Positions 1-35,401 of a stretch of 35,401 nucleotides of DNA are shown in pieces. The translations under genes and the position numbers were made by a program. The stretch's first letter is position 1. The number at the start of each line of letters is the position of its first letter. The notes below the pieces were generated by a model, which worked only from the letters and a program-made list of their open reading frames with translations, was not told the DNA's origin and searched no databases. The stretch covers positions 1 through 35,401 of the forward strand of contig JAJPRE010000016.1 of the NCBI GenBank assembly GCA_023700245.1, read 5' to 3'. Source of the DNA: Candidatus Thalassarchaeaceae archaeon (GTDB taxonomy: Archaea > Thermoplasmatota > Poseidoniia > Poseidoniales > Thalassarchaeaceae).

Positions 1-300
1 ATCTTATTCATTATACACTTGATTTTCTCATATCATCCTCATCACAGGCTAATTCCACTTTTTTTCTCTACTATATTATTTCTTTTATTGATAATTACAC
101 TGAATTATCAATTCATTAACTCTGATGTCAAAATCTTGGATATAATTTTAGATTCTTTGGCAAATTCCTTATTATCTATATTGCATCTTCTTCCCATAAT
201 ATTTCTAATGTCGACATTTATGATATTGAAGTTAACTTTCCGCTCTAGGCCAAAAGATCCGTTACTAGATCTTCTTGAATCCAATTTGAACTTTGATTAA
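1..300 (+). CDS. Small hypothetical membrane protein, probably 5'-partial
   Basis: I do not recognise a family. The reading frame is open to the left edge of the window; the only start-like codon is a TTG at 19, so the true start may lie upstream. From that TTG there are 93 residues with two hydrophobic segments (about residues 12-33 and 46-70), joined by a short segment containing an NSDVKILD stretch, and a charged tail ending NLNFD. This suggests a small two-span membrane protein. It lies 68 bases upstream of the L37e gene on the same strand, in the place where many euryarchaea have an Lsm gene, but the sequence is not Lsm-like. Confidence 0.45.
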   Translation: MLFIIHLIFSYHPHHRLIPLFFSTILFLLLIITLNYQFINSDVKILDIILDSLANSLLSILHLLPIIFLMSTFMILKLTFRSRPKDPLLDLLESNLNFD

Positions 301-353
301 GAAATATTTCAGGGCAACTCTCATAACAAGCCGGTCGGTGGCCGCGTTGTCTT

Positions 354-360
354 AAAGGAG
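354..360 (+). promoter_or_regulatory. Shine-Dalgarno site of the L37e gene
   Basis: AAAGGAG ends 8 bases before the ATG at 369. It favours that ATG over the out-of-frame ATG at 365. Confidence 0.7.
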
Positions 361-368
361 TAATATGT

Positions 369-551
369 ATGTCCAAGGGTACACCAAGTATGGGAAAAAG
401 GCAAAAATCAACTCATATTAGGTGCCGTAGATGCGGAAGACATTCGTATCATAAACAAAAATCAGTTTGTGCTTCATGCGGTTACGGTGCTACTGCTAAA
501 ATTCGAAAATATAGATGGAACAAGCGTAACAGAGTTATGTCCGAACGTTGA
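369..551 (+). CDS. rpl37e: Large ribosomal subunit protein eL37 (L37e)
   Basis: This is the zinc-binding protein eL37 of the archaeal/eukaryotic large ribosomal subunit. The 60-residue length is normal for the family. Two CxxC pairs (CRRC at about 19-22 and CASC at about 34-37) form the expected zinc finger, followed by the basic tail ([12 protein letters not shown]) that contacts rRNA. The start at 369 is fixed by an AAAGGAG ribosome-binding site 8 bases upstream. The next gene is purF, 61 bases downstream on the same strand; the L37e-purF pair is, from memory, a conserved gene order in euryarchaea. Confidence 0.95.
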
Positions 552-612
552 TAATTATTGTTTTCTCTAGAAATGGCTAAGTTCTTAGAGTTAGAGGAAG
601 GCTTGAAATTCG

Positions 613-2109
613 ATGTGCGGTATCATCGGAATTGTTGGTAATCCGAAATCAAACGTTGCTCCATTAATTTATGATGGTATGTTAGTATTACAACATAGAG
701 GTCAAGATGCAGCTGGAATAGTAACTAGCGATTCAAATAATATATCTCATAGAAGGGCAAATGGTTTAGTTAGGGATGTATTTTCAGAAAAGCATATGCA
801 AAAATTGACAGGATCGATGGGAATCGGCCATGTCAGATATCCTACTGCTGGTTCAAACTCAGCAGATGAGGCTCAGCCATTTTATACAAATACTCCATTT
901 GGTGTGAGCATTGCACATAATGGTAATTTAAATAATAATGATGATATAATAAATGGTTTATTGGAATATGATCATAGGAGAATTAATACTAGTTCAGATT
1001 CCGAAGCATTGTTGAATTTATTTGCTGCAGAAATTCAAAGATCTCTGAATGGTAGGCCAGGAGGTATGGATTCTTTATTAGAAAATGATATATTTAGGGC
1101 AATCGAACGCCTTCATCAGAGGGCCGAAGGTAGTTATAGTGTCACGGCATTAATTACTGGATGGGGTCTTATTGCTTTTCGCGATCCTCATGGAATTAGG
1201 CCTTTATTTATGGGTAAGAATGAAATCGATGGTTTTACAGAAGTACTAATTGCGTCTGAAAGCGTAGCGTGCCAAGCACTTGGATTTACTCCCGATAGGG
1301 ATATATCTCCCGGAGAAGCAATTATTGTACGCTTAAATGGCACTATATCTACAAAAATTTGCCACCCCGAACCTAATCTAACTCCTTGTATTTTTGAGCA
1401 CGTTTATTTCGCAAGACCCGATTCCGTAATAGATGGAATTTCAGTCCATGAGGCAAGGTTACGTATGGGAAGGACTCTTGCACGTAGAATATTGGATAGT
1501 CATATCAAAGATCCAATAGATGTGGTTATTCCAGTTCCCGATAGTGGAAGAGTCGCCGCTCTAGATATGGCAAAATATCTCGAAGTACCGTATAGAGAGG
1601 GGTTTGTAAAAAATAGGTATATAGGGCGAACTTTCTTAATGCCCGGTCAGTCAATCAGACAAGATTCAGTAAGAAAGAAATTAAATACAATAGTAGGAGA
1701 ATTCAAAGGTAAAGTTGTATTAATTGTCGATGATAGTATCGTTAGGGGAAATACATCTAAGAGAATTGTGCAAATGGCACGCGATTCTGGCGCTAAGAAG
1801 GTATATTTTGCATCATGTTCTCCTCCCATAATTCATCCTAATGTATACGGAATAGATATGCCTGCAAAAAAAGAATATGTTGCGTATGGTAGAAATAATG
1901 ATGAAATATGTAGAGCAATAGGTGCAGATTTATTATTTTATCAAAAACTTGAGGACTTAGTAGGTGCATGTATATCGTCCGGAGATGGGATGATTGCTAA
2001 TTTTGATTGTTCATGTTTTGATGGCATTTATGTTACAGGCGGAGTAACTGAATCATATCTAAGTAAGATAGAAGATATGCGAAATGATGATGCAAAGAAT
2101 ATTATCTAA
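613..2109 (+). CDS. purF: Amidophosphoribosyltransferase (purine biosynthesis)
   Basis: It catalyses the first committed step of de novo purine synthesis: PRPP + glutamine to 5-phosphoribosylamine. The N-terminal MCGIIGIVGN puts the catalytic Cys at position 2, so an N-terminal Ntn glutaminase domain is exposed after Met removal. HVRYPTAG and AHNGNLNN are typical glutaminase motifs. The C-terminal half holds the phosphoribosyltransferase PRPP loop (VLIVDDSIVRGNTSK, about residues 370-384). The 498-residue length fits the family. Several cysteines near the C-terminus, including CSC, could relate to the Fe-S cluster of some PurF proteins, but I cannot assign them. A GAGGA sequence lies about 13 bases before the ATG. 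The gene ends 7 bases from the convergent etfA stop. Confidence 0.97.
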   Translation: MCGIIGIVGNPKSNVAPLIYDGMLVLQHRGQDAAGIVTSDSNNISHRRANGLVRDVFSEKHMQKLTGSMGIGHVRYPTAGSNSADEAQPFYTNTPFGVSIAHNGNLNNNDDIINGLLEYDHRRINTSSDSEALLNLFAAEIQRSLNGRPGGMDSLLENDIFRAIERLHQRAEGSYSVTALITGWGLIAFRDPHGIRPLFMGKNEIDGFTEVLIASESVACQALGFTPDRDISPGEAIIVRLNGTISTKICHPEPNLTPCIFEHVYFARPDSVIDGISVHEARLRMGRTLARRILDSHIKDPIDVVIPVPDSGRVAALDMAKYLEVPYREGFVKNRYIGRTFLMPGQSIRQDSVRKKLNTIVGEFKGKVVLIVDDSIVRGNTSKRIVQMARDSGAKKVYFASCSPPIIHPNVYGIDMPAKKEYVAYGRNNDEICRAIGADLLFYQKLEDLVGACISSGDGMIANFDCSCFDGIYVTGGVTESYLSKIEDMRNDDAKNII

Positions 2110-2116
2110 ATATTTC

Positions 2117-3037
2117 TTAAAGTTTAGATAATTCTTCCTTAAGGACAGGCAGTGCATCTTCCCAGGATGCAACTATTCCGTAATCAGCAACGTTGAATAT
2201 TGGTGCATCCTGATCTTTATTAATTGCAACTATATAATTGCTAGATCGCATTCCTGCTAGATGTTGAATGGCTCCTGATATTCCTACTGCAATATATAGT
2301 GAAGGAGTAACGGTTTTGCCCGTTTGCCCAACTTGCATTGTATGTGACATGCCCCATTCATCCACGACTGCTCTACTAGCTCCTACTGCAGCACCTAACA
2401 TATCTGCAAGACTTTCTAGTTCAGCGAAATTGTCAATTGACCCCATTCCTCTTCCGCCAGAAATTATTATGTCTGCTTCTGATACATCTAATCTTTCACT
2501 TGCTTTAACAATAGCTTCTTTTACGGCTATTCTTAAATTTGCTGATTTATCTACCGTATTTAGTGGAGCATTATTACCCTGAGGTGCTGAATCAAAAGAG
2601 TTCGGCCTAATTGTGATGACACATTTACTGGATGATTGAATTTTTTCTACTGCCTTACCTGAGTATATTGTTCGAGTCACTTGAATTGCCGAATCCAATG
2701 ATATGGCATCCTGGATAATTGGAATTTTTCTTTTGGCAGCTATAATTGCACCTATCTCTCTACCCTGTGAGGTGGCAGGAGTGAATATTATATCGGAATC
2801 ATCACCAATTGAGGAATTAATTGCTTCAGCCCAAGCGCTACCATCAAATATTTTGAAACAATCTCCTAACACTGAAGTTACTTTGTGTACGCCTGTTATT
2901 TTCGTCGCTTCATCTGCACCAATTCCTCCAGGGCAGATTACATGAGCATTACTTCCTATCGATATTGCCGCATTTACTAATTGTGATGTAACTGGATGTA
3001 GTGTATTTCCTGAATTTTCTGCTATTATTGTTATCAT
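2117..3037 (-). CDS. etfA: Electron transfer flavoprotein alpha subunit
   Basis: EtfA carries the FAD of the EtfAB heterodimer, which takes electrons from acyl-CoA dehydrogenases and passes them to the respiratory chain. The C-terminal FAD domain is clear: ISGGRGMG at about 192-199, VGQTGKTV and SLYIAVGISGAIQHLAGM at about 245-263, and the closing NKDQDAPIFNVADYGIV. The 306-residue length is typical. It follows etfB by 12 bases, and a strong GGAGG site 7 bases upstream of the ATG overlaps the etfB end, so the two subunits are co-translated from one message. Partners are probably the two acyl-CoA dehydrogenases encoded nearby; ETF-quinone oxidoreductase is not in the window. Confidence 0.96.
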   Translation of the reverse strand: MITIIAENSGNTLHPVTSQLVNAAISIGSNAHVICPGGIGADEATKITGVHKVTSVLGDCFKIFDGSAWAEAINSSIGDDSDIIFTPATSQGREIGAIIAAKRKIPIIQDAISLDSAIQVTRTIYSGKAVEKIQSSSKCVITIRPNSFDSAPQGNNAPLNTVDKSANLRIAVKEAIVKASERLDVSEADIIISGGRGMGSIDNFAELESLADMLGAAVGASRAVVDEWGMSHTMQVGQTGKTVTPSLYIAVGISGAIQHLAGMRSSNYIVAINKDQDAPIFNVADYGIVASWEDALPVLKEELSKL

Positions 3038-3044
3038 ATTTCTT

Positions 3045-3051
3045 CCTCCTT
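3045..3051 (-). promoter_or_regulatory. Strong Shine-Dalgarno site of etfA
   Basis: Read on the minus strand this is AAGGAGG, ending 7 bases before the etfA ATG and overlapping the etfB stop codon. It fixes the start and points to translational coupling of the subunits. Confidence 0.75.
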
Positions 3052-3805
3052 ATATTACATTTGCCTCATCACGTAATTTACTGACTATTTCATGAATTGA
3101 GTCTGTACCTTCATATTTTTGCCCCGGTGCCTTTTCAGAAGGGGGCATTTGCGAAATTAAATTTATATCCGAGTTAGTTAATGATACTCCTAAATCATCA
3201 GGAGTCAATCGAGTAATTTCCTTTTTCTTTGCCATCATTATTCCTCTGACATTAGGTCGTCTAAGCTCCTTTACTCCTTTGTCAAAAGCAAAAATACTGG
3301 GAGGCGTCGTTGATATTATTTCAAATCCTAATGAATTTAATCTAGTTGCAATCAACTCTTCATTTTCATACTTAACTTCAGATACGTGAGTAATGCAACT
3401 AGCGCCTATTAATTCAGCCACGCCCGGACCTGTAGATCCCGAGTTTGTATCGGCTGCCTGTTTACCGCACATTATTACTTCACCTTCAAATTTCTTTATT
3501 GCGGCTACTAAGAGTGTCTGAGTTTGAATACTATCCAAATAACCTTCATGATAAATGTGAACTAATCTGTCTGTTCCAACTGCAGCAGCGTCTGTTAACA
3601 TTTTAGAGCATCTATCTGGTCCACATGTTATTGCTATTAAATTCCCATTACAATTTTGCTTTAGTTGCAATGCTGATTCTAATGCAAATTCATCATATGG
3701 ACTCATAGACCATTTTGCAATTGTACTTTCGTCCATAAATCCTGAGGATATTGATATTTTTGCAGTTGTATCCGGAACCTGTTTTAAAAGCACTATTATA
3801 TTCAT
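3050..3805 (-). CDS. etfB: Electron transfer flavoprotein beta subunit
   Basis: This is the AMP-binding beta subunit of the EtfAB electron carrier. It opens with the family hallmark MNIIVLLKQVPDT, has SMSPYDEFALESALQLK (about 33-49), ITCGP (about 59-63) and the GKQAADTNSGSTGPGVAELIG segment (about 113-133). The 251-residue length is normal. It is the first gene of the etfB-etfA pair. A glutaryl-CoA dehydrogenase gene lies 49 bases upstream in the same direction, so dehydrogenase and acceptor are probably co-expressed. The start ATG at 3805 has only a weak purine-rich upstream site. Confidence 0.96.
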   Translation of the reverse strand: MNIIVLLKQVPDTTAKISISSGFMDESTIAKWSMSPYDEFALESALQLKQNCNGNLIAITCGPDRCSKMLTDAAAVGTDRLVHIYHEGYLDSIQTQTLLVAAIKKFEGEVIMCGKQAADTNSGSTGPGVAELIGASCITHVSEVKYENEELIATRLNSLGFEIISTTPPSIFAFDKGVKELRRPNVRGIMMAKKKEITRLTPDDLGVSLTNSDINLISQMPPSEKAPGQKYEGTDSIHEIVSKLRDEANVI

Positions 3806-3854
3806 ACTAATCTCTAAACTGGCCGAGTGTCAACACATCTTTCAATATTCGCAT

Positions 3855-5027
3855 TTATGCTTCTCGAGTAAATGCTTGTATTCCAGTTATGTGTCTGCCA
3901 ATTATTAAATTATGTATGTCATGAGTCCCCTCATAAGTTTTTACAGATTCTAAATTAGCCATATGCCTCATTACTGGATATTCATCTAGAATACCATTTG
4001 CCCCATGGATATCTCTAGCAACTCTCGCTATCTCTAATGCTATGTCGACATTATTCATTTTAGCCAGTGAAATATGTTCAGGTATCCATTTTCCAGCATC
4101 CTTCTTTTGCCCTAAATGATATGCCAATAATTGGGCCTTGGTAATCTCTCTAAGCATCCATGCTAGTTTATTTTGGACTAATTGATATGATGCTATTGGA
4201 TGATCGAATTGAATCCTACTCATTGAATAATCTTTAGCAGAATGGAAACAAGCCTGAGCGGCCCCTATTGCGCCCCATGATATTCCAAATCTGGCATTAT
4301 TCAGGCATGAAAATGGCCCTCTTAATCCCTTAACTCCTGGAAGTATACGATCTTTAGGTATTTTACAATCTTGAAATACTAACTCGCTGGTAACGCTCGC
4401 TTTAAGTGAGTGTTTTCCTTTCATTTCAGGTGCTGTAAAGCCCGGGTCATTCTTCTCGACTATAAATCCTCTAATTTTTCCATCTAATTTAGCCCATACA
4501 ATCGCAACTTCAGCTATAGTTCCATTTGTTATCCACATTTTAGCACCATTAAGGAGATAATGGTCTCCAATGTCCTCGGCCTTGGTGATCATATCGCCGG
4601 GATTAGATCCATAGTCAGGCTCGGTTAGACCAAAACATCCAATCCATTCCCCACTAGCCATTTTAGGTAAGTAGTAATTTTTTTGCTCCTCGCTACCAAA
4701 GTCCCATATTGGATACATTGCTAATGATCCTTGTACGCTAGCAAAGGATCGGAGTCCGCTATCGCCCCTTTCTAATTCTCTACATATGACTCCATAGGCG
4801 GTGTATGATAATCCTGGACATCCATATCCTTGTAAGGGCGCTCCAAGAACGCCCATTTCTCCAAGTGCAACTCTCCATTCGTCCGGAAAAACTCCTTCAC
4901 GGCAAGCATTTTCAATATTTGGAATAACTTCTTCGTCAACCCAATCTCGAACCATGTCTCGTACCATGCGCTCTTCATCTGTTAACAGCGAATCTATTTC
5001 ATAGAAATCTAGGGCCTCGTAATCCAT
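3855..5027 (-). CDS. Glutaryl-CoA dehydrogenase-like acyl-CoA dehydrogenase
   Basis: This FAD enzyme probably oxidises and decarboxylates glutaryl-CoA to crotonyl-CoA (lysine/tryptophan or glutarate breakdown), passing electrons to EtfAB. It resembles glutaryl-CoA dehydrogenase more than general acyl-CoA dehydrogenases: SGLRSFASVQGSLAMYPI (substrate Arg and Ser), CFGLTEPDYGSNPG, KMWITNG, GPFSCLNNARFGISWG and the C-terminal TYEGTHDIHNLIIGRHITG, whose Glu is the catalytic base. I chose the internal ATG at 5027 (390 residues, MDYEALDFYE); an extension to 5099 adds 24 hydrophobic residues not expected in the family. It lies upstream of etfB-etfA on the same strand. Substrate is inferred by resemblance; another dicarboxylic acyl-CoA is possible. 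Confidence 0.9.
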   Translation of the reverse strand: MDYEALDFYEIDSLLTDEERMVRDMVRDWVDEEVIPNIENACREGVFPDEWRVALGEMGVLGAPLQGYGCPGLSYTAYGVICRELERGDSGLRSFASVQGSLAMYPIWDFGSEEQKNYYLPKMASGEWIGCFGLTEPDYGSNPGDMITKAEDIGDHYLLNGAKMWITNGTIAEVAIVWAKLDGKIRGFIVEKNDPGFTAPEMKGKHSLKASVTSELVFQDCKIPKDRILPGVKGLRGPFSCLNNARFGISWGAIGAAQACFHSAKDYSMSRIQFDHPIASYQLVQNKLAWMLREITKAQLLAYHLGQKKDAGKWIPEHISLAKMNNVDIALEIARVARDIHGANGILDEYPVMRHMANLESVKTYEGTHDIHNLIIGRHITGIQAFTREA

Positions 5028-5114
5028 AACTTTCAAAACGTCCTGAAAGCATATTACAAATGAAAGTATGTATATGTCATTTACTATTATTTCGATCAAT
5101 TAGCATTCATGATA

Positions 5115-6230
5115 TTATTTTTTTATTTGTCTTGAGTAGATTATTCCAAGGATAATTACTAGGAATGAAAGTATTACTAAAAAATCTAGTAATGAACTAT
5201 TTGAGTTGAGAATAATTTGATTATATTTTACCGCAGTACCCTGACTTGTTAATATCCAACCTCCATCTTTATCAATTCCCCATGTTGATATTATTATTTC
5301 ATCCGATATGGAAGCACTAAATTCTTTAACATCATTGTATTCTATTCCTGTAAATGCATCTCCTGAAGTTGAGTTAAATTCTATCAATGAAAATGGTACT
5401 AATGATATTAAATTGACTTCTTTATTTTGATGTTCGACCCGAATCAATTTTCCAAAAATACTGTCTAAATATGTTACCTTAAGTGATGAGTCAAATGGTT
5501 TATCTAAATTTAATTCTATTGCTCCAAGATTATTTTCGCTAGATATGGCAATGCAAGAATTCCCTTCTGGACAATTAATGTCCACCCATGGATAATTTGT
5601 ACCACCTATCCAATTTATTCGATGTGAATCATCGATTATACCAATTCCATCGGATATGGTACTGACTATGCAAATATTCACATCCTCATGGCAATCTATA
5701 CTAGTAACTTTACTTAGTATTCTGTCAGATATCAATTGGACCTCTGATGAATTCCCAATTCCTCCCCTAAATTTCCAAATATTTCCCTCTTCAGAACCTA
5801 TATATGCCCACGATCCGTCTGCATTCCAACTTATTGATTCTAAATTATCATTATTAAATTGAACGAAGTTTCCTACTCTCTGAACATTTCCCGTTTCCTT
5901 AGAATATCTCAATACTAAACCATTCTCTCCTACTATTATGGCAGTATTTCCACTAGGGTGGTAATCAGCGCCGGTTAAATTAAATCCACTATTCCAAGAA
6001 ATGTCAAATTTATCTCTAGGATTTACTGGATTTATAATAATTATTTTTGAATTTTTACCATATGCTAAAACTTCTTCATTTTGTGAATCTATGGTCGCCC
6101 CTAAAAGTCCAATATCTGAATCTTCCAAATAGACTATTTCTCCTAACTCTAATGCTGAGTCAGCACCGATTATTGGAATTAATATTGTAACAATAATTAG
6201 AAAACTTACTCTTCCCGAATGTACCGCCAC
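5115..6230 (-). CDS. Exported, membrane-anchored beta-propeller-like protein
   Basis: No firm family. The GTG start at 6230 gives a signal peptide (about residues 8-25, cleavage near GADSA), then about 310 residues of short beta-strand-like repeats with WD40/propeller flavour (IGLLGATIDSQNEEVLAYG, ADYHPSGNTAIIVGENGLVLRYS, ISWNADGSWAYIGSEEGNIWKF), and a C-terminal transmembrane helix (about 346-366) followed by RQIKK. It is therefore an outward-facing propeller anchored at its C-terminus. A cysteine-containing stretch (CHEDVNICIV, CPEGNSCIAI) may form disulfides. Its start is 98 bases from the divergent gene at 6329. The role is unknown, possibly ligand binding or cell-surface interaction. Confidence 0.65.
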   Translation of the reverse strand: MAVHSGRVSFLIIVTILIPIIGADSALELGEIVYLEDSDIGLLGATIDSQNEEVLAYGKNSKIIIINPVNPRDKFDISWNSGFNLTGADYHPSGNTAIIVGENGLVLRYSKETGNVQRVGNFVQFNNDNLESISWNADGSWAYIGSEEGNIWKFRGGIGNSSEVQLISDRILSKVTSIDCHEDVNICIVSTISDGIGIIDDSHRINWIGGTNYPWVDINCPEGNSCIAISSENNLGAIELNLDKPFDSSLKVTYLDSIFGKLIRVEHQNKEVNLISLVPFSLIEFNSTSGDAFTGIEYNDVKEFSASISDEIIISTWGIDKDGGWILTSQGTAVKYNQIILNSNSSLLDFLVILSFLVIILGIIYSRQIKK

Positions 6231-6328
6231 GCCTTTCCGATATGGAAGATATGTTTATGTCGTTCGATGCCCGTTGTTTACTCTCATTATCCGGCAGTAT
6301 TGAATAGGAAATTACTAGTCGCCGTGTT

Positions 6329-6844
6329 ATGGAGAGATTCGACGTTAAGCGAGGAATGGTAAAGCAGATTACAGCAGATGGTGGATTAGCAGTTTTAGCA
6401 AAGAAATATTTTGAAGTTGTTAATGATAATGGCAACAACTCTTTTTCCGGTTCACATGACATAATGACTTCAATTGAGTCGTTTATCGAAGAGTCTGGTG
6501 CGTTAGTCGTAAATGTGACAAATGTGCCACCTAACTTCGAAGATCCGGAGGCTATGAAAATTGCACAAGATAGCCGTCGCAGGTGGACTCAATTTTTGGA
6601 TGATGTTACGGGATATAATTCCAAACAGAGAGGGGACAAAGCCAAAGAATGGGCTAAGAAGGCTAGCAAGGCTAAATCTGCAGTTTCACAAGCAAAACAC
6701 TTTATGAAAATATCGACAAATGTTTCTGAAGAAACAAGATTGAAAGCTGAATCATTCATTGAAGAAATTGAGAATGCTTTAGCCAATAATGAAAATACTA
6801 AAGCCGCAGGACGCGGCGAAAAACTTGGTAAACTATTCCAGTAA
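6329..6844 (+). CDS. Conserved archaeal protein resembling DUF5611
   Basis: A 171-residue soluble protein. The N-terminal MERFDVKRGM and the central stretch with DSRRRWTQFLDDVTGYNSKQR (residues about 80-100) resemble, from memory, DUF5611 proteins of methanogens and other euryarchaea; I could not run a search. After residue 100 it is Lys/Ala/Glu-rich and probably helical (KAKEWAKKASKAKSAVSQAKHF). The family has no known function to my knowledge. It lies 12 bases upstream of tyrS on the same strand, so the two are likely co-transcribed. The ATG at 6329 is preceded by a GTCGCCGTGTT leader with no clear Shine-Dalgarno site. Confidence 0.6.
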   Translation: MERFDVKRGMVKQITADGGLAVLAKKYFEVVNDNGNNSFSGSHDIMTSIESFIEESGALVVNVTNVPPNFEDPEAMKIAQDSRRRWTQFLDDVTGYNSKQRGDKAKEWAKKASKAKSAVSQAKHFMKISTNVSEETRLKAESFIEEIENALANNENTKAAGRGEKLGKLFQ

Positions 6845-6856
6845 TGGGGCCATTGA

Positions 6857-7969
6857 ATGTTTAATACTAGTTATATTGATTCACTCGAGGGAGAATTCAG
6901 AGAAAAAATAATCAGTATGTTTAGAGGTTGCGAAGAAGTAATCGGTGTTGAACATGTCAATAATGTACTTTCAGGTAAGCCTAGCCATTCAGGAAATGGC
7001 CAATTAAATGCTTACATAGGCCTGGAACCAAGTGGAAAAGCACATTTGGGCTGGGTAATATTAGCAGATACCATGAAAAATATGCTAAATGAAGGAGTAA
7101 ATATAACAATTCTACTCGCAGATTGGCACGCATGGGTAAATGATAAATTTGGTAGAGATATGGAAAAAATTTCTATAGCAGCAGATTATATGTCAGAGGT
7201 ATTTCGTGTATTGTTAAATCATCCTAAAGAAGGTTCGGGGCCCGGTCAAATAAAATTTATTAGGGCATCAGAAGTCATGGATAGCGGAAAATATTGGGAA
7301 AGGGTACTCAGATGTTCAAAAAATATGAGTCTTTCAAGAGTAAGGAGGACATTTACTATTATGGGGAGGGATGAAGAATCTTCAGACCACGATCTCTCTG
7401 CATTTTATTATCCAGCATTACAAGCTGCAGATGTTTTCGAACTACAAATTGATATTGCTCTAGGCGGAATGGATCAGCGAAAAGCCCACATGTACATGAG
7501 AGAAGTCGCTGATAGAAATAAATGGATAAAAGCAACTTGTATTCATACTCCAATGCTTTCGGGCTTAAAGGGGTCTAGTGGGCGTATGGATTCATTTGAT
7601 CATAAAATGTCTAAATCTGATCCCAATAATGCAATTTTAATTCATGATACTCCATCTAAATTGAAAAAGAAAATGAGAAAAGCATTCTTGGAAGTTGGAA
7701 ATACTTCTTCAGCAATATTTGAAATTGCGAAGTATATTGTATTACCTATGTTGGGAGAAATTGTAGTTACTCCAAAGCCTGAATATGGCGAACCATCCTC
7801 TTATGATGATATTAATTTATTCATTGATGCTGTTTCCAAAGAAAAAATTCACCCATTCGATGCAAAGATGGCAATCGCCGAGGGCCTATCAGAAATCTTA
7901 TCACCAATTAATGAATACTTCAATGAAGAATCTGAAATTTTGTCTGCAATGAATGCCATAACTGGTTAA
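6857..7969 (+). CDS. tyrS: Tyrosyl-tRNA synthetase (archaeal type)
   Basis: It charges tRNA-Tyr with tyrosine. It is a class I synthetase: the HIGH-like motif is HLGW (63-66) within YIGLEPSGKAHLGW, and the KMSKS motif is intact at about 250-254 (KMSKSDPNN). The YYPALQAADVFELQIDIALGGMDQRKAHM region (about 184-212) is typical of the archaeal/eukaryotic TyrRS, not the bacterial one, and the 370-residue length fits. The likely partner in the operon is the DUF5611-like gene just upstream (12-base gap). The start ATG at 6857 follows a GGGGCC sequence. Confidence 0.96.
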   Translation: MFNTSYIDSLEGEFREKIISMFRGCEEVIGVEHVNNVLSGKPSHSGNGQLNAYIGLEPSGKAHLGWVILADTMKNMLNEGVNITILLADWHAWVNDKFGRDMEKISIAADYMSEVFRVLLNHPKEGSGPGQIKFIRASEVMDSGKYWERVLRCSKNMSLSRVRRTFTIMGRDEESSDHDLSAFYYPALQAADVFELQIDIALGGMDQRKAHMYMREVADRNKWIKATCIHTPMLSGLKGSSGRMDSFDHKMSKSDPNNAILIHDTPSKLKKKMRKAFLEVGNTSSAIFEIAKYIVLPMLGEIVVTPKPEYGEPSSYDDINLFIDAVSKEKIHPFDAKMAIAEGLSEILSPINEYFNEESEILSAMNAITG

Positions 7970-8047
7970 TCTTGATGAATAACAAAGTGCCCATTTGCAC
8001 ATTGAAATTGACAGAGAGATGATAACCCTCCATTCATGGGAATAACT

Positions 8048-8052
8048 AGGAG
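8048..8052 (+). promoter_or_regulatory. Shine-Dalgarno site deciding the HMG-CoA synthase start
   Basis: AGGAG ends 8 bases before the ATG at 8061. It overlaps the alternative GTG at 8052, which makes that GTG an unlikely start. Confidence 0.65.
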
Positions 8053-8060
8053 TGAGTAAT

Positions 8061-9611
8061 ATGGCTGATGTTGGCATTGATGATATTGCAATATATTTTC
8101 CTAAACTATATTTCGATATGAAAGATTTTGCAGAATTCCGAGGTGCAGATTTTGGAAAACTGAACAAAGGACTGGGTTTAGCAGCAATGGCAATACCAGA
8201 TGCGCACGAAGATACGGCAACAATGGGTGCAAATGCATGTGCACGGCTAATAGATCGAAATAATCTCGATCCGCGAAAAATAGGAAGAATATATTTGGGG
8301 ACTGAGTCTTCACTTGATGGGGCCAAACCTACTGCCACATATATTATGGATATGTTAGAACAGAGGTATGGAAAAAACTATGGCAAGGATTGTTTTCGAA
8401 ATTGTGATGTCGTAGATTTAACATTTGCTTGTATTGGTGCAGTAGATGCGATGCATAATACGTTAGACTGGGCTGCAAGGGGCGGCGAAGAAGAAGATAG
8501 AATGGGGATAGTTGTTTTTGCAGATAACGCCAAGTATGATTTGGGATCTTCTGGAGAATATACTCAAGGAGCTGGAGGGGGGGCGATTCTGATTAGGCAT
8601 AATCCCAGATTAATCATAATCCCAGATAATTGGGGTGTTTCAACTATGCCTGTACATGATTTCTTCAAACCACGTAGAGAAGTTGAGATGAAAACCGTAG
8701 TAAAGAACATCCTTGACTTAGCAGAAGAAGCTGGCGAACCAAAGAGAGAAGGGCTATTAGAAAGGATTCTTGCAATACTTCCTAAATCTTCGAAAAAAGA
8801 TAATGTTATGTTCGATTCACATACTCTGAAAATTCATAAAGATACTCCAATTTTCGATGGGCAGTTCTCAAATAGATGTTATTCTGAATCTGTCAAAACC
8901 GCTTTCATAAATTTCAGATTAAAGGCTATAAATTCCGGTCGTTACAATCCAGAGAATGATGAAATTCTTACTGCTCAATGGAGTCGAATTATAGTGCATC
9001 TTCCTTATGCATTCCAAGGTAAACGTATGTTCCCTGATGTATTCAGACATGATAGGAGGCATTTACCTATGTGGGATAAAATTGTAACTGAAATAGGTGT
9101 TGAACCAATGCCAGAGGATTTTTCAGATACAATTGATGGAATTGAAGAATTTGAAAAGGCTAATGATAAATATAGAAGATTAATATCTAAAACTGAGGAA
9201 TTTAAAATATTTTCAGAAAGTAGGATTGAAAAAACACAACGTGCATCCAGCTTGATAGGTAACCAATATACCGGATCTATTTTCTTAGCATTAATGTCAA
9301 CAATGGAATCAGACTTCAATGATGATGTAGATATGAATGGAAAATATGTTGGACTCTGTGGTTATGGGAGTGGTGCCAAAGCCAAAGTATTCGAAGGAAT
9401 TGTCCAATCAGAATGGAAAGAAGTTGCTAAAAAATTTAATTTATTCAAAAGGTTAGGTCAGCGTACTCCACTAAATAAAGAAATTTATGAAAAATTACAT
9501 CGTGGTTCTCAAAAAGAGTCTGTTCTAAAACCAAGCATGGAATTTGCTTTAATAGCAGTGGGTGGAGATAATGTGCTAGAAGGTCAGAGGAAATATGCGT
9601 GGATACCTTAA
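8061..9611 (+). CDS. Hydroxymethylglutaryl-CoA synthase
   Basis: It condenses acetyl-CoA with acetoacetyl-CoA to HMG-CoA, feeding the mevalonate route to archaeal isoprenoid lipids. The thiolase-fold catalytic triad can be placed: Glu50 (AHEDTATMGANA), the nucleophile Cys124 (DLTFACIGAVDA) and His313 (RIIVHLPYAFQGK). The segment FDGQFSNRCYSESV (265-278) resembles the eukaryotic/bacterial enzymes, and the length (516 residues) is closer to eukaryotic HMGCS than to the roughly 350-residue form most archaea carry beside a thiolase and a DUF35 gene; neither neighbour is present here. The C-terminal SIFLALMSTMES and GLCGYGSGAKAKVFEG are family motifs. It starts 91 bases after tyrS. Confidence 0.92.
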   Translation: MADVGIDDIAIYFPKLYFDMKDFAEFRGADFGKLNKGLGLAAMAIPDAHEDTATMGANACARLIDRNNLDPRKIGRIYLGTESSLDGAKPTATYIMDMLEQRYGKNYGKDCFRNCDVVDLTFACIGAVDAMHNTLDWAARGGEEEDRMGIVVFADNAKYDLGSSGEYTQGAGGGAILIRHNPRLIIIPDNWGVSTMPVHDFFKPRREVEMKTVVKNILDLAEEAGEPKREGLLERILAILPKSSKKDNVMFDSHTLKIHKDTPIFDGQFSNRCYSESVKTAFINFRLKAINSGRYNPENDEILTAQWSRIIVHLPYAFQGKRMFPDVFRHDRRHLPMWDKIVTEIGVEPMPEDFSDTIDGIEEFEKANDKYRRLISKTEEFKIFSESRIEKTQRASSLIGNQYTGSIFLALMSTMESDFNDDVDMNGKYVGLCGYGSGAKAKVFEGIVQSEWKEVAKKFNLFKRLGQRTPLNKEIYEKLHRGSQKESVLKPSMEFALIAVGGDNVLEGQRKYAWIP

Positions 9612-9613
9612 TT

Positions 9614-10786
9614 CTAAGGTTTGATAGCCCTATTTATCACGATTCTTTGAACTTCTTGAGTACCTTCATATATTTGAGTAATTTTAGCATCTCTGAAGAA
9701 TCTCTCAACAGGAAAATCAGTAGTATATCCATATCCACCTAATACCTGAACTGCTCTTTCTGAGACCCACATTGCAGTGTCTCCAGCGAATAATTTCGCC
9801 ATACTAGCCTCCTTGGTGTGCCTTTCCATTCCCAGCTCATAGTGTCTTTGTTTTGCCCATGCGGCCTTGTAAACCATCATTCTTGCTGCCTCGGTTTGTG
9901 TGGCCATATCTGCTAGGTAGTTTCCAATACTTTGATGGTATGCAATTGGTTTTCCAAATGATTGCCTCTCATGTGCGTAATTCAATGCTGCTTCATATGC
10001 TCCTTGGGCGATCCCAAGCGCTTGTGCAGCAATCCCTATTCTAGAATTGTCCAATGCATTCATTGCTATTGGAAAACCATTTCCTGAGCCTTTCAAAACA
10101 TTTTCTACTGGAACTTTACAATTGTCTAATAATAACACGCAAGTATCGGAGGATCTAATACCTAGTTTTTCTTCCTTCTTTCCAACACTGAATCCTTCCA
10201 TTTCGGAATCAATTATGAATGCTGTAGTTCCTCCATGTCGCTTTTCTCCATATTCGGGATGGCCTATATCTTTTGCAAATAGGACATATATATTTGCACT
10301 TTTACCATTAGTTACCCACATCTTCTCTCCATTAAGGATGTAATGTGCTCCATCATCACTTAATTTCGCACGGCATCCTAGTGCTGCAGCATCTGTCCCT
10401 GCTCCAGCTTCTGATAGTGAATATGCTCCTATCTCTCCTCTAGATAATCTAGTCAAGTATTTTTTCTTTTGCTCATCATTTCCATGTAATGCTATAGTTT
10501 TCGCACATAATCCTACATGTACACAATACATTACAGAAAAAGATGGATCTACTCTGGCCAATTCTTCTACTATGATTGCTTCAATGATATCATCAACTGG
10601 ATTCCCTCCATATTCTTCAGGGATGGTAATTCCTTGTAATCCATATTCACAAAATAATTTCCATTCTTCAAGTGGTGGACTTGCATTTCTATCTCTATCC
10701 AGGCAAGTAGGTGCCAAAACATCCTCTGCAAAGCTTCTTACCATGCCTCTTACCATGCTTTGTTCTTCAGTCTCTTGAAAATCCAT
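9614..10786 (-). CDS. Acyl-CoA dehydrogenase (short-chain/butyryl type)
   Basis: This FAD enzyme makes the alpha,beta double bond in an acyl-CoA and hands electrons to EtfAB. Family signatures are GAYSLSEAGAGTDAAAL (flavin/substrate loop), GEKMWVTNG, QVLGGYGYTTDFPVERFFRDAKITQIYEGTQEVQRIVI near the C-terminus; the Glu of YEGTQE is the catalytic base position of short/medium-chain enzymes. I chose the ATG at 10786 (390 residues, MDFQETEEQ); the 10-residue extension to 10816 is unlikely. It is not in an operon with etfBA but probably shares that acceptor. It converges with the HMG-CoA synthase gene with 2 bases between stops, and diverges from the GcvH-like gene. Confidence 0.94.
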   Translation of the reverse strand: MDFQETEEQSMVRGMVRSFAEDVLAPTCLDRDRNASPPLEEWKLFCEYGLQGITIPEEYGGNPVDDIIEAIIVEELARVDPSFSVMYCVHVGLCAKTIALHGNDEQKKKYLTRLSRGEIGAYSLSEAGAGTDAAALGCRAKLSDDGAHYILNGEKMWVTNGKSANIYVLFAKDIGHPEYGEKRHGGTTAFIIDSEMEGFSVGKKEEKLGIRSSDTCVLLLDNCKVPVENVLKGSGNGFPIAMNALDNSRIGIAAQALGIAQGAYEAALNYAHERQSFGKPIAYHQSIGNYLADMATQTEAARMMVYKAAWAKQRHYELGMERHTKEASMAKLFAGDTAMWVSERAVQVLGGYGYTTDFPVERFFRDAKITQIYEGTQEVQRIVINRAIKP

Positions 10787-10860
10787 AATTATCTCAAACC
10801 AACCGAAGAAGTTCACATTGTTAATCTCTCGCCGTCAAATGTTAGCAAATCACTCCGAAT

Positions 10861-10870
10861 GATTAAAAAG
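10861..10870 (+). promoter_or_regulatory. Possible TATA box of the GcvH-like gene
   Basis: GATTAAAAAG is an AT-rich element in the 115-base divergent region, 31 bases before the ATG at 10902. Archaeal spacing would put transcription start near 10890, leaving a very short leader. Position and composition only. Confidence 0.35.
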
Positions 10871-10901
10871 TGGGACGTTGGCGCCGGCGAACGAAAGCAA
10901 C

Positions 10902-11408
10902 ATGTCTGACGGAGATTTCTTTGAATTCAGCATAGCCCATGACCGCCGGTATAGTAAGGAACATCTATGGTTGAAGGTATTAGATGAAAAGAAAGAAGAA
11001 GACATGACAGTGAAGATTGGAATTAGTGAATTCATCAGGGCTGAGTATGGAGATATCGTAAGAGTTGTTTTGGCCAAACCCGAAGATGATAGTGAATTTA
11101 GATCAGACGTAGATGAAGAAGAATCAGTTATTGATGATGATGCTGAAGCTACTCCATTAACTAGTGGTGATGAAATAGGAGTTGACGATTTGATGATAAC
11201 TGTAAGGACAGCAAATGAAAGATTACTGATTAATGCTCCATTCCCGTGTAAAATTGTAGAATTGAATGGTGATGTGGAAGATAGTCCCGATTTAGTAAAT
11301 GATGATGCGTATGGCGATGGATGGTGCCTAATTGTGAAGCCACACGAATTTGATTACGACTTCTACTTTGATCTAAATGAGTATATTGAACATCTCAATG
11401 AATTGTGA
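10902..11408 (+). CDS. GcvH-like lipoyl-domain protein lacking the lipoylation lysine
   Basis: The fold is that of the glycine cleavage H protein: an N-terminal RRYSKEHLWLKV (15-26), VKIGISEFIRAEYGDIVRVVL (37-57), then APFPCKIVELNGDVEDSPDLVNDDAYGDGW (112-141), all matching GcvH landmarks. In GcvH the central hairpin holds the lipoyl-Lys (ESVKA). Here there is no lysine at all between K59 and K117; the equivalent segment reads DLMITVRTANERLLIN. An acidic insert (about 60-95) is also unusual, so at 168 residues it is longer than the usual 125-130. It therefore cannot be lipoylated at the usual place and may be a structural or regulatory relative. ATG at 10902 preferred over TTG at 10878. No gcvT/gcvP in the window. 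Confidence 0.75.
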   Translation: MSDGDFFEFSIAHDRRYSKEHLWLKVLDEKKEEDMTVKIGISEFIRAEYGDIVRVVLAKPEDDSEFRSDVDEEESVIDDDAEATPLTSGDEIGVDDLMITVRTANERLLINAPFPCKIVELNGDVEDSPDLVNDDAYGDGWCLIVKPHEFDYDFYFDLNEYIEHLNEL

Positions 11409-12671
11409 TTACGGCCAACACATATGGCTCCATTCTTCATAATTAGAATTTTCCCAATCTATATATTTTAATAGATCCAAGACTTCTTCAACATTTCCGA
11501 TATCTTGTTCTATTTGTTCCCTATGTAACAATCCTTTTAATTTACCTAACTTCGCTCCAGGCTCTAATCCAGTCACAGATCTTAGAATATTGCCATCTAT
11601 TAATGGTTCTTTTCCTGCCTTTAATGGTGGTAGATTGATTAATGAAGATTTCAAATTATTGGTATCAAATCCACTACCTTCTAAATATTTTAAAAAACAA
11701 TTTTTCTGTTCATCAGACAAATACGCTCTAAACCTTCTTAATTCTCCAACATTATTGGATGGAATATTTAGCTTATTTACAGACAAAAATCTAATAATAC
11801 TTTCATCTTTATTTGAAATTTTTAAATATTTTTTTAATAACTTTGCAACTTCAATATTATTCTTATCATCATTTCCAAATATTAGAAGTAAGTTTACTCT
11901 ATAATCGTCTGTTAATTTTACATCTAAATTAATTTTTAAATCTGGAAAAATCATTTCTATGACTTTAAAATCCTTCATTTTAGATAATATTATAAGTGCA
12001 TTTTTGGACTTCATTATCTTACGTAATTCTGAATCAATTCTTTCTTTAGATACCTTTTTTATCATTCCAACATTATCTAAAATTGCTTTATTTAATTCAA
12101 TATCAAATGTCATTATTGTATTATTTCTTAAGCCTATGAATCTAAATGCACGAATAATTCTCAAACCGTCTTCACTTAATCTTTCATTAGCATTTCCTAC
12201 ACATCTTAATATATTTTTTTTAAGATCATCATGACCTCCAAACTTATCAATTAAATCTCCCTCAGTATTAATTGCCATTGCATTAATAGTAAAATCTCTT
12301 CTAGATATATCTTCAAATATACTATCGCCGAAATTAACCATATCTGGCCTCCTTCCATCGGTGTAATTACTTTCAGATCTAAGTGTAGTTACCTCCCATT
12401 CCTTTAAACATTGAATATTTTCATCTTTCATTCTTACCAAAACTGTTCCAAAATTTTCGTTTATAATAATTGAATCCGGAAATATTTCGACTATTTCTGT
12501 GGGCCTCAGGTTAGTTGCAATATCTATGTCAATGATTGACTTAACGCCTAATAATGAATCTCTGACCCATCCTCCTACTATCCATGCTTTACCTTTTTTT
12601 CGAATTCTTTTAAGGACTATTTCAGTCTCATCATCTATCGGCCATTCAAATGGTGAAGATGAGTCCTCCAT
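11409..12671 (-). CDS. Class II (bacterial-type) tRNA nucleotidyltransferase / poly(A) polymerase family protein
   Basis: The N-terminal domain is the bacterial/eukaryotic class II Pol-beta-like nucleotidyltransferase: GGWVRDSLLG (33-42), metal-binding DID (D48, D50), the RRDFTINAMA motif (124-133) and the ERLSEDGLRIIRAFRF helix (163-178). This points to CCA addition or poly(A) tailing. The C-terminal 200 residues are AT-biased, Lys/Asn/Ile-rich and less conserved. Archaea normally use an unrelated class I CCA enzyme, so this looks like an acquired gene. The window's tRNAs already encode CCA, so CCA repair is the likelier job if it acts on tRNA. ATG at 12671; it overlaps no neighbour and diverges from the SerK-like gene by 24 bases. 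Confidence 0.88.
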   Translation of the reverse strand: MEDSSSPFEWPIDDETEIVLKRIRKKGKAWIVGGWVRDSLLGVKSIIDIDIATNLRPTEIVEIFPDSIIINENFGTVLVRMKDENIQCLKEWEVTTLRSESNYTDGRRPDMVNFGDSIFEDISRRDFTINAMAINTEGDLIDKFGGHDDLKKNILRCVGNANERLSEDGLRIIRAFRFIGLRNNTIMTFDIELNKAILDNVGMIKKVSKERIDSELRKIMKSKNALIILSKMKDFKVIEMIFPDLKINLDVKLTDDYRVNLLLIFGNDDKNNIEVAKLLKKYLKISNKDESIIRFLSVNKLNIPSNNVGELRRFRAYLSDEQKNCFLKYLEGSGFDTNNLKSSLINLPPLKAGKEPLIDGNILRSVTGLEPGAKLGKLKGLLHREQIEQDIGNVEEVLDLLKYIDWENSNYEEWSHMCWP

Positions 12672-12695
12672 GATGGACCCAGAAGTCTACTATGC

Positions 12696-13157
12696 ATGAT
12701 TGCTTCGGCAGACAGGTATATCCAAAGGATACTCTTGGACGCGATTATGTTAGTCGAACTGGTTCCAATAGAATTATTATTAACGCATGAAGAAATTATA
12801 ACCAAAAAAGTCGACCAATTGGAAAAAATGACACTTAGGTGGAATGCATATGTTTTGCCGCTTGTTGTTGATAGAAATACCGGTACAATTCTCGACGGAC
12901 ATCATAGATATACTGTTGCAAAAAGATTGAATTTACTTTGCCTCCCTTGTGTCATGGTCGACTATCTTAATGATGATTCAATAGAACTAGGATTGTGGCC
13001 AAACTCTGGTAAAGACTCTATTGAGAAATCAGATGTATTAGATGCTGCCCTATCGGGTAATTTATTTGCACCCAAAACTAGTAGACATAGATTACCTGAT
13101 CATCTGCCTCCAATTTCAATCCCATTATCTAGATTAATGTTACCAGCAATAAATTAA
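12696..13157 (+). CDS. ParB/sulfiredoxin-fold protein resembling free serine kinase SerK
   Basis: A 153-residue ParB-fold protein. Landmarks: VPIELLLTHEE (23-33), the nucleotide/phosphate motif ILDGHHRY (65-72) and the C-terminal FAPKTSRH (124-131). This order, with PKTxRH at the end, matches the SerK/SbnI free serine kinase group (SerK of Thermococcus uses ADP to make O-phosphoserine) rather than plasmid-partition ParB, which has a DNA-binding HTH that is absent here. The Glu in THEE would be the catalytic Glu. The start is uncertain: ATG 12696 is used, but ATG 12747 (MLVELVPI) is also possible. Substrate inferred; a phosphoserine-phosphatase-like gene lies 5 kb downstream. Confidence 0.7.
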   Translation: MIASADRYIQRILLDAIMLVELVPIELLLTHEEIITKKVDQLEKMTLRWNAYVLPLVVDRNTGTILDGHHRYTVAKRLNLLCLPCVMVDYLNDDSIELGLWPNSGKDSIEKSDVLDAALSGNLFAPKTSRHRLPDHLPPISIPLSRLMLPAIN

Positions 13158-13161
13158 TACT

Positions 13162-14199
13162 TCATAGATTATCTAATAGATCTTTTGATACTGTAGATAA
13201 AATTGGATTACTATTATTTTTAATTTCCTTTATTATTTCAAGAGTACTATTACTTATTTTTCTGCCAATCAGATCTTCGATAATTCTCGATTTTACGTCG
13301 TCATCCCTTTTCGATTGAGTCAATATCTCATTTCTTATTTTTGTTACCATTTCAGAACTTGAACCTCTAATAATTTTAATTACAAACGCGTCGCTTGAAT
13401 TATTTTTTATGTGCAATCTAAGTTGTTCATTATTCCACCATTCTATCTTTCTGAGTGAATTAACTATTGGATTTAAAAATTCCATATCACTTTCTTCACT
13501 CCATTTTAATATGTTTTTAGTCATCTCTGCATTTGTATAATTTTTCTCAATCAATATAGATGCTGCAATATTGCAATTCTTATTAGATTTATCAAATGCT
13601 ATTCTGGTCAAATGTTTATCAAAATCTCCATCTTTATTTATTTGTGGTTCAGATTTAATTATCTCCAATCCCGCATTAATAACTGAGTAAGAAACATCTT
13701 CTAATGATTCCAGGATGTACTTAATTTCTATATTATCCATTTTTGATAATCTTATTAAACAAATTTTTCTAATTGCTTTATCCTCTGATGCCATACCATT
13801 TTTAATCAAATTATTAATTTCTGAATCTGGGACGTTCAACTTCTCTTCCCATGCTGATATTCTGACGGTAATTTCATCATCTAAACACAACATTTGTAAA
13901 ATTTTATTTCTATTTTTATCTAATCTTTGAGATAGTTTAGCTGCCAATAATCTTTGAGAAATATATTCTGAATTCGATAATTTTTGTATAATTTTTTCAT
14001 CACCATTGTTAGCCCATTTTACGATGGCCTCCATCGATTTTTCTCTATACCATGCTTCTTTATCATCTAATAAATTTATAAAATCATAGAGATTATCTGG
14101 ATCATCGACCTCAAATAATTTCCTTACAGCCCGTCTCCTTTGTCTTTCATCTTTATGATAAAGGCGTGATGTTGCAGGATGCCGCATAAATATGTCCAC
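13162..14199 (-). CDS. HEAT-repeat-like helical protein
   Basis: A 345-residue, all-helical, Lys/Asn/Ile-rich protein without signal peptide or membrane helix. The first part has short tandem helical pairs typical of HEAT/PBS-lyase-like repeats: RQRRRAVRKLFEVDDPDNLYD, EAWYREKSMEAIVKWA, SEYISQRLLAAKLSQRL, DEITVRISAWEEKL. Such repeats are protein-interaction scaffolds. A GTG at 14199 or an ATG at 14187 (MRHPATSRLYHKDERQ) could be the start. The PCMT-like methyltransferase ends 34 bases upstream, so the two are probably one operon. No catalytic residues are visible; function unknown. Confidence 0.6.
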   Translation of the reverse strand: MDIFMRHPATSRLYHKDERQRRRAVRKLFEVDDPDNLYDFINLLDDKEAWYREKSMEAIVKWANNGDEKIIQKLSNSEYISQRLLAAKLSQRLDKNRNKILQMLCLDDEITVRISAWEEKLNVPDSEINNLIKNGMASEDKAIRKICLIRLSKMDNIEIKYILESLEDVSYSVINAGLEIIKSEPQINKDGDFDKHLTRIAFDKSNKNCNIAASILIEKNYTNAEMTKNILKWSEESDMEFLNPIVNSLRKIEWWNNEQLRLHIKNNSSDAFVIKIIRGSSSEMVTKIRNEILTQSKRDDDVKSRIIEDLIGRKISNSTLEIIKEIKNNSNPILSTVSKDLLDNL

Positions 14200-14233
14200 T
14201 GGGTATTATATCAAGAATATACTTATCCTATTC

Positions 14234-15217
14234 TCAAGGAACTAAATCACTATGTCCACCATTGTTTGAATATTCGTCATCATTTAGCTCGTTGAAATCT
14301 GAAATAAAAATATTTTCTAATCCTGTAAGAATTGGCCATAATGGCCCTAACCATTCTTGTTCAGATAATAATAATTCCATTATTGGATGTTCCAATATTT
14401 CATCATCGCTAGAATATTGATCCAGGGGTGGAATATCTTCAGGTAACTCCCTTAAAGACGATATTAAGTCTCGTATTCTTACTAATGATTCTTCTTCAAT
14501 CTCAATTACTTCTAATATTAGGTCCAATGATATTTCCATATGTTCTATTATATTTTTAGAATCCAATGGATTATTATTTAATTCTGTTAAATCCATGGGC
14601 CCAAATATGACTCCACCAAGGTCTGTATCCATCCATTCATTTCCCTGTTTTTCCTTTTTTATTAGTCTTTGATGGATGCTGCTACCTATGGGGGCAAGTA
14701 CAAATCCTCCATCTTTTACATGAAATTGAATGTCTTCAGATATATTTCTCAAAAAACCTGTAATTAATATTCTATCAAATTCCTTTTCCGATTCTAGTAA
14801 ATCCTTCTGTGAACATATTTCTATAGTTCCTATTGCATTGTGTTCATTTATTCTCTTACTGGTATACTCTCTAACTTCATTGTGAGGTTCCAAAATCATT
14901 ACATTTCCATCTTTTCCAATAATTCGGTCTACTAATGCCCCCAAATAACCAGATTTAGAACCCATAATCAATATATTTTGATTTTCTAATATTTCCAAAT
15001 GGTATAATAAAGTCACTATCATATGTGGAGCCGATATTGATTTTATAGATCCATTCTCAGTAACAAAGAAAGGTGTCGGCATATCACTCCAAAATAATTC
15101 TAAATCATGATCAGTAAATATATTCGGGTTGATATATTCCATGGCTATTTTTATCTTATTAGTGACAGGGACGCCTGTTTTTTTTAATCTTGTTAACAAA
15201 TCCGTCATCGAACTCAT
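14234..15217 (-). CDS. PCMT-like (protein-L-isoaspartate methyltransferase family) protein with long C-terminal extension
   Basis: The first 210 residues follow the PCMT fold: SISAPHMIVTLLYHLEIL (59-76, the SAPH segment before motif I), ILIMGSKSGYLGALVDRIIG (SAM-binding motif I, but with SKSG instead of the usual GTGSG), ILEPHNEVREY and FDRILITGFLRNI. The PIMT job is repair of isoaspartyl residues; the altered glycine loop means activity needs testing. About 110 acidic C-terminal residues (EEESLVRIRDL, LPPLDQ-like PEDIPPLDQYSSDDE) are extra to a usual 210-230 residue PIMT. GAGG lies 6 bases before the ATG at 15217. The HEAT-repeat gene follows in the same direction, and tRNA-Val diverges 67 bases upstream. 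Confidence 0.75.
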   Translation of the reverse strand: MSSMTDLLTRLKKTGVPVTNKIKIAMEYINPNIFTDHDLELFWSDMPTPFFVTENGSIKSISAPHMIVTLLYHLEILENQNILIMGSKSGYLGALVDRIIGKDGNVMILEPHNEVREYTSKRINEHNAIGTIEICSQKDLLESEKEFDRILITGFLRNISEDIQFHVKDGGFVLAPIGSSIHQRLIKKEKQGNEWMDTDLGGVIFGPMDLTELNNNPLDSKNIIEHMEISLDLILEVIEIEEESLVRIRDLISSLRELPEDIPPLDQYSSDDEILEHPIMELLLSEQEWLGPLWPILTGLENIFISDFNELNDDEYSNNGGHSDLVP

Positions 15218-15284
15218 CTGATTCCTCTAATATGAGCCATGATGTACAGAGGATTTGAATACATTGCTTCCTTGGTCTCACTCA

Positions 15285-15360
15285 GGGTCCGTGGTCTAGG
15301 GGTTATGACGTTGCTCTTACAAAGCGAAGATCGCAGGTTCAATTCCTGCCGGACCCACCA
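15285..15360 (+). tRNA. tRNA-Val (anticodon UAC)
   Basis: Acceptor arms GGGTCCG (15285-15291) and CGGACCC pair perfectly. The anticodon stem TTGCT/AGCGA encloses the loop CTTACAA, so the anticodon is TAC (valine, GUA codons). T-arm GCAGG-TTCAATT-CCTGC is canonical. Discriminator A and a genomically encoded CCA end the gene. No intron. Confidence 0.96.
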
Positions 15361-15399
15361 ATAAAATCTTACAATTAAAGATGATAATCTACAGATTTA

Positions 15400-15415
15400 A
15401 CAATACTTTTATTGT
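15400..15415. promoter_or_regulatory. 6-4-6 inverted repeat upstream of pncC
   Basis: ACAATA-CTTT-TATTGT is a perfect inverted repeat with 6-base arms, 35 bases before the GTG of the PncC gene and 39 after tRNA-Val. It could be an operator or, weakly, the tail of the tRNA transcript. Sequence alone cannot decide. Confidence 0.3.
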
Positions 15416-15450
15416 GAAAAGGTCAATAATGGAATCCTAACCGACGGCAC

Positions 15451-16149
15451 GTGGTTGAACAAAATGCTGCTCTTGCCGCTCGTCTTTCCAGACGATTAAA
15501 GAAGAGAAATTGGACTATTTCAACTGCAGAATCGTGTACTGGTGGACTTATTGCATCATTACTTACTGATATGTCGGGGGCCAGTAATTGGTTTAATCAA
15601 GGTTGGATAGTTTATTCAAACGAATCTAAAACTCAACAATTAGGCGTCGACGAGTCATACTTCAAAGAAGGCAATGTCGGAGCAGTATCTCATGAGGTAG
15701 CAATTCAATTAGCAAGGGGTGCCAGATATAGGTCTAATTCGGATGTATCAATTGCAATCACTGGTATCGCAGGTCCGAAAGGTTCGTCTGAAAACAAAGA
15801 AGTAGGCAGGGTACATGTAGCAATAATTGCAAGAGATTACTTCTTGGTCAGAAGAATGGATTTTGGAGAAAATGATAGACTCGACAATAAACGTTCCTTT
15901 GCTGCATTTGGCTTACGTTTAGCATTAGAAGCGATGGATAATGTTGATGAAAAAGAAAATATTGTAGATGAGAAAAAAATTAATACAGGTACTAAAAATA
16001 AGAATATCGATATTTCTAGTTTAGATTCATTATCGGAAGAATGGGAAGGCAAGTTATCATGGCAACCTAATAAAAAAACTGTTGTTCAGGATATTTCTAA
16101 AATAGATTTAGCATCACTGACTGATTGGGATAGCAATCCTAATAATTAA
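15451..16149 (+). CDS. CinA C-terminal domain protein (nicotinamide-nucleotide amidohydrolase-like)
   Basis: PncC/CinA-C enzymes deamidate nicotinamide mononucleotide to nicotinate mononucleotide in pyridine-nucleotide salvage. The signature STAESCTGGLIASLLTDMSGAS (about 24-45), VYSNESKTQQLGV, GAVSHEVAIQLARGAR and the glycine loop SIAITGIAGPKGSSENKEVGRVHVAI (about 106-131) are all present. The domain ends near residue 165. A 65-residue tail rich in Lys, Asn and Asp (DEKENIVDEKKINTGTKNKN) ending DLASLTDWDSNP is not part of the usual domain. It starts with GTG at 15451, as no ATG lies in frame nearby. The PolD small-subunit gene follows 48 bases later. Confidence 0.88.
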   Translation: MVEQNAALAARLSRRLKKRNWTISTAESCTGGLIASLLTDMSGASNWFNQGWIVYSNESKTQQLGVDESYFKEGNVGAVSHEVAIQLARGARYRSNSDVSIAITGIAGPKGSSENKEVGRVHVAIIARDYFLVRRMDFGENDRLDNKRSFAAFGLRLALEAMDNVDEKENIVDEKKINTGTKNKNIDISSLDSLSEEWEGKLSWQPNKKTVVQDISKIDLASLTDWDSNPNN

Positions 16150-16197
16150 TTATTCTTATAGATATTATCATGAGCGTTATCGGTTACGCATAGACGG

Positions 16198-17814
16198 ATG
16201 AGTTCTGAAAGTTGGTTCGAAAGATCTCGAATCCTTAGTAGTGCAGGTTTGGTCGTCCTCGGCTCTAAAACTAAAGATAAATTGGAAAAACTAACAAGTA
16301 TTTTACCATTAATTGAGGCTGCACATGCTTCTGGAGTAGTATTACTTGATTCTAGTAGTATAGATAATTTATTATCTTTAGTGCCGAATGCTTTGCTAAA
16401 TGAAGATAGTATTCCAACGAGAAAATTAGAACAAGCAACACTTGCCAAACTTGACAATCCTTCGCCTATAGGGCGCATTATTGCATCTCCACAACCACAA
16501 CTAGAAGTGGCACCAAGGCCCCATGGTTTACCGCATTTCAGCAAACATGATTTCCCAATGGATGCAAGAGAAATAGACTCAGATATCGAAATTCATTTTG
16601 ACATAACTGGAAAGTCAGTTACTGAGGGAAGTTTACTAGATATCCAAAATTGCTTTACAAGTAGACTCACTCAACTTCGAAATCTTATGATATCCGGCAA
16701 TGTTTTACCAAGAAGGCCAATTTCCAATTCAGATGCATGGAGAAATAGGCACACTCATTCTTCTTCAGATTATGAAACCACTCTAGTGGGATTAGTTGGT
16801 GAAACTAGGTGGTCCCGAAAAGGAAATTTAGGGTTTAACATAGAAGATGAAACTGGTAAAATTAGATGCTCACTAAAAACACCTTCTAATGCTTCTGAGT
16901 TTCATGCTTCTATGGATGGCCTGATGGATGATGAAGTAATTGGAATTAGTGGTTATTTTATTGGAGATAGAGACCCATTATTTCTTGCTCAAGACATACA
17001 TCACCCTCCTTTAAAAGATCATATCAAGACACCAGCAGGAATTGATAGAGCAGTTTCTGCTGCCTTCTTATCTGACATACATCTAGGTAGTAAAACATTC
17101 CTCGCTACACCTTGGGAAAAAATGATTCATTGGTTCAAGAATGATCCCATGGCTAGAACAATAAAATATTTTGTTCTAAGTGGAGATGGCGTTGATGGCA
17201 TAGGCATTTATCCCGGTCAAGATAAGCATTTAGCAATCAAGGATCTTTACAAGCAATATTCAGAATTAGCTAGACTTTTAGAAGAAATTCCTGATTGGAT
17301 AGATATCATTATTCTCCCTGGAAATCATGATGCAGTAAGGCCAGCAGAGCCACAACCTTCATTGGATCCAGAAATTCAGCAAGATTATTCAGACGCCGTT
17401 TTTGTAGGTAATCCCTGTGATTTTAGTCTACATGGAGTTAGAGTTCTGTCGTATCATGGAAAAAGTATTGATGATTTTGTAGCAACTTTAAGATCTGTGT
17501 CTTATTCTAAACCTGAATTAGCCATGAAAGCGATGTTGGAGAGAAGGCATTTAGCACCATCATGGGGGAACAAGACTCCTTTATCTCCGGAACCTGAAGA
17601 TAATATGGTAATACGTCAAACTCCAGATATATTTGTTACAGGTCATGTACATGGCCATTACATGGGTAATCACAAAGGCGTTACACTACTGCATAGTTCA
17701 ACTTGGCAAGATCAGACCGATTTTCAGAAAATGTTAGGATTTCAGCCAAAACCCTGTATACTTTCTATTGTAAATTTACACACCTTTGCAACATTTGCTA
17801 TACCTTTTGTTTGA
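16198..17814 (+). CDS. polB: DNA polymerase D small subunit (DP1, exonuclease-type)
   Basis: DP1 pairs with the large catalytic subunit DP2 to form the replicative PolD of most archaea outside Crenarchaeota. After a variable N-terminus, an OB-fold (about 192-270: VGLVGETRWSRKGNLGFNIED) precedes a calcineurin-like phosphodiesterase with all metal-binding motifs: DIHLG (293-297), SGDGVDG (328-334), PGNHD (374-378) and GHVHGHYMG near 474-482. The intact motifs suggest active 3'-5' exonuclease, as in euryarchaeal DP1. Length (538 residues) fits. The large subunit is not in the window. The start is ATG 16198, with CGG just before it. It ends flush against the convergent HAD gene. Confidence 0.95.
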   Translation: MSSESWFERSRILSSAGLVVLGSKTKDKLEKLTSILPLIEAAHASGVVLLDSSSIDNLLSLVPNALLNEDSIPTRKLEQATLAKLDNPSPIGRIIASPQPQLEVAPRPHGLPHFSKHDFPMDAREIDSDIEIHFDITGKSVTEGSLLDIQNCFTSRLTQLRNLMISGNVLPRRPISNSDAWRNRHTHSSSDYETTLVGLVGETRWSRKGNLGFNIEDETGKIRCSLKTPSNASEFHASMDGLMDDEVIGISGYFIGDRDPLFLAQDIHHPPLKDHIKTPAGIDRAVSAAFLSDIHLGSKTFLATPWEKMIHWFKNDPMARTIKYFVLSGDGVDGIGIYPGQDKHLAIKDLYKQYSELARLLEEIPDWIDIIILPGNHDAVRPAEPQPSLDPEIQQDYSDAVFVGNPCDFSLHGVRVLSYHGKSIDDFVATLRSVSYSKPELAMKAMLERRHLAPSWGNKTPLSPEPEDNMVIRQTPDIFVTGHVHGHYMGNHKGVTLLHSSTWQDQTDFQKMLGFQPKPCILSIVNLHTFATFAIPFV

Positions 17815-18483
17815 TTAAATTGTTTCGTTAGGGAAAAGTATAGGCCATATTTCTCTTAAATCTTTATTTTCTATGATGGGCACTCCTGCGTTTTTGAATG
17901 CGTTTGTTGCTCTTTCTCTTGCGGGATTGAAGCCAATAAATCCAGATTCTGCCACTTTCATTGATAAATCAGTACTAGAGTCCCCTATGGATATTACATT
18001 TTGAGGATTGAGATTTTTTATTCTAATTAACTTTTCAACCATTAGGCCTTTATTATGAGAATATACTCTTGTTGGTAAACCCTTTACTAAATGATCATTT
18101 TCATCCCATTCAAAACCATTAGCCGCCCAATCGTCAACTTTTAACATACTTGCAATTGTTCCAATCAATAAATCCACTCCTGATGAAACTATGGCAACAA
18201 AAATACCTCTTGCTTGTAACTCTTCTACAACTTCCCTCGCTCCTTTCATAAGTTTTACTCCAGAATAACATCTCATAATGTCATTTTTATGTATTTCAGA
18301 TTGCACTTTTTTCCATTCTTTTATGTCATGATTAACAAACTCTTCTTCAGTAATTTCTTGATTCAAGAACCGTTCCAACATCTGTTCATTTCTAGTTCCA
18401 AAATGTTCATGAATTGCCCACCATGAAGATATATTGTCAATTAAAACGCCATCACAATCGAAAACCACTGCCTCTACTGCCAT
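17815..18483 (-). CDS. Phosphoserine-phosphatase-like HAD hydrolase
   Basis: A 222-residue HAD-superfamily phosphatase with the SerB-type layout: motif I FDCDGVLID (about 8-16, nucleophile Asp), a helical cap (SSWWAIHEHFGTRNEQMLERFL), motif II IVSSGVD (about 98-104), the motif III Lys (NKGLMVEKL) and motif IV ISIGDSSTDLSM (about 165-176). GDSxTD and SSG are typical of phosphoserine phosphatase and relatives. The substrate is inferred; other small phosphate esters are possible. A SerK-like kinase gene lies 5 kb away and could run the opposite reaction. ATG at 18483; a TTCGG element lies 14 bases upstream. Confidence 0.82.
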   Translation of the reverse strand: MAVEAVVFDCDGVLIDNISSWWAIHEHFGTRNEQMLERFLNQEITEEEFVNHDIKEWKKVQSEIHKNDIMRCYSGVKLMKGAREVVEELQARGIFVAIVSSGVDLLIGTIASMLKVDDWAANGFEWDENDHLVKGLPTRVYSHNKGLMVEKLIRIKNLNPQNVISIGDSSTDLSMKVAESGFIGFNPARERATNAFKNAGVPIIENKDLREIWPILFPNETI

Positions 18484-18560
18484 ATATTATCAAGACTCCG
18501 AACATCCAGTACCTAATGAATAATAGGTGGATTGATGACTAAGGTTATCTACGATAGAAC

Positions 18561-18827
18561 ATGGAGGATACAGATGATAATATTAAATCTATTAAAATTA
18601 AAATATTATTTTTTGGATATATCTCAGAATCATTTGGACTTCGATCTATAGATACAGTTTTGGAAAAAGACACCACAATAAATCAATTAATAAAAAGATT
18701 TCAACTATCAGATTTTTTAAAATCTGGATCTAAAATTTCTGTAAATGATATTTTTTGTGAAGATTTGGATGCAATAATACTTGATTCATCAGAAGTTGCA
18801 ATATTGCCTCCTTTTTCAGGCGGTTAA
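18561..18827 (+). CDS. MoaD/ThiS-type ubiquitin-like protein
   Basis: An 88-residue beta-grasp protein ending in VAILPPFSGG. The C-terminal di-glycine is the thiocarboxylate/conjugation site in MoaD (molybdopterin synthase small subunit), ThiS and archaeal SAMPs. The first half, KIKILFFGYISESFG, matches the MoaD beginning, and AILPPFSGG is the MoaD-type end rather than the ThiS end. No MoaE or E1-like MoeB gene is adjacent, so sulfur carrier in molybdopterin synthesis, tRNA thiolation or protein conjugation are all open. ATG at 18561; the tatA gene follows after 53 bases. Confidence 0.8.
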   Translation: MEDTDDNIKSIKIKILFFGYISESFGLRSIDTVLEKDTTINQLIKRFQLSDFLKSGSKISVNDIFCEDLDAIILDSSEVAILPPFSGG

Positions 18828-18880
18828 CTGTTTTCTTCCGAAGCATTTGAACGATAACCTGACTTCGGCGAGATGATAAC

Positions 18881-19096
18881 ATGGCAATTGGAAGTACAGA
18901 ACTAGTCATTTTAGCGGCATTATTTGTTTTTTTATTCGGGGCAAAGAAATTACCCGAGTTAGCTAGAAATGCCGGAAGGGCAAAAGGAGAATTCCAACAA
19001 GGTCTGCGTGATGTATCATCAGTTTCAAAAACTGAATTAGATCTAGATAACGCTGGCATTACTAAAGAAGTTTCAGAAGAACACTCTGAAGAATGA
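18881..19096 (+). CDS. tatA: Twin-arginine translocase subunit TatA
   Basis: TatA oligomerises to form the pore for folded proteins with twin-arginine signals. It has the expected short N-terminus, one transmembrane helix (about 6-20, TELVILAALFVFLFGAK), the FGAKKLPELARNAGRAKGEFQQG amphipathic helix and a charged tail; 71 residues is typical. TatC is not in the window. CTTCGG lies 12 bases before the ATG. It may serve the exported proteins of the 26-35 kb locus, although those carry mostly Sec/lipoprotein-type signals. Confidence 0.93.
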   Translation: MAIGSTELVILAALFVFLFGAKKLPELARNAGRAKGEFQQGLRDVSSVSKTELDLDNAGITKEVSEEHSEE

Positions 19097-19101
19097 TAAT
19101 C

Positions 19102-19596
19102 CTACTTTTTCCTTCTTAATTTTACTTCTGAACCACAATCGCCGCAGTCGCCGAGATTCTTTCTCATTAGTGGAGATTTTGGATCCGGTTGGATTTTTTT
19201 ACATCCCTTGCAAACTATTTCCCAAGACCAAACTTCTTTGATCCCTTCTGTTTCTATGGCATGCCATTTAATTCCTATGAATTCAGCTAAATTTTGCATC
19301 CTATAGTCATCAGTAAATAAAACGAAATTATTTTCAGATGCAAGTGCCAATATTTCAATATCAACTGGTGATAGTCCTGCTATGTCTCCCGTTTTTTTTC
19401 CAATATTAATTATTTTATTTATTGATTCTTCTTTAGGAGTTCTCCAAATAATATCTATTGCATTAATAATTTCTAATCTCGCAGGATAAAATTTACCTAA
19501 TTCTTTTTTTTGTTTAGGGCTAGCAATACTGCCAATTAATTTACTAATCGGCCAAGATATTAATGCCCCTGTATCGACAACACTATCATTTGCCAT
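19102..19596 (-). CDS. NOB1-type endoribonuclease (PIN domain plus zinc ribbon)
   Basis: Archaeal NOB1 cleaves the 3' end of 16S rRNA during small-subunit maturation. The N-terminal PIN domain starts VVDTGALISW (acidic Asp of the metal site), continues with GLSPVDIEILALASE and FTDDYRMQN, the acidic patch of the family. The C-terminal zinc ribbon has CKGC (about 134-137) and CGDCG (about 152-156), followed by a basic KLRRKK tail. The 164-residue length is normal. ATG at 19596. Its leader shares AATCCGATT with the divergent DedA gene. Confidence 0.92.
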   Translation of the reverse strand: MANDSVVDTGALISWPISKLIGSIASPKQKKELGKFYPARLEIINAIDIIWRTPKEESINKIINIGKKTGDIAGLSPVDIEILALASENNFVLFTDDYRMQNLAEFIGIKWHAIETEGIKEVWSWEIVCKGCKKIQPDPKSPLMRKNLGDCGDCGSEVKLRRKK

Positions 19597-19650
19597 GACA
19601 ATCGGATTACCGGTTCACATTTCATAGGTAGGTTATAATCAGGTAATATC

Positions 19651-19660
19651 TTTATTATAA
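19651..19660 (+). promoter_or_regulatory. Possible TATA box of the DedA gene
   Basis: TTTATTATAA lies 35 bases before the ATG at 19696. With usual archaeal spacing transcription would start near 19680, giving a leader of about 15 bases. Confidence 0.4.
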
Positions 19661-19675
19661 GTAATGTATATTACT
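19660..19675. promoter_or_regulatory. 6-4-6 inverted repeat overlapping the DedA promoter
   Basis: AGTAAT-GTAT-ATTACT is a perfect inverted repeat directly after the candidate TATA box. Its position, between TATA and start codon, is where archaeal repressors often bind. A second palindrome, TGACGTCA (19689-19696), touches the ATG. Confidence 0.35.
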
Positions 19676-19695
19676 AAATCCGATTTAGTGACGTC

Positions 19696-20298
19696 ATGAT
19701 AGAGGGCATAGTTGAATCTATTATTGGATGGGCAGAAAACTTTGGCCTTGCTGGCCTTGCTATAGTTTCTTTTTCTGAAGCAATAATTCAACCTGCACCA
19801 CCAGATTTGTTAGTTTTGCCTATGGCATTATCATCCAATGGTTCAATTGTAGAAATTATGATTATAGTATTGGTTGCTACATTATTCAGTGTTTTAGGCT
19901 CTCTTGTAGGTTATGCGATTGGAATGTATGCCGGAAGGCCATTACTTGAAAGATTTGCAAGTAAAAAAAATATAACTAAACTTGATTATATTTTCGATAA
20001 TTATGGTGCTATGGGAATTTTTATTGCTGCAGTTTCTCCTATTCCATATAAGGCCCTAGCATGGGCCGCTGGTTCAAGTCGAATGGATTTACGACTTTTT
20101 ATATCTGCAGGAATATTTGGACGTGGCCTCCGGTTCGGCCTCGAAGGAATCATACTAGGTTTATGGGGGAATGAATTTCTTAATTTACTTGAGAATCCTT
20201 TATTTTGGTTAGTTGGAGGAATAATACTTACTGGTATATTCATACCTCTAAATAACTGGTGGTCTAATTTAATTTCAATCTCAAAAAATGATGTTTAA
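19696..20298 (+). CDS. DedA/VTT-domain (SNARE-associated) membrane protein, YqaA-like
   Basis: A 200-residue polytopic membrane protein of the DedA superfamily. Visible motifs are the entry loop SFSEAIIQPAPPDLLVLP (about 26-43), GYAIGMYAGRP (about 75-85) and the hallmark SPIPYKALAWAAG (about 114-126) with the amphipathic re-entrant segment, then FGRGLRFGLEG. Members act in lipid transport or membrane homeostasis (undecaprenyl-phosphate or phospholipid translocation in bacteria); the archaeal substrate is unknown. ATG at 19696. It is divergent from NOB1 by 99 bases and followed by tRNA-Glu. Confidence 0.88.
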   Translation: MIEGIVESIIGWAENFGLAGLAIVSFSEAIIQPAPPDLLVLPMALSSNGSIVEIMIIVLVATLFSVLGSLVGYAIGMYAGRPLLERFASKKNITKLDYIFDNYGAMGIFIAAVSPIPYKALAWAAGSSRMDLRLFISAGIFGRGLRFGLEGIILGLWGNEFLNLLENPLFWLVGGIILTGIFIPLNNWWSNLISISKNDV

Positions 20299-20350
20299 CA
20301 ATACTTTCTATCGAACCGATTATGTGGTATGCGCTTCTCGCGAACCCGTC

Positions 20351-20428
20351 GCTCCTGTGGTGTAGTACGGTCCATCATACCGGGTTTTCATCCCGGCGAC
20401 CCGAGTTCAAATCTCGGCAGGAGCACCA
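20351..20428 (+). tRNA. tRNA-Glu (anticodon UUC)
   Basis: Acceptor GCTCCTG (20351-20357) pairs with CAGGAGC (20418-20424). The anticodon stem CCGGG/CCCGG encloses the loop TTTTCAT, so the anticodon is TTC. T-arm CCGAG-TTCAAAT-CTCGG. Discriminator A and encoded CCA. No intron. Confidence 0.95.
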
Positions 20429-20469
20429 CTTAAATTTAAATTGTTAACTTTTCAGTACAAGAAACCGAG

Positions 20470-20967
20470 TTATACTTCATATATTTCCAAAGGTATATTT
20501 CTATTGATTGCATTTTCGATGATTACTCTTGTCCATTTACTTGTAGAAGAAGGCATTGCTAGTATATGCGTAGCACCGTGTAATATTTTTTCTGTAAGTG
20601 AATTCGGCGCCTCGCCTCTTCCCGTATCGATCAAACTTCTTCGTGTATCTCTCCATTCTTCAGAAAAAACAGCAATTGGTATTATATTTGAATCGGCCCA
20701 TCTTTCTGCCATATAGTCAACTCCACTAGCACCACCAACAATTATTAAGTCAGGATATCCATATTTTTCTACCCACTCATCTAAATTTTTTTCAAATTTA
20801 TCAAAATCATAAAAACGACTCGACCCAACTACTGCCAAATTAATTATCGTACCATCTTTATTTAAATCTTGACTGCCGAGAGATTCGATAGTTTGTTGTC
20901 CAGAGCTACGTGTCACAAGTACTTCAGAGAAGTATTCACGAATAATGTCTTCTCTCCTTTTTAACAA
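20470..20967 (-). CDS. SLOG-family (DUF2493/YspA-like) nucleotide-binding protein
   Basis: A 165-residue Rossmann-like SLOG protein: LAVVGSSRFYDFDKFEKNLDEW (about 44-65), PDLIIVGGASGVDYMAERWA (about 72-91), IAVFSEEWRDTRRSLI and a final MPSSTSKWTRVIIENAINRNIPL. GGASGVDxxAExWA is the DUF2493 hallmark; the superfamily binds nucleotide derivatives and includes DprA and lysine decarboxylase-like proteins. The N-terminal 38 residues precede the domain. The start is unclear: TTG at 20967 is used, but a purine-rich AAAAGGAG lies inside the first codons and no ATG is near. It diverges from sufS (58 bases). Role unknown. Confidence 0.75.
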   Translation of the reverse strand: MLKRREDIIREYFSEVLVTRSSGQQTIESLGSQDLNKDGTIINLAVVGSSRFYDFDKFEKNLDEWVEKYGYPDLIIVGGASGVDYMAERWADSNIIPIAVFSEEWRDTRRSLIDTGRGEAPNSLTEKILHGATHILAMPSSTSKWTRVIIENAINRNIPLEIYEV

Positions 20968-21025
20968 TCTTTCAGTACGCGCCTTGATATCTTACCGTTC
21001 TCTCGCAATAATAAGGACAGATACG

Positions 21026-22252
21026 ATGGCATTAGATTTGAAGCAAATAAGATCTGAATTTCCCATATTACAACGTAAGTTGCCGAATGGCAAACAATTA
21101 GTATATTTTGATAATGCCGCAACATCTCAAAAACCAAGATGCGTAATTTCTGCAATGTCTAATTATTATGAGCAATATAACTCTAATGCTCATAGGGCGA
21201 ATCATACACTTGCCGATGAAGCAACCACTGCTCTAGAAACAGCCCGAGAAAATATTGCCAATTTTTTTGGAACTAGCCCAAATCAATTAATTTATACTAG
21301 TGGGGCTACTGAAGCAATAAACTTAGTTGCATTTTCATGGGCTAGAGAAAATTTAAGAAGGGATGACATAGTTGTTTTAACGGAAATGGAACATCATGCA
21401 GATATTGTACCTTGGCAACAATTATCGAAAGAAATTGGAATAGAAGTTCGATACGTTCCAATTAACACTGAAACTTTTAAACTAGATATGGATGCATTTT
21501 CTATCGCAATTCAGGACTCTTCTTTAGTGTGTGTAGTTCATACTAGCAATGTTTTAGGTGTTAGAAATCCTGTTGAAAAAATAATACAATTATCTCATTC
21601 TGCTGGAGCAAAGGTGTTACTAGATTGCGCCCAAGGTGCCCCTCATGAGAAAATCAACTTTGATGGATTAGGTGCAGATTTTATTGCTATTTCTGCACAT
21701 AAAATGGCAGGACCAACAGGAATTGGTTGCCTTTTGGTTAAGAAAGAAATCATGCTTCAAATGACTCCATTCATGACCGGTGGTTCGATGATAAAAACTG
21801 TTACAACTGAAGGCTCTACTTTCCAAGACGGCCATGCATTATTCGAAACAGGAACTCCAAGAATTGCAGAAGCAATTGGTTGGGGTGCGGCTGTTGAATG
21901 GCTGAATCAATTCGAGATGAAAGAAATACATTCCCATATTCACAAAATCGCATCATGGACATCAATAGAGATGAAAAAAATACCTGGAATAAAAATATAT
22001 GGGGATCCTGAGAGGAGTGATAGTAGTGGGGCAATTTCCTTTTTGCATGAATCCATACAATCTCTGGACTTGGCTTTATTATTGGACGAAGGGGGCTTTG
22101 CGGTAAGAACAGGCCATCATTGCGCACAACCATTGATGGACGCTTTAAGTATACCTTCTACAAATAGGGCTTCTTTTTGGGTCTATAATACGATGGATGA
22201 GGCTAAATTGTTCATCAAACATCTTAAATATATAGTTGAGAGATTTGTATAA
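21026..22252 (+). CDS. sufS: Cysteine desulfurase SufS
   Basis: SufS takes sulfur from cysteine (releasing alanine) for Fe-S clusters. It is a fold-type I PLP enzyme: YFDNAATSQKP (about 25-35), YTSGATEAINLVA (about 88-100), the PLP Lys in ISAHKMAGPTGIG (about 218-230) and the active Cys in VRTGHHCAQPLM (about 354-365). 408 residues is typical of group II SufS. I chose the ATG at 21026 with AAGGA 10 bases upstream; the 27-residue extension to 20945 is not family-like. sufE and sufT follow at once. Confidence 0.96.
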   Translation: MALDLKQIRSEFPILQRKLPNGKQLVYFDNAATSQKPRCVISAMSNYYEQYNSNAHRANHTLADEATTALETARENIANFFGTSPNQLIYTSGATEAINLVAFSWARENLRRDDIVVLTEMEHHADIVPWQQLSKEIGIEVRYVPINTETFKLDMDAFSIAIQDSSLVCVVHTSNVLGVRNPVEKIIQLSHSAGAKVLLDCAQGAPHEKINFDGLGADFIAISAHKMAGPTGIGCLLVKKEIMLQMTPFMTGGSMIKTVTTEGSTFQDGHALFETGTPRIAEAIGWGAAVEWLNQFEMKEIHSHIHKIASWTSIEMKKIPGIKIYGDPERSDSSGAISFLHESIQSLDLALLLDEGGFAVRTGHHCAQPLMDALSIPSTNRASFWVYNTMDEAKLFIKHLKYIVERFV

Positions 22253-22271
22253 ATTATTAACAGAGGAGTTG

Positions 22272-22709
22272 ATGCGTATTAATGATGAAAATATGTGGTC
22301 TAGTAATTTAATATCCATAATAGAAGAATTTCAAGATTGTTTTGATTCCATGGAAAGATATGAATTACTTTTTGATTATGCTAAAAATCATCCTAGTCCA
22401 TTGCCTGTTGAGAAATGGAATGATAGTAACAAAATAACTGGTTGTCAGTCTCGCGCCCATGTTTCATGCAGTGCCGATGATGACGGAAATTTCATTCTAA
22501 TGGGTGGAGCAGATGCTCAAATTGTTCAAGGTTTAATGGCAATAACTGCTATAGCTGTAAATGGGATGACTCCAATATCTGTGACAAAAATGACTCCTAA
22601 ATATGCTGAAGAAATGGGCATACATTCATCATTAACTCCAAGTAGGGCTAATGGTTTTCTAAATATGTTTAGAAGGGTCCAAGAAGAAGCAAAAAAACTA
22701 ATGAAGTGA
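22272..22709 (+). CDS. sufE: SufE-like sulfur acceptor
   Basis: SufE accepts persulfide sulfur from SufS and raises its activity. The catalytic Cys is in NKITGCQSRAHVSCSADDDG (about 54-73), the SufE signature, and the protein ends in a helix as usual. ATG at 22272 follows GAGGAG by 3-5 bases; the longer TTG start at 22236 would overlap sufS and is less likely (145 versus 157 residues). Genes are 19 bases after sufS and 4 before sufT. SufE is mostly bacterial, so this trio may be acquired. Confidence 0.92.
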   Translation: MRINDENMWSSNLISIIEEFQDCFDSMERYELLFDYAKNHPSPLPVEKWNDSNKITGCQSRAHVSCSADDDGNFILMGGADAQIVQGLMAITAIAVNGMTPISVTKMTPKYAEEMGIHSSLTPSRANGFLNMFRRVQEEAKKLMK

Positions 22710-22713
22710 TTTT

Positions 22714-23016
22714 ATGGTAGAAGAGGAAGAAATAATGAAATTTATAGCAGATGTTGAAGATCCAGAAATGAAAATATCAGTCATCGATTTAGGGTTAATT
22801 TATGGTTTAAAAATAGAATCTTCACATGTCGAAATAGACATGACCCTTACTAGCCCAGGTTGCCCAGTGGCTCCTGAATTAATGGCTGCCGTACATAGAG
22901 CGGCCCTTATGGCCGATGGAATAGAATCTGCACACGTCAATCTTACTTTTTCTCCTCTATGGGATCCAAGAGTGCATGCATCTGAAGACGGTAAACTTGA
23001 TTTAGGTATTTTTTAA
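22714..23016 (+). CDS. sufT: SufT / DUF59 (MIP18 family) Fe-S assembly protein
   Basis: DUF59 proteins assist Fe-S cluster insertion. The 100-residue protein has VEDPEMKISVIDLGLIYGL (about 14-32, the DPEx..V.DLGL signature), the conserved Cys in TSPGCPVAPEL (about 46-56) and VNLTFSPLWDP (about 79-89). The start at 22714 keeps the helix before VEDPE that the family has; 22735 is an alternative with a purine-rich site. It is the third gene of a sufS-sufE-sufT operon, and its stop overlaps the convergent folD stop. Confidence 0.92.
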   Translation: MVEEEEIMKFIADVEDPEMKISVIDLGLIYGLKIESSHVEIDMTLTSPGCPVAPELMAAVHRAALMADGIESAHVNLTFSPLWDPRVHASEDGKLDLGIF

Positions 23017-23888
23017 TTAAATTTAGTTTTCGCAGCAGCATCTACTGTATTTGATAATAGCATTGCAATAGTCATTGGCCCAACTCCTCCCGGTACGGGA
23101 GTCATGTGGCTAGCTACTTCCATTGCCTTAGATGAAACGTCACCAACCAGTTTTGATTTTCCAGTTAATGAATCATTTATTCTTGAAATGCCTACATCTA
23201 CAATCACCGAACCGGGTTTTATCCAATCTAATTGTACTGTTTCAGGTCGCCCAATCGCTACAATTAATACATCCGATTCCCTACAGATGTCTGCTAAATC
23301 TTTACTCTTAGAATGGGCTATGGTAACTGTTGCATCAATTCCTCTTTGAGCCAACAATAATGCTAATGGCATCCCTACAATTCTACTTCTCCCAATTACC
23401 GTAACTTTCTTTCCTGCCAAATCAATTCTAGACTGTTTTAGTAGCTTCATTATGCCTGCTGGTGTACATGGCAAAAATCCTCCTAATTCTCCTTGAACCA
23501 ATTTTCCAAGATTTTGAGGATGAAAACCATCCACGTCTTTTGATGGAGAAATTTTTTCAGTAATTGATATTTCATTAATAGTTCGTGGAGTTGGACTTTG
23601 TACTAGAATTCCATGAATCATATCATCATTATTCATTAGGCCTATTAATTCTAAAATTTCATTTTCTGTTGTCGAAGAAGGCAATAATACTTTTGTACTT
23701 TTTATTCCAGTCCTATCACATGCTTTTTCCTTATTTTTTACGTAAACCTCACTTGCAGGATCTTCACCAACTAATATTACGGCCAAATGGGGGAAAATTC
23801 CATCTTCCTTTAATTTATTTACGCGAATTTTTAGATTTTCCTCAATATCAAGACTGAGTTTTTTCCCATCAAGCAACAATGCGCCCAT
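23013..23888 (-). CDS. folD: Bifunctional methylene-THF dehydrogenase / methenyl-THF cyclohydrolase FolD
   Basis: FolD interconverts 5,10-methylene-, methenyl- and formyl-tetrahydrofolate for purine and one-carbon metabolism, which fits purF in the same window. Signatures: SEVYVKNKEKACDRTGI (catalytic Tyr and Lys), GILVQSPTPRTI (a variant of VQLPLP), PSKDVDGFHPQNLGKL (Asp), the NADP site VIGRSRIVGMPLALLL and the end HMTPVPGGVGPMTIAML. 291 residues from ATG 23888 is typical; the 23918 start adds 10 atypical residues. Folate-dependent FolD is more bacterial than archaeal in distribution. Confidence 0.95.
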   Translation of the reverse strand: MGALLLDGKKLSLDIEENLKIRVNKLKEDGIFPHLAVILVGEDPASEVYVKNKEKACDRTGIKSTKVLLPSSTTENEILELIGLMNNDDMIHGILVQSPTPRTINEISITEKISPSKDVDGFHPQNLGKLVQGELGGFLPCTPAGIMKLLKQSRIDLAGKKVTVIGRSRIVGMPLALLLAQRGIDATVTIAHSKSKDLADICRESDVLIVAIGRPETVQLDWIKPGSVIVDVGISRINDSLTGKSKLVGDVSSKAMEVASHMTPVPGGVGPMTIAMLLSNTVDAAAKTKFN

Positions 23889-23927
23889 ACGGTATCCTAG
23901 CATTGAGCCTGTTTTCAACTTTACATG

Positions 23928-24004
23928 TGGAGCCCCAGGAGGGAGTTGAACCCCCGACCGTCTGATTACAAATCAGATGCTCTACCGGGCTGAGCTACTG
24001 AGGC
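23928..24004 (-). tRNA. tRNA-Thr (anticodon UGU)
   Basis: Read on the minus strand: acceptor GCCTCAG pairs with CTGGGGC with one G-T pair, D-arm GCTC/GAGC, anticodon stem TCTGA/TCAGA around TTTGTAA, so anticodon TGT. T-arm GGGGG-TTCAACT-CCCTC. Discriminator T and encoded CCA. No intron. Confidence 0.95.
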
Positions 24005-24098
24005 TTGAACAGTGACGGCCGCCTTTTGCACTTGAACCCTACAGTTTCTTAGCGTTATTTTGAGCGTCAAATTGATTGACTAACACCGCTTCGGAATA

Positions 24099-24512
24099 TT
24101 GTTGCCAACCCAAAGTAAAGAATATTATATCCGACTAAACTTAGTCATTTCAGCTTGGATATGTATAGCACTTGGAAGTGCGATAATAATTTCATCCGGG
24201 GGCTCACCTTTCTCTTTTGCTTTAGCTTCACCACTTTCTCTTGGAGGTATAATTATGTTATTACTAGGATTAAATATGCCTTCTGAAAAATCAGTCGATG
24301 CTAACATTATTTCATCATGGATTCCTGATGCTTCATTACTTCCAGATGCAGGAAGGCCAATGTATAGAATTGATACAACCTTGAAAGAACCCATTAGAAC
24401 ATCTGTTTTATGTGGTAGATGTAGTAACATTACTTGGATTGATGGAACTAAGCCTAATTCATACGTTTGTTCAAGTTGTAATATTGTTCTATGGGTATCT
24501 GAAGAAGAGTAA
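24099..24512 (+). CDS. Membrane protein with C-terminal zinc ribbon
   Basis: Unrecognised 137-residue protein. Two transmembrane helices (about 13-32 and 41-58) form a hairpin, then a cytoplasmic part ending in a zinc ribbon: CGRC (about 102-105) and CSSC (about 124-127). The spacing (CxxC-18-CxxC) and the NITWIDGTKPNSYVC between them look like rubredoxin-like zinc ribbons. Possibly a membrane-bound nucleic-acid or protein interaction module. Starts at TTG 24099 or 24102, with no ATG near; CTTCGG lies 4 bases upstream. pheS follows 65 bases later. Confidence 0.55.
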   Translation: MLPTQSKEYYIRLNLVISAWICIALGSAIIISSGGSPFSFALASPLSLGGIIMLLLGLNMPSEKSVDANIISSWIPDASLLPDAGRPMYRIDTTLKEPIRTSVLCGRCSNITWIDGTKPNSYVCSSCNIVLWVSEEE

Positions 24513-24577
24513 TTATAATCATAAAATGTCGGTAATAATCAATAGACTCAGCAACTTCGGAAGGCATAGGTAGCCAC

Positions 24578-26071
24578 ATGGATTTGGGAAATAATGAGCG
24601 TTTAATGCTACGTCTAATGCTTTCTAATCCTAATGAGACTTGGGAAATGAGTAAATTGCTTGATGGTACTGGGCTAACAGATCAAGTGCATATAGCAGGA
24701 GCAGGAGAATACCTCAAACAACAGGGTCTTTTAGTTGTAAATGAAACAATATTGACCAATATTACTTTAGGTTCTGAAGGAAATAAATCTATTGAAATAG
24801 GGCTATTGGAACTTCGTTTATGGAACTATTTATTATCGCTGAAAAATGAAGATAGAACTATGAAGAACCTTATTAATTCAGATTTTGAAAGATATGAAAC
24901 TGGCCCTGGAGTTGGTATTTTAAAGGGCCTTGGAGTGAATATCGAAGCCGGAATATTTACAACTCCTGATGACTCTCTAGTAACTTTAAAGATAGATGAT
25001 AGAGTTTCATTTTTAAATAAGATTAATCAAGAAAATGTCAAATCAGGAGATTTAGATAAAAATATGATAAAACATTTTTCATCTCGAAAAAATCTCATTC
25101 AAATTGAAGAATCAGTACATAGAAACTGGAAATTAACAGATAAAGGTGCTAAATATGATTCAAAAGGGCTCGATGTAATAGAATTAATAGGTGAAATAAC
25201 TCCTGAATTACTCCAAGGAGATTCTTGGAAAAATATGAAATTTAAACCGTTTGATGTCAATGCACCAGCCCCTACTCCTGCTGGGGGCAGACCACATCCT
25301 ATGCAATCTCTAATTGAGAGAATAAGATCAGTTTTTCTTGAAATGGGATTTTCTGAGATTGAAGGCGACTATGTTCAATCCGCAGGGTGGAATATGGATG
25401 CTTTATTTATACCTCAATCACATCCTGCAAGAACTATGCAAGACACATTTTATTTATCCAATCCTGATAAAATTGAAGTTGATGAAAAATATTTAGATTT
25501 ATGGGCTAATGTTCACGAACATGGTCACGATACTGGAAGTAAAGGTTGGGGCGCCGAATTTGATAAAGAAGAATCAAAAAAAGCACTATTGCGTACTCAC
25601 ACTACTGTTAATACTGTCCGACACATAGCCAATAATCCAGATTTGCCAAGTAAAGTATTCGGAATAGGGCGAGTCTTTCGTCAAGAAACAATAGATCGAA
25701 CGCATCTCCCCGAGTTCCATCAGATAGAAGGAATAATCCATGAACCTAATGCAAATTTATCTATGTTAATTTCTACATTGAAGACTTTTTATTCAAAAAT
25801 GGGATATCCTGATGTTAGGGTGAGGCCAGCCTATTTTCCTTATACTGAGCCAAGTGTAGAAGTCGATATCTTATGGAGGGGAGAGTGGTTAGAATTAGGT
25901 GGAGCGGGTATTTTTAGGCCCGAAGTAACCGAACCATTAGGCACCGAATGGCCCGTTTGTGCTTGGGGAATGGGTTTAGAACGTCTAGCTATGCTAATAC
26001 TGGATCTCGATGACATACGTCAATTGTATCAGCCAGATTTGGAACGCCTTCAGCAAATGCCTCTGATTTAA
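24578..26071 (+). CDS. pheS: Phenylalanyl-tRNA synthetase alpha subunit
   Basis: The catalytic subunit of PheRS. An N-terminal winged-helix part precedes the class II core: motif 1 region HPMQSLIERIRSVFLEMGF (about 240-258), HPARTMQDTFYL (about 284-295), motif 2 FGIGRVFRQETIDRTHLPEFHQIEG (about 363-387) and motif 3 GMGLERLAMLILDLDDIRQLY (about 467-487). The 497-residue length is that of archaeal PheS. The beta subunit gene pheT does not follow. CTTCGG lies 17 bases before ATG 24578. Its last 83 bases overlap the opposite-strand YHYH gene. Confidence 0.96.
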   Translation: MDLGNNERLMLRLMLSNPNETWEMSKLLDGTGLTDQVHIAGAGEYLKQQGLLVVNETILTNITLGSEGNKSIEIGLLELRLWNYLLSLKNEDRTMKNLINSDFERYETGPGVGILKGLGVNIEAGIFTTPDDSLVTLKIDDRVSFLNKINQENVKSGDLDKNMIKHFSSRKNLIQIEESVHRNWKLTDKGAKYDSKGLDVIELIGEITPELLQGDSWKNMKFKPFDVNAPAPTPAGGRPHPMQSLIERIRSVFLEMGFSEIEGDYVQSAGWNMDALFIPQSHPARTMQDTFYLSNPDKIEVDEKYLDLWANVHEHGHDTGSKGWGAEFDKEESKKALLRTHTTVNTVRHIANNPDLPSKVFGIGRVFRQETIDRTHLPEFHQIEGIIHEPNANLSMLISTLKTFYSKMGYPDVRVRPAYFPYTEPSVEVDILWRGEWLELGGAGIFRPEVTEPLGTEWPVCAWGMGLERLAMLILDLDDIRQLYQPDLERLQQMPLI

Positions 26072-28283
26072 ATCTTGAAATAATTACAATTCCAGAAATT
26101 ATCATAAGAATTCCAGTGATTGGTGGAATCTTGCCATAATATCCTGTCAAGAGTCCTGTTTCTGCATCCATTTGAGGTCCGCCACATCCCTCAGGAGGGG
26201 GTCCTATTCCCGGCCCCCATGTTTCACCGTGTCCTGCACAAGGATCACTATCTTCTCCTCCTTCGCCACCACTCTCGTTTGGAACTTCACCTCTATAACA
26301 ATTAATAAAATAAGGGAAACCGATACCTCCTTCGCCATTTTCCCACGTAGTATGATAATGGTATGTACCATTTGGATATTCAGGAGTTGGGCCAAATTGG
26401 CCATTACATGAATCTAAATCTCCCAAGCCAGAAATATATTCGTAATCATCAATTCCATTATATCCGTTTGAACCGTTTTTTAATTTATATGAAGAAGTCA
26501 TTTCCTTTATATTTCCATTTTCATCCCAGCCAACGAATCCATAGATTGGGTATCCATCAAATGCAAATCCTACAATTCCTGAATGCTCACTCAGGGTTCT
26601 TGAGGAATTGATTGAATAGTCTTCCCAAGTCTGATTTTCCTCGGCATGCCAATGTACACAATTACTATCTGCATGATAATGATACTCTCCTCCGGGGCCA
26701 CTATGGCCATGACAAATACCTAGCCAGATCTGTTGTCTATCTTCTTCATATGCGCCTTCTTGGCCTGCTATTGCATCCCCTCCCGGTCCATCTTCAGGTC
26801 CGTAAATTGCAATTCCGTTGACTGCAAAAGCAATCGAGCCTCTCTCTGGAGCCATTGTACAACCGTTAGTAGAGATATTTGGGTTGCAATCTGTGTCATT
26901 GGTTGGCTCTATTGGTATGGTATAAGAAGTAGTTTGAGCACTAGTGCAACACCCTGGCCCCGATTCAAAATCATGATTAGGTAATCCGTTTGTGGAAATA
27001 GTTATATTTCCTGAATCAATTATGAAACTAACATCACATTGATGATTATCATCTTGGCTTGTATTGTAATCATCAACTCCAGAAACTTCTTCCTCGTCAC
27101 AAAATAATATTTCACTCCACCATTCTGAACTAACGGGCCCATTCTCCAAGGGATAAGAAACATTTCCTAGTTCCTGATTTTCTTTAATCCAATCAACTAC
27201 GTGTTGAAATACACGGTCGGATTTGTTCGGGGGTTCATGTGCAGCATCTCCAATGAGGTGAGTAGAATTTGAGAAAATATCTGCAACTTCTGCAGACCCA
27301 TATCCAAACCACTCATCATTTTCACCTTCAAATATCAATGCTGATTCTAGGAATGGAGTTTGATCTACAATAGTATCCATCAGGCCTTGATGGGCAGTTT
27401 CTAAATATCCATTCATTAGAATCACTTTATCAAATACTATATCTGAATGAGCAAGATATATGATTGACATAGCAGCACCTTGCGAGTATCCAAGGATGGC
27501 ATTAAATGGTCCATTTTCCATAATATATGAATCCAAATATGAAATTGACTGATTAGCCCAATCAGGATCTATAGTCCCTTCTTCTTTTCCACCGGGGGCA
27601 TCTCTTATCCAAACTCCATCAGATTCCGGGGTCTGAGGGAAATAGAAATCGTACTCCGGTAATGCTTCCATAAGGTCTTGTATCCCATCGTTAGACTGCA
27701 ATGAAGCCGCACTCCCTCCACCACCATGTAAGGCAAGAATCTTTAGTGTTTGATTTGCAGAGTAAGTACAAGAGCCATCATCTTCATTTGCTTCTAAATT
27801 ATAATTTAATGCTGTTGAATCTAAGCATCCAAGAACTGAATTATTACTATCATTATCTGCATCACCCTCATCTCCATCTTCTTCTACTAGATCAGCTATA
27901 ATGCTGATTATTGACATCCAAATTGTTTGCTGTCCAATGTCATCAATGGCAGTAATTTTTAGTTTATGATTTCCAATATCTAAGTCACTTATACTAATAA
28001 CAATACTCCAACCAAGCAATTCTGAATTTTTCAACAAATTATCCGTTAGATTATCATTAATAGTTATGTCAATTTTTAAAGTATTTATATCCTCATCAAA
28101 TACTGTAAAGAATATCAAACCAGCATCTGATAGAAATATATCTGCCTCTATATCCCCGTTTATAGAAGGGGCATTATTTACTTCTATTATATCTCCTCCA
28201 TTAGAAGTTAAACACCCTGAGAATACGCTCATAATCATCAAGGTCGATATAACGAAAGATATGCTGACTAACTTACTTTCCAT
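25989..28283 (-). CDS. Secreted lipoprotein fusing an FSH1-like serine hydrolase to a YHYH domain
   Basis: A 764-residue exported multidomain protein. In order: signal with lipobox SVFSGC (Cys24); an Ig/cadherin-like region (about 36-130); the acidic CLDSTALNYN...DDGSC motif (153-172); an alpha/beta hydrolase of the FSH1 type (about 180-370) with nucleophile GYSQG (Ser267), Asp323 and His349; a Cys-rich spacer; a YHYH domain (about 425-665) with CHGHSGPGGEYHYH (524-537), HWH (544-546) and a second YHYH (641-644); then a transmembrane helix (about 718-737) and a 27-residue tail. All catalytic residues of the hydrolase are present. The histidine clusters of the YHYH domain suggest metal binding (inference). 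It lies 81 bases after the SCO operon, with a possible own promoter. Confidence 0.8.
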   Translation of the reverse strand: MESKLVSISFVISTLMIMSVFSGCLTSNGGDIIEVNNAPSINGDIEADIFLSDAGLIFFTVFDEDINTLKIDITINDNLTDNLLKNSELLGWSIVISISDLDIGNHKLKITAIDDIGQQTIWMSIISIIADLVEEDGDEGDADNDSNNSVLGCLDSTALNYNLEANEDDGSCTYSANQTLKILALHGGGGSAASLQSNDGIQDLMEALPEYDFYFPQTPESDGVWIRDAPGGKEEGTIDPDWANQSISYLDSYIMENGPFNAILGYSQGAAMSIIYLAHSDIVFDKVILMNGYLETAHQGLMDTIVDQTPFLESALIFEGENDEWFGYGSAEVADIFSNSTHLIGDAAHEPPNKSDRVFQHVVDWIKENQELGNVSYPLENGPVSSEWWSEILFCDEEEVSGVDDYNTSQDDNHQCDVSFIIDSGNITISTNGLPNHDFESGPGCCTSAQTTSYTIPIEPTNDTDCNPNISTNGCTMAPERGSIAFAVNGIAIYGPEDGPGGDAIAGQEGAYEEDRQQIWLGICHGHSGPGGEYHYHADSNCVHWHAEENQTWEDYSINSSRTLSEHSGIVGFAFDGYPIYGFVGWDENGNIKEMTSSYKLKNGSNGYNGIDDYEYISGLGDLDSCNGQFGPTPEYPNGTYHYHTTWENGEGGIGFPYFINCYRGEVPNESGGEGGEDSDPCAGHGETWGPGIGPPPEGCGGPQMDAETGLLTGYYGKIPPITGILMIISGIVIISRFKSEAFAEGVPNLADTIDVCHRDPVLA

Positions 28284-28318
28284 AAATGATATGGAGGCCG
28301 CAAAGGTACTTAACTAGG

Positions 28319-28326
28319 ATTTATAA
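28319..28326 (-). promoter_or_regulatory. Possible TATA box of the YHYH-hydrolase gene
   Basis: TTATAAAT on the minus strand, 35 bases before the ATG at 28283. Archaeal spacing puts transcription start near 28297 with a leader of about 14 bases. Suggests the gene can be expressed apart from the upstream operon. Confidence 0.4.
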
Positions 28327-28332
28327 TTACGT

Positions 28333-28350
28333 AGAAAAACTTACAAAAAG
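28333..28350 (-). terminator. Possible U-rich terminator after the SCO operon
   Basis: Minus-strand reading gives two T5 runs separated by GTAAG, 15-32 bases after the SCO stop at 28365. Archaeal termination often uses such U-runs without a strong hairpin. It sits just before the candidate TATA box of the next gene. Confidence 0.35.
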
Positions 28351-28364
28351 TCATTTTAAATTTT

Positions 28365-29486
28365 TTATTCATTAGTTAAAGTTATTACATCCATGAAGAA
28401 GTTTTCTACATCCCAATTTACTCCTGAATAAGAAACTCTTTTATTCATATTTTTATCTATTATGTATGTGCTAGTTGAATGGCCAATCTCATATTCTCCA
28501 AGAGTCTCTGCGTGAGGATCTACTATTTCAGATATATTTTCATTATTTAGGTCATTTTTACTTACACAACTAATCCAATTATCATTAGGTCTTTCATATT
28601 CTTCATCGCACATGCAATGAGAACTAGTTCCAGATCCCATTATCCAACCATTGCCATTACAATCAATTCCCGGGGGAAGATTGCTGATGTTTGCATTACT
28701 TGCAACCCATGCTAAGTGAGTGCCCTTTGGTATGGATTTTGTATCAAAAATATCATTTTGAATCTTAATCCAACTATCATTTAATAAATCCCAATTATGT
28801 AATTCCCAAGACCAATTGTCATTACTTTTCCATTCGCCAATAGATCCTTCCGACATATTATAAAATCCATCTGTATTTTGATTAAATGAATAATTTGCAA
28901 AATCATCTAAGTCTAAATAGCAACTAGAATCTTGTAAATTCCAACATTTACTATCTGATTTAAATGATGAATTATCTGGATTCAATACGGCAAATCTTAA
29001 CAGGTCTGCTTCAGGTGCTAAACTACTGGCAATATGGTCATTATCAACAACTACATTCCAAGTATTCCATACATCTTCTATTACTGAACTAGTTTCATGC
29101 GTCAAATGATTCCATTCATACCCCATTCTTTTAGTCCATTCGGAAATATGGGGGACGGTATCTCTTGCCGGATCAATTGTAATTGATAGTATCACTACAT
29201 CATCGGAATATTCTCCTAAATTATTATGAATATAGTCTAAATTTGCAGAAATAATTAAGCAAACATCGGGGCATGTTGTATAAATGAATGCAACGACTAT
29301 TACTTTACCTTCATAATCAGAAAATGTAACTAAATCTCCAAATTGGTTCGTGAGAGTAAAGTCAGGCGCCAGAGGCGGGTCCTTGTACTCTGTTCCTAAT
29401 ATTTTTGAATTTTCGTTGCCACCAACGCATCCCGAAGAAATTAAGATAATTACTATAAATATTGATAAAATAGGTTTTTTGTTCAA
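28365..29486 (-). CDS. SCO1/SenC-family lipoprotein with about 175-residue insert
   Basis: SCO proteins are membrane-anchored thioredoxin-fold copper chaperones for cytochrome oxidase CuA and other copper proteins. Here: lipobox ISSGC (Cys20), PDFTLTNQFGDLVTFSDYEGKVIVVAF (41-67), copper ligands CPDVC (72-76) and the ligand His in EIGHSTSTYIID (H336). Between residues about 150 and 325 is a large insert absent from ordinary SCO proteins (usual length about 200), with aromatic/Asn-rich sequence and an EGF-like CNGNGW...CMCDEEYE (276-297) with further Cys307. TTG start at 29486 is supported by AGGTGA upstream and by the signal peptide. It follows the other SCO gene by 10 bases. Confidence 0.86.
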   Translation of the reverse strand: MNKKPILSIFIVIILISSGCVGGNENSKILGTEYKDPPLAPDFTLTNQFGDLVTFSDYEGKVIVVAFIYTTCPDVCLIISANLDYIHNNLGEYSDDVVILSITIDPARDTVPHISEWTKRMGYEWNHLTHETSSVIEDVWNTWNVVVDNDHIASSLAPEADLLRFAVLNPDNSSFKSDSKCWNLQDSSCYLDLDDFANYSFNQNTDGFYNMSEGSIGEWKSNDNWSWELHNWDLLNDSWIKIQNDIFDTKSIPKGTHLAWVASNANISNLPPGIDCNGNGWIMGSGTSSHCMCDEEYERPNDNWISCVSKNDLNNENISEIVDPHAETLGEYEIGHSTSTYIIDKNMNKRVSYSGVNWDVENFFMDVITLTNE

Positions 29487-29496
29487 TTAAAGTCAC

Positions 29497-30225
29497 CTAT
29501 TCTTCTACTAAAAGCAAGATGTCTTCCATGACTAAATCGGGATTCCATAGCGTGTCTTCCCACCATACTCTTTGGTTCATATTTTTATCAACAATTATTG
29601 TTCCTGTTGTATGATCCACCCAATAAGATAACAATGGATGGTGATTTACTTGTACGTCGCCCTCTTCAGTTTGTTGAGTATCAATTCCGCATCCATCGCC
29701 ATCTACTTCTTCCCCTTCAGGAGTTTCAGCACACACATCAAAACCGTCTGCAACTCCGTCTCCATCAATATCTGAGTCGTAAGTTTGTAATCCAACGTCA
29801 AAATTCTTCCACACTGGCTCTAAATCTTCAACAGTCCCAGTCAAATGTGGCCATCCTAGATTTCTTGCACCAGCATAGTCGTTCATGACTGATGTATTGT
29901 CAGTCCAAGGATCAACGGTTATTGTCAGAATTACTACTTCCTCTTCATATATGTCTCCAAGTTGCTCTGAAATAAAATCTAGATTTGCACTAACTATTGG
30001 ACAAACATCTGGACATCTAGTAAATAAAAATGCGATAACAATTACTTTTCCTTCTAATTGAGAAAGCTGATAATACTCTCCGTCTCCGTCCATTAATATG
30101 AAATCTTCAGCAGGTATTGGAGGATTGATATCATCTCCATAAAATATATCTGTATCTTCGGAACTAAGACATCCAGGTGAAACTAAGAGAATCGAAAATA
30201 TAATTATAAGGAATTTATTTTCCAT
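29497..30225 (-). CDS. SCO1/SenC-family lipoprotein with type-3 thrombospondin-like insert
   Basis: Second SCO copper chaperone-like protein. Lipobox VSPGC (Cys19), EDFILMDGDGEYYQLSQLEGKVIVIAFLFTRC (40-71), CPDVC (71-75), ILTITVDPWTDN (99-110) and the ligand His in WVDHTTGTIIVDKN (H205); an extra HH pair lies at 195-196. Between the conserved helix and this His is a calcium-binding TSP3-like repeat, DSDIDGDGVADGFDVC (150-165), then DGDGCG. The insert is at the same place as in the downstream SCO protein. ATG at 30225, one base after the stop of the small His-terminal gene, so co-transcribed. Confidence 0.9.
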   Translation of the reverse strand: MENKFLIIIFSILLVSPGCLSSEDTDIFYGDDINPPIPAEDFILMDGDGEYYQLSQLEGKVIVIAFLFTRCPDVCPIVSANLDFISEQLGDIYEEEVVILTITVDPWTDNTSVMNDYAGARNLGWPHLTGTVEDLEPVWKNFDVGLQTYDSDIDGDGVADGFDVCAETPEGEEVDGDGCGIDTQQTEEGDVQVNHHPLLSYWVDHTTGTIIVDKNMNQRVWWEDTLWNPDLVMEDILLLVEE

Positions 30226-30226
30226 A

Positions 30227-30784
30227 TCAATCCCTTTTCTTTCTGCTTACAAACAATCCAGTTATAATAATTGCCAATAGGCCTATCTGATATATGTTTG
30301 CTATTTCAGATTCTTCACTATTTTCCTCATTAGTCTGTTCGTTATTAAATGAATAGTCAGAAGGCGCAGCTAAGTCAAGACTAGATGCCTCGGTATGATT
30401 ATCTAATGATATTACTAAACTAAGTGTATTCCATAATGTTCCATTGGACATTATTTTAACTTCATAATCTCCTGATTCCCATTTACCAGGTTCTAGCCAA
30501 ATACTGCATTCATCAGTAATCGAAGATGTATTTGATGGTCCTACTTCGCAACTGATATCGTCCTCTCCATCTCTATTACTATCGATTAGTATGGTTCTAT
30601 TATTTTCTGCAGCATTATAGAATATTATTGTACTATTATCTAATACTTGGGCCTCGGAAGGTTGTAAACTCTGATTTCTCATAATAAATGAGTATGAATT
30701 TGCTCCATGCCCAACAGCAGTCGGCATCAACATAATAATTACAATAATGGCAGAAAGCGCCTTAAGGCAAGTCATTCTATTCAC
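30227..30784 (-). CDS. Small exported protein with predicted N-terminal His and C-terminal membrane anchor
   Basis: 185 residues: signal peptide (about 8-25) with cleavage expected after AVG, so the mature chain would start HGANSYSF. The middle part (about 30-125) is beta-rich with NSTIIFYN, DSNRDGEDD (possible Ca site), two Cys (CEVGPSNTSSITDEC) and WLEPGKWESGDYEVKIMSNG, faintly cupredoxin-like. A Glu/Asn linker leads to a transmembrane helix (about 162-179) and KKRD. It resembles the product of the divergent gene at 34661. Mature N-terminal His is a copper ligand in CopC-type proteins; here that is inference. GTG at 30784 overlaps the propeller stop (GTGA); ATG 30775 is an alternative. Confidence 0.65.
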   Translation of the reverse strand: MNRMTCLKALSAIIVIIMLMPTAVGHGANSYSFIMRNQSLQPSEAQVLDNSTIIFYNAAENNRTILIDSNRDGEDDISCEVGPSNTSSITDECSIWLEPGKWESGDYEVKIMSNGTLWNTLSLVISLDNHTEASSLDLAAPSDYSFNNEQTNEENSEESEIANIYQIGLLAIIITGLFVSRKKRD

Positions 30785-32754
30785 TCTTCATCCATTAAAT
30801 CAAGCCAAAGTGGTGGATAATCATACCTTGGATCATAATCTTCATCAAACTGAATTACGTAAATACCAGAAACCATCTCTGAAACATATACGAATCCTCT
30901 TGGATCATATTGTAATCCCCAATCAAATGGTATCATACATGATGCCCAACAATCTGCCATATCATATCCTAATACTTCTGTTGCATTATCTATCCACGGT
31001 GGTCCTGCGGGTAAATAATAGCCTACGGTACGAGTTTCTGCTAATTCTTCAATCGCCTGAAATCCTCTGCCAGGTTCAGGTACTCCGTTTTCCCATACTA
31101 TGTCGTCCCATATTTCTCCATGGTCAGTCATCCATGCCCCAGCATGATAGTGAGTATAGTAAACGTGCCCAGATGGTCCAGTGTCCCCATTATGTGGACT
31201 GAAGATATATCCATCAGGAATATAATGTTGAGGATGACTTCCGTTCGCCTTCATCCCTTCGCCCGGGAGTCTCCATTTTGACACTAAGAACGGCTGAGTT
31301 GGATCAGTTGTATCGATTGTCCAAATGTATCCTGTATGATTTTCATTGGAACCATATTCTGGTGCAATGTATGTATAGTGCCTCCAATTTTCTCCATATA
31401 ATGGATCTTCAAAGCCAGTACCGCAATGTGCTGGCCATTCTTCTACTAAATCGAATGTGCTTATACCGGAACAAATTAAGTAATCATTTGGAACTGCATA
31501 ATGTATGTTATCGTTTCCTTGATTTGAATCGAGCCATTCTTCAGGTGACATGTTAGCATGGCCGCCACCCTCTGGGCCGTACCATCCTTCATCTGCAGAG
31601 GCGCAACCCATCCATCTTCCTACTTCAGGAGGCCATGTTATTCCTTCTGGATCAGCTATTACTGGTGGTTCTGAAACATCTACAAGTCTCAAACCTGCTC
31701 CCCAATAAGATGCCGCGAGTAATCTCTGTTGAGTTATGGGATGAACGAAGTAAACATGATCGTGGTTGAAAATTGATCCTCCACATGTAGTGTAAGGCTC
31801 TGGAGTGTAACCGCCCCATCGTATAATCTCACGACTAGAATTAGATTGTTCTTCATTTTGATTTGGAAGCCATGATTCAATTCCTCTTGGTACATAGAAA
31901 ACCTGTGTTCCTTTGTAAAATGTACCACTTCCCCCCTCAATCATTTCTGGATATGGATCAGCACCGAATAAAAATAAACTACATTCTTCTGTTGGATCTA
32001 CTGCACCTTCCCAGTTACAATACACGGCTAAATCTTGATTGTGGAATCCTGCTGGCGGATTATTCCATTCAGCGACTTTAATGGGACTTGTTTTATCTCC
32101 AACATATAGTACATCAAGTCTATTGGCCCCACTATTTGCATCATCATCATTTGGTATTGGATCCAAGTCACTATTGGTTAACTCGTGATTTACTAAAACC
32201 CAGTTATTATCTTTTGTGACTTTAATGTCGATCATTCTTGCGATTTCTGCATAATATGTGGACATTAATACAATGTCATTAGGGTTACTGATATCTAATA
32301 TCTCTAATTGGTTATAGCTAGAAACATATGCATAACATCCACCTGAATTATCTGGGTATTTTACACAATCTTCTTCAAAATTACCTTCAATTGCTATTTC
32401 AGAATTATCTCCGGGAGTTGGTCCAGTGTTTTTGAAATCATCATCACATGGCCGTCCCGCAACATTGTCTAACTCTGGAGGTGGACTTACATTACCATCA
32501 CAATTCAAATTATGATAATCAATCAATTTCACATTGGGTGTGGATAAACGATGTGCTAATAAGTCATTATGAGAATGATTTTCATTCTCTATCTCAATAA
32601 CCGGATCAATCCAAGAATTACTCATATCAGTATCTTCATTATCATCATTTGAAAAGGATAGGCATCCAGAAAGAGGGGCCATGACCATTAATGAAATCAT
32701 TATTGCTAAAGGTAATTTATTTACTACGCTCATGAATGGGGCCCTACGCGCCAT
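30781..32754 (-). CDS. LVIVD-type beta-propeller lipoprotein (second of pair)
   Basis: A large exported propeller. Start uncertain: ATG 32754 (MARRAPFMSVVN) or 32733 both give a signal with lipobox APLSGC; the TTG at 32802 has no ribosome site. The numbering here counts from 32802 (Cys47). LVIVD-like blades: AYVSSYNQLEILDISNP (158-174), YWGAGLRLVDVSEPP (366-380) and the last blade GFVYVSEMVSGIYVIQFD. Histidine motifs GFHN (254), NHDH (347), FSPHNGD (537) and YHAGAW (553) recur at matching places in the upstream paralogue. Many Cys suggest disulfides. Acidic linker after the lipobox (HSHND). The gene overlaps or abuts both neighbours. Metal-binding or redox role is inference. Confidence 0.78.
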   Translation of the reverse strand: MARRAPFMSVVNKLPLAIMISLMVMAPLSGCLSFSNDDNEDTDMSNSWIDPVIEIENENHSHNDLLAHRLSTPNVKLIDYHNLNCDGNVSPPPELDNVAGRPCDDDFKNTGPTPGDNSEIAIEGNFEEDCVKYPDNSGGCYAYVSSYNQLEILDISNPNDIVLMSTYYAEIARMIDIKVTKDNNWVLVNHELTNSDLDPIPNDDDANSGANRLDVLYVGDKTSPIKVAEWNNPPAGFHNQDLAVYCNWEGAVDPTEECSLFLFGADPYPEMIEGGSGTFYKGTQVFYVPRGIESWLPNQNEEQSNSSREIIRWGGYTPEPYTTCGGSIFNHDHVYFVHPITQQRLLAASYWGAGLRLVDVSEPPVIADPEGITWPPEVGRWMGCASADEGWYGPEGGGHANMSPEEWLDSNQGNDNIHYAVPNDYLICSGISTFDLVEEWPAHCGTGFEDPLYGENWRHYTYIAPEYGSNENHTGYIWTIDTTDPTQPFLVSKWRLPGEGMKANGSHPQHYIPDGYIFSPHNGDTGPSGHVYYTHYHAGAWMTDHGEIWDDIVWENGVPEPGRGFQAIEELAETRTVGYYLPAGPPWIDNATEVLGYDMADCWASCMIPFDWGLQYDPRGFVYVSEMVSGIYVIQFDEDYDPRYDYPPLWLDLMDEE

Positions 32755-32779
32755 TGACGAAAGCCAATCAATGTTAAAT

Positions 32780-34636
32780 CTAATTGCCATATGGTCTGTC
32801 AATATCTAATTGAACTATGTATAATCCTGTGGTTATACAAGAGAGATAGGTGTACCCTTCATGATATTCAGCAGCCCAAATAAATGGAGTCCATCCAAAA
32901 TCATAATATGAACTATCCAAAGGTTCACCATCGCCTGCATGGGAGATGTGATATCCAACTGTGGACTCTGCATGAACTGCCGTTTTGTTTCCGTCTGAAA
33001 GGCCAGCCATCATCATAGTTTCTATGTCAATTACCCATAGTCCTGCGTGGTAACTTGAAAGATATATTCTACCGTCCCAAGCTCCTCCATGACTATTGTC
33101 GGGATATCCTGGAAGTCCAGTTGTGAATATCTCTATATCTGCATTATGAGGGCTAAATAGTAACCATTCTTCTCCCCCTGGGATATGATGATCTTCAGCA
33201 AATGGTATTTCCCAGCCATGAATTAACTTAGGCAGGAATCTGATATTTCCATTATAAAATTCATAGTCTGTAGTATCTAAAAGGTATGACATTCCAGTAC
33301 CGACAGTCGTATCTAATACCTCTGTAGAAAGTAAAGTCAAATGCATTTTTCCAGCCGGATAACCAAGGTGACTTGCATCAACCATATCATCAACAGGTTC
33401 TGCATAATGGATGTAAGAAGCCCTTCCTCCATTTTCATTACCTGTAGTCCCGCTGTCAGGCTGTCCATCGCCATCAAAGTCTTCAAAATCCATCCATAAT
33501 CCTACTTCCGGGGCTCTCCAATTACATCCCAATTGAGTTCCAATGGATACAACACACCCTCCAGCAATGAATGCATATTCGACAGGAGTGTTTTGCGGAT
33601 GAGGTACGTCGCTTACATCAAATATTCTGAGGCCAGCTTCCCAATATGCGCCATAGACATATGTTTTACCAAATCGAGGATCGTTTACATCATCGCCTGG
33701 CCATTTTTGAACTGTCATATCGTGAATATATATCCATCCTCCACGAGTACTTTCCCAAGAAACTTCAGCTTCTCCGACTTTCAATATTGTTGGATCATCT
33801 CCGAACCCATCAAAATTTAGATGAGCAATAGTTATTCCTCCACAAGCATCTCCTTGACCTACATCGCATTGTTCATATTCAGGGTTAGCAACAAAAATAT
33901 ACCATTCATTATCTATCATCTGAGTGTATAAATTGTGTGGGCCACTGGGATGATCTGCATCGTACCAAGCATCTACAAATGTAGGATTTTCTTTATCCGT
34001 AACGTCTACTAAAGTTACGGTAACTTGCGCTGGATCTCCCCATTCTCCAACATTAGGGTCAGCATTACCCGGGTCGACCAATTGATTTTGAACAATTACA
34101 TATTCTCGTCCATCATATTGTAAGTATTTGACATCTAAAACTTGAGTATTGGGATCAATATAGACTCCTTTGACAGTTGTATTGTAAGGATTAGTTACGT
34201 CTACAATGTGCATTTCACTCCATCCAGCAATATACGCATATGTATTACCATCTGGAGATTCAGCAACTTGGACTTCAGCATTACCTGGTGCTGTTAGAGA
34301 ATTGAAAGAAACTGGTTGAATATTATCAGTATATAGTACATGCTGACTTGCATTTCTATGATCATGTCCTTCATCTTGTAATAATGGATCAAGCATCACT
34401 GATTTAGAATTACTGACTTCGTTATCTTGACTTATTAACAAAATCGCACTCATACTTGCAGCTAACAAACACACTACAAGTCCAGATGCTAGTAATATTT
34501 GTCTCATCACATATTTGTCTCTTGTTAAGAACTCCGGAGAGAAATCTTCGTCTGAACCTTCTCCGTCAGAGTTCGTGTTAACTCGGTCAACTGCCGTTGT
34601 ATCCATTATGGGGGCGAGTAGGCGAGTCATGTTCAA
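32780..34636 (-). CDS. LVIVD-type beta-propeller, N-terminally membrane-anchored (first of pair)
   Basis: 618 residues. A cytoplasmic acidic N-terminus (about 1-43), one transmembrane helix (about 47-69), a linker GHDHRNASQH (90-99), then an LVIVD propeller: AYIAGWSEMHIVDVTNP (134-150), TVTLVDVTDKENP, YWEAGLRIFDVSD (331-343), SSYHAGLWVIDIE and the final TYLSCITTGLYIVQLD. His motifs GPHN (234), IHD (305), FSPHNAD (497) and YHAGLW (530) match the downstream gene. A calcium-type DFDGDGQPD lies at 386-394. The TTG at 34636 has GGAG 7 bases upstream; ATG 34630 is an alternative. First gene of a five- or six-gene minus-strand run of exported proteins. Confidence 0.78.
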   Translation of the reverse strand: MNMTRLLAPIMDTTAVDRVNTNSDGEGSDEDFSPEFLTRDKYVMRQILLASGLVVCLLAASMSAILLISQDNEVSNSKSVMLDPLLQDEGHDHRNASQHVLYTDNIQPVSFNSLTAPGNAEVQVAESPDGNTYAYIAGWSEMHIVDVTNPYNTTVKGVYIDPNTQVLDVKYLQYDGREYVIVQNQLVDPGNADPNVGEWGDPAQVTVTLVDVTDKENPTFVDAWYDADHPSGPHNLYTQMIDNEWYIFVANPEYEQCDVGQGDACGGITIAHLNFDGFGDDPTILKVGEAEVSWESTRGGWIYIHDMTVQKWPGDDVNDPRFGKTYVYGAYWEAGLRIFDVSDVPHPQNTPVEYAFIAGGCVVSIGTQLGCNWRAPEVGLWMDFEDFDGDGQPDSGTTGNENGGRASYIHYAEPVDDMVDASHLGYPAGKMHLTLLSTEVLDTTVGTGMSYLLDTTDYEFYNGNIRFLPKLIHGWEIPFAEDHHIPGGEEWLLFSPHNADIEIFTTGLPGYPDNSHGGAWDGRIYLSSYHAGLWVIDIETMMMAGLSDGNKTAVHAESTVGYHISHAGDGEPLDSSYYDFGWTPFIWAAEYHEGYTYLSCITTGLYIVQLDIDRPYGN

Positions 34637-34660
34637 ACCATCGCTCCTTTACGGTGGAAT

Positions 34661-35257
34661 GTGAGACGAGGACTTATATCATTCTTCATTGTATCAATTA
34701 TGCTATTAATTCCATTAAATGTTCAAGCGCATGATCCTAAAAATTACACTATTCTCTTATTTGAAGATGGGCCAACTCCCGAAGGAGTAGTCCCTGGAAT
34801 ACTAGTTGAAAATGACTCTTTATTTGTTAGAAATCATGATTCTCGAGAAAATTTCAGTCATCGTTTGCAAGTTGATTTGGATGGAGATGGAAGTTTTAAT
34901 GGAATCGACGATTATGAGACAAATTGGCTCAACTCATCATGCGAATTAAATGAAACCGGAATTAAGATAGATAATAATTGCAATGCACATGAAGTAATTC
35001 TATTGTCTGTTGATAATGGCTTTCTTCAAGGCAATATATCTATCTTACATCAAGTTAGATTTGAAGGCAATATAACGGAATACGATTTCTATGTTAATTT
35101 TGGAGAAGATGTCCACATTCCCTCCAATGATCCGCCTATTGGGGCTGAAGAAACTTCAGCAGGTAGAGATGTTAGTTATCCATTAATTTTATTATTAATT
35201 GTCTCAGTTGTTGGTATATTATTTATAATTCCACAATTAACTAAATCCAATGAATGA
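34661..35257 (+). CDS. Small exported protein with predicted N-terminal His, paralogue of the one at 30.2 kb
   Basis: 198 residues. Signal peptide (about 5-22) with cleavage after VQA, leaving a mature HDPKNYTILLFEDG. A beta-rich domain has NDSLFVRNHDSRENFSHRLQVDLDGDG (a His pair and a Ca-type DLDGDG), two Cys (SCE, NNC) and SVDNGFLQG; then a linker and a C-terminal helix (about 172-190) ending KSNE. The order of features (His terminus, VRN/FYN strand, acidic DxDGDG, two Cys, tail anchor) matches the gene at 30227. GTG at 34661 is the only reasonable start. It is divergent from the first propeller gene by 24 bases. Confidence 0.65.
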   Translation: MRRGLISFFIVSIMLLIPLNVQAHDPKNYTILLFEDGPTPEGVVPGILVENDSLFVRNHDSRENFSHRLQVDLDGDGSFNGIDDYETNWLNSSCELNETGIKIDNNCNAHEVILLSVDNGFLQGNISILHQVRFEGNITEYDFYVNFGEDVHIPSNDPPIGAEETSAGRDVSYPLILLLIVSVVGILFIIPQLTKSNE

Positions 35258-35312
35258 GGATGAGTGTTCCAACGGTTGAACTCAAGAACTACTTATGTCT
35301 CGCATGGCCATA

Positions 35313-35389
35313 GGGCGCTTAGCTCAGCTTGGAAGAGCACCTCGTTTGCAACGAGGTGGCCGGGGGTTCAAATCCCCCAGCGTCCACCA
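35313..35389 (+). tRNA. tRNA-Ala (anticodon UGC)
   Basis: Acceptor GGGCGCT pairs with AGCGTCC (one G-T). D-arm GCTC/GAGC, anticodon stem CCTCG/CGAGG around TTTGCAA, so anticodon TGC. T-arm GGGGG-TTCAAAT-CCCCC. Discriminator A and encoded CCA (35387-35389). No intron. Confidence 0.96.
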
Positions 35390-35401
35390 TAAAGAGTCCA
35401 T

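Follow-up and report, generated by a model that had tools for sequence, protein, structure and literature searches.

Which function can be attributed to two small exported archaeal proteins that are both predicted to begin with a histidine after removal of their signal peptides, and that are encoded beside beta-propeller and SCO-type genes? The question is raised by a locus of a Candidatus Thalassarchaeaceae archaeon, analyzed here in a window of 35,401 nucleotides, which is an entire contig from a draft genome of 1.47 Mb and 82% completeness. Nothing on this operon was found in the literature on LVIVD proteins, on YHYH proteins, or on copper and SCO1 in Marine Group II. The explanation that we favor, tentatively and with slightly less than even confidence, is that the two proteins, A and B, are anchored in the membrane and bind metal in a His-brace-like manner, probably as chaperones for Cu(II) or by supplying metal to the propellers.

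Gene order and the predicted N-terminal histidine

The gene row occupies the minus strand in the order LV2, LV1, A, SCO2, SCO1 and an esterase fusion, and the gene for B is divergent from LV2. LV2 (32780..34636, minus strand) and LV1 (30781..32802, minus strand) are paralogues encoding LVIVD-repeat beta-propeller proteins (Pfam LVIVD), LV1 being a lipoprotein. The true start of LV2 may fall within its open reading frame, for example at Met44 (34507). Protein A, the partner of LV1, is encoded at 30227..30784 (minus strand); its GTG start codon at 30784 overlaps the LV1 stop by four bases, and an ATG nine bases further on (30775, minus strand) is equally possible. One base past the end of A follows SCO2 (29497..30225, minus strand), then SCO1 (28365..29486, minus strand), both encoding SCO1/SenC-family lipoproteins (Pfam SCO1-SenC), and the 3′ end of the row is formed by the fusion of an esterase with YHYH (25989..28283, minus strand; Pfam FSH1 and YHYH). 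Protein B, the partner of LV2, is encoded at 34661..35257 on the plus strand. Both small proteins consist of a signal peptide, a mature N-terminal histidine, an all-beta domain and a C-terminal anchor. The initial annotation had described two small proteins, at 30227-30784 and 34661-35257, that bracket the operon: both open reading frames are present, and B does lie outside the operon, divergent at its head, but A is internal, so that "bracket" applies only loosely.

This arrangement recurs among relatives. The order B|LV2-LV1-A-SCO2-SCO1 is constant in about 80 Thalassarchaeaceae loci, whereas the sister family has LV1 and LV2 at separate places, each with its own divergent partner, and in a class mate LV2 is found with one divergent partner. 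LV2 occurs in 71 of 293 genomes of the phylum, all belonging to one class (Poseidoniia), and a B-family gene stands on the opposite strand at the head of all full-length LV2 genes (70/70), the gap between LV2 and the B-family match being 42-154 bases in 65 of the 70. The B profile hits 76 of the 293 genomes, two of these hits being weak and located in unrelated large proteins; L187 and L188, large proteins from another family of the phylum that scored 18-20 bits, were rejected as kin of B and judged to reflect chance or convergent signal-peptide similarity. In a quick tree, built without a formal test, the A proteins of Thalassarchaeaceae form a single branch and the sister-family LV2 partners group with B, while the sister-family LV1 partners do not clearly join A. 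The small proteins are strictly paired with LVIVD propellers, and within the phylum sample the A/B family is confined to the class Poseidoniia.

Signal-peptide cleavage sites were called by a simple -3/-1 rule, which asks for a charged start and a hydrophobic core as well as small residues at these two positions. This rule places the cut behind TAVG in A and behind NVQA in B, so that the mature proteins begin with HG and HD, in agreement with the earlier proposal that both proteins are cleaved just before a histidine; the codons of this residue (mature His1) are found at 30707..30709 on the minus strand (His26 of A) and at 34730..34732 on the plus strand (His24 of B). Whole-protein searches over 98 relatives, bearing the names Thalassarchaeaceae, Marine Group II and Poseidoniales, retrieved homologues of A in 60 genomes and of B in 71, and in the 60 loci extracted from these searches histidine invariably occupies the predicted +1 position (60/60). 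In a larger homologue set, conservation together with the -3/-1 rule places histidine at +1 in 80/80 A and 58/58 B proteins, with A, G or S always at -1 and A, V, S or T always at -3; since this set was gathered partly with a peptide pattern that contains the histidine, the conservation claim leans first on the 60 whole-protein-search hits. As a baseline, the same rule applied to 652 open reading frames from 800 kb of two relatives gave histidine at +1 in none of 57 signal-like proteins. Members from the sister family and the class mate also retain the site, His1 is invariant in 81/81 A sequences and in B, and a census of both families found it in 164/164 sequences. By this sequence evidence, an N-terminal histidine after a canonical signal-peptidase site is a predicted family-wide feature across the class.

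Two branches of one family, their conserved residues and predicted folds

BLASTP of A against B detects no similarity (E 16), yet profile comparison with hhalign gives a probability of 99.5% (E 5e-23) for the full-length profiles and of 96.4% (E 1.1e-9) for the mature domains without signal and anchor, the alignment running from His1 through both cysteines to a histidine in the tail. In addition, searches with the B profile also retrieve A in the same genomes. Judged from these profiles, A and B are distant sisters, two branches of one family, as their initial description as paralogues had implied.

The conserved residues point to more than the N-terminus. In mature numbering, H1, R11, P17, N32, C54, D66, C68 and W93 are invariant in A and D103 and H105 nearly so, while in B the invariant residues are H1, D29, D37, D49, C71, C84, D127 and H129. 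B also carries H44 (His67; 34859..34861, plus strand), which is near invariant in Thalassarchaeaceae and replaced in the sister-family LV2 partners. D103 and H105 of A, and D127 and H129 of B, form a tail D-x-H motif, corresponding to D128-N129-H130 of A (30395..30403, minus strand) and D150-V151-H152 of B (35108..35116, plus strand), which is placed just past the last predicted strand in both proteins (residues 91-101 in A). The tail histidine is present in all of the 164 sequences bar one, whose bases are masked, and D/E-x-H in 158 of them; of the remaining six, two are masked, and in four the Asp and His are more widely spaced. This second invariant histidine did not figure in the initial annotation. 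Given this second conserved motif of His and Asp, a metal site is credible, and we consider metal binding by A and B likely.

Other features of the initial description were largely borne out. The two cysteines are invariant in each family (C79 to C93 of A, 30506..30550, minus strand, a probable disulfide; C94 to C107 of B, 34940..34981, plus strand), and both proteins have a hydrophobic C-terminal anchor, with Kyte-Doolittle values of 2.1 for A (residues 161-179; 30248..30304, minus strand) and 2.9 for B (residues 175-193; 35183..35239, plus strand). The acidic DxDGDG-like site attributed to both is clear in B, but in the A protein of the window it has the degenerate form DSNRDGEDD. The short beta domain reappears in both structural models, and of the cupredoxin or CopC fold that had been suggested as a check, a cupredoxin-like fold is seen in the model of A, but no clear match in that of B. 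The A model, based on 81 sequences, is an eight-stranded beta protein (pLDDT 85.0, pTM 0.74) whose best Foldseek matches in the PDB include Cupredoxin_1 4hcf (E 3.6e-6, probability 1.00) as well as CuA domains, EfeO, two-domain laccases, plastocyanin and the purple cupredoxin of Nitrosopumilus; TM-scores to these cupredoxin-fold proteins are moderate, 0.5 by query and up to 0.71 by target. A is thus modelled as a cupredoxin-like fold. The B model (57 sequences, pLDDT 85.6) is mainly beta and has poor PDB matches, to phage baseplate proteins and laccases (TM about 0.4), so that the cupredoxin assignment for B derives from its homology to A.

In the A model, the block that contains His1 averages a pLDDT of 79, and values drop to about 50-65 in the tail past residue 101. 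Neither A nor B contains a type-1 copper Cys-His-Met loop before the last strand, and both cysteines lie upstream of the last two strands. Both termini of a cupredoxin are usually located at the pole opposite the type-1 copper site. Since the termini share one pole, His1 would come near the D-x-H motif, and the candidate metal residues would be found at the end of the fold facing away from the type-1 site.

The same conservation could be accounted for without any transition metal, if A and B were structural subunits or anchors of the propellers, with their histidines kept for folding, processing or contact and the DxDGDG site binding calcium. The strict pairing with propellers, an EF-hand-like acidic loop in 57/57 B proteins, the conserved Cys pair with the numerous N-glycosylation sequons found alongside it in the family, and the resemblance of the B model to a generic beta sandwich would all be compatible with such a role. 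However, strict invariance at +1, next to -1 and -3 positions that accept several small residues, is what a functional N-terminus typically shows, no structural need for the second invariant His/Asp motif is obvious, and both His1 and the tail motif persist in all diverged branches of the family. We therefore regard a purely structural function as unlikely.

Comparison with known N-terminal-histidine and copper proteins

CopC binds Cu(II) via His1, Asp83 and His85 (PMC7529816), and A and B resemble CopC (PF04234) in the mature His1, in having a D-x-H motif as candidate further ligands and, for the A model, in the cupredoxin-like fold. This likeness in candidate ligand types argues for copper. 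Differently from CopC, where D-x-H precedes the last strand, the motif follows the last strand in A and B, whose domain is also longer and carries the DxDGDG loop, the Cys pair and the C-terminal anchor. The CopC Pfam profile gave no hit at E 0.1 in 57 B and 81 A proteins and none at 0.5 in five further members, profile-profile comparison with CopC reached a probability of 9.5% for A and 0.3% for B, and CopC was not found in the window's own genome; the remark that the two proteins do not look like standard CopC thus holds.

YcnI, which in Bacillus subtilis sits in a copper operon, combines a signal peptide, His1, a cupredoxin fold and a C-terminal transmembrane helix, and binds Cu(II) by a mono-His brace (PMC8424229). 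A shares with YcnI (DUF1775, PF07987) the signal peptide, His1, the modelled cupredoxin fold and the C-terminal transmembrane segment; B is alike in signal peptide, His1 and C-terminal anchor, its model having the low TM-scores to laccases and phage baseplate proteins given above. Yet the mono-His brace of YcnI uses Glu, whereas A and B have a conserved second His and an Asp, and the partner of YcnI is the CopC-CopD importer, whereas that of A and B is a beta-propeller. The DUF1775 profile matched none of 143 A/B members, and DUF1775 was found neither in 145 genomes of the phylum nor in the window's own genome. Because they match neither of the corresponding Pfam families and reach only a low CopC profile probability, A and B are not members of CopC or YcnI; they look like an undescribed family, which may work like either.

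With cupredoxins (Cupredoxin_1, plastocyanin, CuA domains) the A model has the fold in common, but A and B lack type-1 ligands, and the Pfam cupredoxin profile matches neither. A role as blue-copper electron carrier was ruled out on the lack of type-1 ligands. As to the His-brace class, the N-terminal histidine and a second histidine are both present in the A and B sequences, and A and B might themselves be His-brace copper oxygenases similar to LPMO or PmoB, with the propellers as substrate-binding partners. In a PDB profile search, PmoB was the sole metalloprotein retrieved and aligned at the strand following His1 of A, but its E-value of 0.22 is not significant and kinship of A with PmoB was rejected; the LPMO, X325 and PmoB Pfam profiles gave no hit for A or B, and PfCopC, whose site includes an Asp, acts as a chelator and is not reduced by ascorbate (PMC7529816). 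An oxygenase activity of A and B is therefore highly improbable.

The N-terminal-histidine proteins identified by signal strapping are binders of Ni, Zn or Cu, with a preference for Ni or Zn in several families, and membrane-anchored "anglerases" exist among them (PMC12537917). DUF4198, DUF6702, Ang-1 and Ang-2 are similar to A and B in having a signal peptide followed by a conserved histidine, a beta-sandwich and, in some cases, a membrane anchor (PMC12537917). They are mostly bacterial, represent other families and are linked to permeases or nickel genes, whereas A and B are archaeal and paired with LVIVD propellers, with no permease fused or adjacent to them; the Pfam profiles for these families gave no match to A or B either. 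By analogy, the same N-terminal site could serve for Ni, Zn or Fe, or could take up metal from the surrounding sea water in the way of DUF4198 or the anglerases, and the fact that the proteins of the gene row are envelope proteins would agree with this. We consider this alternative quite improbable, as two SCO1-type genes lie directly downstream in nearly all loci, D-x-H is the Cu(II) motif of CopC, and the conserved neighbors were not seen to include a metal transporter gene.

Propellers, SCO proteins and a putative metal-donor function

Within Thalassarchaeaceae, homologues of LV1 and LV2 are 68-98% identical to the window copies and thus much more conserved than A and B. Ten histidines are kept in essentially all copies of both propeller families, as expected for metal-binding propellers. 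No PDB relative was found for LV1 or LV2. Among the SCO proteins, the CxxxC motif is retained in 77/77 copies of SCO2 and 73/75 of SCO1. A related arrangement is known from the mtoX-SCO1-mauG operon, where an exported copper enzyme (the Cu methanethiol oxidase of the SBP56 family) is encoded with a SCO1 copper chaperone (PMC5739008). The likeness lies in SCO1 genes placed beside exported propeller proteins, an enzymatic role of the propellers being putative here; the present locus differs in having small N-terminal-His proteins, with no SBP56 match and no MauG seen. An identification of LV1 or LV2 with SBP56 methanethiol oxidase was rejected, as neither matches the PF05694 profile, and SBP56 was not found in 60 genomes of the phylum.

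No SCO genes other than SCO1 and SCO2 were found in the genome of the window, and COX2 is present in 46 of 59 relatives, which could mean that A and B, together with the SCO proteins, help to assemble the CuA and CuB sites of cytochrome oxidase and that the propellers are unrelated passengers. Against this, COX2 lies away from the locus where positions are comparable (for example in genomes G007 and G060), it was not found in the window's own, incomplete draft genome, and the small proteins track the propellers, with separate partners for separate propellers. We hold such a function of the whole locus to be very doubtful, but since relatives have their COX2 gene at another place, cytochrome oxidase may be a further client of the SCO proteins.

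Returning to the metal-donor explanation, signal peptidase would expose the N-terminal histidine of A and B, whose amine and imidazole, together with D-x-H past the last strand, would form a surface metal site of the His-brace type. The bound metal would most likely be Cu(II). Each small protein would have one propeller, B with LV2 and A with LV1, and would probably hold the metal or hand it over to this propeller, the two SCO proteins acting as further copper-handling or reducing factors. We infer this composition of the site, the identity of the metal and the dedicated chaperone or donor role from the conservation and comparisons above. In favor of the explanation we count the strict pairing, the CxxxC motif kept in 150 of 152 SCO proteins, the ten propeller histidines and the YcnI-like architecture in a genome where neither CopC nor DUF1775 was found; against it, we count the weak matches of the B model, the low pLDDT of the A tail, the altered Asp-His spacing in 4 of 164 sequences and the possible service of the SCO proteins to cytochrome oxidase. 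A bolder proposal, which we put forward as speculative and rather unlikely as it stands, is that of a Poseidoniia-wide system in which the LVIVD propeller would be a new kind of metalloenzyme, metallated by its own N-terminal-His partner, with CopC-like ligands placed at the opposite end of a cupredoxin fold whose type-1 site was lost.

Surface sea water harbors Marine Group II archaea in abundance, yet the group is uncultured and little has been described of how it uses copper. The invariance of the family across the class, and its constant position beside the same propellers, suggest that a metal process outside the cytoplasm is conserved in these archaea. If true, the proposed function would extend the N-terminal-His metalloproteins in archaea, and would provide a compact test case for a cupredoxin-like fold losing one metal site and gaining another.

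Lineage variants of the small exported proteins

The small exported paralogs with a mature N-terminal His, A (30227-30784, minus strand) and B (34661-35257, plus strand), which are the respective partners of the LVIVD-repeat propellers LV1 and LV2, vary between lineages. In the sister family, the LV2 partners (L143, L144, L145, L146, L189 and L192) have lost the His at mature position 44 and carry an additional C-F-G-x-G-C motif within the linker that precedes the membrane anchor. The A-type proteins of one lineage (L135, L138, L139 and L140) contain approximately 100 extra residues C-terminal to the D-x-H motif, possibly forming a second beta domain. A further candidate N-terminal His occurs in a different Thermoplasmatota family, whose large surface proteins (L187:1623-4490 and L188:849-4184) start with AHEDGLFAI after a signal peptide.

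Accompanying genes

Both SCO1/SenC-family lipoproteins (28365-30225, minus strand) carry an insert between CxxxC and the distal His, which is a TSP3-like DxDGDG stretch in the 29497-30225 protein and is longer and Cys-containing in the 28365-29486 protein. At the 3′ end of the gene row lies a gene (25989-28283) whose product fuses an FSH1-type esterase to a YHYH domain; it was not detected in many relatives. The 3′ end of this gene shares about 83 bases with the PheS ORF, which converges on it. In one lineage (L138:3419-6184), B and LV2 are separated by S-adenosylhomocysteinase and SAM synthetase genes, raising the possibility of a link to methyl or sulfur metabolism; the B-LV2 gap is likewise longer in L125, L131 and L140.

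The LVIVD propellers

LV1 and LV2 (30781-34636, minus strand) are conserved far above their small partners. Among the 293 Thermoplasmatota genomes sampled, LV2 is confined to Poseidoniia. The two propellers have ten invariant His in common, and they look like uncharacterised metalloenzymes.
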